Shown here one piece after another: positions 1 through 64,000 of a stretch of 64,000 nucleotides of DNA. Numbering within the stretch: the stretch's first letter is position 1; every line of letters starts with the position of its first letter. Both the position numbers and the translations under genes were made by a program. The DNA is from an uncultured Pelagibacteraceae bacterium. Its GTDB lineage: Bacteria; Pseudomonadota; Alphaproteobacteria; Pelagibacterales; Pelagibacteraceae. The stretch covers positions 124,001 through 188,000 of the forward strand of contig CACGXV010000001.1 in assembly GCA_902577075.1 (NCBI GenBank), read 5' to 3'. The notes under the pieces were generated by a model that did not search any database, was not told where the DNA came from, and saw only the letters and a list, made by a program, of their open reading frames with translations.

Positions 1-1175
1 TTTACGCAGGATTGTTTTTATTAATTTTTTATATTTTATTGATATCAAACTTTAAAAAACAAAATAAATTTATAATAGTATTATCCTCTTTTACCTTCTT
101 TTTGACAATATATTTAAGAAATACTTATATATTAAACTTTATCTCAACTTTTATTTGTTACTTTATTTTTCACACTTTTTTTCTAAAAAAAAAAATATTT
201 TATTTTTATAAAATATTTTTTTTTACTTTTGTATTTTTGTTCTGCTATTTTCTAATTTTATATTTCAATAGTAATCTAGTATTTTGGTATTCACAAAGTT
301 TTGGTCTATCTGATCAATATTTTGGTGTTGCTGATAAGAGTTTGTTTCAAAGATTAGAACTATACATTTATTATATTTTAAGGCTAACATATCATTTTTT
401 AATTCCTAAAACACTCACCAATGTTCTTTTCACTGTTAGTGGTTTATTAACAATACTTTTTGTTATTATTTACATTTTTTTTGGCAAATTTTTACACAAT
501 GAAGAAAATAATGATAAAAAACTATTAGTATTTTTTATTGGTATAAATAGTTTATGCGGTTTAATTCAACTATTAAGTCATTATGAAAGCATAAGATTTA
601 TTAACTCCTCAATAGGAGTTTATATTGTAGCAGTATATTTAATTGAAAAAATAAAACTCTTAAATTTTAAATATAAATGTTTAATTATTATTTTTTTTTC
701 GACGATTTATACTTATGAAATCTATAATTATTTAAGTCACATAAGGCTTTATCAATTATCATCTCATAATCATAGAACATTTCCATATAAACACGAAATC
801 TCCGAATATACAAAAACTGAATTTAATTTTTTTGGAAAAAAAAAATTGAGAAATGATTACGTAGATTATTATGAAGATATCACTCACTCTATTTGTAGCA
901 AAAATAATATCTATAATTTAAGTTATGATAAAACATTCAATTTTATATGCCCTGAGAAAAAAAATACCTTTAAGTATAATATTTTTACACAAAAACCTGA
1001 ATTAATTGAGAATTTAATAAAAAATTCAAATATTGGAGATCGGGTCATTATTTCTAGTTATCCGCTTGTAAATTTTAAATTAATAAAAGAAAAAAAACTT
1101 CCAAAAGATTTCAGATATACCAAGTCTGATACTTATATGGCATTTTATCCAGATAAATTATTTATTTATGAATAA
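1..1175 (+). CDS. Multi-pass membrane protein, 5'-truncated (surface-glycan region)
   Basis: The reading frame is open from the left window edge. The first usable start is a TTG at 12, but codons upstream of it (Y-A-G) are also open, so the true start is probably outside the window. The visible protein begins with several hydrophobic segments over roughly the first 230 residues and ends in a soluble tail of about 150 residues. That layout resembles GT-C type glycosyltransferases or other polysaccharide-assembly membrane proteins, but I see no diagnostic motif. It overlaps the next gene by 8 nt (1168-1175), so the two are probably co-transcribed. Its function is inferred only from shape and neighbours. 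Confidence 0.6.
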   Translation, partial: YAGLFLLIFYILLISNFKKQNKFIIVLSSFTFFLTIYLRNTYILNFISTFICYFIFHTFFLKKKIFYFYKIFFFTFVFLFCYFLILYFNSNLVFWYSQSFGLSDQYFGVADKSLFQRLELYIYYILRLTYHFLIPKTLTNVLFTVSGLLTILFVIIYIFFGKFLHNEENNDKKLLVFFIGINSLCGLIQLLSHYESIRFINSSIGVYIVAVYLIEKIKLLNFKYKCLIIIFFSTIYTYEIYNYLSHIRLYQLSSHNHRTFPYKHEISEYTKTEFNFFGKKKLRNDYVDYYEDITHSICSKNNIYNLSYDKTFNFICPEKKNTFKYNIFTQKPELIENLIKNSNIGDRVIISSYPLVNFKLIKEKKLPKDFRYTKSDTYMAFYPDKLFIYE

Positions 1176-2305
1176 ATTGAAAATAGCATATATTACAAGT
1201 GAAAAAAAAGGAGATATCCATCATTGGTCAGGATCATCTTATAATATTTATAAAAATTTAAAAAAAGCTAGCGGTAAGGTTATATGGTATAGTACATCCA
1301 ATCCTTTGCTTTATAAATTTTTATTTTTTTTAGAAAAGTTTTTACATTTTTTTTGGATTTAGCTACGATAGAAGTAGGAACATACTAGTATCAAAATTCT
1401 ATTCAAAAAAAATTAAAAAATTTTTAAATAATTTTGAAGTCGATTGTATATTTGTACATCAATGTTCTCTAATAAGTTTTTTAGATACTAATATACCTAT
1501 TTATATATGGACAGATTTAACTTATGATCTTTATCAAAAAGACTATTTAAAAGATCAAAAACCATTATCTATCTATAATGGTAATTTGCTTGATAGTTTA
1601 GCTTTAAAAAAAGCAAAAAAAATATTCTATACTTCAACTTATGCAAAAAAAAATGCAATAAAAAAATATTCTATAAACAAAAAAAAAATTGAGGTAATTC
1701 CTTTCGGATCTAATTTTGAATTAAATTTTAAACAAAAAAATATTATTAAAAATATCATTTCAAAAAAAATTTCAAAAAAAAATGAAATAAAATTTTTATC
1801 AATAGGAGTTGACTGGTATCGAAAAGGTATGGAAGACACTATAAATATTATAAGTTTATTAAATCAAAAAGGGTATAAATGTAGTTTATCAATAGTAGGT
1901 TGTAATCCACCAAAAAATATTAAGACATTAAAGTTTGTTAAACTCTTCGGGTATTTGAGCAAAGAAATAAAATCTCAAAAAAACAAATTAAAAAAACTTT
2001 ATATTGATAGTCATTTTTTCATACTTATGAGTAAAGCTGAGGCTTTAGGAGTCGTATTTAATGAAGCCTCTTCTTTTGGCTTACCATCTATAGCACCAAA
2101 CGTTGGAGGTATAAGTTCTGTAATTGACGATAAATGTGGAATTCTGGTTGATAAAAATGAAAAACATGATGTTATTGTAAACAAAATTTCGAAAGTTTTA
2201 AATAATAGAGAACTATATCAAAAAAAATCCATCGCATCATATTCAAGATATCAAAACAAAAACAATTGGAATATAATAATTAAAAAATTATTAAAAAAAA
2301 TATAA
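1168..2305 (+). pseudogene. GT4-family glycosyltransferase, interrupted by a one-base frameshift
   Basis: Two pieces in different frames form one glycosyltransferase. The first runs from ATG 1168 to a stop at 1360-1362; the second continues in the next frame to 2305. The second frame is open through 1352-1585 with good coding sense, well before its first ATG. The switch lies in a run of eight T at 1347-1354; removing one T gives a continuous protein of about 378 residues. The N-terminal part carries a HWSGSS stretch typical of GT-B donor/acceptor loops. The C-terminal half has the EX7E signature (EALGVVFNE) and a following GG-hinge typical of GT4 enzymes. It probably adds a sugar to a cell-surface glycan. 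Whether it is truly broken is uncertain. Confidence 0.75.
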
Positions 2306-2326
2306 AGTCTACTAAATAGTTTAATT

Positions 2327-3292
2327 GTGTCTAAAAAATCCTTTTTAAATTTAAAACAACTATTTAAAAAAAAAGGTTTTAAATTTAGAGATTTTGAGGT
2401 TAGCTCAATAGGTGATTACTTACCAGATGATGCTGACTGGAATTACAAAGATGTCCATCATTTAAATATAGTTCATAAAACTGTCCATGGTGTTCAAGCT
2501 GTAATGACAGATGATGTGATGTGTAATATAAATCTTCAAAAAATTCCTATACTTGGTTTTGAAATTCCTATGCCACTAATTCAATACGATCACTCAAAAC
2601 ATAATGCTATATATTTATCAGTTCTTGGCCCATATATAGTCCTTATAAACTCTATATTTGAGAAATTTAACGAAACTCAAACTAACGTAATTACTAAATT
2701 CTCAATTGGCTCTAAAGGAATCTTTAGAGTTCTCAACCCTATAATTGAACATCTTTTAAAAAAAAATAATAAAATGTTAATGAATGATGATTTACCTATG
2801 AGAAATAGAAGAGGAGAATTAAGAAAAATTAATCATTTATTTTATAAAAATACAGAAAGATACTCTTTCGAGTTTAGTGAAAATATAGAGCGTGCTAATG
2901 TATTTTTAAATGAAGAAGAAAAAAATATTATAAATATAGAAAAAAAAATAATCCTAGAGGCAAAAGATGGTGACATTGTTGGTAATATCAATGGTGTATT
3001 ATCTTTTTTCGTAACAGTAGACAATGAAGGTGTAAAGAGCGTTTGGCCTACAACTTGTTCGCATGAAGGTGCTAAACTTTCAAATAAATGTTTGAAGACA
3101 AATTTTTTATTGTGTCCATGGCATAATAGAAAAGTAAATTCTTTGTTATCAATTAAAGACGGAAATATAAAAATCAAACCTACTATTCATTACGCAGTAA
3201 AGGTTATGAATGATAAAATTGGATTTAAATACAGAAATGACCCAAAATATTATGAAAACAAACCTTTTGAATATTTAAAATATGACGATTAA
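2327..3292 (+). CDS. Rieske [2Fe-2S] domain protein with an SRPBCC-like N-terminal region
   Basis: This 321-residue protein starts at a GTG (2327); no nearer ATG fits the frame. Near the C-terminus it has the Rieske cluster motif, C244-x-H246 and C263-P-W-H266, which binds a [2Fe-2S] cluster through two Cys and two His. The first 190 residues resemble no enzyme I can name. The order, a catalytic-looking domain before the Rieske domain, is the reverse of the usual ring-hydroxylating oxygenase subunit. It lies between a glycosyltransferase and a methyltransferase, overlapping the latter by 11 nt, so a role in modifying a surface glycan or lipid is possible but only inferred. Confidence 0.65.
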   Translation: MSKKSFLNLKQLFKKKGFKFRDFEVSSIGDYLPDDADWNYKDVHHLNIVHKTVHGVQAVMTDDVMCNINLQKIPILGFEIPMPLIQYDHSKHNAIYLSVLGPYIVLINSIFEKFNETQTNVITKFSIGSKGIFRVLNPIIEHLLKKNNKMLMNDDLPMRNRRGELRKINHLFYKNTERYSFEFSENIERANVFLNEEEKNIINIEKKIILEAKDGDIVGNINGVLSFFVTVDNEGVKSVWPTTCSHEGAKLSNKCLKTNFLLCPWHNRKVNSLLSIKDGNIKIKPTIHYAVKVMNDKIGFKYRNDPKYYENKPFEYLKYDD

Positions 3293-4181
3293 TTTTAAAG
3301 AGAGAAACTGCCCAATTTGCAATAACACTACTACAGATATTTCTGAAATCAATCCTGATATTGATCCAAAAAATGATGCGCAAATAATCAAAAAGTATTG
3401 GTCAGGTTTTTATAAAGAAAATGTTTTTTTTCCTTACTTTAGGTGCAAATGCGGTTTTTTGTTTAACAAAGAATTTCCTGATCAGGACTCACTAAATAAA
3501 CTTTATTCCCACGAAAACGACAATGTAATTCATGGAGATTTAGAATTAGATCTTAAAACAAAACAATTTTATTTAAGACAATTAACTTCCTCCATCAATA
3601 ATTTTGAAAAAAAATATAAATTTTTAGAGGTAGGTGCGGATAATGGAAATTTTTTGAAATTATTAAAGAAAATATATAAAAATTCTGATTTTTATGCCAT
3701 TGAGCCAAATCAAAATATGAAAAAAGATCTAAGCGAAGTGACTAAAAATGTTTTTAGCAATATTGATGAACTAAAAAACGATAGAAAATTTGATATTATA
3801 ATTGGAATTCATGTATTCGATCACATACCAGATTTAAATGATTATTTTAAAAAACTTGATGATCTTTTAAGTTCCTCAGGACTAATATTTGGTGTTGTTC
3901 ATAACGAAAAATCTTTGATGCCTATAATATTTAAAAATAGATGGCCTATATTTAGATTACAACATCCTCATCTATTTAATTATACCTCACTTGATATGTT
4001 TTTTCTAAAATATCATTTTAAAAAAGTTTTCATAAAAAAAACCAAAAATTTTTTTAATATTGGATATTTAATTAATCAATTATTTCTAAGTTTTTTCAAA
4101 TTGAAGATATCACTACCAAACTTGTTTTCCGTAGGCTTAAAATTAGGTAATTTTTGCTTTCTATATAAAAAAAATAGATAA
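3282..4181 (+). CDS. Class I SAM-dependent methyltransferase with N-terminal zinc-binding motif
   Basis: The 299-residue product opens with a paired-cysteine motif (C10-P-I-C13 and C55-K-C57-G), probably a zinc knuckle. A Rossmann methyltransferase core follows, with motif I (LEVGADNGN) near residue 116 and a later HVFDHIPD stretch where motif IV/post-I is expected. This architecture is common among sugar C- or O-methyltransferases of polysaccharide clusters. It overlaps the Rieske gene by 11 nt and ends the plus-strand run; the next genes are on the opposite strand. The methyl acceptor cannot be read from sequence. Confidence 0.75.
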   Translation: MTINFKERNCPICNNTTTDISEINPDIDPKNDAQIIKKYWSGFYKENVFFPYFRCKCGFLFNKEFPDQDSLNKLYSHENDNVIHGDLELDLKTKQFYLRQLTSSINNFEKKYKFLEVGADNGNFLKLLKKIYKNSDFYAIEPNQNMKKDLSEVTKNVFSNIDELKNDRKFDIIIGIHVFDHIPDLNDYFKKLDDLLSSSGLIFGVVHNEKSLMPIIFKNRWPIFRLQHPHLFNYTSLDMFFLKYHFKKVFIKKTKNFFNIGYLINQLFLSFFKLKISLPNLFSVGLKLGNFCFLYKKNR

Positions 4182-4223
4182 CTAATTAAAAATTTCAACC
4201 AATCAATTTGTTATTCTAAGAAT

Positions 4224-4814
4224 TTATTTAATAATAAATTCTTCAAGAGATTTGAAAAGATAATTTATGTCTCCATCATTGTTTTGAATAATTGAATTAA
4301 ATTCTTCCTTTTGTGTTCGAGCTAAACTTAATCCTTCAACGATAAGGTCTCTAATCAAAGGTCGTTCAGGGTTTTTTGTGTAAATTCTCCAGTCAATTTT
4401 TATTTCTGGATTTTTTGATGTCTCCTCTAATACCGTACTTACAATAGTATATTTTTCATTAATTTTTTTCTCAGATACTACTGTTATTTTTGGGTCAGAG
4501 TAGTCAACTAATCTACTAGAAAAACTTTTTAAGAAATAGCTTTTGAATAGTTTTTTATATTTAATTTTTTCATTTTCACTCAAAATTTTTCGATACTTTC
4601 CCAAAGTGTACATTCCGATCCCATCTATATCAACGTTTGTTTCAGCTATATTATTTAGTTTAATTATCTTTGACTCAACAGGATCTGAGCTAGACAATAT
4701 AATTGATGCTTCATTAACTATTTCATCTATTAATTTACTTGGCTCTTTAGCCAGTAGTGAATTAGTAAAAAAAGTAAGTACTAAAAAAAAAATTAAAATT
4801 TTAGATTTTGTCAT
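4224..4814 (-). CDS. mlaC: MlaC-type periplasmic phospholipid-binding protein
   Basis: A 196-residue protein with an N-terminal signal peptide ending near LLAKEP (about residue 22). The rest matches the MlaC/Ttg2D family in length and in the conserved stretches around DIDGIGMYTLGKYRK, YKKLFKSYFLKSFSSRL and IDWRIY. MlaC proteins shuttle phospholipid across the periplasm between outer-membrane MlaA and the inner-membrane MlaFEDB transporter. It follows mlaA on the same strand with a 6-nt gap, so the two form an operon. The rest of the Mla transporter is not in this window. Confidence 0.9.
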   Translation of the reverse strand: MTKSKILIFFLVLTFFTNSLLAKEPSKLIDEIVNEASIILSSSDPVESKIIKLNNIAETNVDIDGIGMYTLGKYRKILSENEKIKYKKLFKSYFLKSFSSRLVDYSDPKITVVSEKKINEKYTIVSTVLEETSKNPEIKIDWRIYTKNPERPLIRDLIVEGLSLARTQKEEFNSIIQNNDGDINYLFKSLEEFIIK

Positions 4815-4820
4815 TAATAA

Positions 4821-5630
4821 TTATTGGGTATCTATTTCTTCCCAATCATCATCATTCATTGTTTCAGTAATCTCACTTGAGTTTTCTATTTTCCTTATTC
4901 TATCTTGTAAATATAAACTTCTAACAGAAGCATATAAATCTATTGAATTTTTTTCTAAGCTTTCAAAAGCCTCTAAGTTTTTAGCTCTAAAATCTACTCC
5001 AGCTGTTAGTCTAGAATAATAATAATCTGAATTTTCAAAATACCTTGTATCATTTGATATAGTAACGTTGTACCAAGCGTCTCCTCCAGAAAAATTGACA
5101 AGAGATCCTAATGTGTCTCTAACAGTGGTTGGACCCAAAACTGGTAATACAAAGTAGCACCCTTCTTTAACTCCCCAAGTTCCTAAAGTTTGACCATAAT
5201 CCTCTTTATCAAGCTTATTTAGACCATAGTAAGAGGCTACATCGAAAATTCCAGCAATACCAAGCGTTGTATTAATTGAAAATCTTAAAACATTAATTCC
5301 AGCATCTATAAATTGTCCTTGTAGTATATTGTTTGGAATTGTAACGACATTAGATAAATTATTTAATGCATTACTAGTTCCAGATCTGATTGGTTTTGGC
5401 AAATACCTGTAACCCTTCGCTATTGGTTTAAAAAAAACCTTATCTAATCCTTGGTTAAAAGCAAACACACCCCTGTTCACAGTTTCAAAACAATCTTTCA
5501 CCTCAGATGATTTCCCAATATTACTACTTTTATTGTTTAATTCTACAGTTCCATCTGAGCCTGCAAAAACATTTAAACTTAAAACTTGTAGGAAAAAAAC
5601 AATTATAAATATATTTAAAATCTTTTTCAT
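4821..5630 (-). CDS. mlaA: MlaA/VacJ-type outer-membrane lipid-asymmetry protein
   Basis: A 269-residue VacJ-family protein. The core starts at DCFETVNRGVFAFNQGLDK and includes YRYLPKPIRSGTSNALNNL and the LPVLGPTTVRDTLG stretch, all characteristic of MlaA, which removes mislocalised phospholipid from the outer leaflet of the outer membrane. The N-terminal signal peptide ends at a VFA-GS type site and shows no lipobox cysteine, although many MlaA homologues are lipoproteins. It precedes mlaC in an operon and is transcribed divergently from the amidase gene starting at 5674. Confidence 0.92.
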   Translation of the reverse strand: MKKILNIFIIVFFLQVLSLNVFAGSDGTVELNNKSSNIGKSSEVKDCFETVNRGVFAFNQGLDKVFFKPIAKGYRYLPKPIRSGTSNALNNLSNVVTIPNNILQGQFIDAGINVLRFSINTTLGIAGIFDVASYYGLNKLDKEDYGQTLGTWGVKEGCYFVLPVLGPTTVRDTLGSLVNFSGGDAWYNVTISNDTRYFENSDYYYSRLTAGVDFRAKNLEAFESLEKNSIDLYASVRSLYLQDRIRKIENSSEITETMNDDDWEEIDTQ

Positions 5631-5673
5631 TAAGAATGTTTATATTATATCTACTATATATTTAAAGATTTAA

Positions 5674-6420
5674 ATGTTTGAAATAATGCAGAAAAATGTT
5701 GAAAAAATGACTAAAAATTATTCACCTAATTTTGACCGAAAAAAAAGGGATATAAATAAAATAAAGTATTTAATTTTTCATTATACAGGAATGAAAAATG
5801 ATAAATCATCTATTAAAAAATTGACCAGTTTTAGTTCTAACGTAAGTTGTCATTACTATATCACTGCTTTTGGAAAACTTATCCAAATGGTACCCGACTC
5901 ATATATTGCATGGCATGCTGGCAAATCAAAATGGAGAAATGAAATATCGCTAAATAAAAGCTCAATAGGAATTGAAATATCAAACCCAGGACATCAACAT
6001 GGGTATAAAAAATTTAATGAAAAGCAAATTAAGTGTTTAATAAAAATTTCAAAATTTCTAATCAGTAAGTATAAAATTAATAAAAAAAATATTTTAGGTC
6101 ATTCTGATATATCTCCATTAAGGAAAAAAGATCCTGGAGAAAAATTTCCTTGGAAACTGCTGAGCAAATATAAAATTGGAATCTGGCATAAAGTGAAGAC
6201 AAAAAAATTTAAAATAAAGAATGAAATAAGAATACAGACAAAAATAAGTGAATTTATTAAATTTTTAAAAAGAATAGGCTATAGTGTAGAATACTCAAAC
6301 AAATATGAATTAAAAAAAATTATCAAAGCTTTTCAAATGAGATTCAGACCAAATATAATTGACGGAAAACTAGATTCTGAATGTTATAGTATCGCAAAAT
6401 CCCTTACTAACTATAAATAA
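5674..6420 (+). CDS. N-acetylmuramoyl-L-alanine amidase, AmpD/AmiD type
   Basis: An amidase_2 domain spans about residues 30-165. The zinc-binding His lies in FHYTG (H36), the central part has the SSIGIEISNPG stretch, and the second His and the Asp lie in GHSDISP...DPGEKFPW. These enzymes cut the lactyl-amide bond of peptidoglycan stem peptides. The last 60 residues resemble a peptidoglycan-binding helical domain. I see no clear signal peptide, which favours a cytoplasmic recycling role. Alternative in-frame ATGs at 5686 and 5707 are possible; the one at 5707 puts the conserved SPNFDRK close to the N-terminus and may be the true start. Confidence 0.88.
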   Translation: MFEIMQKNVEKMTKNYSPNFDRKKRDINKIKYLIFHYTGMKNDKSSIKKLTSFSSNVSCHYYITAFGKLIQMVPDSYIAWHAGKSKWRNEISLNKSSIGIEISNPGHQHGYKKFNEKQIKCLIKISKFLISKYKINKKNILGHSDISPLRKKDPGEKFPWKLLSKYKIGIWHKVKTKKFKIKNEIRIQTKISEFIKFLKRIGYSVEYSNKYELKKIIKAFQMRFRPNIIDGKLDSECYSIAKSLTNYK

Positions 6421-6460
6421 TAATTAATTGAATTTTTTCCAAAAATTAATATTGTCCAAT

Positions 6461-6818
6461 TGCCAGATAAAAGACTTGTCGCTTTATTATATTAAAGAGG
6501 AAAGTCCGGGCTCTACAAAGACACAGTGCCAGTTAATGGCTGGCGGGGGCGACCTTAGGGATAGTGCCACAGAAAATAAACCGCCTTATCAAGGCAAGGG
6601 TGAAAAGGTGTGGTAAGAGCACACCGGCTATGTTGGTAACAACAAGCGCATGGAAAACCCCACTGGGAGCAAGACTGAGTAGAGATGACACAGTTAGAAA
6701 TAACAAAAAGCAGTCTTTGGCTAGTCATCTGGGTTAGTTGCTTGAGCCTTAAAGTGATTTAAGGTCTAGAGAAATGATAAGTTTAAATGACAGAACCCGG
6801 CTTATATTTTATCTGGCA
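6461..6818 (+). ncRNA. rnpB: RNase P RNA (class A)
   Basis: This non-coding stretch carries the universal RNase P RNA blocks in order: the GAGGAAAGTCCGGGCTC core near 6497, a GGCGGGGGCGACC region, AGGGTGAAAAGGTG, and a 3' ACAGAACCCGGCTTA block near 6790. The ends pair: TGCCAGATAAAA at 6461 is complementary to TTTTATCTGGCA ending at 6818, giving helix P1. The RNA is the catalytic subunit that trims 5' leaders from tRNA precursors. Short reading frames inside it are chance. It is transcribed in the same direction as the division cluster that follows. Confidence 0.96.
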
Positions 6819-6890
6819 TTCACTAGTTAATATAATTTAACGAAATAAAAATTTAGTTTTAGTAAAAATTAAAGTTATCAATTTTTTTGA

Positions 6891-6905
6891 GAACAAAATA
6901 AGAAT
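6891..6905 (+). promoter_or_regulatory. Possible degenerate LexA box upstream of mraZ
   Basis: GAACAAAATAAGAAT differs at one position from the 15-bp box GAACAAAATAAGAAC found upstream of umuD here (57171-57185, minus strand). The second half-site is GAAT rather than GAAC. It lies about 20 bp upstream of the -35 box of the mraZ promoter. In such AT-rich DNA a near match can arise by chance, so this is a weak candidate. Confidence 0.3.
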
Positions 6906-6923
6906 AACAAATGATTTTATGTG

Positions 6924-6952
6924 TTGACGATACTATATAAAACCCATATTAT
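6924..6952 (+). promoter_or_regulatory. Sigma70-type promoter of the mraZ-ftsZ division cluster
   Basis: TTGACG at 6924-6929 and TATTAT at 6947-6952 are separated by exactly 17 bp, a near-consensus housekeeping promoter. Transcription would start near 6959, about 27 nt before the mraZ ATG. The -10 box lies within the MraZ repeats at 6942-6966, so repressor binding would directly block RNA polymerase. Confidence 0.7.
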
Positions 6953-6966
6953 CCCATAATATCCCA
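6942..6966 (-). promoter_or_regulatory. MraZ operator: three TGGGN boxes at 10-bp spacing
   Basis: Read on the minus strand, 6966-6942 contains TGGGA, TGGGA and TGGGT, each separated by 5 nt (plus-strand NCCCA at 6942, 6952 and 6962). Direct TGGGN repeats with 5-nt spacers upstream of mraZ are the known binding site of the MraZ repressor. They overlap the -10 region of the promoter, which fits negative autoregulation of mraZ and control of the whole downstream cluster. Confidence 0.82.
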
Positions 6967-6985
6967 AATAGGGAAATTATGGATT

Positions 6986-7441
6986 ATGTTTTTATCTACT
7001 TTCGAAAACAAATTGGACAAAAAGGGAAGGGTGTCAGTGCCTGCTAGTTACAGAGCATATCTCTCCAATTTAGGCTATAATGGCATTATATGTTTTCCAT
7101 CTTTTAATAATCAGGCAATAGAAGCATGGTCTCAAGATAGAATAGAAAAAATTTCAAATTCAATTGATTCACTTAATCCTTTTGATGAAAAAAAGGATTA
7201 TTTTGCAACATCAATTCTTTCTGAAAGTACAAATTTACAATTTGATGCAGAAGGAAGAATTTTGATTTCAAAAAAATTATTAAATCATGCAAAAATAAAA
7301 CATAGCATATTATTTGTTGGTCAAGGAAAAACATTTCAAATATGGGAGCCGACAAGTTTTGAAAAATTTAGGGTATCTGCTAGAAAAAAATCTAACATTA
7401 ATAGGGCTAACCTTAAATGGGAGCAAAAACTTAATAACTAA
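6986..7441 (+). CDS. mraZ: MraZ transcriptional regulator of the division cluster
   Basis: A 151-residue protein, normal for the family. It contains two copies of the AbrB-like MraZ fold, each with the DxxxR signature: DKKGR near residue 16 and DAEGR near residue 90. MraZ binds repeated TGGG boxes as a ring-shaped oligomer and represses its own operon, and such boxes lie just upstream (6942-6966). The ATG at 6986 follows an AGGGA sequence at 6970-6974; an ATG at 6979 is out of frame. ftsZ follows after 11 nt. Confidence 0.95.
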   Translation: MFLSTFENKLDKKGRVSVPASYRAYLSNLGYNGIICFPSFNNQAIEAWSQDRIEKISNSIDSLNPFDEKKDYFATSILSESTNLQFDAEGRILISKKLLNHAKIKHSILFVGQGKTFQIWEPTSFEKFRVSARKKSNINRANLKWEQKLNN

Positions 7442-7452
7442 ACGGGGGATAA

Positions 7453-8916
7453 ATGACAATCAATTTTAAAACACCAGATATAAAAGAGTTGAAACCAAGA
7501 ATATTAGTTCTTGGGATTGGAGGAGCGGGAGGTAACGCAATTAACGGAATGATAGAGGCAGGTTTACAAGGTGTCGAGTTCATAGCTGTGAATACTGATG
7601 CACAAGATTTAAGATTAAGCCATGCTCAAACTAAAATTCAAATGGGTTTGAATTTAACAAAAGGTTTAGGTGCTGGTGCAAAATTAGATATTGGAGAGGC
7701 TGCAGCGGATGAGTCTTTGAATGAGATTGTGAATGTTCTTCAAGGTGCAAATATGGTTTTTATTACTGCAGGAATGGGAGGTGGAACCGGAACAGGCGCC
7801 GCACATGTTATTGCTAGAGCTGCTAAAGAGCTAAATATACTTACTATAGGAGTAGTTACTTTACCCTTTTTATATGAAGGCCCTTCAAGAATGAGAAAAG
7901 CAAATCAAGGACTGGAGGAATTAAGAAAACATGTTGATACTATTATTGTAGTCCCAAATCAAAATCTATTCAAAATAGCCAGCGAACAAACTACTTTTGA
8001 GGAGTCTTTTGAGCTTTCAAATGATGTATTGTTACATGGAGTTCAAAGTATAACTGATTTAATGGTAAGACCTGGTTTAATCAATTTAGACTTTGCTGAT
8101 GTTGAAACTGTTATGAGTTCAATGGGTAAAGCTATGATGGGTACCGGTCAAGCTGAAGGAGAGGGTAGAGCAGTTAAAGCAGCTGAGATGGCTATAAATA
8201 ATCCACTTATAGATGATTATACTTTAAAAGGAGCAAAAGGACTTTTAGTAAATATAACTGGTGGAAAAGACCTAAAACTTTTTGAAGTTGACGAAGCTGT
8301 AAATAAAGTAAGAGCAGAAGTAGACCCAGACGCAGAACTTATAATTGGGGCAATTACTGATGAAAGCCTTGATGGTTTAATGAGGGTTTCTATTGTTGCT
8401 ACATCACTTGATGGTCAACAACCTGAACCAAAATCAGTAATTAATATGGTTCATAGAATACAGAATAGAAATCCTGGGTACACAGATTTTTCTAATTCTG
8501 TTTCAAGCCAATCTTTTTCATTTTCAAATCAAAATAACACAATAATGACTAATGGTGCTAATGCACTAAAAATTGAAGAGGAAACAAAAACTGAAACAGA
8601 AGAAGCATCTACAATCAGCAATTCTGAAGAAATAACAAGTTCATTAAATACTGAGGAAGAAACAAGTCCTGTTAAACAAGATTTTGCTTCAGATTCAACT
8701 GCACCAACAGAGAAACATGAAAATTCAGAAATAAACTCCTCACCTTCAAATGGACTAGAGAATTTTGATTTTGAAGAGGAAACACCTGAATTATTTAATT
8801 CTGATGAATCTATTGAGGATGCGGGTAATGAAGAAATCCCATTAACAACAGACACTGAGTCATCCGAAGAGGATGAATTAGAAATTCCAGCATTTTTGAG
8901 AAGACAAAAAAATTAA
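7453..8916 (+). CDS. ftsZ: Cell division GTPase FtsZ
   Basis: FtsZ polymerises into the division ring. The 487-residue protein has the tubulin signature GMGGGTGTG at residues 107-115, an N-terminal [11 protein letters not shown] nucleotide loop near residue 23, and the T7-loop region [11 protein letters not shown]. An acidic, Ser/Thr/Glu-rich linker runs from about residue 345 to 470. The extreme C-terminus ([11 protein letters not shown]) is the peptide that docks onto FtsA and other partners. A strong Shine-Dalgarno (GGGGGA, 7443-7448) precedes the ATG, in contrast to most genes here. Its position between mraZ and rsmH is unusual, because ftsZ normally follows ftsA. Confidence 0.98.
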
Positions 8917-8934
8917 TGGTCTTCAAAAAAATAA

Positions 8935-9930
8935 ATGAATGCCACCATAAATCCGGAAAACAAACATTTTCCGGTTTTGCTAAATGAATTAATTAGCATT
9001 ATTTCCCCTCTTTATGGTGGCACATTTATTGACTGTACTTTTGGTCAAGGTGGCTATTCCAAAAAAATTCTTGAAAACAAAAAAAATAGCATAATCGCAT
9101 TAGATAGAGATAAAGATGTCAAAATTCATGCAACAAAATTTGAATTCAAATATAAAAGCAGATTTAAATTTTATAATACTAAATTTTCGCAATTAAATTT
9201 TAATAATTTTAAAAAATATAAAATAAAAGGTGTATTGTTTGATCTAGGTTATTCAATAAATCAAATTAAAAATTCTAAAAAAGGTTTATCATTTTCTGAT
9301 AAAGGAAAACTTAATATGAGGATGGGTATAAATGATATTTCAGCACATGATATAATATCTAATATGAATGAAGAAAATTTAACAAAAATATTCAAAATAT
9401 TTGGTGAGGAAAAATATTCAAAAAAGATTGCAAGAGAAATTGTAAAAAATAGAGTAAATAAGATAATAAATACTGAGGACTTAGTTGAGATAATCGATAA
9501 TATAAAAAAATATCATAACAGAAGAATTCATAACTCTACAAAAGTTTTTCAAGCCTTGAGAATGTTAGTTAATAATGAAGTAAGTGAATTAATTAATGCT
9601 CTAATTCATGCATTTAATATAATTCCAGTTGGTGGTATTATAGCTGTTGTTACATTTCATTCTATTGAAGATAAAATTGTAAAATTTTTCTTTAAAAATT
9701 ATTCTGAGGAAAAAAATACTTCAAGATACCTACCTGATGAGGTTAAATCAGAAAAATGTTTTAAACTTATAAGAAAAAAACCAATTTTACCGAGCATAAA
9801 TGAAGTTAAAAAAAATCCACCATCAAGATCTGCTAAATTAAGATATGGAATTAAAGTCAAAAATAATTGTGAGTTTGGAGACTTAAGAAAAAAATTTAAA
9901 TATCTGACTGATATTGAGGAATTAAGATAG
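8935..9930 (+). CDS. rsmH: 16S rRNA m4C1402 methyltransferase RsmH (MraW)
   Basis: RsmH methylates N4 of C1402 in 16S rRNA. The 331-residue protein begins with the family's HFPVLLNELI stretch and has the SAM-binding FIDCTFGQGGYS segment near residue 33. It also has GVLFDLGYSINQIKNSKKGLS, NSTKVFQALRMLVN and a C-terminal NPPSRSAKLR, all RsmH hallmarks. The family usually reads DLG-S/V-SS-Q in the middle motif; here it is DLGYSINQ, a small deviation. It lies 18 nt after ftsZ and 4 nt before ftsL, in the usual mraZ-rsmH-ftsL-ftsI order apart from the inserted ftsZ. Confidence 0.95.
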   Translation: MNATINPENKHFPVLLNELISIISPLYGGTFIDCTFGQGGYSKKILENKKNSIIALDRDKDVKIHATKFEFKYKSRFKFYNTKFSQLNFNNFKKYKIKGVLFDLGYSINQIKNSKKGLSFSDKGKLNMRMGINDISAHDIISNMNEENLTKIFKIFGEEKYSKKIAREIVKNRVNKIINTEDLVEIIDNIKKYHNRRIHNSTKVFQALRMLVNNEVSELINALIHAFNIIPVGGIIAVVTFHSIEDKIVKFFFKNYSEEKNTSRYLPDEVKSEKCFKLIRKKPILPSINEVKKNPPSRSAKLRYGIKVKNNCEFGDLRKKFKYLTDIEELR

Positions 9931-9934
9931 TTAA

Positions 9935-10240
9935 ATGAAAAAACTAGTATTTTTTACACCAATAATATTTTTAATAATTGCAACAGCATTAACAAAAAAT
10001 TCCACCAAAAAATTAGATAATGACATATTTCAATTAAAAGAAAATATAAGTATTTTAGAGGATCAATATGAGCTTTCTTTACTAGATTACAGCATCCTAA
10101 CTTCTCCAAAAAAATTAATGGAATACCAACGTTTTTATTTTGAAAATAAACTTACCCAAAAAAATATTGAAAATTTAAACTTTATTAAAATTGAAAATGG
10201 AAAATTAATAATTGAAAAAATGATTGAAACAAATGAATGA
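9935..10240 (+). CDS. ftsL: FtsL-like divisome protein
   Basis: A 101-residue bitopic protein. It has a short cytoplasmic start, one transmembrane helix (about residues 4-20), and a periplasmic coiled coil from about residue 27 to 50, followed by the SPKKLMEYQRFYF stretch reminiscent of the FtsL tail. FtsL sequences diverge strongly, so the call rests on size, topology and position between rsmH and ftsI. It overlaps ftsI by 17 nt. FtsL works with FtsQ and FtsB to activate FtsW-FtsI at the septum. Confidence 0.75.
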   Translation: MKKLVFFTPIIFLIIATALTKNSTKKLDNDIFQLKENISILEDQYELSLLDYSILTSPKKLMEYQRFYFENKLTQKNIENLNFIKIENGKLIIEKMIETNE

Positions 10241-11873
10241 GATAAAAGACCCTAATCAATTTAATGAAGGGTTTTCCTTTAGAGAAAACAAGTCCTTTTT
10301 AAAAATATCTTTTGAGAGAATAGCATTTATTTTTTTTATTTTTTTTATATTGGCGATTATATTTTCATCTAAAGTAATTTTATTAAGTCTTAAAAAAATT
10401 CCAGAGGTTCAAAGGATTGTTAAGAAAGAGAATTTTAGATCTAGTATTTTAGATAAAGATGGAAATATAATTGCAAAAAGTGTGCCTATAATTAATTTAG
10501 GTATAAATCCTAATCTAGTAATAGATAAAGAAAAATTATTAGTTTCATTGAAATTATTCTTTCCAAATCAAAACTTTGAAAATGAAATGTATGGAAAAAA
10601 ATTTTTCTATGTAAAAAAAAAAATTAGTCCAGAAAAACTTGAGCAAATTTTACTTTTGGGAGATAAATCTTTTATTCAAGAAGATAGCATAGCAAGAGTT
10701 TATCCAAATGGTAATTTATTTAGTCATGTGATTGGTCAAATTGATAATGACAATAATGGAATATCAGGTATTGAAAAGACTTTCGATTATGAGCTTAAAA
10801 CTTCAAAAAAACCTTTAAAATTAACACTTGATAAAGACTTACAATACCTAATTAAAAATGAATTGTTAAAGTCTCAAGATATTTTTAAAAATATTGGAAG
10901 TGCAGCAATTTTAATGGATATTAACAATGGTGATATTTTGTCCATGATATCTCTTCCTGATTTTGATCTCAATAAAAGAAAAAAAATTGATGATGTAAAA
11001 TATATTAACAGAGCAACAAAAGGTGTTTACGAATTTGGCTCAGTCTTTAAAACATTCACATTGGCGGCTGGTTTACAATACAATGTTATTAAGCCAGAAA
11101 CTGAGTTTATAGATCTTAAAAAAAGAATAACTTGTGCAGGTAATTCCATATCAGAATATGATGATAAAATACCCTCAGATTTAACAGCTGAGGAAATTTT
11201 AATAAGATCAGGAAATATCGGATCAGTTAGAATTGCAGAAAAGGTTGGAATAGAAAATTATAATGAGTTTCTAGAAAATATTGGAATTATATCAAGCTTA
11301 GAATTCGATATTGAAGAAGTAGGAGATACGCAGCTTGGTAATTGGGGAAAGTGTAAACTAGCAACAGTTGCATTCGGACATGGTATTGCAACAACATTGC
11401 TACAGCTTTCTAAAGGATATGCAACGATCAGTAATGGAGGTTATGAAATAACACCTACTTTGATTAATAGAGAAAATTTGAAAAGAAAAAGGATACTTAA
11501 TGAAAATTTATCAGATACTATAAATCCTATTCTTAGAAAAATTGTATCTACAAAAGAAGGAACTGCAGGTTTTGCAGATGTTAAAGGTTTTGAAATTGGA
11601 GGAAAAACTGGCACTGCTGACCAGCCATCACAGGGTGGATATTCAAAAAAAAAAGTTAATACTTTTGCTTCCATTTTTCCAACCTCAGACCCAAAATTTG
11701 TATTAGCTGTTATGTTAGACGAACCAAAGGCAAATAGAGATTTTGTTTATCATTATAGGGATGACAGATATCCTTATAAAGGAAATTGGAGGAATACAGC
11801 AGGCTGGACAACTGTTTGGGTAACAGGTCAGATAATTGATAAAATTGGACCAATTTTAGCCACAAAATATTAA
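10224..11873 (+). CDS. ftsI: Septal peptidoglycan transpeptidase FtsI (PBP3)
   Basis: A class B penicillin-binding protein of 549 residues. One transmembrane helix lies near residues 30-55, followed by a dimerisation domain starting at FRSSILDKDGNIIAKS and a C-terminal transpeptidase domain. The active-site motifs are present: S273-V-F-K276, SGN (RSGNIGSV) and KTG in GGKTGTADQPS. It cross-links septal peptidoglycan with FtsW. The gene overlaps ftsL and is followed 11 nt later by murE, as in most dcw clusters. Confidence 0.95.
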   Translation: MKQMNEIKDPNQFNEGFSFRENKSFLKISFERIAFIFFIFFILAIIFSSKVILLSLKKIPEVQRIVKKENFRSSILDKDGNIIAKSVPIINLGINPNLVIDKEKLLVSLKLFFPNQNFENEMYGKKFFYVKKKISPEKLEQILLLGDKSFIQEDSIARVYPNGNLFSHVIGQIDNDNNGISGIEKTFDYELKTSKKPLKLTLDKDLQYLIKNELLKSQDIFKNIGSAAILMDINNGDILSMISLPDFDLNKRKKIDDVKYINRATKGVYEFGSVFKTFTLAAGLQYNVIKPETEFIDLKKRITCAGNSISEYDDKIPSDLTAEEILIRSGNIGSVRIAEKVGIENYNEFLENIGIISSLEFDIEEVGDTQLGNWGKCKLATVAFGHGIATTLLQLSKGYATISNGGYEITPTLINRENLKRKRILNENLSDTINPILRKIVSTKEGTAGFADVKGFEIGGKTGTADQPSQGGYSKKKVNTFASIFPTSDPKFVLAVMLDEPKANRDFVYHYRDDRYPYKGNWRNTAGWTTVWVTGQIIDKIGPILATKY

Positions 11874-11884
11874 GAGCGTAAAAA

Positions 11885-13465
11885 ATGCTTCTTAAAGATT
11901 ACATTCCTAAACTAAATAGCAAATATCATAAAATTAATTTTTCTGGCATAGCTTTTAATTCTAAAGAGGTAAAGAAAGGAAATATTTTTTTTGCAATTAA
12001 AGGAAGTAATACTGACGGAAATTTTTTTATAAGAGATGCAATCAGAAAAGGATCTAAAGTTATAGTTTCAGATAAATGTAAAAATGAATTTAAAAATAAT
12101 ATTTTATTTATAAATCATAAGTATCCCAGAAAATTGATGGCTCAAATAAGTTCAAAAATTTTTATTAAAAAACCAAATAATATAATTGCAGTGACTGGTA
12201 CAAACGGGAAATCATCGATAGCAAATTTTTATTTTCAAATTTTAAAATTCAATAAAATTAAAGTTGCCTCAATTGGAACGTTAGGGGTAAGTGGTATCAA
12301 GATAAAAAAAAATTTTTCCAATACAACTTTTGACTCAATCCAATTAAACAAAATTTTAAAAAAAATAAAAGAAAATAAAATTGATAATGTAATTTTAGAA
12401 GCCTCAAGTCATGGACTAGATCAAAATAGACTACATGGAATAAAATTTGATATTGGAATTTTTACAAACTTCACAAGAGATCATTTAGATTACCATAAGA
12501 CATTTAGAAATTATCTAGATGCAAAATTAATTTTATTTAAAAAATTAATGAAAAAAAAATCTTTTGCTATCTATGATGATGAATTAAACATTTCCACAAT
12601 TTTAAGAAAAATTTGTAAATCAAAAAATACTAAAAGATTTACAATAGGAAATAAAAAATCAAATTTAACCATCATTAATCATCAATTCTTAAAAGATGAA
12701 CAGAAAATAATATTTAAATTTAAAAATAAAAAATATTCCTTTTCAACTAAATTAATTGGAAAAATTCAAATTAAAAATTTGCTTATGGCTGTTATGGCAG
12801 CAATAAAAAGCAATATACCTTTAGAAAAAATCATTAAAGTTATTAAAAATATAAAACCTGTTCATGGAAGATTAGAAAAAATTGCAAAATTAAACAATAA
12901 TGGGATGGTGATACTTGACTATGCACATACCCCAGATGCCCTCGAAACCTGTATAAAAAATATTAAAGATCAGTTCAAATTTAGAAAGGTAAATCTTGTA
13001 TTTGGATGTGGAGGAGAGAGAGATAGGTCAAAAAGAAAATTAATGGGAAAAATTGCAAATAAATATTGTAATAAAATTTATTTGACAGATGACAATCCAA
13101 GAAATGAAAACCCAAAAAAAATTAGAGAAGATATAAAATCTAATATAACAAATGATAAATTACTAGAGATACCTTTAAGAGAAAATGCAATAAAAACCTC
13201 AATTTTAGACATCAAGTCAGACGAGATAGTTGTTGTTGCTGGAAAAGGACACGAAACTTATCAAGAATATGGTTCAAAAAAACGGTTCTCAGATAAAAAA
13301 CATATCAAATTGTTTGTTAATGAAAGAAATAAATCTTTAAGTAAGAACTGGAAGTCTAATATAGTCACAGAGATAACAAAGAAAAAAATACATAAGAACG
13401 TAAAGATAAATAACGCTTCAATTGACTCCAGAAAAATTAAAAAAAATGACATTTTTTTGGAATAA
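11885..13465 (+). CDS. murE: MurE, UDP-MurNAc-tripeptide (mDAP) ligase, N-terminal part of a MurE-MurF fusion
   Basis: MurE adds meso-diaminopimelate to UDP-MurNAc-L-Ala-D-Glu. The P-loop GTNGKSS is at residues 105-111, and ASSHGLDQNRLHG and FTRDHLDYH follow. A DNPR motif (LTDDNPRNE) is the known determinant of diaminopimelate over lysine. The MurE part ends near GHETYQ...RFSDKKHIKLFV (about residue 478), but no stop codon follows. The frame runs on into MurF-type sequence (NNASIDSRKIKKNDIF) and ends at 13465 only because of a one-base loss in a poly-T run at 13452-13458. Adding one T gives a 947-residue bifunctional protein ending at 14727. Confidence 0.93.
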   Translation: MLLKDYIPKLNSKYHKINFSGIAFNSKEVKKGNIFFAIKGSNTDGNFFIRDAIRKGSKVIVSDKCKNEFKNNILFINHKYPRKLMAQISSKIFIKKPNNIIAVTGTNGKSSIANFYFQILKFNKIKVASIGTLGVSGIKIKKNFSNTTFDSIQLNKILKKIKENKIDNVILEASSHGLDQNRLHGIKFDIGIFTNFTRDHLDYHKTFRNYLDAKLILFKKLMKKKSFAIYDDELNISTILRKICKSKNTKRFTIGNKKSNLTIINHQFLKDEQKIIFKFKNKKYSFSTKLIGKIQIKNLLMAVMAAIKSNIPLEKIIKVIKNIKPVHGRLEKIAKLNNNGMVILDYAHTPDALETCIKNIKDQFKFRKVNLVFGCGGERDRSKRKLMGKIANKYCNKIYLTDDNPRNENPKKIREDIKSNITNDKLLEIPLRENAIKTSILDIKSDEIVVVAGKGHETYQEYGSKKRFSDKKHIKLFVNERNKSLSKNWKSNIVTEITKKKIHKNVKINNASIDSRKIKKNDIFLE

Positions 13466-14727
13466 AAGGAAAGAATTTTGATGGGAATAAATTTGTAAAT
13501 CAAGCATTAATAAATGGTGCGTCTATATCAATAAATGAAAATAATCCATCCCCTGGCTCTAAAAATAAAATACATGTAAAAAACTCTCTAAAAACATTTT
13601 CAAAGATAGCTAACTTAATAAGATTATCTTCTAATATTTCCGCTGTAGCAATTACAGGCTCTGCAGGCAAAACATCTTTAAAAGAGATGTTAGGACAGAT
13701 GCTAATTAAAAAATGTCAAACCTCTTATTCAAAAAAATCTCATAATAATAAATATGGGATTCCAATATCACTATTTAACATAAAAAAGGAGGACAAAATT
13801 GGAATTTTCGAAGTGGGCATGGATAAAAAAGGAGAAATAGATTTACTAACCAAAAAAATCATGCCTAATGTTGGTGTCATAACAAATATATCTTATGCAC
13901 ATGTAAAAAATTTTAAGAATTTAAAAGGTATAGCTCAAGCTAAATCAGAAATAATAAATAATATTATACATGGTGGTTCCATTGTTCTAAATGCCGATGA
14001 TCATTTTTTTAAATTTTTTAAAATTAAAGCAAAAAAAAATAAATTAAAGATAATTTCTTTTGGCGTAAAGAACACAGCCAATGTTAAGTTAATCAAGATA
14101 AAAAAAGAAAAATTTAATACTTTATTGTTAATAAATTATAATGGAAAAACACTGAAATTTTCAATTAAAAAAGATTTAGAAAATTATATATATAATATTT
14201 TGTCTTCTTTATCAGTCATTTCAATATATTTTAATTTAGAGAGTCTAAAAAAATCATTTTTTAATGATTATAAATTTCCAGAAGGAAGAGGAGATTTAAA
14301 GTTAATCAATTTCAGAAAAAAAAAAATTTACTTTATTGATGAAAGTTATAATTCAAACCCTTTATCTCTTAAATTTGCATTAAATAAATTAAATGATTTA
14401 AACTCAAAATCTAAAAGAAAAATAGTCTTACTGGGTGATATGTTGGAGCTAGGTAAATACTCAAAAATTCTTCACAAGGAGGTAGCAAAAACTATTAATA
14501 AAACTCAAATTGATAAAGTATACGTTTATGGCAGAGATATTGTTGAGACTTTTAACAAAATTAGACCACAAAAAAGAGGAAAAATATTAAATTCAAAAAA
14601 AGATATCTTAAATTTTATGAAGAATGATATTAAGGATAGTGAATATTTAATGATTAAAGGCTCAAACTCTACTGGACTTAATAAAATCAGTCAAAGCTTG
14701 AAAGCAGGAAAATTGAATGCTTTTTAG
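13352..14727 (+). CDS. murF: MurF, D-Ala-D-Ala-adding ligase, C-terminal part of fusion, frameshifted near its start
   Basis: MurF joins D-Ala-D-Ala to the UDP-MurNAc-tripeptide. Its N-terminal domain starts in the murE frame (SNIVTEIT...NNASIDSRKIKKNDIF, about 13352-13458). It continues in the preceding frame after 13458 (GIKGKNFDGNKFVNQAL). The P-loop GSAGKTS lies near 13660, and later motifs include FEVGMDKKGEI, the NISYAH region and DESYNSNPLS. All are intact once one T is added to the T7 run at 13452-13458. The first internal ATG, at 13687, lies after the P-loop, so a protein starting there would be non-functional. The murF end overlaps mraY by 11 nt. A separate internal start (TTG at 13310) is possible but unsupported. 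Confidence 0.88.
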
Positions 14728-15802
14728 TCTATTTTCTCAATTAGTTGAATATTTTAGTTTTTTAAACGTATTTAAATATTTAACAGTAAGAACTGGTCTT
14801 TCAATGTTTACTTCGATGGTGGTAGTTTTCTTAGTTGGAGGCCCACTTATTAATTACTTTTCCTCAAACCAAATTCATGATCCAATTAGAGAAGATGGAC
14901 CTAGCGAGCATGTAGTTAAAAAAATAGGGACACCTACAATGGGAGGTCTTATGATTTTATTAGGTATATTTTCAGGAGTGATTTTATGGGGAGATTTTTC
15001 AAATCCATATAATTGGTTCTTATTATATGTGGTAGGATCATTTGGATTACTTGGAGCTTATGACGATTACAAAAAAATTAAGCAAAATAATTCAAATGGT
15101 ATCAGTTCAAAATTTAAAATTTCTATTCAAATTATATTAGCATTAATAGGAATATTTATATTTTATTTTTATAGTGGGTCCAATGAAATTGAAAATTTAT
15201 ATTTTCCATTTTTTAAAAATTTAGTAATTAATTTGGGTTGGTTTTTTATTCCATTTTATTTGTTTGTTATAGTTGGGTCTTCTAATGCAGTAAACCTAAC
15301 TGATGGACTTGATGGTTTGGCAACTGTGCCTGTAATATTAGTTGCAGCTTGTTTTGCTTTTATCAGTTATGTTACTGGTAATGTAGTTTTCTCAGGGTAT
15401 CTACAAATACCTTATATTGAGGGTGTGGGTGAAGCATCTATTTTTTGTGGAGCTATTATAGGTTCTTGTCTTGGATTTTTATGGTTTAATGCTCCTCCAG
15501 CAAAAATATTTATGGGAGACACAGGTTCACTAGCACTGGGTGGTTCATTAGGTGCAGTTGGCATAATAACTAAACACGAAATTGTATTGGCCATCACTGG
15601 TGGTTTATTTGTCTTAGAGGCAGTTTCCGTAATAGCTCAAGTTGTGTCTTTTAAACTAACCGGAAAAAGAATATTTAAAATGGCGCCTATACACCATCAT
15701 TTTGAAAAAAAAGGTTGGCCAGAGTCTACAGTAGTTATTAGATTCTGGATAATTTCTATAATTTTAGCAATGATAGGACTTGCAACATTAAAACTAAGAT
15801 AA
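14717..15802 (+). CDS. mraY: MraY, phospho-MurNAc-pentapeptide translocase
   Basis: MraY transfers phospho-MurNAc-pentapeptide to undecaprenyl phosphate, making lipid I at the inner membrane. The 361-residue protein has about ten hydrophobic segments. Conserved cytoplasmic loops are present: GPSEHVVKKIGTPTMGG, LLGAYDDYKK (Asp pair), NAVNLTDGLDGLA, FMGDTGSLALGG and MAPIHHHFEKKGWPE. It overlaps murF by 11 nt, and its last base is the first base of the murD ATG. Confidence 0.97.
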   Translation: MLFSLFSQLVEYFSFLNVFKYLTVRTGLSMFTSMVVVFLVGGPLINYFSSNQIHDPIREDGPSEHVVKKIGTPTMGGLMILLGIFSGVILWGDFSNPYNWFLLYVVGSFGLLGAYDDYKKIKQNNSNGISSKFKISIQIILALIGIFIFYFYSGSNEIENLYFPFFKNLVINLGWFFIPFYLFVIVGSSNAVNLTDGLDGLATVPVILVAACFAFISYVTGNVVFSGYLQIPYIEGVGEASIFCGAIIGSCLGFLWFNAPPAKIFMGDTGSLALGGSLGAVGIITKHEIVLAITGGLFVLEAVSVIAQVVSFKLTGKRIFKMAPIHHHFEKKGWPESTVVIRFWIISIILAMIGLATLKLR

Positions 15803-17100
15803 TGAATGATAATCAAATTAATCTCATTAATAAAAATATTTTAATTTATGGATTGGGGAAATCAGGTTTATCTTGCTTTAATTTTTTAAAGAAAGATAAT
15901 TTCTGTATATTATTTGATGATAACAAAAAAAACATACCAGAAAAATTTAAAAAACAATTAATAAGTTTTAATAAATTATTAAATTTAAATTTTGATTTTA
16001 TCGTTTTAAGCCCAGGTATTGACATAAAAAAATGTAAAATTTCTAAATATTTGAGCAAAAACAAGTCAAAAATCATTAGTGATCTTGATATATTTGAGAT
16101 TAGCTTTCCAGATACAATCAAAATTACTGTCACTGGTACAAATGGAAAGTCTACAACTTCAAAACTACTATATGACGTATTAAAAGCTAATAAAATAGAT
16201 GCAAGATTAACTGGAAATATTGGTTATCCAATATTAAAGGAGACAAATGTTAAAAAAAATACCGTATTTATTATTGAGGCGTCTTCTTATCAGCTTGAAT
16301 ATAGTAAATTTTTTAAAACTAAATATTCAGTCATATTGAATATTCACCCCGATCATTTAGAAAGGCATGGAACTTTTAAAAACTATGCTGAAGCAAAGTT
16401 TAAAATAATTAAATCCCAAAATAAAAATAACTTTGCATTTATAGAAGATAAAAATAATTTAATAAATCAACTAATTTTCAAAAATCAAATAAAATCAAAA
16501 GTTATCAAAATTAATTATGCAAAATACAAAAATTATTTAAAGCAGTTAGAAAATATTTATTTCAAAAATCCAAGTAACAAAAAAAATTTTTGTTTTGTTT
16601 TGGCTATTGCAAAAATTTTAAAATTAAATTTAAAATCTGTTTTGTGCGTTGCTAATAAATTCAAGGGATTAGATTTTAGACAGCAGATAATGCATAAAAC
16701 AAAAAAATTACTGATTATAAATGACTCAAAATCTACAAGTTTTTCATCAACAATCCCATTGCTTGAAAGTCATAGAAATATTTATTGGATATTAGGTGGA
16801 CTAGCGAAAAAAGGAGATAGGTTTAAATTAAAAAAAAAATATTTTTCAAATATAACATCTTATATTTATGGTAGAGACAGAAATTTTTTTATTAAATCTT
16901 TACCAAAAGAAATTCCAAAATATAGCTCATCTACACTCACAAATGTTTTAAAAAATTTAAAAAATAAAATAAAAAAAGATAAAAACAAAAAAGTAGTTCT
17001 TTTTAGTCCCTCTGCTGCTTCTTTTGATCAATTCAAAAATTTTGAGGAAAGAGGAAGATTTTTTAACAAAAACATAAAACTAATACTTAAAAATCATTAA
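15802..17100 (+). CDS. murD: MurD, UDP-MurNAc-L-Ala-D-Glu ligase
   Basis: MurD adds D-glutamate to UDP-MurNAc-L-Ala. The 432-residue protein has an N-terminal Rossmann-like UDP-binding region (ILIYGLGKSGLSCF), the ATP loop GTNGKST at residues 112-118, the EASSYQLEY segment, and NIHPDHLERHGT with catalytic His/Asp. Late motifs NDSKSTSF and LGGLAKKGDRF replace the common NDSKATN and LGG.DKG, which is within family variation. The ATG at 15802 shares a base with the mraY stop. Confidence 0.95.
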   Translation: MNDNQINLINKNILIYGLGKSGLSCFNFLKKDNFCILFDDNKKNIPEKFKKQLISFNKLLNLNFDFIVLSPGIDIKKCKISKYLSKNKSKIISDLDIFEISFPDTIKITVTGTNGKSTTSKLLYDVLKANKIDARLTGNIGYPILKETNVKKNTVFIIEASSYQLEYSKFFKTKYSVILNIHPDHLERHGTFKNYAEAKFKIIKSQNKNNFAFIEDKNNLINQLIFKNQIKSKVIKINYAKYKNYLKQLENIYFKNPSNKKNFCFVLAIAKILKLNLKSVLCVANKFKGLDFRQQIMHKTKKLLIINDSKSTSFSSTIPLLESHRNIYWILGGLAKKGDRFKLKKKYFSNITSYIYGRDRNFFIKSLPKEIPKYSSSTLTNVLKNLKNKIKKDKNKKVVLFSPSAASFDQFKNFEERGRFFNKNIKLILKNH

Positions 17101-17103
17101 AAT

Positions 17104-18213
17104 ATGAACAATTACCTAGACAGTTTCTATGATTGGTGGAAAAATATAGATAAATTTTTACTATTTTCAGTTATTGGTCTATTTTTGTTAGGCCTTTTTT
17201 TTTCATTAGTTTCTACTTCACTTATTGCATCGGATAAACTAGATACTAAATCTTATTATTTTTTTTTTAAACATACAGCTTATATAACTATAGCTATCAC
17301 TATCTTGATTATTTTCTCATTTCTTAATCAAAAAATTTTAACAAAATTTTCATTTATTTTATTTTTAGTCGCGTTTTTAAGTTTGTTATTAGTCCCTTTT
17401 CTAGGTATTGAGGTAAAAGGATCAAAAAGGTGGCTAGATTTAATCTTTTTACCAAGATTTCAACCTGTAGAAATAATTAAACCTTTTTTTATAGTCACTC
17501 TGTCGCTAATGCTTACAAAGCAAAGTAGAAGGTTATACTTGAAATATTTTTTGAGTACACTTTTTATAATTCCAATTTTGATGTTACTTATTTATCAACC
17601 TGATATAGGACAGACAATATTGATAGCTATGACATGGTTGGCTTTAATTTTTGTCTCTGGTATTAATATATTTATTTTTTTTGCATTCTTTCTTTTGGTT
17701 GGAACTATTGTTAGTTATTTAGTGATATTTATTCCTAAATTTGAATACATAAAAATAAGGCTTTTGGCTTTTTTTGACGCAAATTCAGGCAATAATTATC
17801 AAGCTGAAAAAGCAAGTGATGCGATTATAAATGGAGGATTTTTTGGTAAAGGGATTGGAGAAGGCACGCTTAATTCACGAGTGCCCGAAGCACACACTGA
17901 TTATATAGTTTCAGTCATATCAGAAGAATTCGGTGCAATTATAGTAATTGGTATTTTATTTGTGTATCTTATCTTCTCTTATAAAGTAATCCAAAAAATA
18001 AATTTTCTAAAAGAGGATGAAGCAAAACTAATTTTGATTGGATGTATTTCTTTAATTTTATTACAAACTTTTATACACGTTGGGGTTAATATTAGAATAC
18101 TACCAACCACTGGTATGACTTTGCCTTTTTTAAGTTATGGAGGCTCCTCCATAGTTAGTACCGCGATTGTATCGGGAATAATTTTAAATTTAACGAAAAG
18201 GAAATTGGATTAA
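17104..18213 (+). CDS. ftsW: FtsW, septal peptidoglycan polymerase (SEDS family)
   Basis: FtsW polymerises lipid II glycan strands at the septum with FtsI. The 369-residue protein has about ten transmembrane segments and SEDS motifs: KGSKRWLDL, FQPVEIIKP, YQPDIGQTIL, the large loop with NYQAEKASDAI, GEGTLNSRVPEAHTDYIVSVISEEFG and the C-terminal TGMTLPFLSYGGSS. The genome order murD-ftsW-murG is canonical. Gaps on both sides are 3-4 nt. Confidence 0.95.
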   Translation: MNNYLDSFYDWWKNIDKFLLFSVIGLFLLGLFFSLVSTSLIASDKLDTKSYYFFFKHTAYITIAITILIIFSFLNQKILTKFSFILFLVAFLSLLLVPFLGIEVKGSKRWLDLIFLPRFQPVEIIKPFFIVTLSLMLTKQSRRLYLKYFLSTLFIIPILMLLIYQPDIGQTILIAMTWLALIFVSGINIFIFFAFFLLVGTIVSYLVIFIPKFEYIKIRLLAFFDANSGNNYQAEKASDAIINGGFFGKGIGEGTLNSRVPEAHTDYIVSVISEEFGAIIVIGILFVYLIFSYKVIQKINFLKEDEAKLILIGCISLILLQTFIHVGVNIRILPTTGMTLPFLSYGGSSIVSTAIVSGIILNLTKRKLD

Positions 18214-18217
18214 TAAT

Positions 18218-19291
18218 ATGAAAAAAATACTTATTACAACAGGAGGTTCGGGTGGTCATGTAATTCCATCTTTAAGTATATATGATATTTTAAAAGAAGA
18301 TTTTGATGTACAAATCACCACTGATTCAAGAGGATCAAAATACATCAACAATAATTATAAATTTACATTAATTGATGTCCCAAATTTATTTTCAAATATT
18401 TTTATATTTCCTTATAATTTAATTAAATTTTTAATTTCAATAATAGTATCTTATAAGTATCTTAAAAAAAATAATTTTAATATTCTAATTAGTACTGGTG
18501 GGTATATGTCCTTACCTTTATGTTTAGCCTCAAATTTATTAAACATAAAAATTTATATTTTTGAACCTAATGCAGTTTTAGGTAGAGCTAACAAATTAAC
18601 TCTCTTTTTTGCAAAAAAAATAATATGTTACAATGAAAATATCAAAGGAATTTCAGGTAAATTTTTAAATAAAATTCATTTAGTGAAGCCTCTATTGCGA
18701 AAGGATATCTATAAATATAAAAAAAATCTAAAAACAAAATTTCATTTTACAAAAAAAATATTAATTATTGGGGGTAGTCAAGGGGCTAAATTTTTTGATG
18801 AATTTATTTCTAAGATGATTGCAAAACTCTCAAAAAAACAAAATATTCAGGTTTTACAGCAAGTGACAAATGATGCCTCTAAAGAAAAAATAAATAAACT
18901 GTACCAAAATAATCAAGTAGAACATGAATTATTTGAATTTGATGATAAGTTACTTACTAAAGCGGCAAATTATGATTTAGCTATTACGCGTTCTGGAGCT
19001 TCTACAATTTCAGAGTTAAGTTATTTAAATATTCCATTTGTGGCAATTCCATTTCCTTATGCTAAAGATAATCATCAGTATTACAATGCAGAATTTTATG
19101 AAAAAAAAAATTGTTGTTGGTTAATTATGCAAAAAGAGATTGATGAAAATAATCTAGTTTCTTTATTGAATGACATCTTCGAGAACTCAAATGATTATTA
19201 TTTGAAAAAAAAAAACTTAACTCAATATTCTAAGACAAATACATGGGAAAATAGTAAATTAAATTTAATTAAACTTATAAATGAAAATTGA
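18218..19291 (+). CDS. murG: MurG, lipid II-forming GlcNAc transferase
   Basis: MurG adds GlcNAc to lipid I on the inner face of the membrane, producing lipid II. The 357-residue GT28 enzyme begins with the glycine-rich loop TTGGSGGHVIPSL. It continues with STGGYMSLPLCLA and EPNAVLGRANK, then the second domain loop IIGGSQGAKFFDEF. The donor-binding region TRSGASTISELSYLNIPFVAIPFP is followed by DNHQYYNA. All are classic MurG positions. It overlaps murC by 11 nt. Confidence 0.96.
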   Translation: MKKILITTGGSGGHVIPSLSIYDILKEDFDVQITTDSRGSKYINNNYKFTLIDVPNLFSNIFIFPYNLIKFLISIIVSYKYLKKNNFNILISTGGYMSLPLCLASNLLNIKIYIFEPNAVLGRANKLTLFFAKKIICYNENIKGISGKFLNKIHLVKPLLRKDIYKYKKNLKTKFHFTKKILIIGGSQGAKFFDEFISKMIAKLSKKQNIQVLQQVTNDASKEKINKLYQNNQVEHELFEFDDKLLTKAANYDLAITRSGASTISELSYLNIPFVAIPFPYAKDNHQYYNAEFYEKKNCCWLIMQKEIDENNLVSLLNDIFENSNDYYLKKKNLTQYSKTNTWENSKLNLIKLINEN

Positions 19292-20672
19292 TTTAGGAAA
19301 AAATGAACTTATTCATTTCGTTGGAATAGGTGGAATTGGCATGAGTGGTCTAGCATTGATTATGAATGGGTTAGGTTACAAGGTTCAGGGAAGTGATATC
19401 GCAGACAATAAAAATATAGAGAGATTAAGCGAAAAAAAAATTAGGGTTTTTTTAAAACACAAAAAAGAAAATATAAAAAAAACAACTATTCTTGTAATTT
19501 CTTCGGCAATTAGAAAAAATAATCCTGAGCTTTTAGAAGCAACAAAAAAAAAATTACCAATCTATACTAGAGGAGATATGTTAGGTCATATTGTTTCATT
19601 TATGAGAAATGTTGTTGTGACCGGATCACATGGGAAAACAACAACAACATCTTTGGTATCTAATATTTTCACATCAGGAAATCTAGATCCAACAATTATT
19701 AATGGAGGAGTACTTAATTCATTTGGAAATTCTGCAAAGTTAGGAAAAAGTAATTGGTGTGTTACAGAGTCTGATGAGTCAGATGGAAGTTTTTTAAAAA
19801 TACCTTTTATCTATTCAATTGTAACTAATTTAGACTCTGAACATTTAGATTTTTATAAAAATATAAAAAATTTAAAGAAAAGTTTTTTAAAGTTTATTGG
19901 ACAAATTCCATCTATAGGTAAAGGTTTTATATGTATTGATGACAAAAACCTTAATAGCCTATGCAAAAAATCGAAAAATAAAAATTTCTATACTTATGGA
20001 ATAAATAAAAATTCAAATTTTCAAATTGTAAACATTAAACAAAAACTTGGCTTCTCAAGTTTTGATATTAAAATAAATATACCAAGTAAAAAAAAATTAA
20101 TAAAAGAACTAAAGCTCCCAATGATTGGGATTCATAATATAAGTAATGCCACTGCAGCAGTTGCATTAGCATTCACGATTGGAATTCCTGAAAAATATAT
20201 AAAATTAGGTTTAAAAAACTTTAAAGGTGTTCAAAGAAGATTCTCTCATATAATTGACTATAACAATGTGAGCTTTTACGATGACTATGCGCACCATCCA
20301 ACAGAAATAAGTTCAGTATTGAGTGGGGTAAAAAGTGTCTACAGAAATAAGGAGATAATATGCGTTTTTCAACCACATAGAATTTCGAGGGTTAAAAATT
20401 TAAAAAATGAATTTTCAAGGTGCTTTAAAATGGCAAACACAGTTTTATTGTGTCCTATTTATAAAGCAAATGAAAAATTAAAATTAAATTTCACATATAA
20501 TTCATTTGCAAAATCAATAATAAAGAATTCAAAAGTAAGATTGATACAAATCGAAGATCAGTTTCAGCTAATAAGATTTATTAAGCAGAATTCGTTTGGT
20601 AATAAAATTTATATAGGAATGGGCGCAGGTTCAATATCTAACTGGATGAGAAATTTGAAAAATATTTTTTGA
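19281..20672 (+). CDS. murC: MurC, UDP-MurNAc-L-alanine ligase
   Basis: MurC attaches L-alanine to UDP-MurNAc, the first amino-acid step of the stem peptide. The 463-residue protein starts with HFVGIGGIGMSGLA (UDP-binding). It has the ATP loop GSHGKTT from residue 115, the ESDESDGSFL segment, TNLDSEHLDFY, a QRRF motif and YDDYAHHPTEI in the C-terminal domain. The upstream gene overlaps by 11 nt and murB by 4 nt, so all are read from one mRNA. Confidence 0.96.
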   Translation: MKIDLGKNELIHFVGIGGIGMSGLALIMNGLGYKVQGSDIADNKNIERLSEKKIRVFLKHKKENIKKTTILVISSAIRKNNPELLEATKKKLPIYTRGDMLGHIVSFMRNVVVTGSHGKTTTTSLVSNIFTSGNLDPTIINGGVLNSFGNSAKLGKSNWCVTESDESDGSFLKIPFIYSIVTNLDSEHLDFYKNIKNLKKSFLKFIGQIPSIGKGFICIDDKNLNSLCKKSKNKNFYTYGINKNSNFQIVNIKQKLGFSSFDIKINIPSKKKLIKELKLPMIGIHNISNATAAVALAFTIGIPEKYIKLGLKNFKGVQRRFSHIIDYNNVSFYDDYAHHPTEISSVLSGVKSVYRNKEIICVFQPHRISRVKNLKNEFSRCFKMANTVLLCPIYKANEKLKLNFTYNSFAKSIIKNSKVRLIQIEDQFQLIRFIKQNSFGNKIYIGMGAGSISNWMRNLKNIF

Positions 20673-21580
20673 TGAAAATTGAAGATATAAAAAAATTGGC
20701 ATTATCAATAGATGGAGATATACTCATAGATCAAAGTGTCAAAAATTTTAACTGGTTTAATATTGGGGGAAAAGCTAAAGTTTTTTTTAAACCCAACTCT
20801 CTTAAAAGTCTTATAGAATATTTAAAATTATACGCTTCTAGAGGTAAAATATTTATTTTAGGAAATGGATCTAATGTATTGTTTGATGATGCAACATACC
20901 AAGGTACAATTATTAAGTTAGGTAAAAATTTTTCAAAAATTACTTTATTGGATAAAGAGACAGTCATTGCTGGAACAGCTGTTTCTCAAAAAAAAATGTC
21001 AGAATTTGCGAAAGATAACAATATTTCTGGGTTTGAATTTATGTCATGCATACCAGGATCTATAGGTGGTGGCATTAGGATGAACTCGGGATGTTTTAAA
21101 AACGAATTTAAGGATATTCTTGTTTCAATTCAATTAATAGATTTTAAAGGAGTTGTTAAAAGTATTCCTGCAAAAAAAATTAAATTTGATTATAGATCTA
21201 TTGAATTACCTAATGATGTAATATTCTTGAGTGCTACTTTTAAAGGAAAAGAAAAAAATAGTTTGGAAATAAAAAAAACTATGAATGATATGATTAGAAA
21301 AAAAGAACTTGCTCAACCTACAAAAATTAAAACAAGTGGGAGTACTTTTAAAAACCCAATTAAACAAACTAAACAAAAGGTTTGGGAATTGATTAAGTCA
21401 AGCGTTCCAAAAGAAATAAATTATGGTGATGCAATAATTTCAGAAAAACATGCAAACTTTTTTGTAAATAAAAAAGATGCAAAATCCTCTGACATGAAAT
21501 CATTAATAAATTTTGTAAAAAAAAAGGTTGAAGAAAAAAAAGGTATAAAACTAGAACTAGAAATTGTTTTAGTTGAATAA
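20669..21580 (+). CDS. murB: MurB, UDP-N-acetylenolpyruvoylglucosamine reductase
   Basis: MurB is the FAD enzyme that reduces UDP-GlcNAc-enolpyruvate to UDP-MurNAc. The 303-residue protein shows NWFNIGGKAKVFFKP at the start of the FAD domain, LGNGSNVLFDD, GFEFMSCIPGSIGGGIRMNSGCF and DYRSIELP. The conserved KTSGSTFKNP carries the catalytic Ser, and SEKHANFFVN is near the end, as in type I/II enzymes. A second in-frame ATG follows one codon later (20672); either start is plausible. It overlaps murC by 4 nt and shares its final base with ddl. Confidence 0.95.
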   Translation: MMKIEDIKKLALSIDGDILIDQSVKNFNWFNIGGKAKVFFKPNSLKSLIEYLKLYASRGKIFILGNGSNVLFDDATYQGTIIKLGKNFSKITLLDKETVIAGTAVSQKKMSEFAKDNNISGFEFMSCIPGSIGGGIRMNSGCFKNEFKDILVSIQLIDFKGVVKSIPAKKIKFDYRSIELPNDVIFLSATFKGKEKNSLEIKKTMNDMIRKKELAQPTKIKTSGSTFKNPIKQTKQKVWELIKSSVPKEINYGDAIISEKHANFFVNKKDAKSSDMKSLINFVKKKVEEKKGIKLELEIVLVE

Positions 21581-22500
21581 TGCGCAAAATTTTAATTTTA
21601 GCAGGAGGTTATTCAAATGAGAGAGAAATTAGCTTAATAACAGCGAGAAGTGTTACTAAGGAATTAAGAAAACAAAATAAATATAAACTATTTCTGTCAG
21701 AACCCGATGGAAATTTTGTAAAAAAATTAAGAAAAATTAAGCCCGATCTAGTTTTTAATCTTTTACATGGTAGATATGGAGAAGATGGATATATACAATC
21801 AATCCTAGAGTCTGAAAAGATTAAATATACTCACTCAGGGGTTTTGTCCTCATCACTTGCGATTGACAAAGAAATATCAAAAAAAATTTTTTTAAAGAAT
21901 GGAATCTTAACACCACCATATTTTAAATTTTCATATACACATAATTTTAATTTAAATAATTTAATTAAAAAAATAGATAAAAAATTAAAATTTCCTGTGG
22001 TTCTAAAGCCGATTAATGAAGGATCTAGTGTGGGCGTATATATTACTAACATTAAAGATTTAAATTTAAATTTGAATAAACTAGAAAAATTTAAAGAAAT
22101 ATTGATTGAAAAATACATACCTGGAAGAGAAATTCAATCAGCAATTCTAGGTAAGAAAAAACTTGGTATAATTGAATTAAAACCCAAAAGAAAGTTTTAT
22201 GATTATAAAGCTAAGTACAGTACCAGCGCTAAAACTAAACATATTATTCCAGTAAATATAAGTTTGAAAAATTTTAATAAAATTAATTCTATAGCTATGA
22301 AAGCACATAAATTACTGAAATGTAGAGGTGTATCTAGATCTGATTTTAGATTTTATAAAAATAAATTTTATTTATTAGAATTAAATACTCAGCCAGGTAT
22401 GACTTCCTTATCGTTAGTCCCAGAAATAGCAAAATATAACAAAATAAGCTTTATACAACTCATTGAAGAAATAATTAAAGATGCCTCCATCAATAAATAA
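21580..22500 (+). CDS. ddl: D-alanine--D-alanine ligase
   Basis: Ddl makes the D-Ala-D-Ala dipeptide used by MurF. The 306-residue ATP-grasp protein has the LAGGYSNEREISLITARSV loop, NLLHGRYGEDGYIQ and SGVLSSSLAIDKEISK. ATP-binding FPVVLKPINEGSSVGVY and the C-terminal SRSDFRFYKNKFYLLELNTQPGMTSLSLVPEIAK, with its magnesium ligands, follow. The first loop reads GGYSNEREIS where many enzymes have GG.S.E.EVS. It sits between murB and ftsQ, overlapping ftsQ by 20 nt. Confidence 0.95.
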   Translation: MRKILILAGGYSNEREISLITARSVTKELRKQNKYKLFLSEPDGNFVKKLRKIKPDLVFNLLHGRYGEDGYIQSILESEKIKYTHSGVLSSSLAIDKEISKKIFLKNGILTPPYFKFSYTHNFNLNNLIKKIDKKLKFPVVLKPINEGSSVGVYITNIKDLNLNLNKLEKFKEILIEKYIPGREIQSAILGKKKLGIIELKPKRKFYDYKAKYSTSAKTKHIIPVNISLKNFNKINSIAMKAHKLLKCRGVSRSDFRFYKNKFYLLELNTQPGMTSLSLVPEIAKYNKISFIQLIEEIIKDASINK

Positions 22501-23176
22501 ATACAAACTATATCTGTATTTCTTTTTTCTGATTTTTTTAAGTTCAACATTCAATATTCAATTTTCAAAAAATTTTAAAAATAAATTCAGTTTAAAACAA
22601 ATTAACATAGAGGGATTATCTGATGATGAAAAAAAAATCATTGAGATAGAGTTAAATGATTTAAAAAATATTAACATTTTTAAATTAAGCAAAGATAAAG
22701 TTGTTGATAAATTAAATAAATTTAATTTTTTAGAAAATACATACGTAAAAAAAATTGTTCCATCATCTCTTAACATCAATTTAACAAGAACGCATATTCT
22801 TGGAAAAACTTTTATAAATGGAGAGGAGTTTTATATTGGAAAAAACGGTAAGTTTATTAATTCTGATCAAATTAACTTAAGAAAGGAAACCCCTCAAATA
22901 TTTGGTGAGTTTAATATAAATGAATTTTTAAATCTGCAAAAAATTTTAGATAATTATCAGTTAAAAAATCTTAACATACAAAAATATTTTTATTATAAAA
23001 ATAAAAGATGGGATTTAATATTTTCTAATGGAGTTATTTTAAAATTACCCTCAAAAAACTATAAGCATTCAATCGAAATTTACAAAAAGTTATTGATCAA
23101 TAATAATTTAAAAAATATAAGAGTGATAGATTTGAGAATAATAAATCAAATTATATTAACGAGTAACAATGAATAA
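22481..23176 (+). CDS. ftsQ: FtsQ/DivIB divisome protein
   Basis: A 231-residue bitopic membrane protein with a short N-terminal cytoplasmic part, one transmembrane helix (about residues 9-26), a POTRA-like region (FSLKQINIEGLSDDEKKII...) and a C-terminal beta domain. It is a little shorter than typical FtsQ (about 250-300). The assignment rests on topology, the POTRA opening and its place between ddl and ftsA. FtsQ links FtsL/FtsB to the division ring. It overlaps ftsA by 8 nt. Confidence 0.85.
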   Translation: MPPSINKYKLYLYFFFLIFLSSTFNIQFSKNFKNKFSLKQINIEGLSDDEKKIIEIELNDLKNINIFKLSKDKVVDKLNKFNFLENTYVKKIVPSSLNINLTRTHILGKTFINGEEFYIGKNGKFINSDQINLRKETPQIFGEFNINEFLNLQKILDNYQLKNLNIQKYFYYKNKRWDLIFSNGVILKLPSKNYKHSIEIYKKLLINNNLKNIRVIDLRIINQIILTSNNE

Positions 23177-24335
23177 CCTAGATGTAATATTAGATCTTGG
23201 TTCGCAGAGTCTAAGATTGGGAGTATTCGATCAAGATTCAAAAAATATTTATATTTCTAAACAAAAAAATATTAATGATATTAATAACACAAGTTATGAA
23301 AAATCATTAAAAATTTTAATAAGAGATGCAGAAAAAAAATTATCTTCCCATATTGAAAATGTTGTAATTTTATATGACTCTCCAAAATTTTATTCTTTGG
23401 ACATATCAATAAAAAAAACTTTTGATGATAATACCTCAATTAAAGAGGTTTATAATAACTTAATTCAAGAAGCACATTTTTTTGTCTCTCAAAATAATTA
23501 TAAAGATCAGATAATACATTTGGTAATAAATCAAATCATAGTTGATGAATTCACAGAACTAGAAAAAGTAATTGATGATATCAAAATAAAATCGCTTAAA
23601 TTAGAAATTAAATTTATTTGTTTGAAAAAAAAAATACTAGATAATATATCAAATGCTTTCAAAAAGAATAATTTGAAAATCTTAAAGCTATATTGTTCAA
23701 GTTATGTAAAAACGATTTCTTTTAAAGATAAAATTAAAAAAAAAGATACTGTATTTTTTATTGATATCGGCTTTGAACGAACTAGCATTATAGCCTTTGA
23801 TAAAAGTAAATTAAAGTTTTTTAAAACAATTCCATTAGGGGGCAATAATATTACTAAAGATATCTCTAAAGTTTTAAAACTTAATTTAGATTATTCAGAA
23901 GATTTAAAAGTAAAATTAAATGAGGATGATAAATTTGGATCATTCAATAAAAAGATACAAAATGAGATTAATCCATATAGTGAAATGTTAGAAAAAAATA
24001 TTTCAATTAAACTATTAAAAAACGTAATTAAAGCTAGAATTGATGAAATAATTGAACTGGCAATTTATAAAAATAACTATTTTGAGGAAATAAAATCGCA
24101 TAAGAAACCAAATTTAATTCTCTTAGGAGAGGGATCTAAATTATTAGCAAATGATAATAATTTAGATTTAAAAAAAAATTTTTCAGAATTAATTTTTTTT
24201 AATGAGAGTGACTGTACAATTTGTAAATCAGGTCAAATTTATAACAAAAGTGACGAAAGCGATATTACTCTAGTGAAAAAAAATATCAAAAAAGAGGGCT
24301 TTTTCGAGAGATTTTTTAATCTTTTTGCAAAATAG
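23169..24335 (+). CDS. ftsA: FtsA, actin-like FtsZ membrane anchor (divergent)
   Basis: FtsA tethers FtsZ to the membrane. The 388-residue protein begins with the actin-type phosphate loop VILDLGSQSLRLG. It has a second nucleotide motif, FFIDIGFERTSIIAF followed by TIPLGGNNITKDISKVL, and a late ILLGEGSKL adenosine motif. The C-terminus (EGFFERFFNLFAK) can form the amphipathic membrane helix known in FtsA. It is more divergent than the Mur enzymes around it. ftsZ, expected next, is absent here and lies at 7453 instead; lpxC follows after 62 nt. Confidence 0.9.
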   Translation: MNNLDVILDLGSQSLRLGVFDQDSKNIYISKQKNINDINNTSYEKSLKILIRDAEKKLSSHIENVVILYDSPKFYSLDISIKKTFDDNTSIKEVYNNLIQEAHFFVSQNNYKDQIIHLVINQIIVDEFTELEKVIDDIKIKSLKLEIKFICLKKKILDNISNAFKKNNLKILKLYCSSYVKTISFKDKIKKKDTVFFIDIGFERTSIIAFDKSKLKFFKTIPLGGNNITKDISKVLKLNLDYSEDLKVKLNEDDKFGSFNKKIQNEINPYSEMLEKNISIKLLKNVIKARIDEIIELAIYKNNYFEEIKSHKKPNLILLGEGSKLLANDNNLDLKKNFSELIFFNESDCTICKSGQIYNKSDESDITLVKKNIKKEGFFERFFNLFAK

Positions 24336-24397
24336 TGGTATTTTCTTGTAACATTACTTGAGTACTAAATTTTTCCCCATTTTAATATACTAATGTT

Positions 24398-25321
24398 ATG
24401 TCAATCCTCTCACAATCAACTGTATCAGATAAAATATCTTTTTCTGGTGTAGGTATACATACAGGCAAAACTGTAAATTTGAATATATTACCAGCATCCC
24501 CAAACTCAGGAATAATTTTCAAAAGAATAGACCTTAACCAAAACAATATTGTAATACCAAATTTTGAAAATGTAAGTGATGCAACGTTGTGTACAACTAT
24601 ATCTAATCAATTTGGAGTAAAAGTTTCAACTGTAGAGCATCTCATGGGTGCTTTTATTGGTTTAGGAATAGATAATGCTATAGTTGAGGTTGATTCACAA
24701 GAAATTCCAATACTAGATGGATCAGCAAGAGAATTTGTAAGAACTATAAAAAAAATAGGTTTAAAAAATAGCGATATACCAATAAAATTAATAAATATAA
24801 ATAACACTGTTGTTGTAGAAGAAGAAAATAAATTTATTTCAATAGAAAAATCAAATACGACTTTGGAAATTGAATTTGAAATAAACTATCACGACCAACT
24901 CATTAAAAAACAAAAAAATAAAGTAAACGTTTTTCAAGATAATCTTGAAAATATATTTAATTCGAGAACATTTTGCTTGTATGAGGATATAGACAAACTA
25001 AGAAAACAAGGACTTGGAAAAGGGGGATCTTTAGATAATGCAATTGTTGTTAAAAATGACAAAATATTAAATTTAGAAGGATTGAGAAATGAAAAAGAGT
25101 TTGTGAATCATAAAATCCTTGATTGCATGGGTGATCTTTATTTGGTTGGTTTTAGAATAATAGGTTCTCTAAAATGTAAAAATGGTGGACATAGTCTGAC
25201 GAACAAATTACTTAGAAAAGTGTTTAGCGACAATAAGAACTATTCATTGATTGAAATAAAAGGCAAAAATCTACCTCATTCACTTGTTAATAATCGTCAA
25301 GATTTAAAATCTATTGCATAA
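24398..25321 (+). CDS. lpxC: LpxC, UDP-3-O-acyl-GlcNAc deacetylase
   Basis: LpxC catalyses the first committed step of lipid A synthesis. The 307-residue zinc enzyme has the FSGVGIHTGKTVNLNILPA opening, the zinc-binding STVEHLMGAFIGLGIDNA, EIPILDGSAREFV, NSRTFCLYED, and VNHKILDCMGDLYLVG with the other zinc ligands. The catalytic His lies in GGHSLTNKLLR. It starts at ATG 24398 without a clear Shine-Dalgarno. Its presence shows that the organism makes lipid A. It is followed by bamD after 38 nt. Confidence 0.97.
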   Translation: MSILSQSTVSDKISFSGVGIHTGKTVNLNILPASPNSGIIFKRIDLNQNNIVIPNFENVSDATLCTTISNQFGVKVSTVEHLMGAFIGLGIDNAIVEVDSQEIPILDGSAREFVRTIKKIGLKNSDIPIKLININNTVVVEEENKFISIEKSNTTLEIEFEINYHDQLIKKQKNKVNVFQDNLENIFNSRTFCLYEDIDKLRKQGLGKGGSLDNAIVVKNDKILNLEGLRNEKEFVNHKILDCMGDLYLVGFRIIGSLKCKNGGHSLTNKLLRKVFSDNKNYSLIEIKGKNLPHSLVNNRQDLKSIA

Positions 25322-25359
25322 AAATTAGAATTTAAAAAAAATTCTGGTAAAATTTTATA

Positions 25360-26199
25360 ATGAAATTTTATAATTTTTTAATCTTAATAGTAATAATTTT
25401 TGGACTTGTTTCATGTTCAGAAAAACAAGAAAAAGTTTCTATTGTAAAAAAAGATAATTTAGAAACGCAAATGATAGAGGCTTACAATGAGGGTTTAAAA
25501 GAATTCGAAGGTGGGGATGTTTTTTTTGCAGTAAAAAAATTTAATGAAGTAGAGCTTTTATATCCACAATCAATATGGGCTCCAAGATCTACATTAATGG
25601 CTGCTTATGCATATTATTCTCAATTATATTTTAACGATGCAATAAGTGAGTTAGAGAGGTTTCTTGATAAGTATAAAAATCACACAAATACTGACTATGC
25701 TTATTATTTGTTAGCAGTTTGTCATTACAATCAAATAGTTGATGAGAAAAAAGATTTAGGAGAAATTATAAAAGCCAAAGAATACTTTACTTTATTGATT
25801 ACAGAATTCCCAAAAACTGATTACGCTGAGGATGCAATGTTTAAACTTGAGTTAATACAAGAAATTCTTGCATCAAAAGAGCTTTATTTAGCTAACTATT
25901 ACTTAGACCGAGAAAAATGGATACCTGCAATGAATAGATTTCAAAAAATTGTGAATGAATATGATACAACTATTTTTATTGAGGAGGCATTGTATAGATT
26001 GGTTGAAATAAACTATAAGCTTGGACTTGTTGATGAGGCCAAAAAATATAGTATTTTACTTGGGTATAATTATCAATCAAGTGAATGGTATGAGAGATCA
26101 TATGAAATTTTAAATAATAATTATTTACAAAATAAAACTGAAAATAACAAAAAAAAAGAAAAATCTTTATTACAAAAAATCAAACAATTGTTTGATTAG
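25360..26199 (+). CDS. bamD: BamD, outer-membrane assembly lipoprotein
   Basis: BamD is the essential lipoprotein partner of BamA in inserting outer-membrane proteins. The 279-residue precursor has a hydrophobic signal with a lipobox (GLVSC, Cys19). TPR repeats follow, starting at AYNEGLKEFEGGDVFFAVKKFNEVELLYPQS, then SQLYFNDAISELERFLDKYKNH. The final 30 residues are Lys/Asn-rich. Its place between lpxC and ligA matches alphaproteobacterial clusters, except that recN, commonly next to it, is missing; only 9 nt separate it from ligA. Confidence 0.92.
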   Translation: MKFYNFLILIVIIFGLVSCSEKQEKVSIVKKDNLETQMIEAYNEGLKEFEGGDVFFAVKKFNEVELLYPQSIWAPRSTLMAAYAYYSQLYFNDAISELERFLDKYKNHTNTDYAYYLLAVCHYNQIVDEKKDLGEIIKAKEYFTLLITEFPKTDYAEDAMFKLELIQEILASKELYLANYYLDREKWIPAMNRFQKIVNEYDTTIFIEEALYRLVEINYKLGLVDEAKKYSILLGYNYQSSEWYERSYEILNNNYLQNKTENNKKKEKSLLQKIKQLFD

Positions 26200-26208
26200 T
26201 AAAATTAA

Positions 26209-28218
26209 ATGAAAGACGTAGAAATTAAGAAACACTACAAGAGTAAAATAAAAGAATTAAATGAACATAATAAATTATATTTTGAGAAAAGTTCGCCAAA
26301 AATATCTGATAAAGAATATGATGAAATTAAAAAAGAAATACTTGATTTAGAAAATAAATTTTCTTTTTTAAAGAGTTCTTCTTCTCCATCCAATTCTCTA
26401 GGATTTGCTCCCTCAAAAAATTTCATAAAATCTACTCACAGAGTAAAAATGTTATCTTTATCAAATGCTTTTGGCATAAAGGATTTAGAAAATTTCGAAA
26501 AGAAAATATTTAATTATCTCAACAAGAGAATTGATATTGAATACAGTGTTGAACCGAAAATAGATGGAATTTCAGCGTCATTAACTTACAAAAATGGATT
26601 ATTAGTCATGGGTACTTCAAGGGGAGATGGTACCACAGGTGAAGTAATTACTGAAAATTTAAAAACAATTAATGATATACCGCACAAAATAACTAATAAA
26701 GACTTCCCAAAAGATATAGATATTAGAGGCGAGGTTTTCATAGAAAAGGATGATTTTAAAAAGTTAAAAAATGATTTCGCTAATCCTAGAAATGCAGCAT
26801 CAGGTTCCTTGAGACAAAAAAATCCATTAGAAACTAAAAAAATTCCTCTTAACTTTATTGCTTATACTTATGGTTACTTTGAAAGTAATAAAATAAAGAA
26901 ACAGTCCGATTTTTTAATATCGTTGAAAAAATGGGGTTTTAAAATAAATGAGCATAATAAGGTTTTAAAAACTATTAAAGATTTAGAAATTTTTCACAAA
27001 CAATTTGAGAATGACAGATTTAATTTAAAGTATGATGTTGATGGTTTAGTCTATAAAATTAATAATCTTGATCTTCAAAACAGATTAGGATTTACAGCAA
27101 ATTCTCCCAGGTGGGCTATAGCTCATAAATTTTCAGCAGATAGTGCATATTCTATAATAAAAGACATAAATATTCAGGTTGGTAGAACTGGCGCATTAAC
27201 TCCAGTAGCAAGAATAAAACCAGTAAATATTGGGGGTGTAGTAGTTTCTAATGCAACACTTCATAATGAAGATGAAATAATTAGAAAAGATATAAGACTT
27301 GGTGATACTGTAAAAGTAGAGAGAGCAGGTGACGTTATTCCTCATGTTGTATTAGTTGATCTAAAAAAAAGAAAAAAAGAGTCAAAAAAATTTGTATTTC
27401 CAAAAAAATGCCCATGTGGTTTTGATACCATAAAAGAATTTAATAAATTTACGAAAAAATATGATGCAGTGAGAAGGTGTCCAGATCGAGGATTTGAATG
27501 TGAAAAAATAGCTGTAGAAAAAATTAAACATTTTATATCAAAAGAAGCACTTAATATTGACGGTTTAGGGAAAAAAGTCGTGGAAAATTTTTGGAATCTA
27601 AAATTAATAAGATATCCACAAGATATTTTTAACCTTGATTATGCTAAAATTTCTAAATTTGATGGTTGGGGTGATCTCTCAGTCTCAAACTTAAAATATT
27701 CAATTGATCAATCAAAAAAAGTTTCTTTAGATAGATTTATTTATTCTATAGGTATTCGGCATATTGGAATTGAAAACGCTAAGCTTTTAGCAGAATATAC
27801 AAAATCAATAACTAATTTCTTAAACTTAATCAAAAATAAAAAATTTAATGAATTTTTAAATATAGATGGAATTGGAGAAACTCAAATTAATTCATTAAAA
27901 AAATTTTTTGAAAATAAATCAAATTATAAAATAATTGAAAAGTTATCTTCTATGTTAAATATTTCTGATCTTAAATTAAATAAAGATGGCAAACTTTTAA
28001 ATAATACATTTATGTTCACAGGAAAATTATCAAATATGAGTAGAGCTGAAGCAAAATCTTTGATTGAAGAAAATTCAGGATCTGTTGTAAGTTCAGTTAA
28101 CAAAAAGTTAAAATATTTAATAATTGGTGAAAAACCAACAAACCTAAAAGTTCAAAAAGCTAAAGAACTAGGAATAAAAATTTTATCTCAAAAAGAGTGG
28201 CTTAATTTATTAAATTAG
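26209..28218 (+). CDS. ligA: NAD-dependent DNA ligase
   Basis: LigA seals nicks with NAD+ as cofactor. In this 669-residue protein the adenylation lysine is in K117-I-D-G. The Ia/NAD-binding start, the GRTGALTPVARIKPV OB segment and HNEDEIIRKDIRLGDTV are intact. A Cys4 zinc finger (CPCG...CPDRGFEC) follows, then HhH motifs (DGLGKKVV, DGIGETQI), and a BRCT domain ends the protein (TFMFTGKLSNMSRAEAK). The 3' end overlaps the convergent pepP gene by 9 nt. Confidence 0.97.
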   Translation: MKDVEIKKHYKSKIKELNEHNKLYFEKSSPKISDKEYDEIKKEILDLENKFSFLKSSSSPSNSLGFAPSKNFIKSTHRVKMLSLSNAFGIKDLENFEKKIFNYLNKRIDIEYSVEPKIDGISASLTYKNGLLVMGTSRGDGTTGEVITENLKTINDIPHKITNKDFPKDIDIRGEVFIEKDDFKKLKNDFANPRNAASGSLRQKNPLETKKIPLNFIAYTYGYFESNKIKKQSDFLISLKKWGFKINEHNKVLKTIKDLEIFHKQFENDRFNLKYDVDGLVYKINNLDLQNRLGFTANSPRWAIAHKFSADSAYSIIKDINIQVGRTGALTPVARIKPVNIGGVVVSNATLHNEDEIIRKDIRLGDTVKVERAGDVIPHVVLVDLKKRKKESKKFVFPKKCPCGFDTIKEFNKFTKKYDAVRRCPDRGFECEKIAVEKIKHFISKEALNIDGLGKKVVENFWNLKLIRYPQDIFNLDYAKISKFDGWGDLSVSNLKYSIDQSKKVSLDRFIYSIGIRHIGIENAKLLAEYTKSITNFLNLIKNKKFNEFLNIDGIGETQINSLKKFFENKSNYKIIEKLSSMLNISDLKLNKDGKLLNNTFMFTGKLSNMSRAEAKSLIEENSGSVVSSVNKKLKYLIIGEKPTNLKVQKAKELGIKILSQKEWLNLLN

Positions 28219-29889
28219 CTTAGCTAACCATCTTTTTTCATTTTTATTTAAAAATGGAGAAATATTATTGTAAACATCAAAGTGATATTTAAATAAATAT
28301 TTTTTTTCTGCTTTATTGAGCATTTTCTGATTAATTAAGTCTATATCAATAGGTGCCATCGTTAGGTTTTCAAATAAAAGTTTAGATCTGATTTTTTTTA
28401 TATAAACTAAATTTTCAATTCTAATTCCAAAATCATTTTTTTTATAAAAACCAGGTTCATTGCTTAAAACCATTCCCTCTTTTAATTCTACTAAGTTATT
28501 TTTTGATATTGCTTGTGGTCCCTCATGAACATTTAGAAATACCCCCACTCCATGACCAGTGCCGTGACCATAATCAAGGCCTACTGAATTGAGGCTCTTT
28601 CTGGCAATTTTATCAATATTATGCCCATTTCTCTCTTTATTAATATTAGACAAGGCTACACCAATGTGTCCCTTTAAAACTCTTGTGAAAATATTCTTCA
28701 CTGTATTTTTGACATTAGAAAAACATACTGTCCTTGTAACATCTGTAGTTCCCCATTTATACTGACCACCAGAATCAAGTAATAGTAAGTCATCTTTTTT
28801 TAATTCTCTGTTAGAAAATTTATCAGATCTATAATGTATTACTGCTCCATTTGGCCCGGATCCAGCAATTGTATCAAAGCTTGGGTATAAATAATTTTTA
28901 TTTCTTTTTCTAAAACTCTCTAACTTTTTCTCAATTTTTTTCTCTGTAAGGTTATTTTTTTTAAGATTTTTTATCCAATATAAAAATTTTGTTAAAGCAA
29001 CACCATCTTCAATGTGTGCATTAATCATATTTTTAATCTCAGTTTTATTTTTTAAAGATTTCATAATATAAATAGAATCTTCTCTATCAATTATTTTAAA
29101 TTTATAATTAATTAAACTTTCATCAGAAACGGAGCAGGTTTTACTGTCAATACAAAAATTTCCAATTTTCAAATTAATTAAGCATTTAAAAAAATCATCT
29201 TCCTTTAAAAAATTTATTTTTAATTTTTTATGGCTCAACTTTATTTTTTTTACCTTCTGTTGATTTGAAAAAAAATAAATTTTTTTTTCTTTTGTTAACA
29301 CCATTTTACAATTTGCAACTGGAGAATTAGGGAGATCTTTTCCTCTAATATTTAAAAGCCAACAAATATTTTCTCCCGAGCTGATAAAGTTATAATCAAC
29401 TTTCTTTTTTTTCATAATTTTTATCAATCGGTTTATTTTAGAATTAATACTTTCCCCTGCAACAGATGCTTTAAGATTAAACAAAGGATAACTATTTTTT
29501 GTATTACTTTTATTTTCAAATTTAAATTTTAAAGGTAATAAGTTATAATTATCTCCAAAGTATTTATTTAGTGTTTCCCAAGTAAAAAGATCTGGATCAA
29601 AACCAATTTTAATTTTTTTCTTTAGAATGTCCTTAGGCCAAATATAAGGAATTTCACAAATTTCAAATTTTTTCCCAACCTCTTTTTCAGCTTGAATAGT
29701 ATATCTTCCGTCAACAAATAAATATTTTTTATTTTTTAGGAAAATAGCAAATCCTGCAGAACCAGAAAAATTTGTAATTGATTTAAGATTATTTATCTTA
29801 GAATACTCCGTGAAATAATTATCATTTTTTGGCAAGATATATCCATCCAAATCATTTGATAAAATAATTTTATTAATTACGACACTCAT
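28210..29889 (-). CDS. pepP: Xaa-Pro aminopeptidase (M24B family)
   Basis: A metallo-aminopeptidase that removes N-terminal residues next to proline. The protein, about 559 residues, has two creatinase-type N-terminal domains and a C-terminal pita-bread domain. Its metal ligands lie in LLLDSGGQYKWGTTDVTRT, GLDYGHGTGHGVGVFLNVHEGPQ, LSNEPGFYKKNDFGIRIEN. I chose the ATG at 29889, whose ATGA overlaps the uvrD stop; the frame also opens from a TTG at 29916, nine codons earlier. It is the second gene of a uvrD-pepP operon and overlaps ligA tail to tail. Confidence 0.93.
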   Translation of the reverse strand: MSVVINKIILSNDLDGYILPKNDNYFTEYSKINNLKSITNFSGSAGFAIFLKNKKYLFVDGRYTIQAEKEVGKKFEICEIPYIWPKDILKKKIKIGFDPDLFTWETLNKYFGDNYNLLPLKFKFENKSNTKNSYPLFNLKASVAGESINSKINRLIKIMKKKKVDYNFISSGENICWLLNIRGKDLPNSPVANCKMVLTKEKKIYFFSNQQKVKKIKLSHKKLKINFLKEDDFFKCLINLKIGNFCIDSKTCSVSDESLINYKFKIIDREDSIYIMKSLKNKTEIKNMINAHIEDGVALTKFLYWIKNLKKNNLTEKKIEKKLESFRKRNKNYLYPSFDTIAGSGPNGAVIHYRSDKFSNRELKKDDLLLLDSGGQYKWGTTDVTRTVCFSNVKNTVKNIFTRVLKGHIGVALSNINKERNGHNIDKIARKSLNSVGLDYGHGTGHGVGVFLNVHEGPQAISKNNLVELKEGMVLSNEPGFYKKNDFGIRIENLVYIKKIRSKLLFENLTMAPIDIDLINQKMLNKAEKKYLFKYHFDVYNNISPFLNKNEKRWLAKLI

Positions 29890-31916
29890 TTTAATTTTTT
29901 TTGGTAACGTATCCAACCAGGACTTCTAATTTCAGTATCACTATCAAAATCTATATCTTGGTTGAATTCAAAATCTTCCTCTTTTTCATCAATAAAATTA
30001 TTATTTTTTTTAATATATTCATCAGGTAGTTCATCCACAAACCTTGATGCCATGCTGTCAATCCAGTCTCCTTGGTAAAATCTATTCATTGAAAACGATA
30101 TTTTTGCTAGCTTTTTCGCTCTAGTAATTGCAACGTAGGCTAATCTTCTTTCCTCCTCTAGCCCACTTTCACCTTTTTCCTCTATACTTTTTTGATGAGG
30201 AAATAAACCTTCCTCCCATCCAGGCAAAAATACAACGTCAAACTCAAGTCCTTTAGATGCATGTATTGTCATTAAATTGACCTTTTCACTTTGCCAATCT
30301 TGGTCTAATGATGTTGCAAGAGCAACATGTTCTAAAAAACTCTCTAGATTATCAAATTCTTTCATCGCATTTAGAAGTTCTTTTATATTCTCTAATCTAT
30401 TTTCATTTTCTAAGTCTTTTTTATTTTTAAGCATTTCACTGTATCCAGACTCATCAAGAATTGTTTGTAGTAACTTGTTATGGTTCATTTTCTTATTTAA
30501 ATCATTTCTCCATTTAGCCAAAAGATTTAAAAGAGAATTTAAACCTAATTTTGTTTTAGGTTTTATTTTATTCTGTTCAATTAAATGTTTTGAAGCAATT
30601 TCTAAAGAGCATTTATTTAATTTTGCAAAATCATTTATAGCTTTTACTGTTGTATCCCCTATAGATCTTTTTGGTACATTTAATATTCTTTCAAAGGCTA
30701 AGTCGTCTTGAGGTTGAAAAACCGTTTTAAGGTATGCAACGCAATCCTTAACTTCAGCTCTCTCATAAAATTTAATACCCCCAATAATTCTGTATGGAAC
30801 GCCAATTTTTAAGAATCTTTCTTCAAATTCTCTAGTTTGAAAAATTGCTCTTACAAGAATTGCGACTTCATTTAATGAAAATCTATTTTTGAAATTTTCA
30901 ATATTAGAGCCTATTTCAGTTGCCTCATCTTTTACATTTCTAAAGCAGTTTAAAGATACAAGTTCACCTTCCTCTTGATCAGTAAAAAGATTCTTTCCAA
31001 CTCTATTTTGATTATTTTCAATAATATTTGATGCAACATTTAAAATGTTTTGAGTTGATCTATAATTTTTTTCTAATCTAATTATTTTTGTATTTTCATA
31101 AACATTTTCAAATTGAAGAAAATTTTTTATTTCAGCGCCTCTCCAACTATATATTGATTGATCATCATCACCTACGCAGCAAATATTTTGATTATACTCT
31201 GCTAAATATTTAAGCCATTCACTTTGAATATAATTCGTATCTTGGTATTCATCGACTAATATATACTTAAATTTTTTAGAATACATTTTTGAAATATCGT
31301 TGTTTTTTTCAAAAATTTTAACAGTATGAAGAATTAAATCGCTAAAGTCAGTGGAATTTAAATCGATTAATTTCTGTTGGTATATTTTGTAAATTCCAAG
31401 AAAGCTTTTTTCCAGTATATCTTTTTTTTTAAGAACAACTTCGTTAGGATAAAAACCTTTATTTTTCCATTTATCAATTACTGCTAGAATATATCTTGGT
31501 GATATTTTTTTTGTATCTATATTTTCAGATTTACAGATATTTTTAATTAATCTTACCTGATCATCTTGGTCGATGATTGAAAAATTTGATCTTAGCCCAA
31601 CTGCTCCCGCATGTTTTCTTAATATTTTTGCGCTTATTGAATGAAAAGTACCTAGCCAAGGTAACCCTGTAGCTTCTTTTTTTAAAAATTTTGAAACTCT
31701 TAGCTGCATTTCTTTTGCTGCCTTATTAGTAAATGTTACTGCCAAAATTTGGTTTGGAAATGCCTTATGTTGTTTAACAATATGGGCGATCCTTGAGGTA
31801 AGAACTCTAGTTTTTCCAGATCCTGCACCTGCAACAATTAAAAGTGGACCGTTTAGATGTAAAACAGCTTGCTCCTGATTTTCGTTAAGATTTGTTAAAT
31901 AGTCTAAATTCATCAT
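29886..31916 (-). CDS. uvrD: UvrD/PcrA-type DNA helicase
   Basis: A superfamily 1A 3'-5' helicase used in excision and mismatch repair. The 676-residue protein has the Q motif (LNENQEQAV), Walker A GAGSGKT at residues 30-36, motif II VDEYQDTN, motif III DDDQSIYSWRGA, motif IV LEKNYRST, motif V MTIHASKGLEFDVVFLPGWEEGLFPH and motif VI EERRLAYVAITRAKK. It begins with two consecutive ATGs. Its stop overlaps the pepP ATG by 4 nt (ATGA). It is divergent from the AsmA-like gene with a 33-nt gap. Confidence 0.96.
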   Translation of the reverse strand: MMNLDYLTNLNENQEQAVLHLNGPLLIVAGAGSGKTRVLTSRIAHIVKQHKAFPNQILAVTFTNKAAKEMQLRVSKFLKKEATGLPWLGTFHSISAKILRKHAGAVGLRSNFSIIDQDDQVRLIKNICKSENIDTKKISPRYILAVIDKWKNKGFYPNEVVLKKKDILEKSFLGIYKIYQQKLIDLNSTDFSDLILHTVKIFEKNNDISKMYSKKFKYILVDEYQDTNYIQSEWLKYLAEYNQNICCVGDDDQSIYSWRGAEIKNFLQFENVYENTKIIRLEKNYRSTQNILNVASNIIENNQNRVGKNLFTDQEEGELVSLNCFRNVKDEATEIGSNIENFKNRFSLNEVAILVRAIFQTREFEERFLKIGVPYRIIGGIKFYERAEVKDCVAYLKTVFQPQDDLAFERILNVPKRSIGDTTVKAINDFAKLNKCSLEIASKHLIEQNKIKPKTKLGLNSLLNLLAKWRNDLNKKMNHNKLLQTILDESGYSEMLKNKKDLENENRLENIKELLNAMKEFDNLESFLEHVALATSLDQDWQSEKVNLMTIHASKGLEFDVVFLPGWEEGLFPHQKSIEEKGESGLEEERRLAYVAITRAKKLAKISFSMNRFYQGDWIDSMASRFVDELPDEYIKKNNNFIDEKEEDFEFNQDIDFDSDTEIRSPGWIRYQKKLK

Positions 31917-31949
31917 TTATTTTTTCTAAATTTAAGCGATATTAAATTA

Positions 31950-33317
31950 ATGAATAAAATCAAGAAACTATCATTACCTGTAAAAGGCATATTTTTATTG
32001 ATTGCATTATTTTTCTCATTTGGCATTTATTTATCAATACCAGTTTTATTTAATTATAAAAGTATAGAAAGTATCATTGAAGATAAATTTTATTCTGATT
32101 TTAATATCAACCTAAATATAAATGGTGACATAAAGTATCAATTACTTCCCAAACCTCATTTATTGATAAAAGACTCATATTTATCAATAAATGAAAATGA
32201 AAGTATGTCACTTGATATTGAGAAACTTAAAGTGTTTTTAAATTCAAATAGTTTATATCCTAAATCTAAAGTTAATTTTGAAAAACTTGAAATTCATAAT
32301 TCAAACTTTTTGTTAAAAAAAAAAGAATATAAATTATTAAGGAATTATTTGCATACTAGTGAAAGTAAACCAATTCATATCTTCAAAAGTAAAATTTTTG
32401 TATTGGATGAGCAAGATGAAACTATAATTATTTCTCCAGTTGAAAAAATAAATTTTATAACATCGAAAAAAGACAACATAAAAAAATTAAATATTAAAGG
32501 TAATATATTTGATATTGATTTTAAATTGTTATGGAAGAAAGATTTTAATTCAAAAATGAATTCAGAATTAGAAATGAATTTAAGGAATCCAAACTTATTA
32601 ATTAAAAATAAATTAAACTTCAATAATAGTAAAAATTTGGATGGATCAACATTTCTTAACTTTTTAAATAAGAATATTGAAATAAATTATAAATTAGAGG
32701 ACGATTTAATTAATATTAAATCACCTGATAATAACAATGATATAAAAATAAATGCAAAAATTGAATTACAACCATTTTATTTTAATTCTAATTTAATCTT
32801 AAATAAACAGAACTTAAATATTTTTGTAGACGAATTGTTGATTAATTTGCTGAATCTGAAACCCGATTTACTAGGTAATTTAAATGGATATCTTAAGTTA
32901 TCTTTAAATAAAATTCAGCATGAACTCATCAGTAGCGGTGAAATCAAATTCTTTATAAGTCAACAAAATATAAATTTAACCGAAGTTTTATTTAACTTAG
33001 AGGAAATTGGTATAATTGAGTCAAAAATTAAATATGATAAACAAAATGGTGATATTATTTTCAAATCTTCAAATTTATTATTAATCAAAGATAAAAAAAA
33101 ATTTGCAAAAAAATTTCAAGTAAAATTAGATAAAGTGAAGAATTTAAACAAAATATTTTTTAAGATTGAAAAAAATATAAATACCGGTTTAACCTCAATA
33201 TTCGATATAAAATTTGATCAAATAGAATATGAAGTTAACAAGAGTATTAATTTAAAATATAAAATTAAAAATTCCCAAGAACTTAAATCTCTAGTAAAAA
33301 AAATTATAAATAATTAA
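31950..33317 (+). CDS. AsmA-like protein
   Basis: A 455-residue protein with one N-terminal transmembrane helix (about residues 13-33) and a long beta-rich periplasmic part. The opening [27 protein letters not shown] matches the AsmA family pattern (G-x-I...P-x-P-x-L-x-V-x-D). AsmA-type proteins are thought to move phospholipids to the outer membrane. At 455 residues it is shorter than E. coli AsmA. The gene stands alone between divergent uvrD and convergent fumC, overlapping the latter by 4 nt. Confidence 0.7.
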
Positions 33318-34702
33318 TCTGGTTTAGTCATTTTGCTTGGGTCTACAATTTTATCATAATCTTTCTCATTTATAAGACCTGATTTCATAGCTTCAAATTT
33401 AAGTGTAGTTTTATTTTTTAAAGCTTTTTTTGCTATCATAGCTGCATTGTCGTAGCCAATCTTCGGCGACAATGCAGTTACTAACATCAGCGAATTATCT
33501 AATAAATCTTTAATTCTATTTTTATCAGCTTTTAATCCAGACACGCAGTATCTAGCAAAACTATTTGTGCTGTCTGACAATAAATCGATAGATTGAAGCA
33601 CATTATGAATTATTAGAGGTTTAAAGACATTAAGTTCAAAATGTCCATGAGAACCAGCCATAGTAATTCCGTTATGATTACCAATTACTTTGACACAAAC
33701 CATTGTTACTGCTTCGCATTGAGTTGGATTCACTTTTCCAGGCATAATTGATGAGCCTGGCTCATTTTCTGGAAGTATTAATTCTCCATATCCTGCTCTT
33801 GGACCTGATCCTAGAAATCTTATATCATTTGCTATCTTCATCAAGCACACTGCTGTCGTATTTAATGTACCTGAGTAATTTACAATTGCATCATGTGCAG
33901 CCAAAGCAGCAAATTTATTTTTAGCTGGTTTAAAAGGTAATTTTGTAATTTTTTTTATTTCATTGACTATTTTTTTGTCAAAATTTTTTTTCGTATTAAT
34001 TCCAGTACCAACAGCAGTACCACCTTGTGCCAAGTAATAAATTTCATTTAAAGATAATTCTATTCTTTTTATACATTCTTGAAGTTGTGATTGATAACCT
34101 GAAAATTCTTGTCCTAATGATAAGGGAGTTGCATCTTGTAGATGTGTTCTCCCAATTTTAACAATTTTATTAAATTTTCTTACTTTTTTTTTTAATTCTT
34201 TATTTAAAAGCAACAGACTTGGTAATAGTTTTTTTTTAGTCTCAACCGCTATGGAAATATGCATTGCAGTTGGAAATACATCATTAGTAGATTGAGATTT
34301 ATTTACATGATCGTTTGGGTGAACAGGTTTCTTTGTACCTTTTTTTCCTTTTAATATTTCAATAGCTCTATTTGATATAACTTCATTTACATTCATATTA
34401 GTTTGGGTTCCCGAGCCAGTTTGCCAAACTTTAAGAGGAAAATGACTATCTAATTTCCCATTAATTACTTCATCAGAAGCTTTAACAATTGATTTATAAA
34501 TTTTTGAGTTTATGTCTTTATTTTTATAATTTGTAATTGCAGCTGCTTTTTTTATGATAGCAATAGATTTTATTAATTTTGGTCGAACCAATATATCACC
34601 AATATCAAAGTATTTTTTGGATCTCTGAGTTGATGCACCCCAGTACTTATCCACAGGTACTTTAATACTGCCAATGCTATCGTATTCTTTTCTGAATTTC
34701 AT
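33314..34702 (-). CDS. fumC: Class II fumarate hydratase
   Basis: FumC interconverts fumarate and malate in the TCA cycle. The 462-residue protein begins with [25 protein letters not shown] and has the [13 protein letters not shown] and [22 protein letters not shown] substrate stretches. It also has [19 protein letters not shown], and the superfamily signature [11 protein letters not shown] with the catalytic loop. Aspartase and argininosuccinate lyase are relatives, but these motifs fit fumarase best. It is divergent from the MazG-like gene. Confidence 0.96.
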
Positions 34703-34769
34703 AATATTATTTTGAGAGTATATTGAGATAATTATACAATAAAAAATATTAAAATCATATAGGAGTAAA

Positions 34770-35141
34770 ATGACAAATTTTGAAAAGGTTGGATTGTTTA
34801 TGAAAACTTTTAATCAAGATGTTAAAGTTTCATCAAGTTTAAGTACGGATAAAATAAATTCGTTAAGAATATCACTAATTAATGAAGAGCTTGAAGAGCT
34901 AAAAAAAGCCATATCAGAAAAAAATTTGAATGAAGTTGCTGATGCTTTAACAGATATATTGTATGTGACTTATGGAGCAGGACATGCCTTTGGTATTGAT
35001 TTAGATAAATGTTTTGACGAAGTTCAAAAATCTAACATGAGTAAATTAGGAAAAGATGGAAAACCTATATTTAATGAATTTGGAAAAGTTATGAAAGGAC
35101 CTGACTATTTTAAACCAGATTTATCAAAATTTATAAAATAA
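34770..35141 (+). CDS. MazG/HisE-like nucleotide pyrophosphohydrolase
   Basis: A 123-residue all-alpha NTP pyrophosphatase-like protein. The metal-binding EExxE...ExxD pattern is seen as [11 protein letters not shown] followed by [24 protein letters not shown]. The C-terminal [12 protein letters not shown]...[14 protein letters not shown] is typical of a phage-and-bacterial MazG-like subgroup acting on noncanonical nucleotides. A GGAG Shine-Dalgarno (AGGAG) sits a few bases before the ATG. It stands alone between fumC and ygfZ; its true substrate is unknown. Confidence 0.8.
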
Positions 35142-35142
35142 T

Positions 35143-36021
35143 TTAAAACCAGTATGGTTTAAGTGCTTTAATTTTTGCATCTCCACATTTTAGATCAATA
35201 TCAAAATCAAATTTTTTATTTTCTAGTTTAAGTAGAGCAAATGGATATTTATTATTTATTAATAACCTTCCAATATTTTTATTTTTAAAAGTTATTTCCT
35301 CACTATTGATTTGACCTTCCAAAATTTTGATTGCAAACAACCTTTTATTAAGTTTATCTTTAAGTTTAATTCTCGCAGTATTCTCTTGTCCAACATAACA
35401 TCCTTTTCTAAAATCAATCCCATTCAATTCCTCAAAGTTACACTCAATTCCAAAAATTTTATCTTGTAAATATTTTGTGTCAACTTGGGGAATCCCTAAA
35501 AGATGACTATGATTGTAGTATTCATCAACTTCTGAAATTTCTAATCCTAATTTTTTTAAAGATAAATATAATTTTTCTAAATTAATTATTAGCCTAGCTC
35601 CTAATTCTTTAGATCTTGGGTCTAAAAAGATAGGATCTTCTCTAAATTTAATTGTTGAGCCTTCTTTATCTTTAGAATTTTCTATTTCTAAAAATTTTTC
35701 TTTACTTAAGCTTGCTACAACAAACTCATTGCTAAGATTTAATATTTCTACCTTTGATCTTAGTTTGTAAAGATTTAATTTTTTATATAAATCATCAATA
35801 ATTTCTTTTTCACAATCTAAAAGAAAGCCTGATTTATGTTTAATAATTATAAAATCGTAAAGATATTTTCCTTGTGGAGTTAGAAGAACTGAAAAACAAC
35901 TTCTATCTTCTGAAACATTTTCAATATTGTTTGTAATTATATTTTGTAAAAATTCTTTTGCTTCATCTCCATTTATGTAGAGAAGCCCTCTGTCTTTTAA
36001 TATGTAAACTTTTCTATTCAT
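35143..36021 (-). CDS. ygfZ: YgfZ-type folate-dependent iron-sulfur cluster protein
   Basis: A 292-residue member of the GcvT-like YgfZ/IBA57 family, which supports maturation of certain [4Fe-4S] enzymes. The family signature KGCYVGQE is present (GIDFRKGCYVGQENTAR), together with an N-terminal DEAKEFLQNIITNNI stretch and LTPQGKYLYDFII. These are typical of YgfZ and differ from true aminomethyltransferase. It ends one base after the MazG-like gene (convergent) and is divergent from the dihydroorotase. Confidence 0.9.
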   Translation of the reverse strand: MNRKVYILKDRGLLYINGDEAKEFLQNIITNNIENVSEDRSCFSVLLTPQGKYLYDFIIIKHKSGFLLDCEKEIIDDLYKKLNLYKLRSKVEILNLSNEFVVASLSKEKFLEIENSKDKEGSTIKFREDPIFLDPRSKELGARLIINLEKLYLSLKKLGLEISEVDEYYNHSHLLGIPQVDTKYLQDKIFGIECNFEELNGIDFRKGCYVGQENTARIKLKDKLNKRLFAIKILEGQINSEEITFKNKNIGRLLINNKYPFALLKLENKKFDFDIDLKCGDAKIKALKPYWF

Positions 36022-36063
36022 ATTGTAATATTATAACAAATGATATAAGTACTTTTTCTAATA

Positions 36064-37374
36064 ATGTTAGATCTTATTATTAAAAATGGAAAATGCTATA
36101 TTGATAAAGATCTGAAAGATGTTGATATAGGCATTCAAAATAGCAAGATTACAAAAATTGGAAAACTAGCAGAAAAGGCTAGTCAAACAGTTGATGCAAA
36201 TGGACTTACAGTTCTACCTGGTTGCATAGATACTCAAACACATTTTAGAGAACCAGGTTCAACAGATACCGAGGATTTACACACAGGCAGTAGAGCAGCA
36301 ATAGTTGGCGGTATCACTTCAGTTTTTGAAATGCCAAACACTAATCCAGCAACTACAAGTCAGAGAGAATTTCAGAGAAAAATAGATCTAGCAAAAAATC
36401 GAATGTATTGTAATCACGCATTTTATTTTGGCGCCACTCCTACCAATCAAAGTGAATTAGCGAGTCTTAAAGGTTTAGAAGGGTGTTGTGGAGTTAAGTT
36501 GTTTGCAGGCTCTTCAACAGGTACCCTTTTAGTTCATAAAGAAGAAGATATAGAAAAAGTATTTGAAAGCACGTCAAAAATTGTTGCAGTCCATTCAGAG
36601 GATGAAGATATTTTAAATTTAAGAAAAAAATTAAGAGAAAAAGGGAACGTTCATTCTCATCCTATATGGAGGGATGAAGAATGTGCAATTTCATCGACAA
36701 GAAAAATTGTTAAAATTGCAAAAAGATTAGGTAAGAAAGCTCATATCTTACACATTACTACTAAACAGGAAATAGATTTTTTATCTCAGAATAAAGGAAA
36801 TATTACTTTTGAAATAACTCCACAACATTTAACCATATATGCACCTGACTGCTATGATAAACTTGGAACTTATGCTCAAATGAATCCGCCCATAAGAGAT
36901 AAAAGTCATTATGATCGTTTATGGTATGCAGTAAGAAATAATTATAATGATACAATTGGCTCTGATCATGCTCCACATCTAAAAGTGAATAAAGACAAAG
37001 AGTATCCTGATACGCCGTCTGGAATGCCAGGAGTTCAAACTTTAATGCCTGTAATGCTTAATCATGTAAATGATGGTAAATTATCACTTGAACAATTAAT
37101 GAACCTTGTATGTGAGAACCCTGCAAAAATTTTTGGAATTATAGGAAAAGGTTTCATAAAGGAAGAGTATGATGCAGATTTTACAATTGTAGATATGAAC
37201 AAAATTATTGAGATTAAAAATGATAAGATAGAAAGTAAGTGTGGTTGGTCGCCTTTTAACGGATATAAGTTTAAGGGAACCCCAGTTTATACAATTATAA
37301 ACGGAGAGATTAAAATGAAAGATGGAGAAATCATTGGAGAACCATCTGGAAAACCAATTAGATTTGAAGATTAG
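36064..37374 (+). CDS. pyrC: Class I dihydroorotase
   Basis: Dihydroorotase closes N-carbamoyl-aspartate to dihydroorotate in pyrimidine synthesis. The 436-residue amidohydrolase has DTQTHFREPGSTDTEDLHTGS, EMPNTNP, GVKLFAGSSTG (carboxylated Lys position), VHSEDE, HILHITT and GSDHAPH. The usual HxH metal pair reads Q-T-H here; I recall the same DTQ/DSQ-x-H form from some other alphaproteobacterial dihydroorotases, so it need not mean loss of function. Hydantoinases are close relatives, but the REPG and MPNTNP motifs favour dihydroorotase. Confidence 0.88.
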   Translation: MLDLIIKNGKCYIDKDLKDVDIGIQNSKITKIGKLAEKASQTVDANGLTVLPGCIDTQTHFREPGSTDTEDLHTGSRAAIVGGITSVFEMPNTNPATTSQREFQRKIDLAKNRMYCNHAFYFGATPTNQSELASLKGLEGCCGVKLFAGSSTGTLLVHKEEDIEKVFESTSKIVAVHSEDEDILNLRKKLREKGNVHSHPIWRDEECAISSTRKIVKIAKRLGKKAHILHITTKQEIDFLSQNKGNITFEITPQHLTIYAPDCYDKLGTYAQMNPPIRDKSHYDRLWYAVRNNYNDTIGSDHAPHLKVNKDKEYPDTPSGMPGVQTLMPVMLNHVNDGKLSLEQLMNLVCENPAKIFGIIGKGFIKEEYDADFTIVDMNKIIEIKNDKIESKCGWSPFNGYKFKGTPVYTIINGEIKMKDGEIIGEPSGKPIRFED

Positions 37375-37380
37375 TTAATT

Positions 37381-39279
37381 TTATTTAGAAAGAATTTTAC
37401 TATCAATTAAACTTTGAGTAATTTCACCTAGAATTGCTGGATCATCAATTGTCGCTGGCATTTTGTAATCCTCCCCATCAGCTATTTTTCTAATAGTTCC
37501 CCTTAAAATTTTACCAGATCTTGTTTTGGGTAATCTTTTTATTACGATGACAACTTTAAAAGCTGCTACTGGTCCAATTTTATCTCTAACCATTTTAATA
37601 CATTCCTTTGAGACAGTATCATTATCCTTTTCAACTCCTGTTTTTAGAACAACTAGACCTATTGGTAACTGTCCTTTTAATTTATCTGCAATTCCAAGAA
37701 CAGCACACTCCGCAACTGATTGATGTTCGGACAAAACTTCCTCTATTGCACCAGTAGATAATCTATGTCCTGCAACATTAATAATATCATCAGTTCTAGA
37801 CATAATCCAAATGTATCCATCTTCATCAATATGCCCTGCATCATATGTCTGATAATAACCCTTATAATTAGACATATAGTTTTCCTCATATCGTTTATCA
37901 GCATTCCAAAGTGTGGGAAATGTTCCTGGAGGCAAAGGTAATTTAACGACTATGTCTCCCATTTCATTTGGTTTTGCAACTGAGTGATCAGGTTTAATTA
38001 TTTTTACATCATAACCAGGAACTGCTTTACATGCTGATCCGTATTTAGTTTTTTGCATTTCAATTCCAGTACAATTTGAGCTTATAGCCCAGCTGGTTTC
38101 TGTTTGCCACCAGTGGTCTATGACTGGAACCTTTAATAGATTTTCTGCCCACTTAATTGTATCTGGATCAGCTCTCTCTCCAGCTAAAAATAAAGACTGA
38201 AATGAACTTAAGTCATATTTAGAAAAAAATTTCCCATCAGGGTCTTCTTTTTTAATAGCTCTGAAAGCTGTAGGAGCCGTAAACAATGATTTTATTTTGT
38301 ATTCAGAAATTATTCTCCAAAAAACTCCTGCATCAGGGGTTCCAACCGGTTTACCTTCAAACAATACGGTTGTACATCCTTTGAACAAAGGGGCATAAAC
38401 AATATATGAATGTCCTACTATCCAACCAATATCACTTGCAGACCACCAAACATCATTTTCATCTACATTATAAATATTTTTCATTGTCCACTTTAGAGCA
38501 ACAATGTGACCTCCAACATCTCTTACTATGCCTTTTGGAATTCCTGTGGTGCCCGATGTATATAAAATGTAAGCAAATTCATTAGCACCTATTTCAACAC
38601 AATCTTTATCTTTTGCATTTATTAGAAACTCTTCCCAACTAATCTCAAGTGGAGAATTAAGTTTCACCTCGTGACCCTCCCTTTGAAAAAAAATTACTTT
38701 TTCAACTTTATGTTTTGTAAGTTTAAGCGCTCCATCAACTAAAGGTCTATACTCAACTGTTCTACCTGGCTCAAATCCACATGAAGCGGTAATCAAAATC
38801 TTTGCTTTACTATCATCAATCCTACTTGCTAGTTCATTTGATGCAAATCCACCAAAGACTACTGAGTGTATTGCGCCAATTCTTCCACAAGCAAGCATTG
38901 CTATAACTGCTTCAGGTATCATTGGCATGTAAATAATAACTCTATCACCTTTTTTGACTCCTTGATTATCAAGTGCACCAGCTAATTTCGAAATTCTTTC
39001 TCTTAATTCATTGTAAGTAAACTCTGCTTTAGTATTTGTGATAGGACTGTCATATATTAAAGCTGTTTTATCTCCATTACCTTGATCAATATGAGTATCA
39101 ATTGCGTTATAACATGTGTTCGTTACCCCATCTTCAAACCATTTATAAAATGGAGGCTTAGATTTGTTTAAAATTTTTGTTGGTTTTTTAAACCAAAAGA
39201 TATCCTCAGACACATTATGCCAAAACTTCTCAGGATTTTGGATTGACTCTTGATAAATCTTGTTAAATTTGTCTGTCAT
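37381..39279 (-). CDS. prpE: Propionate--CoA ligase (PrpE-like acyl-CoA synthetase)
   Basis: An AMP-forming acyl-CoA synthetase of 632 residues that activates short-chain acids. It has the AMP loop YTSGTTGIPKGIVRD, the HWWQTETSWAI core, the hinge YKGYYQTYDAGHIDEDGYIWIMSRTDDIINVAGHRLSTG and the C-terminal lysine motif KTRSGKILRGTIRK. Stretches such as FVVFGGFASNELASRIDD and GGHIVALKWTMKNIYNV are PrpE-like rather than acetyl-CoA synthetase. It is divergent from proteorhodopsin, with about 215 bp between starts. Confidence 0.88.
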   Translation of the reverse strand: MTDKFNKIYQESIQNPEKFWHNVSEDIFWFKKPTKILNKSKPPFYKWFEDGVTNTCYNAIDTHIDQGNGDKTALIYDSPITNTKAEFTYNELRERISKLAGALDNQGVKKGDRVIIYMPMIPEAVIAMLACGRIGAIHSVVFGGFASNELASRIDDSKAKILITASCGFEPGRTVEYRPLVDGALKLTKHKVEKVIFFQREGHEVKLNSPLEISWEEFLINAKDKDCVEIGANEFAYILYTSGTTGIPKGIVRDVGGHIVALKWTMKNIYNVDENDVWWSASDIGWIVGHSYIVYAPLFKGCTTVLFEGKPVGTPDAGVFWRIISEYKIKSLFTAPTAFRAIKKEDPDGKFFSKYDLSSFQSLFLAGERADPDTIKWAENLLKVPVIDHWWQTETSWAISSNCTGIEMQKTKYGSACKAVPGYDVKIIKPDHSVAKPNEMGDIVVKLPLPPGTFPTLWNADKRYEENYMSNYKGYYQTYDAGHIDEDGYIWIMSRTDDIINVAGHRLSTGAIEEVLSEHQSVAECAVLGIADKLKGQLPIGLVVLKTGVEKDNDTVSKECIKMVRDKIGPVAAFKVVIVIKRLPKTRSGKILRGTIRKIADGEDYKMPATIDDPAILGEITQSLIDSKILSK

Positions 39280-39422
39280 AGTGATTTGGTTTTTGACTCA
39301 CTTTTATAATGATTTTACGTAACAGGTTGTATTTAATTTCACAAAGTAAGTAAAATCAATACTTTTTAGAGGTCAAAAACTCTTCAATAAACTAATTTTT
39401 TTTGCTATCTAACCCTAACTTT

Positions 39423-39463
39423 AGACTAATCATTAGATTAGTCTGTAGTTTAAATTTAAACTA
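39423..39463 (+). promoter_or_regulatory. Two adjacent hairpins/palindromes in the proteorhodopsin leader
   Basis: AGACTAAT (39423-39430) and ATTAGTCT (39437-39444) form a perfect 8-bp inverted repeat with a 6-nt loop. Two bases later TAGTTTAAATTTAAACTA (39446-39463) is a perfect 18-bp palindrome. Both lie 30-70 bp before the proteorhodopsin start, in a 215-bp intergenic region that otherwise shows no gene. They could be operators for a dimeric regulator or structured leader RNA; there is no T-run of a terminator. The function is unknown. Confidence 0.5.
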
Positions 39464-39494
39464 ACAAAAAAAACTAACTATGAGGGAGTTTTTT

Positions 39495-40259
39495 ATGAAG
39501 ACAATGAAAATGTTAGCTTTAGCGGCAGTGCTTTTCGGAGCAACTACGGCAGCTAACGCAGCAACAGCCTTTTTAGCTACAGACGATTTCGTAGGTATTT
39601 CGTTTTGGTTAATTTCAATGGGTATGTTAGCAGCTACAGCGTTTTTCTTTATGGAACAGGCTAATGTCGGTTCTCAATGGAGAAAATCAGTAAACGTAGC
39701 TGGATTAGTAACTGGTATAGCATTTATTCACTATATGTATATGAGAGCAGTATGGGTTGAAACAGGTGATACTCCAACTGTATACAGATACATTGACTGG
39801 TTAATTACTGTACCGCTACAGCTAGTAGAATTTTACTTAATTCTTTCAGCAGTAAGAAAAGTTGACACAAACATATTCTGGAGAATCTTAATTGGTTCAC
39901 TAGTTATGTTAATAGGTGGATATCTTGGAGAAGCTGGATTCATCAACGCTACACTAGGTTTCATAATCGGTATGGCTGGATGGATTTACATTCTTTATGA
40001 AATCTTTTCAGGAGAAGCAGGAAAAGTTGCTGCTAAATCTGGAAATAAAGCTTTAGTAACTGCATTCGGAGCTTTAAGAATGATTGTTACTGTAGGTTGG
40101 GCAATTTACCCATTAGGTTACATTTTTGGTTACCTAACAGGTGGAATTGATGCTAACGCGTTAAACGTTATCTATAACTTAGCAGACTTTGTTAATAAAA
40201 TCGCATTTGGTTTAATTATCTGGTCTTGCGCAGTTTCTAACTCTACAAGAAGAGCATAG
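39495..40259 (+). CDS. Proteorhodopsin, blue-tuned light-driven proton pump
   Basis: A retinal-binding seven-helix proton pump. The start is ATG 39495, because the upstream ATG at 39480 is itself part of the Shine-Dalgarno (GAGGGAG). The 254-residue protein has a cleavable signal peptide (about 1-22) and then seven transmembrane helices. The key residues all sit at a constant +4 offset from the reference proteorhodopsin numbering: proton acceptor D101 (D97), donor E112 (E108), H79 (H75) and Schiff-base lysine K235 (K231). Position 109 (reference 105) is Gln, the known marker for blue absorption. A strong terminator follows at 40281-40317, so it is probably monocistronic. Confidence 0.98.
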   Translation: MKTMKMLALAAVLFGATTAANAATAFLATDDFVGISFWLISMGMLAATAFFFMEQANVGSQWRKSVNVAGLVTGIAFIHYMYMRAVWVETGDTPTVYRYIDWLITVPLQLVEFYLILSAVRKVDTNIFWRILIGSLVMLIGGYLGEAGFINATLGFIIGMAGWIYILYEIFSGEAGKVAAKSGNKALVTAFGALRMIVTVGWAIYPLGYIFGYLTGGIDANALNVIYNLADFVNKIAFGLIIWSCAVSNSTRRA

Positions 40260-40280
40260 TAAAAGTTAGTTAAGATATAA

Positions 40281-40654
<374 letters not shown>

Positions 40655-40655
<1 letters not shown>

Positions 40656-41668
40656 TGATTAAAACTGATGTTGTGATAATTGGTGCAGGACCAACAGGGT
40701 TATTTTGTGCACATCAATTAGGAATCATAGGATTGAAATGTGAAATAGTTGATAACTTAGATAAAATTGGTGGTCAATGTATAGAACTCTATCCAGATAA
40801 ACCAATTTATGATATTCCCGCGGTCCCGGAATGTACTGGTGAAGAGCTTACTAACAATTTAATTAAACAAATAAAACCTTTTAACTTTAACTTTCATTTA
40901 AATGATAGAGTTCAAGAACTAAGACAAGAAAATCAAATCTGGATAGTAAAAACAACTAATGGCAAAGAGTTTAACACACCAAATGTAGTAATTGCTGGGG
41001 GAGTGGGATCTTTTGAACCACGAAAATTTCCAACAAAGAGTGCAGAAAAGTTTGATGGTAAAACAGTTTTATACTCAATTAAAGACAAAAGTATTTTTAA
41101 AGATAAATCAGTAGTCATTTTTGGAGGTGGAGATAGCGCACTTGACTGGGCAATTGAACTGTCAAGTACTTCAAAAGTTTCTCTTATACATAGGAGAGAT
41201 GAGTTTAGAGGCGCACCTGCAAGCGTTCAAAAAATAAAAGAACTTAGTGAAAAAAATAAAATTAATTTATTTACAAAGTACTCAATTAAAGATGTGAAAG
41301 GCAATGGCTCTTTAGAGGAAGTCGAGATTAAAAGCGAAGAAGGAGAAAGCAAAACTCTAAAGGCTGATTATGTTTTAGGTTTCTTTGGTTTAATAATGCA
41401 GCTTGGGCCAATCGCGGAATGGGGACTAAATTTAGATAAAAAAACAATACCGGTTAATACAGAAAATTTTGAAACCAATAAAAAGGGTATTTTTGCTATC
41501 GGCGATATTTGTAATTACCCAGGAAAACTAAAATTAATATTATCTGGTTTTCATGAGGGAGCTTTAGCTGCTAGAGGTTGTTTTAAATATGCAAGACCTA
41601 ATGAGAAATATAGGTTTGAATTTACTACTGCATCTAACACTATTAAAGACAGATTAGGTGTCAAATAA
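40655..41668 (+). CDS. Ferredoxin--NADP+ reductase, thioredoxin-reductase-like type
   Basis: A 337-residue FAD/NADPH flavoprotein. It has the FAD loop VVIIGAGPTGLFCAHQLG, the GGQCIELYPDKPIYDIP stretch typical of TrxR-like ferredoxin reductases, the NADPH loop VVIFGGGDSALDWA and the C-terminal FAIGDICNYPGKLKLILSGFHEGALAA. The redox-active CxxC of thioredoxin reductase is absent, so I assign ferredoxin-NADP reductase. It lies between its likely partner ferredoxin and a glutathione transferase, with one-base overlaps at both ends. Confidence 0.9.
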
Positions 41669-42294
41669 TGATCGAGCTATTTACAGCCGATACTCCTAAT
41701 GGTTGGAAAATTAGTATAATGTTGGAAGAGATAAGCTTTGACTACAAAATTACCAAAGTAAACTTAAATGAAGGTGAACAACATAAAGCTGAATTCAAAA
41801 AAATTAGTCCTTTCAATAAAATACCAGTGATCACTGATCACGAAAATAAAAAGTCAATATTCGAGTCAGGAGCAATATTGATGTACTTGGGTGAAAAAAG
41901 TAAAATGTTTTATCCAGAAAATAATAGATTAGAGATAAATCAGTGGTTGATGGCCCAAATGGGTTTGATTGGTCCAATGATAGGACAGCATCATCAGTTT
42001 CATTATTATCACCAAGGAAAAAGTGAATGGGGAGAGGAAAGATATTTTAAAATAACTAGAAAGTTATACGAAGATTTAGAAGCAAGACTATCAAAAAGTG
42101 ACTTTTTAGCAGGAAAAGAATATTCTATTGCTGATATTGCAACATGGTCATGGATCGCACGTCACAAGAGACATGATATTGGATTAGAAAACTTTAAGGG
42201 GTTATCTAGATGGTTTGTTGATATTGCAAAACGTCCAGCGGTTATCAAAGGATTTAAAGCATTAAATAAAGATGCTGAAATAGACTATCCTTAA
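41668..42294 (+). CDS. Glutathione S-transferase family protein
   Basis: A 208-residue protein with a thioredoxin-like N-terminal domain (ELFTADTPNGWKISIMLEE, NKIPVI, ESGAILMYLGE) and an all-alpha C-terminal domain with the SIADIATWSWI capping box. The GST fold is clear; the N-terminal TPNGWK pattern is like the YghU/YfcG subgroup, which has disulfide reductase activity with glutathione. It is coupled to the reductase gene by a one-base overlap and converges on dksA. Confidence 0.88.
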   Translation: MIELFTADTPNGWKISIMLEEISFDYKITKVNLNEGEQHKAEFKKISPFNKIPVITDHENKKSIFESGAILMYLGEKSKMFYPENNRLEINQWLMAQMGLIGPMIGQHHQFHYYHQGKSEWGEERYFKITRKLYEDLEARLSKSDFLAGKEYSIADIATWSWIARHKRHDIGLENFKGLSRWFVDIAKRPAVIKGFKALNKDAEIDYP

Positions 42295-42743
42295 ATATCA
42301 GCGTAAACTTTTTCTTCTTTTTCATGTTTCTCTTGAGCGGATATGCATAATGTTGCAACTGGCCTTGCCATTAATCTTTTAAGACCAATTGGTTCTGCAG
42401 TTTCCTCACAAAAACCATATGTTCCGTCTTGAATTTTTTTCAAAGCTCCGTCAATTTTTGAAATTAATTTTATTTGTCTGTTGATTGCTCTCATTTCAAC
42501 ATTTTTTTCTGTATATGAACTTGCTTGATCAACAATGTCTGCTGAAGCACTATTGTCATCCATCGAAGCATTAAATATTGCTTCATTATTTGTTCTCTTT
42601 AGATCTTTTTTCCAGTCCATTAATTTTTGTTTAAAATATGCAAGATGTTTTGCACACATGTATTTTTCAGTTTCTTTTGGAATATATTTTTTAGAGATCT
42701 TTACCATACCCAATTTTATAAATCTGGTGAATATATTCATCAT
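42291..42743 (-). CDS. dksA: DksA-family RNA polymerase regulator with degenerate zinc finger
   Basis: DksA binds the secondary channel of RNA polymerase and works with ppGpp. The protein has up to 150 residues, with a coiled-coil (YFKQKLMDWKKDL...) ending in a DNSASADIVDQAS tip. The globular part is IQDGTYGFCEETAEPIGLKRLMARPVATLCISAQEKHEK. Of the four classical zinc cysteines only one of each pair is left (C-E-E-T and C-I-S-A), as in cysteine-poor DksA variants. The start is uncertain: the ATG at 42707 (MVKISKKYIPKE) looks better than the one at 42743. Confidence 0.88.
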   Translation of the reverse strand: MMNIFTRFIKLGMVKISKKYIPKETEKYMCAKHLAYFKQKLMDWKKDLKRTNNEAIFNASMDDNSASADIVDQASSYTEKNVEMRAINRQIKLISKIDGALKKIQDGTYGFCEETAEPIGLKRLMARPVATLCISAQEKHEKEEKVYADI

Positions 42744-42786
42744 TTATTAAGTGTCAAGAATGCATTAATTGTATAAATTAATAAAA

Positions 42787-44082
42787 ATGGCCATTTATAA
42801 AAAAAATATAAACAATATATTTTATATTTTTATCACATCACACTTATTGATCTGGACATTGATTCCAACTTTTACAAATCATAATTTGCCATTAGATACA
42901 ATCGAAGCCTTAGCGTGGGGGAGCAACTTAGATTGGGGATTTAATAAACATCCCCCAATGAGTGCATTTTTACCTGAAATAATTTATTTTATTTTTGGAC
43001 CACAAGATTGGGCGTATTATCTACTAAGTCAAATTTGTATTGTAGTCTCATTCTTTGTAGTTTTTAAGTTAGCTGAAGATTTTTTTGATAACAAAATTTA
43101 TTGTTTACTATCTGTTTTGTTATTAGAAGGAATATACTTCTATAACTTCACTACACCTGAGTTTAATGTAAATGTTTGTTTAATTCCTTTTTGGTCTCTT
43201 TCGGTTTTTTATTTATGGAGAGGAATTAAGAATAATAAAATATTAGATTGGTTATTACTTGGTCTATTTGCTGGACTTGGGTTTATATCTAAGTATTTAT
43301 TTGTCTATTTAGGTTTAGCAATAGATGTACTTTTAATTTACATGATTTATACCAAAAGACTAAATTTTAAGTGTCTAGTTTCTTTCGCTCCTTTTATTAT
43401 TATTTTATTACCACACATTATTTGGTTAACTGATAATGATTATGTAACCATTACTTATGGACTTCTCAGAACTGGGTCAGAAGAGGCAAGTATTTTAAAC
43501 CATATAAAACATCCTACGATATTTTTAGCTAAGCAAGTTGGTATATTATTGCCATTTTTACTAATGATTTTTGTTTTAGTTAAAAAATTTAAAATAAATA
43601 TTAATTTAAACGACGAAAAGCTTTTGTTTGTATTGTCAATTAATTTAATTCCAATATTTTTTATTTTTCTTACATCATTTACTATGGGTGTAAAAATAAG
43701 AACTATGTGGATGACGCCATTTTATATAAGCTTTGGCTTGTTATTTGTTTATATTTTAAAATCAGAAATTAATTTTGAAAAAATGACAGCTTTTACCTCT
43801 GTCTTTTTAGCATTATTCTTATTATCTCCAATTTTATATTCTTATATTTCAATTACTCAAACTGATAAAAGAACTGATTTTGGTGGCAAAAAGTTAGCTG
43901 AGCAGGCCAAACTTTTTTATGAAACTGAGGGTAAGGATCTTGGAAAAATTGAATATATTAAAGGTAATGAATGGATTGCAGGAAATATATCTTACCATCT
44001 TCCAGAAAGACCAAAATGGATTTATAGTTCAAATGAAGTCCAATTGTGCAACAAAGATATGAAATGCTTAACATATAAATGA
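42787..44082 (+). CDS. GT39-type glycosyltransferase (ArnT-like, GT-C fold)
   Basis: A polytopic membrane enzyme of about 431 residues that would transfer a sugar from an undecaprenyl-phosphate donor to a surface lipid or glycan. The ATG at 42787 is chosen over an upstream TTG (42769). The first periplasmic loop has the acidic motif (DTIEALAWGSNLDWGFNKHPP), and a FISKYLFVYLGL segment follows, as in the PMT/ArnT superfamily. About ten transmembrane segments precede a short periplasmic tail. Its stop overlaps the ATG of a 41-residue membrane peptide. The sugar and acceptor are unknown. Confidence 0.82.
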   Translation: MAIYKKNINNIFYIFITSHLLIWTLIPTFTNHNLPLDTIEALAWGSNLDWGFNKHPPMSAFLPEIIYFIFGPQDWAYYLLSQICIVVSFFVVFKLAEDFFDNKIYCLLSVLLLEGIYFYNFTTPEFNVNVCLIPFWSLSVFYLWRGIKNNKILDWLLLGLFAGLGFISKYLFVYLGLAIDVLLIYMIYTKRLNFKCLVSFAPFIIILLPHIIWLTDNDYVTITYGLLRTGSEEASILNHIKHPTIFLAKQVGILLPFLLMIFVLVKKFKININLNDEKLLFVLSINLIPIFFIFLTSFTMGVKIRTMWMTPFYISFGLLFVYILKSEINFEKMTAFTSVFLALFLLSPILYSYISITQTDKRTDFGGKKLAEQAKLFYETEGKDLGKIEYIKGNEWIAGNISYHLPERPKWIYSSNEVQLCNKDMKCLTYK

Positions 44083-44204
44083 AATTTCAATTAAACCAAA
44101 AAAACAAGAGACTTTTATTAATTATTGGAATTGTTGTTTTAATCGAACTCTCGGGATATGGTTTTTTTGCTTCTCTATTTAGATTGATAGGCTCAGTAAG
44201 CTAA
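44079..44204 (+). CDS. Small 41-residue single-pass membrane protein
   Basis: This short frame starts at an ATG overlapping the GT39 stop (ATGA, 44079-44082) and ends in a TAA whose last base opens the next gene's ATG at 44204. Its product (MKFQLNQKNKRLLLII...) has a positively charged N-terminus, a helix of about 20 hydrophobic residues, and a short tail. The exact coupling to both neighbours argues that it is translated. It may be a small subunit of the lipid-linked sugar module, but no homology can be checked. Confidence 0.6.
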   Translation: MKFQLNQKNKRLLLIIGIVVLIELSGYGFFASLFRLIGSVS

Positions 44205-45073
44205 TGAAAATAATAATTCTAATTCCAGTCTTTAATGACTTTAAATCTGCCTCAAAATTAATTAAAGAAATCAATATTAATATTTCTGAGCTTAAAGCAG
44301 AATTTTCAATAATAGTAGTGAATGATACTTCAACAGAGGAAAAAATTTTAGAAACTAAAAATTTAAATAATATTAAATCACTAAAATTAATAAATATGAG
44401 AAATAATAAAGGACATGCACGTTGTATTGCAGCAGGGCTTAAACATATCTCAGAAAATGAAGATTTTGACTATGTAATTCCAATGGATGGAGATGGAGAA
44501 GATAGACCTGAGGAAATAAGAAACTTTGTAGAAAAGATTAAAGATAATCCTAATAATAGCATTGTTGGAGAAAGAGTTAAAAGATCTGAAAGTTTAGTTT
44601 TTAAGGTCTGTTATTTTTTTCACAAAATTATTACTTTTACCTTTACTGGAAAATTTATAAAATTTGGAAATTATACTTGCCTCACAAAAAAAACTGTTAA
44701 AAAATTAATTGAAGACAAAGCAACTTGGAGTAGTTTTTCTGGTTCACTAGCAAAAAATGAGATTAATTTAATTAAATCTCCATCAATAAGAGGCCCAAGA
44801 TACTTTGGCCCATCAAAGATGAGTTTTTTAAATTTGATAAAGCATTCTTTGGCAATAATTGCTGTGTTTAAAACTGGAGTTATCTTTAGATCGATAGCAT
44901 TTTATGCAATATATTTAATAATAATTGCTGAATATATAAGTATAATTACAGCAATACCTCTAGCTATAATCATTATTTTTGGTCTAGTTATATTAAAAAT
45001 CTCAGGTAGAGAAAATATGAATGAGTTTAATAATTCTTTAACAAACATTTCAGACATTGACATTTTAAAATAG
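44204..45073 (+). CDS. GT2 glycosyltransferase, dolichol/undecaprenyl-phosphate sugar transferase type
   Basis: A 289-residue GT-A enzyme with the opening IIILIPVFNDFKSASKLIKEIN and the metal/nucleotide motif VIPMDGDGEDRPEEI. Two transmembrane helices lie near the C-terminus (about 220-270). This layout fits DPM1/ArnC-like enzymes, which load a sugar onto a polyprenyl phosphate for a GT39 partner, and such a partner lies just upstream. The catalytic aspartates are visible; the sugar is not known. Confidence 0.85.
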   Translation: MKIIILIPVFNDFKSASKLIKEININISELKAEFSIIVVNDTSTEEKILETKNLNNIKSLKLINMRNNKGHARCIAAGLKHISENEDFDYVIPMDGDGEDRPEEIRNFVEKIKDNPNNSIVGERVKRSESLVFKVCYFFHKIITFTFTGKFIKFGNYTCLTKKTVKKLIEDKATWSSFSGSLAKNEINLIKSPSIRGPRYFGPSKMSFLNLIKHSLAIIAVFKTGVIFRSIAFYAIYLIIIAEYISIITAIPLAIIIIFGLVILKISGRENMNEFNNSLTNISDIDILK

Positions 45074-45091
45074 TATATTTTAAAATAATTT

Positions 45092-46519
45092 ATGAAAAAT
45101 TTTTATCGTAAAGTAGCATTTGGACTTGGACCAAACGATAAAACACCCTCTGACCCATTAAAATGGGCAACAAATCAACTGAACGATATTCCTGAATTTT
45201 CTTGGAAAGGTAAAATCTTACCAGAGAAAGAACTTAGAAAGTATTACGGAGAATGGGTCTATGGCGATAGAAAAGTATTAAGAAAAAAATTTAAAAAAGA
45301 CAAAGATGGCTACAAAAGAGAAAAAAATAAGTTAAGGCATGCGACTGGACAAAAATTTTGGTGGAACCTTGAACTTTGTATAAGGTATTCAGAAGCATTA
45401 AAAAGTGAAACACCAGTTTTAGCAAAACTTTGGTACTTTTGGGGTAATCATTTCGCAATCAGTGAAAAGGATTTTTTAGCAAAGTATACAACTGGCGCTT
45501 ACCAAAGAGAGATAATTAGAGCTAACATGAATCAAAATTTTGAAAAAATGGCTCAAGAGGCAACCATTGGTTGGTCGATGATACATCACTTAGATAATGA
45601 ACAGAACATAGGACCTAAGAGTCAAGAAGCTAGATGGGCAAGAGAGAAAGGAAAAACAAAAGGTGTAAATGAAAATCATGCAAGGGAACTTCTAGAACTT
45701 CACACCGTTTCTCCAGATTGTGGATACACCCAAGAAGATGTAATTCAGATGGCATATATAATGAGTGGATGGAGACCCAAATGGGGAAAGAAAAGACTTG
45801 AGACTGGCGATGTCCACTTCAACCCTGATGCGCATGAGCCTGGTACTAAAACAGTTTTGGGTAAAAAATATAAAAGAGGTAGAAAAAGTTTATCTGTTGC
45901 AATTACAGATCTTGTTAATCACCCTTCTTGTAGAAAATTTATTGCAATGAAACTCTGTAGATATTTAATTACAGATAACCCAACTGAAGAAATGATAGAA
46001 CCAATTATAAAAGCTTGGGAAAAATCAGACGGTTTTTTACCAGATGTTCATAAAGCTGCAATAGAGGTTGCTTTCAATTATTCTGATAAATATAATAAAT
46101 TTCAGAATCCAGAAAACTGGCTTTTGCAAATGAGCAAAATGGCTGATGTTGATTTAATTCCATCCCCTGCGTTTATGGATCTTTATAAACTTGGAAATAA
46201 ACCGATTAAGGATCAAAGAGCTTTAGAAAGGTTGATGGATGAGCTTGGACAACATCCTTATTTAGCAAAACAACCAAATGGATGGTCAGATATTTCAGAG
46301 GATTGGATGTCGCCAGAACTGCTAATAAGAAGACTGGTCTATGCAAGAGAAGCTTATTATAAAAAGTCAGGCAAGTCACAGACAACAGAATTTTATGAAG
46401 AAATGATTGAAAAAAATTATGATAATCCAAGAGAAATCTTACAAATTATAAATCAGCATAAAGAACTTGTTCATAAACATGTTATTTTATTTAATTTACC
46501 GGAGACGCTTAAATCATGA
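45092..46519 (+). CDS. DUF1800 family protein
   Basis: A 475-residue protein of the DUF1800 family. The family hallmarks are present: the AFGLGPN opening, KLWYFWGNHFAIS, REIIRANMNQNFEKMAQEATIG and MSGWRPKWG. The NENHARELLELHTVSPDCGYTQEDVIQMA stretch is the most diagnostic. The function is unknown, but these genes are almost always next to DUF1501 partners, as here (4-nt overlap with the gene at 46516). No signal peptide is evident at the N-terminus. Confidence 0.85.
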   Translation: MKNFYRKVAFGLGPNDKTPSDPLKWATNQLNDIPEFSWKGKILPEKELRKYYGEWVYGDRKVLRKKFKKDKDGYKREKNKLRHATGQKFWWNLELCIRYSEALKSETPVLAKLWYFWGNHFAISEKDFLAKYTTGAYQREIIRANMNQNFEKMAQEATIGWSMIHHLDNEQNIGPKSQEARWAREKGKTKGVNENHARELLELHTVSPDCGYTQEDVIQMAYIMSGWRPKWGKKRLETGDVHFNPDAHEPGTKTVLGKKYKRGRKSLSVAITDLVNHPSCRKFIAMKLCRYLITDNPTEEMIEPIIKAWEKSDGFLPDVHKAAIEVAFNYSDKYNKFQNPENWLLQMSKMADVDLIPSPAFMDLYKLGNKPIKDQRALERLMDELGQHPYLAKQPNGWSDISEDWMSPELLIRRLVYAREAYYKKSGKSQTTEFYEEMIEKNYDNPREILQIINQHKELVHKHVILFNLPETLKS

Positions 46520-47673
46520 AGATATCAAGAAGAAATTTTTTAAAAGGGTCAGCCACTACGCTATTTTTGGCTGGTTTTAATTTTCCAGCTTTAGCAAATA
46601 CAGAAAAGAAAAAAAATCTTGTAGTTATAATGTTAAGAGGTGGAATGGATGGTTTGTGTGCTGTTCCAATAATTGGAGATAAGAATTTTGAGAAAAGAAG
46701 AAAAGATTTGATTTTAGATGAAATAATAAAGTTAAATTCCGATTTTGCGCTTCATCCTAAACTAAAAAATTTTCATAATTTGTGGCAAAACGATCTTGGA
46801 GCAATAGTTCATGCAACAAATATTCCATATACTAAAAGATCCCATTTTGATGGACAAAACTTAATGGAAACAGGAGGTCATATACCTTACTCAATAAAAA
46901 CTGGCTGGTTAGGAAGAGGAATGAAGTTAGCAGAATTGAAAGGTGATGGTCTTGCATTGGCATTACCAATGCCTTTACTTCTTAGAGGAATTCCTAGTAA
47001 TGATAATTTTTATCCTTCAAAAAAAAGACTTCCAAGAACAGAACTTTTACAACTTTTAAAATCAGTTTATGTAGATAAATCTGAACATGACTTAGCAAAT
47101 ATGATGGAGATAATTGCTAACAGATCTATGATGAATAATGGAGGCACCTCTATGTCTAGAAAGAATTCATCATTAGCCTATAAAGCAGGTTTAGAACTAA
47201 AAAAAATAAATGGTCCAAGGGTTGCAGTTTTTGAAGTTGATGGATTTGATACGCATGCTGCACAGGGTGGAGTGGATGGTTCACATTCAGATAGTTTGAT
47301 TGAAATGGACTCAATTTTTAAAAGTCTAGAGAAAGGTCTAGGATCAGAGATAGAAAATACTCTAGTTTTAACTTTAACAGAATTTGGAAGAACAATTAAA
47401 CAAAATGGAGGTCGTGGAACAGAGCATGGTTATGGATCTGCAATTTTTATGGCAGGTGGTCTTTTAAAAAAATCTCAAGTTTATACAGACTGGCCAGGAC
47501 TTAAGAGAAAAGAATTATTTGAGGGAAGAGATTTGAATTCTACAATTGATGCTAGATCTGTCTATGCATCAGCTATGTCTACAGTTTTTGATATAGACTT
47601 TAAAAGAATTCAAAAAGAAGTTTTCTGGGGAGATAAACTACAAAATTTATCTGACAAATTATTTAGAACTTAA
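46516..47673 (+). CDS. DUF1501 family protein with Tat signal
   Basis: A 385-residue DUF1501 protein. It begins with a twin-arginine signal (SRRNFLKGSATTLFLAG, ending near ALA), so it is exported folded. The mature part has VVIMLRGGMDGLCAVP, AIVHATNIPYTKRSHFDGQNLMETG, LTEFGRTIKQNGGRGTEHGYGSA and related stretches of the family, which is distantly like alkaline phosphatase/sulfatase enzymes. It overlaps the DUF1800 gene, and the two probably work together outside the cytoplasm. The reaction is not known. Confidence 0.85.
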   Translation: MKISRRNFLKGSATTLFLAGFNFPALANTEKKKNLVVIMLRGGMDGLCAVPIIGDKNFEKRRKDLILDEIIKLNSDFALHPKLKNFHNLWQNDLGAIVHATNIPYTKRSHFDGQNLMETGGHIPYSIKTGWLGRGMKLAELKGDGLALALPMPLLLRGIPSNDNFYPSKKRLPRTELLQLLKSVYVDKSEHDLANMMEIIANRSMMNNGGTSMSRKNSSLAYKAGLELKKINGPRVAVFEVDGFDTHAAQGGVDGSHSDSLIEMDSIFKSLEKGLGSEIENTLVLTLTEFGRTIKQNGGRGTEHGYGSAIFMAGGLLKKSQVYTDWPGLKRKELFEGRDLNSTIDARSVYASAMSTVFDIDFKRIQKEVFWGDKLQNLSDKLFRT

Positions 47674-47755
47674 TAAAATATAATTTTAATTAAACTGTTA
47701 CAAATTTTTCATATTATTTAGATAACTTTACAGAAAATCAAAAAAGGAATATATA

Positions 47756-49006
47756 ATGATAAAATTTATCTTAGCAGGCCTTCTGGCTTCGACCGCATTT
47801 GTTAGCACAGTAAATGCAGATTTTAAAGAAATTGGGAAATTTGGAACACCAGCAAATAACCCTAGTGCAGAAGAAACATCAGCAGAAATAATTGCGGCAA
47901 CAGCAGATGGCATGAAACTGGTATATAGCGATAGCCCTGCAAACGCATTAGGCATGATTGATATTACTGATCCAGCAAATCCGAAACCATTAGGCTCAAT
48001 GGATTTGGGTGGTGAACCAACTAGTGTTGCAATCAAAAATGGACAAGCATTTGTAGGTATTAATACTTCTCCAAACTATGTAGAACCAAGTGGTCACTTA
48101 TTAGTTGTTGATCTTGCCTCAGGAAAAGAAGTTACAAAAGTTGAATTAGGCGGACAACCAGACTCGGTTGCAGTTAGTCCAGATGGAACTTTTGTTGCAG
48201 TCGCTATTGAAAATGAGCGTAACGAAGATATCAATGATGAAAAAATTCCACAACTTCCAGGGGGTTTTGTGGCAATTGTTAATTTAGCTGATAACAGTGT
48301 TACTAAAGCGGACCTAGTTGGTTTTTCAACTATTGCTCCTAACGATCCAGAGCCTGAGTTTGTTGATATCAACAATTTAGGTGAAATAGTTGTTACTATG
48401 CAAGAGAATAACTGGATGGCGGTTATTGATCGAAGTGGAAAAGTAATTTCAGAGTTTGATGCAGGACTAGTAACATTAGTAGGTATTGATAACAAAAAAG
48501 ATGGTGAACTAAAGATGGTTGATACCATTGAGAATGTTCGTAGAGAACCAGACGCAGTTAAGTGGATTGACGATGATCATTTTGCAACTGCAAATGAAGG
48601 TGACTATAAACATGAAGCACCAGGTCAAGCAAAACGTGGTGGTAGTCGTGGATGGACAATCTTCAATAAAAATGGTGCAGTGGTATACGAGTCAGGTTCG
48701 TCATATGAAAGAGCACTCGCTTCAGCAGGTTACTGGCCAGAAAAACGTGCAGAGAAAAAAGGTGTAGAACCAGAGTCAGTTGAAGTAGCAATATATGGTG
48801 ATACACGTTATATCTTTGTTGGTGCTGAAAGAGCAAATGCTATCGGCGTTTATAAAGCAAACGATTTGAAAAACCCAGAATTAGTTTCTATTTTACCAAC
48901 GGGTATTGGACCAGAAGGTTTGGTTGCTATTCCACAACGGAACTTGTTTATAAGTGCTAACGAAGTTGATAAAGAAAGATCAGTTACAATTTATAGCTTA
49001 GATTAA
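47756..49006 (+). CDS. Exported beta-propeller protein (choice-of-anchor-I / YncE-like), likely acquired
   Basis: A 416-residue protein with a clear signal peptide (cleaved near VNA-DF) and repeated propeller blades such as LLVVDLASGKEVTKVELGGQPDSVAVSPDGTFVAVA. The family name (choice-of-anchor I) refers to extracellular or periplasmic proteins of unknown activity, some described as phytase-like. Base and codon use differ from its neighbours: most Arg codons are CGT/CGA/CGG (for example KRGGSRG, KRAEKKG, TRY) where this genome prefers AGA. A GC-rich hairpin follows. Horizontal transfer is likely. Confidence 0.7.
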   Translation: MIKFILAGLLASTAFVSTVNADFKEIGKFGTPANNPSAEETSAEIIAATADGMKLVYSDSPANALGMIDITDPANPKPLGSMDLGGEPTSVAIKNGQAFVGINTSPNYVEPSGHLLVVDLASGKEVTKVELGGQPDSVAVSPDGTFVAVAIENERNEDINDEKIPQLPGGFVAIVNLADNSVTKADLVGFSTIAPNDPEPEFVDINNLGEIVVTMQENNWMAVIDRSGKVISEFDAGLVTLVGIDNKKDGELKMVDTIENVRREPDAVKWIDDDHFATANEGDYKHEAPGQAKRGGSRGWTIFNKNGAVVYESGSSYERALASAGYWPEKRAEKKGVEPESVEVAIYGDTRYIFVGAERANAIGVYKANDLKNPELVSILPTGIGPEGLVAIPQRNLFISANEVDKERSVTIYSLD

Positions 49007-49024
49007 CAACTTAATTAAGCTTGT

Positions 49025-49040
49025 GGGGGCGTTAGCCCCC
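49025..49040 (+). repeat. GC-rich hairpin after the beta-propeller gene
   Basis: GGGGGC (49025-49030) and GCCCCC (49035-49040) form a perfect 6-bp GC stem with a GTTA loop, 18 nt past the stop codon. No T-run follows, so it is not a standard intrinsic terminator. It may protect the mRNA 3' end or be a Rho-assisted stop. Such GC richness is rare in this window and supports foreign origin of the segment. Confidence 0.6.
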
Positions 49041-49122
49041 GCCATAAACTTTCATGTAAAGTTTTAATAAAATCTCGACACACTCACGACACACTTCGAG
49101 ACAAAAAAGAAAGGGAAAAGCA

Positions 49123-49176
49123 ATGCCTACACTACAAAACATTTACATGTCGAAAAGTTTCATGTCTACTAGTTAA
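49123..49176 (+). other. Possible 17-residue micro-ORF in the intergenic region
   Basis: Preceded by an AAAGGGAAAAGC purine-rich stretch that could be a ribosome site, this frame (MPTLQNIYMSKSFMSTS) ends at a TAA overlapping the 3' end of the acyltransferase gene on the other strand. It may be a translated microprotein, a remnant of a lost gene, or chance. The evidence is only the ribosome-site-like spacing. Confidence 0.15.
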
Positions 49177-49906
49177 TATTTAAAACTATAGATCTAAGTT
49201 TATCAACAATTTGTTTATTATTTAATTTTTCTTTTTGTAGCGAGGAGATTTTTTCACCAATACTAAGCTTATATGTTCGATTTTTTTTATTTATTAATTC
49301 TCTTATAAATAAAATCCTTCTTAAATTATTATTTATAAAGCCTACTGTTTGAAAGAATAAGCTATTCTTACCAAAAAAACGTACAGGAATAATTTCCGCC
49401 TTGGTTTTATTAATTATAGATCCAATTAATGGTTTCCATCTTCTTTCATTAGCCTCATTAAAAATAAAAGAGGATGTAGCAACTTCTCCTGAAGGAAAAG
49501 TTATTAAAATTCCATTTGCATTTAAGTGTTCAATTGCCTTCTTTTTAGAAATGATATTTTTTTTTATATCCTCTGTAAATTTTGAAAATTTAATTGGCAA
49601 TAAGTACTCTCTTATTTGATCAATTTGTGAAAGTTCTTCGTTAATTAAAATTTTATAATCCTGTCGGATATCACAAATTATTGAACAAATTATAAGTCCA
49701 TCTAATAATCCAAATGGATGATTTGCAACTATTATACTTGATCCTTCTTCAGGTATATTGGCAACATTTTCTGCGATGTAATTAATGTTAAAAATATCTA
49801 AAGTTGTTTTCCAAAAATTCTTTGACTGTTTTAACTCTTCATAATTAACTTTATATATAGATTTGATTTCATCAATTTTTGAAATTTTCTCTAAAATTTG
49901 CTGCAT
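49169..49906 (-). CDS. olsA: Lysophospholipid-type acyltransferase, OlsA-like
   Basis: A 245-residue acyltransferase of the PlsC superfamily. The acyltransferase block IVANHPFGLLDGL is the HX5D form seen in ornithine-lipid and hemolysin-type enzymes, followed by FPSGEVATSSF (substrate site) and IIPVRFFGKNS. Together with the gene upstream it would add the second acyl chain to lyso-ornithine lipid. It is the second gene of a minus-strand operon, sharing one base with the OlsB-like gene. Plain 1-acylglycerol-3-phosphate acyltransferase is an alternative. Confidence 0.72.
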   Translation of the reverse strand: MQQILEKISKIDEIKSIYKVNYEELKQSKNFWKTTLDIFNINYIAENVANIPEEGSSIIVANHPFGLLDGLIICSIICDIRQDYKILINEELSQIDQIREYLLPIKFSKFTEDIKKNIISKKKAIEHLNANGILITFPSGEVATSSFIFNEANERRWKPLIGSIINKTKAEIIPVRFFGKNSLFFQTVGFINNNLRRILFIRELINKKNRTYKLSIGEKISSLQKEKLNNKQIVDKLRSIVLNIN

Positions 49907-50733
49907 TAGTCTAAAATTTTATTAACATATTCTTTATTTATTTTTTCAATTGGTAAAAAAACAAAAACATCAGTTGTCTTAAATTTATTATCAATTACTG
50001 CACCTTTCCCAATAGAAGCGTTAAACTTTATATAAGCTTTAATTAAAGTTGGTAATTTTGAAATTAATTTAATATTCACATTAATGTTTTTTTGATAATC
50101 AATATTTAGTCTACATTTTGGTAAAGCACTGACTGTAATGTTACCTGACATTTTATGATAATTGTTAAGATATATCAATTGATCTTCAATCTTGTTAATA
50201 TTAGTACTTAAGAAACTGGCCGTACCAAACAAAGCATCTATATTATTTCTGTTAATATAATTATATATTTCTTTCCACATTAATTTAAGAACATTTTTAT
50301 TTCTAAATTTATAAGATATACATGATCGACTTAATTCTAGCATATTGTCGTAAACTCCAGAATTTAGTAAATTATCTAAATTAAATTCATCACAACTATA
50401 AAAACCTGATTTTTTTTCCGCAACAGATTGCTTAAGTAAACGATAAGTTCCTACTACTCTTGTTTTGGAAAATTTTGATTTTTTGTGGGTCACAATTATA
50501 TGATCTGCATAATTGTCAAATTTATCAGAGTCTCTTCTAAAATTTCCTATATTATATATAGGGTTTTTAATTCTTTCGGAGAAGAAGACTTTATACCTAA
50601 GTTTTTGTGCGAGTTTTATTTCTCCTCTGCTTTCAGCTAGTTTGACGTTAAACGAAGGCTTAAAAAAATCATAGGTATTTATATTAAACCTTTTATGTTG
50701 GTTAACTTTTCTAAATAAAGTATTTATTGGCAC
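49906..50733 (-). CDS. olsB: OlsB-like ornithine N-acyltransferase (GNAT-fold)
   Basis: A 275-residue GNAT-like acyltransferase matching the N-acyl amino acid synthase/OlsB family. It has LAESRGEIKLAQKLRYKVFF at the start of the domain, DNYADHIIV, VVGTYRLL, SCDEFNLDNLL and MLELSRSCISYKFRN, all family landmarks. OlsB uses acyl-ACP to make lyso-ornithine lipid, a phosphorus-free membrane lipid precursor. The OlsA-like gene follows in the same operon. Other amino acids as substrate cannot be excluded. The gene starts at ATG 50733; the 162-bp divergent spacer to 50896 shows no clear motif. Confidence 0.75.
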   Translation of the reverse strand: MPINTLFRKVNQHKRFNINTYDFFKPSFNVKLAESRGEIKLAQKLRYKVFFSERIKNPIYNIGNFRRDSDKFDNYADHIIVTHKKSKFSKTRVVGTYRLLKQSVAEKKSGFYSCDEFNLDNLLNSGVYDNMLELSRSCISYKFRNKNVLKLMWKEIYNYINRNNIDALFGTASFLSTNINKIEDQLIYLNNYHKMSGNITVSALPKCRLNIDYQKNINVNIKLISKLPTLIKAYIKFNASIGKGAVIDNKFKTTDVFVFLPIEKINKEYVNKILD

Positions 50734-50895
50734 GAATCCTTAATAAAAGATTCACATGTATTTAATGTTAAATAATTATTTCAAATTCATTACAAAGTTT
50801 AATTATAATTTACATTAAAATTAAACAATATCTTAATAATTTTTAAACAAATGTTTTACATAAATATTTTAAGGTCAATTTAATTAGTAAAAAGT

Positions 50896-51228
50896 ATGAG
50901 TTACAGTAAAATTGAAGAAGCAACCAAAGAATTTTTTAAATCAAATATTGAACCTTTCAAAGATATAGTTTCTAAGGAAGTACATTGTGAGGCTATACAT
51001 AAATCAAGTTTTGGCGGTAGCATAAAGAACTATGATGAAATGATGGAAATGATAAAAGATGCGATGACTAGTTGGAACACAGAACCAGAAATTAAGTGTT
51101 TAATTGATACTCCAGAGGTCGTAGTTAAAACTGTTAAAGGATTTGATCCTAACTTTACTTATCTTGAAATAGATCAACTTAAAGATGGCAAAATTATTAA
51201 ACATTTTTATGGCAAAGTTCCAAAATAG
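50896..51228 (+). CDS. Small NTF2/SnoaL-like protein
   Basis: A 110-residue protein with no signal peptide. Pattern and length (helix IEEATKEFFKSN, beta-rich second half ending LEIDQLKDGKIIKHFYGKV) match the cone-shaped NTF2/SnoaL fold, which is often found in small isomerases or ligand-binding proteins. No catalytic residues can be assigned. It lies 64 nt before the exported amidohydrolase and may or may not belong to the cassette that follows. Confidence 0.55.
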   Translation: MSYSKIEEATKEFFKSNIEPFKDIVSKEVHCEAIHKSSFGGSIKNYDEMMEMIKDAMTSWNTEPEIKCLIDTPEVVVKTVKGFDPNFTYLEIDQLKDGKIIKHFYGKVPK

Positions 51229-51292
51229 ATAAATCAAATAACCATTTTTAAAGCAAATAGACTCACGGCTCAGGATTTGTTAATCTTGGATA

Positions 51293-52435
51293 ATGAAAAT
51301 AATTTTGTTTTTTATTTTTTTAATTTTACCAACGTTTGCCAACAGTTTTGATGATCATTATAAGTTTGATCACTGGGCTTATGAAAGAATTATGTTTGGA
51401 AAAACTGAAAGTCGTGAAGAAGCAAAAAAACTTTTAGACAGTTATAAACTTAATAATCTTGAGGTAAGAGATACAAATAAACCTTATTTAGGACCTATAA
51501 TAGATGGTCATGCACATCCTAGAAAATCCACCGGAAGAGCTTTAGATATAGGTACTGAGTATTTTATAGAAGATTTGCCAATGTTAACAAATAAGGCAAA
51601 TGTTTTTATGTCTGTAATTATGGGAACTCCAAATACTTACAAATCAGAAGATAATTGGAATTATTATTATGATTTTGCTGCAGAGCATCAGAATGTTTTA
51701 ACTAATTGTCATTCCAATTTTATTGGAATGGCAGCAAATAAAAAAAAATATAAGAACTCAGAAGTTAATAAAGAGTTTAAAGAAACTATTAAAAGATTTA
51801 AAAAAGGACAATGTTATGGATTGGGAGAAGCTGGACTGGTTCACTATAATAAAAAGAAAAAAAATCCCCCTTATGGTGGGTATCAACCCCAATTAGATTT
51901 AGATCTTAAAAACCCAATTATTGATAAGGCGTTCAAATTTGTCAATGAACACCGTATGCCGATTAATTTACACCTGGAGCCTTTTCATGAAATAGATGGG
52001 ATAGATAGATTAACAGAGTTTAAAAATTTTTATAAAAAAAAATGTGAAAAATACCCCAACGCAAAAATTGTGATAGCTCATACAGGAATGATGCCAACAA
52101 AAGACCTTGAAGAAATTTTTGATTATTGTCCTAATACATATACTGACTGGAAAATAGCATTTCATTGGTCTTCTCTTTGGGGCTTTGAGGATTTGCATAT
52201 CCCAAATGATTATAGATTTAAATTACATGAGGTTTGGGCAAAATCGATGGAAAAATATTCCGATAGATATTTTTTTGGTTCTGATCATAAATTAGGTAAA
52301 AGCCCAGCACATGATGTTTTTGTTGAACACTATATGAAGCATGTTCGTTTGATGATTGGATCTTTAAGCCCAGATGTACAAGAAAAGATTGCATATAAAA
52401 ATGCAGCTAAACTTTTTAAAATTAATCTTAATTAA
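51293..52435 (+). CDS. Exported amidohydrolase (amidohydrolase-2-like)
   Basis: A 380-residue metal-dependent hydrolase with an N-terminal signal peptide (cleaved near FANS, residue 18). The metal HxH is H73-A-H75 (IIDGHAHPR), followed by a possible Lys/Glu site (YGLGEAG), INLHLEPFHE, IVIAHTGMMP and the terminal FFGSDH with the Asp. It is a TIM-barrel hydrolase exported to the periplasm, which is unusual for this group. It begins a plus-strand set of four exported proteins ending at 55515. Its substrate is unknown; a lactone or ester of a sugar is one possibility. Confidence 0.7.
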   Translation: MKIILFFIFLILPTFANSFDDHYKFDHWAYERIMFGKTESREEAKKLLDSYKLNNLEVRDTNKPYLGPIIDGHAHPRKSTGRALDIGTEYFIEDLPMLTNKANVFMSVIMGTPNTYKSEDNWNYYYDFAAEHQNVLTNCHSNFIGMAANKKKYKNSEVNKEFKETIKRFKKGQCYGLGEAGLVHYNKKKKNPPYGGYQPQLDLDLKNPIIDKAFKFVNEHRMPINLHLEPFHEIDGIDRLTEFKNFYKKKCEKYPNAKIVIAHTGMMPTKDLEEIFDYCPNTYTDWKIAFHWSSLWGFEDLHIPNDYRFKLHEVWAKSMEKYSDRYFFGSDHKLGKSPAHDVFVEHYMKHVRLMIGSLSPDVQEKIAYKNAAKLFKINLN

Positions 52436-52462
52436 ACTTTAATTGTTGGCAAACAATAAAAA

Positions 52463-53596
52463 ATGAAAAAAATTCTTTTAACTTTATTTAGCATATTTTT
52501 ATGTTTATCTGCTGAAGCAAAAGTTAAATCTAAAGATATATCTTTTCCTAAACATTTTTATATAGATAAGATTAAATCATGCTCATATGTGGGTGGTGAG
52601 ACTTTTAAATCTAAATATAAAAAAGCTAGAATTGAAAGCTTAATACGTTTAGATTGGATGAGTGAATGGGCGCTGGGTAATTCTAGAAGTGTAAATCACC
52701 TAAATCTAACTGGTCCAATGAGCTCGTTTGCAGTTGCTACCCATAATGCAATTGGTAATAATGATAAAACTGACATTGATGTTGCTAAAGGAGTATTGAT
52801 TAAAATAGCTAAAGCAAATGTTTTACTAGATACAATCGGTAAAGAAGAGTTAAAAAAGAAACCAAAATGTTGGAAAGATGGAAATCCCGAGGCACCTTGC
52901 TGGTATCATGCATATGAATTTGCACGGGATGCTTTTACAAATTATTTGCTGATAGCAATTTATCTTAAAGATTACTTAAGTGATAAAGAAATTAAAATTG
53001 TTAACAAGTATATTAAAAAAATGCATAAAAAATTTATTAAGCCTGAAGAATTTTTAGAGAAAGAAAAAGGATTTTATGCAATGGGAAACGGAGGAATTCC
53101 AAACTTAGCTTATGCTCATTGGACAAACAATAAAAAACTAGCAGCAAAAGAATTCAATTTTAGATTTAAAAATATAGAGGAAGTGTTTTATGATGATGGC
53201 TATATCAATAATAATTCTTTTAGAGGGTTTCGAGCCTTATGGTATCACTCTTATGGTTTAAATTCAGCTTTAGGTTACATCTATTTAGCTAAAAATTGGG
53301 GGGCTAAAGTTCCAGACTTAGTTATGAATAGAATTACTAAAGCAGCAGAAGTATTAAATTTAGGGATCACTGATTATGAAAGTTTCTCCTCAAGAAAATA
53401 CGATGGTAAGCAAAAAAATAATCAATATAAAAAACATAATGCTAGAAAGCACACACATCAAGAGGCTATAGCTATTGATACCTTAATGGAAATGGTAACT
53501 GGAATAAAACATGAAAAAGATATTACTTATTTAGCCAAAAGATCAAAGTATGGCATAGACAATCTAATTGGATTTAATGCTAATTGTATAAAATGA
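52463..53596 (+). CDS. Exported alginate-lyase-like protein (alpha/alpha barrel)
   Basis: A 377-residue protein with a signal peptide (end near AEA-KV) and many helical segments. The sequences CWYHAYEFARDAFTNYLLIAIYL, GNGGIPNLAYAHW and NNNSFRGFRALWYHSYGLNSALGYIYLAKNWG resemble the Asn-...-Tyr-His catalytic and helical landmarks of alginate lyase PL5-like and related alpha/alpha-toroid polysaccharide lyases. The match is by pattern and not by alignment, so family and substrate are tentative. It overlaps the next gene (ATGA) and so is co-translated with it. Confidence 0.5.
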   Translation: MKKILLTLFSIFLCLSAEAKVKSKDISFPKHFYIDKIKSCSYVGGETFKSKYKKARIESLIRLDWMSEWALGNSRSVNHLNLTGPMSSFAVATHNAIGNNDKTDIDVAKGVLIKIAKANVLLDTIGKEELKKKPKCWKDGNPEAPCWYHAYEFARDAFTNYLLIAIYLKDYLSDKEIKIVNKYIKKMHKKFIKPEEFLEKEKGFYAMGNGGIPNLAYAHWTNNKKLAAKEFNFRFKNIEEVFYDDGYINNNSFRGFRALWYHSYGLNSALGYIYLAKNWGAKVPDLVMNRITKAAEVLNLGITDYESFSSRKYDGKQKNNQYKKHNARKHTHQEAIAIDTLMEMVTGIKHEKDITYLAKRSKYGIDNLIGFNANCIK

Positions 53597-54504
53597 AAAA
53601 ACTTTTAATTATCTTTTTTATTTTAATTTTATCATCTTTTGCTCAAGCAAAAGATCCGCCTAAAAAATATTTAGATGAAAATTATGTTTTTAAACACTCG
53701 AAATTTATAAAATGGCCAGAGAAAACAGGATCATGGGGTAAAATTGAAACACATGGACGTATCGCACCAAATCCTTGGAATTTAAGATATGAGACAAAAA
53801 TTGTTAGAGATGGAAAATATTCATTACGTTTTGAAATGAGAGATGGTGATTGCCATCGACGAGATTGTGATAGATCTAATAAAGCTGGACGGAGTGAAGT
53901 TATTTTTGAAGGAAATTATCCATCTAGTGCAAAAGGGCATATAGGAAATGTTTGGTATGCATGGTCTATGTATATCCCCGAAGGTACAAATCATATTAGA
54001 CCTGCCTATACAATCTTAGGACAATTTAAAATGCCAAGTGACTATACTAAGCAATTGAATAGAGTTAATTCTTCTGGTTTTGATGAAGATTGTCCCGAAA
54101 TACCAATAGTGTTCAAATTAGAAAGAGAAGGAGTTACAATTGAAAAAGATGGAGTGCTCCAATGCGAAGGGTATGGAAGAGAATTAATTATACCTACAAA
54201 GGCTTTGCACAACAAATGGCATGATTTTTTAATGAACGTAAATTGGACTGATAAAGAGGATGGTTTCATTGATTTATGGATTAATGATAAATTAGTTTAT
54301 CAATCAAAAGGCAAAACATTTGGTAAGTTGCTCAAAAGAAAAAAAGATGGAAAAAAAATGGGACCTAGTTTTCGTTTTGGAATTTACAATGGAAAAAGAA
54401 AAATTCCTGTAAAAACACAAGTTGCTTATTATGATTCTTTTAGAAGTGGAAAAAAATGTAAGAAAACAGCCTTATTTCATGATTGTAATAATTTACCAAA
54501 ATAA
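53593..54504 (+). CDS. Exported heparin-lyase-I-like jelly-roll protein (polysaccharide lyase, PF14099-like) 1
   Basis: I take the ATG at 53593, which overlaps the previous stop. The product (about 303 residues) has a signal peptide (end near AQA-KD). It is then beta-rich with the pattern of polysaccharide lyase 13/14/20-like jelly rolls: YSLRFEMRDGDC...RSEVIF, VWYAWSMYIPEG, ILGQFKM, KWHDFLMNVNWT, GFIDLWINDKLVYQSKG and FGIYNG. These lyases cut uronic acid polysaccharides by beta-elimination. The DGDCHRRDCDRSN insert is notable for its cysteines. The substrate cannot be told. Confidence 0.65.
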   Translation: MKKLLIIFFILILSSFAQAKDPPKKYLDENYVFKHSKFIKWPEKTGSWGKIETHGRIAPNPWNLRYETKIVRDGKYSLRFEMRDGDCHRRDCDRSNKAGRSEVIFEGNYPSSAKGHIGNVWYAWSMYIPEGTNHIRPAYTILGQFKMPSDYTKQLNRVNSSGFDEDCPEIPIVFKLEREGVTIEKDGVLQCEGYGRELIIPTKALHNKWHDFLMNVNWTDKEDGFIDLWINDKLVYQSKGKTFGKLLKRKKDGKKMGPSFRFGIYNGKRKIPVKTQVAYYDSFRSGKKCKKTALFHDCNNLPK

Positions 54505-54507
54505 TTT

Positions 54508-55515
54508 ATGAAAAAAATTTTAATCATTCTTCTATCTCTCTTGTTAATTCCATCATATTCGTACGCTGGTAAATGGCATACAAATATGAAAAAGCAAGAG
54601 AGGAAAGATTTTGCAAATTATGTTCTTAGAAATCAATCTAAAAATAAAATGGTTTTTAATCTTAGAAATGTTCCAAATCGTCCAGGTCTAATAAAATTTT
54701 TTGATAAATTAGAAGATAGAATGGGTGTTGCGGAAAAAGGAATTGAATTTAATTTAAGTTATTCAGATGTAGGGGATGAAATGGACTGGAGTAGGTGGGG
54801 AAGTCCAGGTTTTGCTCAGAGATTTCAAATTATGGAGCCATATAAGCAAACTACAAAAAAAGGAAAAACAAAGTGGTATAGAGTTGGTTATTTTATTCCA
54901 AATGAAGTAGATACCGAGAAACATAATATCTCATTATTTGATTTTAAAATGCTTTATGGAAAAGGTGAAAAAACAGTTGGCCCTTCTTATAACTTAAATA
55001 ACAATAGTTTTGCTTGGTTGTTCAATGGGCCAAATTATAGAGTTTCAAAAAATGAAGTTGATGAACAATTTTTCTTTGATCATTATGTAGTTAATTTGGA
55101 TCAAAAATTTTCTCCGTTGAAAGGTAAATGGGTAAATATTTTGATTAATGCTAAATGGTCTAAAGATGGATTTTTACATTTTTGGATAGATGGTAAGCTC
55201 AGATCTAGTTACTTCGGAGATGTTTTAGGTGGTGCTACTAGTGTGAGATTTAAATTTGGACCTTATAGAAATTATATGACATATGCTACTGATGCAGGTT
55301 TAACAATAAAAGACGCAATTATTCGTTATTCTAATGTGGGTAAAGCAAATTCCTGTGATGAACTATGGAGTGGATGTGATGAAATAACAGGCCAGCTTAA
55401 AAATCAATCCCAAGTACATGGTGCTTCAGCAGTTGTACTTTGCAAACCAGCTGATGCAGATAACGATGGTACTTGTGAAAATCTTGGCTATCCAAATAAT
55501 CCTAGACCTTTTTAA
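54508..55515 (+). CDS. Exported heparin-lyase-I-like jelly-roll protein 2
   Basis: A second, more divergent 335-residue relative of the gene before it, 3 nt downstream. A signal peptide (end near SYA-GK) precedes a beta-rich domain: FNLSYSDVGDEMDWSRWGSPG, WYRVGYFIPNEVD, DFKMLYGKG, GKWVNILINAKWSKDGFLHFWIDGKLRSSYFG and RFKFGPYRNYM. The same blocks occur in the preceding protein. A cysteine-containing tail (SCDELWSGCDE, PADADNDGTCENLGYPNNPRPF) may form disulfides or a small repeat. It ends abutting the convergent umuC gene. Confidence 0.6.
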   Translation: MKKILIILLSLLLIPSYSYAGKWHTNMKKQERKDFANYVLRNQSKNKMVFNLRNVPNRPGLIKFFDKLEDRMGVAEKGIEFNLSYSDVGDEMDWSRWGSPGFAQRFQIMEPYKQTTKKGKTKWYRVGYFIPNEVDTEKHNISLFDFKMLYGKGEKTVGPSYNLNNNSFAWLFNGPNYRVSKNEVDEQFFFDHYVVNLDQKFSPLKGKWVNILINAKWSKDGFLHFWIDGKLRSSYFGDVLGGATSVRFKFGPYRNYMTYATDAGLTIKDAIIRYSNVGKANSCDELWSGCDEITGQLKNQSQVHGASAVVLCKPADADNDGTCENLGYPNNPRPF

Positions 55516-56793
55516 TTAGGCTCTAATCGTTGGGAGTAAGTAAAAATCAGCTGTATCTATTTTAGAAGAATGCTCTCTTCTCATGTTCCATCTTTTTTGA
55601 ACACCAGCACTAGCAAGACTTAGCGTAGATCTTCCGTATCGATAGTTGGTATTATCAATAGACTTCATTAAACCCTTTATTTTCTCGTCTTTTTCACAAG
55701 AAAATAGGTTCTTACTACCATCTTCATTGGATAAACCTGTAAGCATCACACCTGCTTTTTGATAACGGTAACCATTTTTAAAGATAGAGTCTAAAGCAAC
55801 TAAAGCAGTTTTAACTATTTCAATACTATTATTTGTTGAAATTGCAAAATCTATTGTTTTTGAGTTTGAATAATATCCAAATCTACTTTGAAAAGGACTC
55901 GTTCTAACAAAAACTGTAATTGATTTTGCAATTAAAGACTCAGATCTAATTTTTTCAGACGCATTCAAACAATAATTTGCAACTGCTTCTTTTAATTCTT
56001 GGTATTTTTCAATTCTTTGACCAAAAGAACGAGATACAACACAACTTTTTCTTTTTGTTTGTGTTGTCTCTAAATCAATACAAGGAACTCCTCTTAACTC
56101 CATTGCAGTTCTTGAACCCAAAACATTAGAGTTTTTCTTTATCCATGTGTTTGACTTATTTTTTAATTGTTTTGCGTTATAAATTCCGTTTTTATGATAA
56201 AATTTTGTTAACTGTCTTCCCACACCCCATACATCGTTAATTTCAACTTTTTCTAATATTGGATCAATATTTTCAATTCCTATCAAACTTGTTACACCTG
56301 ATTTTTTTTTCTTTGCAATATGATTTGCAACTTTGCTTAAAGTTTTTGTCTTAGCAATACCAATACTAGTTGGAATACCTGTCCACTTTAAAACTGTCTC
56401 TCTGATTTCTCTTCCGACCTTTTCAACTTCATCATCTGAAAAATTCGATAAATCTAAAAAAGCCTCATCAATAGAGTAAACTTCAATAGCAGAATTAAAT
56501 CTTTTTAGAGTTCTCATCACTCTTCTAGATAAATCTCCATATAAAGAATAATTAGATGAAAAAACTTCAACTCTATTTTTAATAATAATATCTTTTGCCT
56601 TGAAGTAGGGCTCTCCCATTTTAATACCTAAAGCCTTTGCTTCTGTTGATCTTGAAATTATACAACCATCATTGTTAGATAAAACGACAACAGGTTTTTT
56701 TCTTATCTTAGGATTAAATAATCTTTCACAAGAAACATAAAAAGAGTTACAATCGATAAGTGCTATTTTTTTAGTATACTGAATGGATGACAT
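55516..56793 (-). CDS. umuC: UmuC, catalytic subunit of DNA polymerase V
   Basis: A Y-family translesion polymerase of 425 residues. The catalytic blocks are [18 protein letters not shown] with the first metal-binding Asp, [24 protein letters not shown] and [11 protein letters not shown] with the second acidic pair. Then come the HhH region ([11 protein letters not shown]) and the little-finger domain, [11 protein letters not shown]. It is the second gene of a umuD-umuC operon, overlapping umuD by 23 nt. It makes DNA synthesis past lesions possible, at the cost of accuracy, under SOS control (see the box at 57171). Confidence 0.96.
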
Positions 56794-57166
56794 AAGTTAC
56801 AACTCCCCAAATAAATATATCTTCATCTTCATTAATTAAAATTCGATCTGTAAATTCTTTAGAACCTGATGTTAAAAATTTTTTATCTCTTTCTTGAACT
56901 AAACTTTTAACAACTAGCTCGTCATGAACATTTGCAATAACTGTTGAGAAATTTTTTGGTGTTAAACTCTTATCAACAACTAATAGATCGCCATCATTAA
57001 TTCCCACATCCATCATCGATTTTCCCTGAACTCTTATGATGAAGGTTGCTGGAACATTTTTGATTAAGTGAACATTCAAATCGATATCTTCCTCAATATA
57101 GTCTGTGGCAGGGGACGGAAAACCTGCACCAGCTTTGTGTAAATAGTAAGGTATAGTTAGCTTCAT
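56771..57166 (-). CDS. umuD: UmuD, self-cleaving subunit of DNA polymerase V
   Basis: A 131-residue S24 peptidase-fold protein. The self-cleavage site A14-G15 is followed by [11 protein letters not shown], and the Ser-Lys dyad is S50 (GKSMMDVGI) and K87 ([10 protein letters not shown]). RecA-stimulated self-cleavage produces UmuD', which joins UmuC as polymerase V. It starts 5 bp from a perfect LexA box, so it is SOS controlled. LexA itself is not in the window, and this protein is too short to be LexA because it lacks a DNA-binding domain. Confidence 0.96.
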
Positions 57167-57170
57167 AAAT

Positions 57171-57185
57171 GTTCTTATTTTGTTC
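57171..57185 (-). promoter_or_regulatory. LexA (SOS) box upstream of umuDC
   Basis: GTTC (57171-57174), a 7-nt spacer and GTTC (57182-57185) match exactly the alphaproteobacterial LexA operator GTTC-N7-GTTC. On the transcribed (minus) strand it reads GAACAAAATAAGAAC. It is 5 bp before the umuD ATG, so LexA would cover the start region. Confidence 0.9.
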
Positions 57186-57277
57186 TAATTAATATCTAAG
57201 TTATTCAATAGTGTCAATCAGGTTGTATTTTGAGTCTGTAACTGAATCAAAAGTGAATCAAAACGTGAACATCGAAA

Positions 57278-57298
57278 CCACATGTTGTATACATGTGG
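57278..57298. promoter_or_regulatory. Perfect 7-bp inverted repeat between umuD and the GFA gene
   Basis: CCACATG (57278-57284) and CATGTGG (57292-57298) are separated by 7 nt (TTGTATA). Within AT-rich intergenic DNA this GC-containing dyad looks like a protein-binding operator. It is 35 bp before the GFA-family gene at 57333, and its centre is about 120 bp from umuD. No regulator is known. Confidence 0.45.
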
Positions 57299-57332
57299 AT
57301 AACTTTAACCATAAATAGTTTGAATATAATAA

Positions 57333-57815
57333 ATGGAAAAAAAGGAAAGCTTAACTGGAAGATGTATTTGTGGTCAGGTTAAATATAGAATTACTGAGAA
57401 ACCTTTATTCACACAAGCTTGTCATTGTAAAGATTGCAAAATTATAACTGGGTCTTCCTATGTAATTAATACAAGCGTTTTAGATAACACTTTAATTATA
57501 GAAGGAGAAGTAGCATCAACAGAACTCAAAGCAGGAAGCGGTGCCACTTCTAATGCATATTTTTGTACCAAGTGTGGAACTTATATTTATACTGATTATG
57601 CCTCAGCTGTTGGTAGATTAACAGTTAGAACTAAAACTTTAGATAATTCAGAAAGTTTTCCACCACAAGTCCATATTTTTACAAAAGATAAAGATCCATG
57701 GCTGAACCTTGCAGAGGATGTAATTTGTTTTGAAAAGATGTATGATCCTAAAAAAACATGGCCAGAGGAAAGTTTAAAAAGATACGGAGAATATTTAAAA
57801 GTTATTAATAAATAA
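57333..57815 (+). CDS. GFA-family zinc-binding protein 1
   Basis: A 160-residue member of the glutathione-dependent formaldehyde-activating (GFA/Mss4-like) fold. The zinc cysteines are visible: GRCICGQVKY (C11, C13), TQACHCKDCKIITGSSY and AYFCTKCGTYIYTD. Many members have no proven activity, so GFA activity should not be assumed. It is followed after 20 nt by a second GFA member, with a different sequence, on the same strand. Confidence 0.85.
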   Translation: MEKKESLTGRCICGQVKYRITEKPLFTQACHCKDCKIITGSSYVINTSVLDNTLIIEGEVASTELKAGSGATSNAYFCTKCGTYIYTDYASAVGRLTVRTKTLDNSESFPPQVHIFTKDKDPWLNLAEDVICFEKMYDPKKTWPEESLKRYGEYLKVINK

Positions 57816-57835
57816 TTTTATTAGGAGATTAAAAT

Positions 57836-58204
57836 ATGAAAAAGTTAACTTGTCACTGCGGAGCAATTGAAGCTGAAGTTAAAATTCCTATAGGTGGTGT
57901 TGAAAAAATCATGCGTTGTAATTGTTCGATTTGTAAAAAAAAAGGTTACATTATTGGAGTGCTTGGTCCTGATGATTTTAAACTTACAAAAGGAGAGGAT
58001 AAGTTAACACTTTATCAGTTTTATACTAATACAGCTAAGCATTATTTTTGCTCTATCTGTGGAATTCATACTCATAATAGACCTAGAAGCAATCCAAAAA
58101 TATATGGTGTAAATATTGCTTGCATAGAAGGTGTGGAGCCATTCGAAATTGATGATGTGCCAGTAAATGACGGTAAAAACCATCCTCTTGATCAAAAACA
58201 ATAA
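57836..58204 (+). CDS. GFA-family zinc-binding protein 2
   Basis: A 122-residue GFA-fold protein with KLTCHCGAIEAEV, IMRCNCSICKKKGYIIG and KHYFCSICGIHTHNRPRSNP, the zinc-binding positions of the family. It is shorter than its upstream neighbour (160) and clearly diverged, so this is an old duplication or a separate acquisition rather than a recent copy. Shine-Dalgarno AGGAG is present about 9 nt before the ATG. The substrate is unknown. Confidence 0.85.
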   Translation: MKKLTCHCGAIEAEVKIPIGGVEKIMRCNCSICKKKGYIIGVLGPDDFKLTKGEDKLTLYQFYTNTAKHYFCSICGIHTHNRPRSNPKIYGVNIACIEGVEPFEIDDVPVNDGKNHPLDQKQ

Positions 58205-58212
58205 ATCTTTTT

Positions 58213-59139
58213 ATGCAACCATTTGTAGATTGTTATAAAAAAGTAAGCAAAGATTGTTTTAAATTTATTAAATCTCAAGAAACTTCCAAAGAAAAATTTA
58301 AAAATAAAGAAAAGATGATTAAATCATTTTTAATTCCAATAAGTTTCTGGATTTCAAATAGAGCAAAAAAATCTAAACCTTATTTAATTGGTTTGGCAGG
58401 AGGGCAAGGAACTGGAAAAACAACTATTAGTTCAATTTTAAAAATCATTCTAACAAATTATTTTAAAATGAATGTTTTTAAAATTTCTATTGATGATTTA
58501 TACAAAACCAGAAAAGATAGAATCAAGTTAGCAAAAACAACTCATTCATTGTTAAAGACAAGAGGCGTTCCAGGAACTCATGATTTAAAATTTATGTTTA
58601 ATCTTTTAAAAAAAACAAAAAGCAAAGGATTTAATAAGTACAGAATTCCTAAATTCAATAAGGCTATTGATGATAGACTAAAAAAAAAGTCTTGGTATTT
58701 AGTAAAAAGAGTACCAGATGTCATAATTTTCGAGGGTTGGTGTGTAGGGGCTAGGGCTGAAAAACAAACAACTTTAAAAAAATCTATAAATTCACTTGAG
58801 AGACAAGAAGATAAAAATTTAAAATGGAGAAAATTTGTAAATTATCAATTGGAAAAAAAATATAAAAAACTATTTTCAAAATTAGACTGCTTATTATTTT
58901 TAAAAGCTGGAAATTTTAAATTATTGCAAACTTGGAGACTTAAACAAGAAGCACTACTTAAATTAAACTCAAAAAATAAGGCAAACAGCAAAGTGATGGA
59001 TAAAAATGAAGTATTAAAATTTATGCAGACATACCAAAGAGTTACTCAAAATATGTTTAAATTTGCCCCAAAATATTCATCAATCGTACTAAATTTAAAT
59101 AGAAATCATCAAATTAAATCAATAAAATATAATAAATGA
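58213..59139 (+). CDS. P-loop kinase, D-glycerate 3-kinase-like
   Basis: A 308-residue P-loop kinase. The Walker A loop is G64-Q-G-T-G-K69-T (LIGLAGGQGTGKTTISS), followed by KISIDDLYKTRKDRIKLAKTTHSLLKTRGVPGTHDLKF, whose RG-PGTHD pattern is typical of GLYK-type glycerate kinases. VPDVIIFEGWCVGAR (Walker B side) comes later. It would convert D-glycerate to 3-phosphoglycerate, feeding central carbon metabolism. It overlaps the TolC-like gene by 4 nt. Confidence 0.78.
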   Translation: MQPFVDCYKKVSKDCFKFIKSQETSKEKFKNKEKMIKSFLIPISFWISNRAKKSKPYLIGLAGGQGTGKTTISSILKIILTNYFKMNVFKISIDDLYKTRKDRIKLAKTTHSLLKTRGVPGTHDLKFMFNLLKKTKSKGFNKYRIPKFNKAIDDRLKKKSWYLVKRVPDVIIFEGWCVGARAEKQTTLKKSINSLERQEDKNLKWRKFVNYQLEKKYKKLFSKLDCLLFLKAGNFKLLQTWRLKQEALLKLNSKNKANSKVMDKNEVLKFMQTYQRVTQNMFKFAPKYSSIVLNLNRNHQIKSIKYNK

Positions 59140-60434
59140 AAAAAATATCTTTAGTAGCTTTTTGTTTAATATCTTTTACGCTAACTGCTAGCGCAGCAAC
59201 TTTAAGTGATGCATTAAAAATTACTTTTCAAAACAATTTAGAGTTACAAGCTGAGAGAAAAAACCTGGAAGTTCAAAAAGAAGTTTTAAATATTTCAAAA
59301 AGCGATTTTTTCCCGACATTGACTTTGTCTGGTACTAAAAATTTTGAAAATACAAATGAACTTACAAATCAAGATGGATCCGATGCATCGATCACAGATA
59401 CGGATACTATGACTTCATCAGTAAAATTAGAGCAAACTTTAATGGATGGTAGTGCTAGAAGTAATAAGTATGAAAAAAGCAAGTTAGGTCTCAATCTTTC
59501 AGAGGCCAAGCTCATTAAAAAAGAACAAGATGTTTTTATGAAAGCAATTGAAGCCTATACAGGTCTAATACTTGCTTATGAAAAATTAAGTATAAATCAA
59601 GAAAATGTAAATTTGCTTCAAAGACAGTTTGAAATAGATAATGCTAGATTATCAAGAGCTCAAATTACTGCAACTGACCTTGCACAATCTCAATCTTCTT
59701 TATCAGGAGCACAAGCAGGCTACATTGGTGCACAAAACAATATTGTAACAAGTAAGCTAAATTATGAAAACATAATTGGACCAATCAATACAAACGAAAA
59801 ATTAAAAAAAATATATAATTCAGAAGTTCCAATTCCATCAAGTTTGGTTGAAGCAAAAAAAATATCCGAACAAAAAAGTCCAGATCTTATAATCGCAGAA
59901 ATAGAGTATGGACAGTCTGAATTAGATGTGAAAATAGCAAGATCAGATTTATCACCGACTGCAAAACTTTCTCTTGAGAGATCATATACTGATGACCTAA
60001 GTGCTACCTATGATGAAAGAGAAAAAGATGTTCTTCAAGCAACTGTTAGTTGGCCTTTTCAATTTGGTGGAAAGAATAAGTCTAATATAAACAAAAATCT
60101 TCAAGTAAAAGGAATGAAAAAATTATTACTTGAAAATGCTTTTAGAAATAATACCCAGGGTGTTACAGCAGCTTGGTCCACTTTAGAGTCATCTAAAAGC
60201 CTTTTAAGAGCTGTTCAATCCCAAGTTAAGGCTGCTGAAATCGCAAATGAGGGAATTAGTTTTGAATATGAAAGTGGTTTAAATAGATCAACCTTCGATG
60301 TGCTTCAATCAAGATCAAATTTAATAAACGCAAAAATAAATCTTGCAGAGGCTGAGAGAAACTATTTATTAGCTCAATATAGATTATTAAAGTCAGCTGG
60401 TTTGTTAAACAGTGATTACCTAAAACTTAGATAA
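59136..60434 (+). CDS. tolC: TolC-family outer-membrane channel protein
   Basis: A 432-residue precursor with signal peptide (end near ASA-AT) and the outer-membrane efflux repeats. Two helical coiled-coil segments (for example TLSDALKITFQNNLELQAERKNLEVQKEVL, and VEAKKISEQKSPDLIIAEIEYGQSELDVKIARSDLSPTAKLSLERSYT) alternate with beta parts, as expected for two OEP domains. It forms a trimeric channel for type I secretion or efflux. No transporter partner lies next to it. It follows the kinase by overlap, and recA comes 108 nt later. Confidence 0.88.
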   Translation: MKKISLVAFCLISFTLTASAATLSDALKITFQNNLELQAERKNLEVQKEVLNISKSDFFPTLTLSGTKNFENTNELTNQDGSDASITDTDTMTSSVKLEQTLMDGSARSNKYEKSKLGLNLSEAKLIKKEQDVFMKAIEAYTGLILAYEKLSINQENVNLLQRQFEIDNARLSRAQITATDLAQSQSSLSGAQAGYIGAQNNIVTSKLNYENIIGPINTNEKLKKIYNSEVPIPSSLVEAKKISEQKSPDLIIAEIEYGQSELDVKIARSDLSPTAKLSLERSYTDDLSATYDEREKDVLQATVSWPFQFGGKNKSNINKNLQVKGMKKLLLENAFRNNTQGVTAAWSTLESSKSLLRAVQSQVKAAEIANEGISFEYESGLNRSTFDVLQSRSNLINAKINLAEAERNYLLAQYRLLKSAGLLNSDYLKLR

Positions 60435-60477
60435 ATATAGACTTTTTCGCTTAATTCTAAAAAGATATTGCTAATGA

Positions 60478-60492
60478 GAACAAAATGTGTAC
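60478..60492 (+). promoter_or_regulatory. LexA-type (SOS) box upstream of recA
   Basis: GAACAAAATGTGTAC has GAAC, a 7-nt spacer, then GTAC. It matches the umuDC box (GAACAAAATAAGAAC) at 12 of 15 positions, including all of the first nine. It is in the same orientation relative to its gene and lies 51 bp before the recA ATG. The GTAC second half differs from the consensus GTTC/GAAC, so the affinity may be lower. Confidence 0.7.
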
Positions 60493-60542
60493 ATTTATTC
60501 TCATGATTCGATTGTTAAAAAACGTAAAAAAAGAGGCAAAAA

Positions 60543-61667
60543 ATGACTAAAAATAACTTAAAAGTGGTTAAAACCGCTAAAGATAAAGAATTGGAAAATA
60601 AGGAAAAAAATAAAGCATTAGACGCAGCAATTAGCCAAATTACAGATAGCTTTGGAAAAGGCTCTGTAATGAAACTTGGAGAACAAAAGGCTATGGACGT
60701 TGAGTCTGTTTCAACTGGATCTTTAAGTCTTGATCTAGCACTTGGTATAGGAGGACTACCAAAAGGTAGAATTATTGAAATTTATGGACCAGAGTCATCT
60801 GGAAAAACTACATTAGCATTACAAGTAGTTGCTGAAGCACAAAAAGCTGGCGGAATTTGTGGATTTGTTGATGCAGAGCATGCATTAGATCCAGTTTATG
60901 CAAAAAAATTAGGTGTTAATACTGAAGAGCTGCTTATTTCACAACCAGATACAGGTGAGCAAGCTTTAGAAATTACGGATACTTTAATTAAGTCTGGCTC
61001 AATGTCAGTACTTGTTGTTGATTCAGTTGCTGCATTAACCCCAAGAGCTGAAATTGAAGGAGACATGGGAGATCATCATGTTGGTCTTCAGGCAAGACTA
61101 ATGTCACAAGCACTAAGAAAATTAACAGGTTCAATATCAAGAACTAATACAATGGTTATATTTATTAACCAAATTAGAATGAAAATTGGTGTCATGTTTG
61201 GAAGCCCAGAAACAACATCTGGCGGTAATTCTTTGAAATTCTATTCTTCAGTCAGAATGGATATTAGAAGAATTGGTGCGATTAAAGATAAAGAGCAAAT
61301 AATTGGAAATACAACAAGAGTTAAAGTTGTTAAAAATAAAGTTGCTCCACCATTTAAAGTAGTTGAATTTGACTTAATGTATGGAAAAGGAATTAGTAAA
61401 GTAGGGGAACTAATCGACCTTGGTGCTAAAGCTGAGATTGTAGAAAAATCAGGAGCTTGGTACGCTTATAAAGGAGAAAAAATTGGTCAAGGTAGAGAGA
61501 ACGCTAAACTTTACCTTGAACAAAACCCAAAAGCTGCAGCTGAAATTGAAATGGCTATTAGAGAAAAAGCAGGCGTTATTTCAAAAAAGATAGAGGGAAA
61601 CCCTTTAAGCGAAGAGAAGGTTGAGGCTCAGAAAAAAGAGGAAGAAGTTCCAACTAAAAAAAATTAG
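60543..61667 (+). CDS. recA: RecA recombinase
   Basis: RecA forms filaments on single-stranded DNA for homologous recombination and activates LexA and UmuD self-cleavage. The 374-residue protein has Walker A G82-P-E-S-S-G-K-T-T90, [29 protein letters not shown] (Walker B), the L1 region with [12 protein letters not shown] and the L2 loop [17 protein letters not shown]. The C-terminus is Lys/Glu-rich. An AGAGGC Shine-Dalgarno lies before the ATG. It is monocistronic, with a terminator at 61691. Confidence 0.98.
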
Positions 61668-61690
61668 CAGATAACTTTTAGTTATTAAGA

Positions 61691-61717
61691 AAAGGCGCTC
61701 AATTGGGCGCCTTTTTT
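61691..61717 (+). terminator. Intrinsic terminator after recA
   Basis: AAAGGCGC (61691-61698) pairs perfectly with GCGCCTTT (61707-61714); the downstream T-run reaches 61717. It lies 24 nt after the recA stop and separates recA from alaS. Confidence 0.9.
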
Positions 61718-61766
61718 CCCTTCAGAAGTGTAGACATCATATAAAAATGCTGTATTTTGGCAATAT

Positions 61767-64000
61767 ATGGCTAAAACACTAAATGAAATTAGATCAGCAT
61801 TCTTAGGTTATTTTGAGAAAAACGATCACAAAATAGTAGAGTCTAGCAATCTGGTTCCAAACAACGATCCAACATTGATGTTCGCGAATTCAGGGATGGT
61901 TCAATTTAAAAATGTTTTTACTGGGTTAGAAAAGAGAGATTATCTAAGAGCCACAACCTCACAAAAATGTGTAAGAGCAGGTGGAAAACATAACGACCTA
62001 GAAAATGTAGGTTATACTCCAAGACACCATACGTTTTTTGAAATGCTGGGTAACTTTTCTTTTGGAGATTACTTTAAAGATAGGGCTATCGAGCTTGCTT
62101 GGAATTTAATAACCAAAGACTTTGGTTTAGACAAAAATAGACTGTATGTAACCGTGTTCCATGAAGATGATGAAGCATTTAATTATTGGAAAAAAATTGC
62201 AGGTTTGAATGATGATAGAATTATTAGAATAGCAACTTCAGATAATTTTTGGTCAATGGGAGAAACAGGGCCATGCGGACCATGCTCCGAAATCTTTTAT
62301 GATCATGGAGATCACCTTGAAGGTGGTTTGCCTGGAACAAGAAATGAGGATGGTGATAGATACATAGAAATTTGGAATTTGGTCTTTATGCAATTTGAAC
62401 AAATTTCAAAAGATAAAAGAATAAATCTACCAAAACCTTCAGTTGATACTGGCATGGGTCTTGAAAGGATTGCTGCATTACTTCAAGGAACTCATGATAA
62501 TTACGAAACTGACCATTTTAAAAAAATAATTAATTCAGCAGCAGAAATTTTGAAAGTTAAACCAAATGATGACAATTTAGCAAGCTTCAGAGTAATTGCT
62601 GATCATTTGCGAGCAAGTTCTTTTTTAATTGCTGAAGGAGTCTTGCCATCAAATGAAGGTAGAGGTTATGTTTTGAGAAGAATAATGAGAAGAGGAATGA
62701 GACATTCTCATTTACTTGGTTCGAAAGAGCCTATTTTTTATAATATATTTAAAACTCTTAAAGACGAGATGAAAGGAAATTATTCAGAAATAGAAAGAGC
62801 TGAGTCTTTAATAAAAGAAACTTTAAAGATGGAGGAAGAGAAATTTTTAGTATTATTAGATAGAGGCATAAAAATTTTAAATGATGAAATAGAAAAGATA
62901 GACAAAATATTGCCGGGAGAAGTTGCTTTCAAATTATATGATACTTATGGTTTTCCATTAGACCTCACCCAGGATATCTTAAAAAATAAATCTTTAACAA
63001 TAGATATAAAAAGATTTCAGAGTTTAATGAAAGAAAGTAAAGAACTAGCCAAGAAAAATTGGAAAGGATCAGGAGATAGTGCTGTTGATGATATATGGTT
63101 TTCAATTAAAGATAGACTAGGACCCTCAGAGTTCTTGGGATATGAGACAGATCAAGCCGAGGGAATTATAATTTCATTATTAAAAGATAATAAAGAGGTA
63201 GACGAGCTTAAAGAAAATGATGAGGGAATAATTATTGTCAACCAAACCCCCTTTTATGGTGAGTCTGGTGGACAAGTTGGGGATACTGGAGAAATAATTT
63301 CTGGTGATTTCAAATTTGAAATATCTGATGTGCAAAAGAAATTAGGAGATTTATTTGTTCACTACGGAAAAGTAAAATCTGGAAGCATAAAGATTAAAGA
63401 TAATGTTGAAATGAAAATTGACGTTGAGAGACGAAATAATATAAGAGCATATCATTCAGCAACCCACCTTCTTCATGAATCCCTTAGAAGAGTATTAGGG
63501 ACACACGTTACTCAAAAGGGATCACTAGTTGCACCTGACAGACTAAGATTTGATTTTAGTCACATGAAACCAATTTCTGAACAAGAGATTGAAAAAATTG
63601 AAAGTCATGTAAATTCTATGGTAGAGAGAAAATCAGAAGTCAAAACGAGAATCATGACCCCTAAAGAAGCAGTTGATAATGGAGCACTTGCACTATTTGG
63701 AGAAAAATATGGAGAGGAGGTAAGAGTTTTGTCTATGGGTGATGAAAATGAAAAATATTTTTCTACAGAATTATGTGGAGGGACTCACGTGAGAAATACC
63801 GGCGACATTGGAAAATTCAAAATTATAAGCCAGTCATCTATAGCTGCTGGTGTAAGAAGAGTTGAAGCCCTTAGAGATAATCAATTAAATAATTTTCTTC
63901 AAAATAAAGAAAAATTATCTGATCTATCTGCACAAAAGGATGAGGAATTAATTAACGATCTATCAAAACAAATTATTAACTTAGGTGGTAAACCAAATTT
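61767..64000 (+). CDS. alaS: Alanyl-tRNA synthetase, 3'-truncated by window end
   Basis: AlaRS charges tRNA-Ala and edits mischarged amino acids. The frame is open from ATG 61767 to the window end (744 codons of an expected ~880). It begins [16 protein letters not shown], has motif 1/2 regions ([42 protein letters not shown]), [18 protein letters not shown] and motif 3 around MGLERIAA. The editing domain has HSATHLLHE (HxxxH zinc site) and ELCGGTHV near residue 669. The oligomerisation part at the C-terminus is cut off. recA-alaS adjacency is common in bacteria. Confidence 0.97.

Follow-up and report, generated by a model that had tools for sequence, protein, structure and literature searches.

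We report that a 41-residue open reading frame (ORF) between two glycosyltransferase genes of a SAR11 bacterium is a real gene, strongly selected as a protein, and that its product is a conserved, so far unclassified single-span mini membrane protein of SAR11. The gene lies in a 64,000-nucleotide stretch of contig CACGXV010000001.1 (the window), from an uncultured Pelagibacteraceae genome of 1.36 Mb (G000). It is not tied to one operon, and the glycosyltransferase pair beside it does not require its presence. SAR11 genomes are streamlined, and the envelope sugars of these bacteria are little known. In view of this streamlining, and of selection no weaker than that on the neighboring enzymes, a gene of 31 to 42 residues and of no known family is probably useful in many lineages. 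The interest of the mini-protein lies in the strength of this selection together with its changes of place, and the peptide offers a sharp target for SAR11 membrane proteomics.

Coding potential and sequence of the small ORF

Table 1. Features of the window around the small ORF
Feature	Coordinates	Strand	Evidence or remark
GST-like gene	41668..42294	+	Best NCBIfam match PRK13972, below its cut-off
dksA-like gene	42291..42743	-	TIGR02420 above cut-off; precedes the small ORF in the most frequent alternative gene order
GT39-type membrane glycosyltransferase, 431 aa, ArnT-like GT-C fold (predicted)	42787..44082	+	Pfam PF13231 PMT_2, 1.1e-29
ATGA, small-ORF start over GT39 stop	44079..44082	+	Sequence; position relative to GT39 kept in close clade
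Small ORF, 41 aa, single-span membrane protein (predicted)	44079..44204	+	Translation, conserved frame, dN/dS
Likely membrane span, top hydrophobic 19-residue stretch, residues 12-30	44112..44168	+	Kyte-Doolittle mean 2.33
Core motif I22-E23-x-S25-G26-x-G28	44142..44162	+	Named residues invariant in 31/31 rows of alignment A3
TAATG, small-ORF stop over GT2 start	44202..44206	+	Sequence; alike in most of close clade
GT2 glycosyltransferase, 289 aa, ArnC/GtrB-like	44204..45073	+	PF00535, 1.5e-14

The original prediction described a 41-residue ORF coupled at both ends to glycosyltransferase genes, and its coordinates and the ATGA and TAATG overlaps proved exact in the sequence (Table 1). The GT39 stop codon TGA (44080-44082) lies within the ATGA of the small ORF, and the last A of the small-ORF TAA (44202-44204) is common to the ATG of the GT2 ORF. 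The translated product of 44079-44204 on the forward strand is MKFQLNQKNKRLLLIIGIVVLIELSGYGFFASLFRLIGSVS. A 40-codon frame was open by chance in about 4% of cases in a Markov-1 simulation of the AT-rich background; such a length is thus not rare, and the double overlap alone is only suggestive. It was conservation in relatives that led us to accept the ORF as a real gene.

Among loci L031-L080, which include near-identical loci, the motif core was in frame in 50 of 50, and the full frame was kept in 49 of 50. In the exception, L064, a T run is shorter by one base, and the tail is thereby shifted. Stops or frameshifts in close relatives, the sign that the original prediction had named against the gene, were therefore confined to this one locus. 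The ORF lay close upstream of GT2 in 103 of the first 110 loci; these were drawn from two collections, include near-identical sequences, and do not count as 110 independent observations. Among the seven exceptions, several have the ORF elsewhere, and L009 is a piece of GT2 that lacks upstream DNA.

Synonymous and nonsynonymous changes were compared in 46 loci with a GT2 identity of at least 80%, retained after seven had been skipped for a stop in the GT39 slice of fixed length, and after further filters that also removed loci such as L064. Each of the other five frames was closed throughout (0/46 open), variable columns at codon positions 1, 2, and 3 numbered 17, 5, and 34 of 39 each, and the pooled dN/dS of the peptide was 0.063. 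For the first 20 loci in common, dN/dS was 0.075 for the peptide versus 0.109 for GT2 and 0.121 for GT39 (values without error bars). By these values, purifying selection on the peptide is at least as strong as that on both flanking enzymes. With the frame kept and dN/dS at 0.06-0.07, the comparison with relatives that had been proposed as a check came out in favor of a gene, and a chance ORF is ruled out by this conservation and by the closed alternative frames.

The start and stop overlaps in the window's clade would also suit a translation-coupling spacer or leader in which the peptide sequence is irrelevant. This explanation is close to refuted, since the amino acids are conserved while synonymous change is free and since the same protein occurs elsewhere without GT2 behind it.

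Peptides of the family measure 31-42 residues and share a layout, in which a basic N terminus is followed by a hydrophobic stretch containing the motif and then by a short tail with a mostly conserved R/K. The one transmembrane helix originally claimed agrees with the single hydrophobic span predicted here. In the AF2 model (mean pLDDT 78, pTM 0.39), the peptide forms helices at residues 7-25 and 27-40 with a break at G26. The window's own genome has one clear copy of the ORF; a second match (E 0.066) was partial and lay inside a 168-aa frame.

Distribution and homology searches

Of 115 near-complete genomes from the genus, 91 had the ORF; the set consisted of 113 genomes with a completeness of 90% or more and a contamination of 5% or less, plus two others, including that of the window at 89.5%. 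The nearest GT2 sequences on named contigs are from Pelagibacteraceae. Eight genomes of the sister genus carry the ORF, among the matches listed, and an order-wide search found it in 77 of 148 genomes, in two of nine genera. The rest of the class gave no convincing homologue: an A3 search of 387 genomes produced two clear matches, both in the genus, and an A1 search of the class produced matches in 3 of 385 genomes, one of which was partial, lay inside a longer frame, and was taken as chance. Four partial A3 matches with E values of 0.006-0.009, inside 67-189-aa frames of the 387 class genomes, were also taken as chance. As far as searched, the family appears to be restricted to one bacterial family (two genera).

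The window peptide matched no Pfam family, the best value among 31 rows being E 0.047, to YobH. The best NCBIfam match (0.0027), which fell far short of the cut-off, was to a mycoplasma family of 248 aa, and the best PHROGs match (0.0035) was to an unnamed family; both were taken as chance. A profile search of PDB chains to E 10, in which so short a profile has little power, returned only four xanthan lyase sequences (E 1.4). The accessible portions of the literature on SAR11/Pelagibacter small proteins and on glycosyltransferase small subunits do not name the ORF, which may still be listed elsewhere. The main text of the GMSC paper, in the part available, makes no mention of Pelagibacter or SAR11 (PMC11364881).

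The ORF occupies several genomic places

The ORF lies just behind GT39 on the same strand, as in the window, in 32 of the 91 genomes and does not in the other 59. In most of the latter, it is encoded on the opposite strand with a dksA-like or GST-like gene next to it (56 of 91; 4 with inserted genes and 1 at a contig end). In 51 genomes, the ORF and GT39 were on opposite strands, with the ORF 589-767 bases upstream. Where the gene order was read (21 of the 51), dksA stood between the ORF and GT39 in 21 of 21, and the GST gene, a convergent neighbor of the ORF in this arrangement, was its other neighbor in 19 of 21, the two remaining loci having no GST match on that side. G062, G485, G543, and G579 have the GST neighbor of the dksA type with genes inserted, and G502 has a dksA/GST-type place at a contig end. 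At L172, L173, L200, L201, and L202, the ORF is accompanied by inserted gene sets that vary from case to case and lie between the GST-like gene and the side with dksA and GT39.

The ORF is elsewhere or unplaced in 3 of the 91 genomes. It lies behind carB, about 62 kb from GT39, in G487; adjoins a thioesterase gene, with GT39 on a different contig, in G533; and is on a different contig from GT39 in G520. Less complete genomes gave further examples. In G025, the ORF (L168, 3946-4047) shares bases with the stop codon of a DctM/DUF3394 TRAP-transporter gene and adjoins a thioesterase gene, so that overlap with a preceding stop has arisen at a second location as well; in G071 and G090, it lies near carB-like genes, named by likeness to L199. 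All eight sister-genus genomes with the ORF have it in a nadA neighborhood (NadA was tested in L192, the others being assigned by likeness). In seven of these eight loci (L190 and L192-L197, near 3870-4260), it lies about 14 bases behind tRNA-Leu(gag), and in L191 the tRNA-Leu is about 3 kb away. All eight genomes also have GT39, seven of them on the same contig at a distance of about 8 kb.

Exact overlap at both ends is characteristic of the window's own clade. In clade L081-L110, the order is kept, with the ORF starting 2 bases after the GT39 stop and ending 4 before GT2. The order GT39-small ORF-GT2 recurs on several deep branches, in relatives whose GT2 identity falls to about 55%, and may thus be old in the genus. 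Where the block is interrupted, the ORF stays with GT39 in one case (G066/L160) and with GT2 in the other (G023/L159). At L159, a 227-aa phospholipid-methyltransferase-like ORF (3192-3875; PEMT, 2e-6) lies between GT39 and the small ORF, and the GT39 of G023 is split over two contigs.

Locations were compared on a FastTree tree of GT39 and GT2 (88 rows; root unsure), for which 33 location labels were set by hand. Location was clustered, with 12 changes in 88 rows versus 41.5 with shuffled labels; these counts are rough, some of the hand-set labels lying outside the rows of the tree and some rows labeled as lacking the ORF being incomplete (L030). The window's arrangement appeared in several deep branches (4 changes), the dksA arrangement was found mainly in one clade, and absence was scattered. 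The double coupling put forward in the original prediction thus stands as an exact feature of the window's clade and fails as a rule of the family. The other locations rule out an obligate operon partner, and because the same gene lies elsewhere in relatives, the double overlap in one genome does not on its own point to a committed one.

A selfish or toxin-like hydrophobic peptide, in the style of a type I toxin and changing its place, would share with this family the small size, the one hydrophobic span, the several places and repeated losses, and a position just behind a tRNA gene in the sister genus. We consider this very unlikely: one clear copy per genome, in two genera of one family and with low dN/dS, argues against it, as do the clustering of location on the tree and the overlap with both neighbors in the window. 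Nine pattern matches to viral contigs included no confirmed case, and phage records gave no match.

Absence of the ORF and evolutionary rates of the flanking enzymes

Among the 115 genomes, 90 had GT39 and the ORF, 15 had GT39 only, 1 had the ORF only (G502, where the sequence stops at a contig end), and 9 had neither. In three of the GT39-only genomes (G535, G560, and G569), the locus stops within the block; these loci and that of G004 were read as contig ends. Of the nine genomes with neither gene, eight are also without the neighboring GST gene, and the other is cut off by a contig break. Absence of the whole block, or gaps in the assembly, account for these double absences. Co-occurrence therefore cannot decide function, and we dropped it as proof.

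Thirteen genomes of the genus (G012, G082, G397, G580, G491, G517, G548, G540, G578, G049, G059, G008, and G057) keep the gene series TrxR-like, GST, dksA, GT39, and GT2 but have no ORF in it, and none of them is among the genome-wide ORF matches. The first four are single-contig genomes. These observations demonstrate that the ORF is not essential to the pair. In a third genus, G198 and G475 have GT39 and GT2, and the ORF is absent.

No overall rate shift of GT39 and GT2 was detected in the rows without the ORF (13 versus 40 rows; p = 0.16, by a statistic that ignores kinship), and a shift after ORF loss was rejected. Loci L232, L233, L234, L239, L240, and L241, which lack the ORF, were faster; the other seven were not. 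The comparison used 53 of 62 rows (61 loci and the window), those dropped for incomplete or missing genes being L235, L238, L243, and L244, from genomes without the ORF, and L245, L257, L260, L277, and L285. GT39 looks broken or split, possibly through assembly error, in G545, G636, G093, and G023, in which the ORF is intact. At L288, L289, and L124 (in G636, G545, and G093), the GT39 matches are split across frames beside an intact small ORF. The ORF is also present in G090 (68% complete), where neither GT39 nor GT2 gave a match.

The peptide could be a stand-alone small membrane protein with another partner, such as a transporter or a respiratory or other inner-membrane complex. The vicinity of GT39 and GT2 would then be inherited local gene order, and coupling to GT39 would only provide expression in some lineages. 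We regard this as a serious possibility. The ORF occupies at least five kinds of place (GT39/GT2, GST/dksA, TRAP-transporter or thioesterase, carB, and tRNA-Leu next to nadA), and selection persists across them: motif-core dN/dS in four groups at different genome places was 0.070, 0.033, 0.138 (23 dksA-type loci), and 0.059 (8 sister-genus loci), with 50/50, 30/30, 23/23, and 8/8 rows passing the motif filter. The 13 genomes with both glycosyltransferase genes and no ORF, the intact ORF beside a broken-looking GT39, and the steady overall rates of both enzymes on loss point the same way. However, no other partner recurs at all places, and in 88 of the 91 genomes the ORF follows GT39, is no more than about 8 kb away from it, or has the same neighbors at the end of a contig.

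A putative accessory subunit of a lipid-linked sugar pathway

The AF2 model of GT39, only fair in quality (pLDDT 61), aligned with ArnT (5f15, with Und-P) over 317 residues at 4.0 Å (VIA-align Z 18.4), the next nearest structures being Pmt4 and OST Stt3. The best Foldseek E value was 1.2e-3, with none under 0.001, and a PDB sequence search with GT39 found no ArnT. Judged by its model, which has the GT-C fold, this neighbor looks like an ArnT-fold enzyme. The best solved relatives of GT2 are ArnC (9hwj, 6.1e-13) and GtrB sll0501 (5ekp), and its C-terminal hydrophobic stretches lie between residues 215 and 263; in NCBIfam, equivalog cut-offs were not reached. With a GT2 domain followed by probable C-terminal membrane helices, it looks like an ArnC/GtrB-type enzyme. 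Together, the two look like a system for loading sugar on undecaprenyl phosphate and then transferring it outside. The window's genome, 89.5% complete, contained no GtrA flippase (0/1; controls 8/14). Behind GT2, positions 45092-47673 of the window hold a gene of DUF1800 and one of DUF1501, and the start of the DUF1501 product is twin-arginine-like.

Our best explanation, held tentatively, is that the peptide may be a small accessory subunit of this lipid-linked sugar pathway, working like Ost4 or Dpm2. The small ORF would make a one-span inner-membrane protein. Undecaprenyl phosphate would receive a sugar through the ArnC/GtrB-like GT2, and transfer of that sugar at the outer face would fall to the ArnT-fold GT39. 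The kinked helix (E23, S25-G26-x-G28) would pack against GT39 or GT2, stabilizing or tuning the enzyme, and in the window's arrangement the placement would allow joint production of all three products. We infer the translation of the peptide, its membrane insertion, its binding to GT39 or GT2, and its effect on activity. A role as subunit or regulator, as originally proposed, is plausible for a real, selected, one-span product usually encoded near GT39/GT2; the double coupling from which it had been argued is not general.

An accessory subunit is favored by selection at least equal to that on the neighbors and by the order GT39-small ORF-GT2 in several deep branches, as well as by the ORF staying with GT39 in the split block of L160 and with GT2 in that of L159. 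It is further favored by the presence of GT39 in the eight sister-genus genomes with the ORF, by the likeness of GT2 to ArnC/GtrB and of the GT39 model to ArnT, Pmt4, and Stt3, and by the predicted helix break at G26, Ost4 being a kinked helix. It is weakened by the other places (59 of 91 genomes not behind GT39; about 62 kb in G487; the TRAP, carB, tRNA-Leu, and thioesterase neighborhoods), by G012, G082, G397, and G580, which keep GT39 without the ORF, and by the lack of an overall rate difference in GT39 and GT2 without the ORF, joint absence being confounded. The intact ORF with a seemingly broken GT39 in G545, G636, G093, and G023 and the ORF of G090 without either enzyme weaken it as well. 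An accessory subunit and a stand-alone protein remain close to each other as explanations.

Comparison with known systems

The ArnC-ArnE/F-ArnT and GtrA-GtrB systems resemble the window in that its GT2 is nearest ArnC/GtrB and its GT39 model is nearest ArnT. The flippases ArnE/F and GtrA are four-span proteins of about 110-120 aa. A GtrA or ArnE/F-type lipid-sugar flippase was rejected as an identity for the peptide, which has 41 residues and one span versus four. In size and single span, the peptide is like the small membrane subunits or regulators CcoM, CydX, KdpF, and PmrR, but it had no convincing match in Pfam, NCBIfam, or PDB.

Dpm2 and Dpm3, as described in the available part of a report on them, are small membrane proteins that serve Dpm1, a GT2 polyprenyl-phosphate-sugar synthase (PMC7728079). 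The window has a small membrane protein and a partner of this type. However, the window peptide has no Pfam match, and the window GT2 has C-terminal hydrophobic stretches of its own.

Ost4 of the oligosaccharyltransferase is, in the part of the source available, a tiny membrane protein whose kinked helix is tightly bound to Stt3 (PMC7226087). Ost4 had no sequence match to the peptide in the PDB profile search, in which the short profile has little power. It is moreover a demonstrated subunit, whereas the peptide is a putative one, and 13 genomes have the glycosyltransferase pair without the gene. The two are alike in being tiny membrane proteins beside a GT-C fold transferase, and the break at G26 in the AF2 model of the peptide may correspond to the kink of Ost4. 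The more specific proposal, that SAR11 has a family-specific mini-subunit of Ost4 type serving an undecaprenyl-phosphate sugar transferase, we regard as rather unlikely. If true, it would mean that in a bacterial group among the most abundant in the ocean, a GT-C enzyme has a separate one-helix partner, mobile in the genome yet strongly selected.
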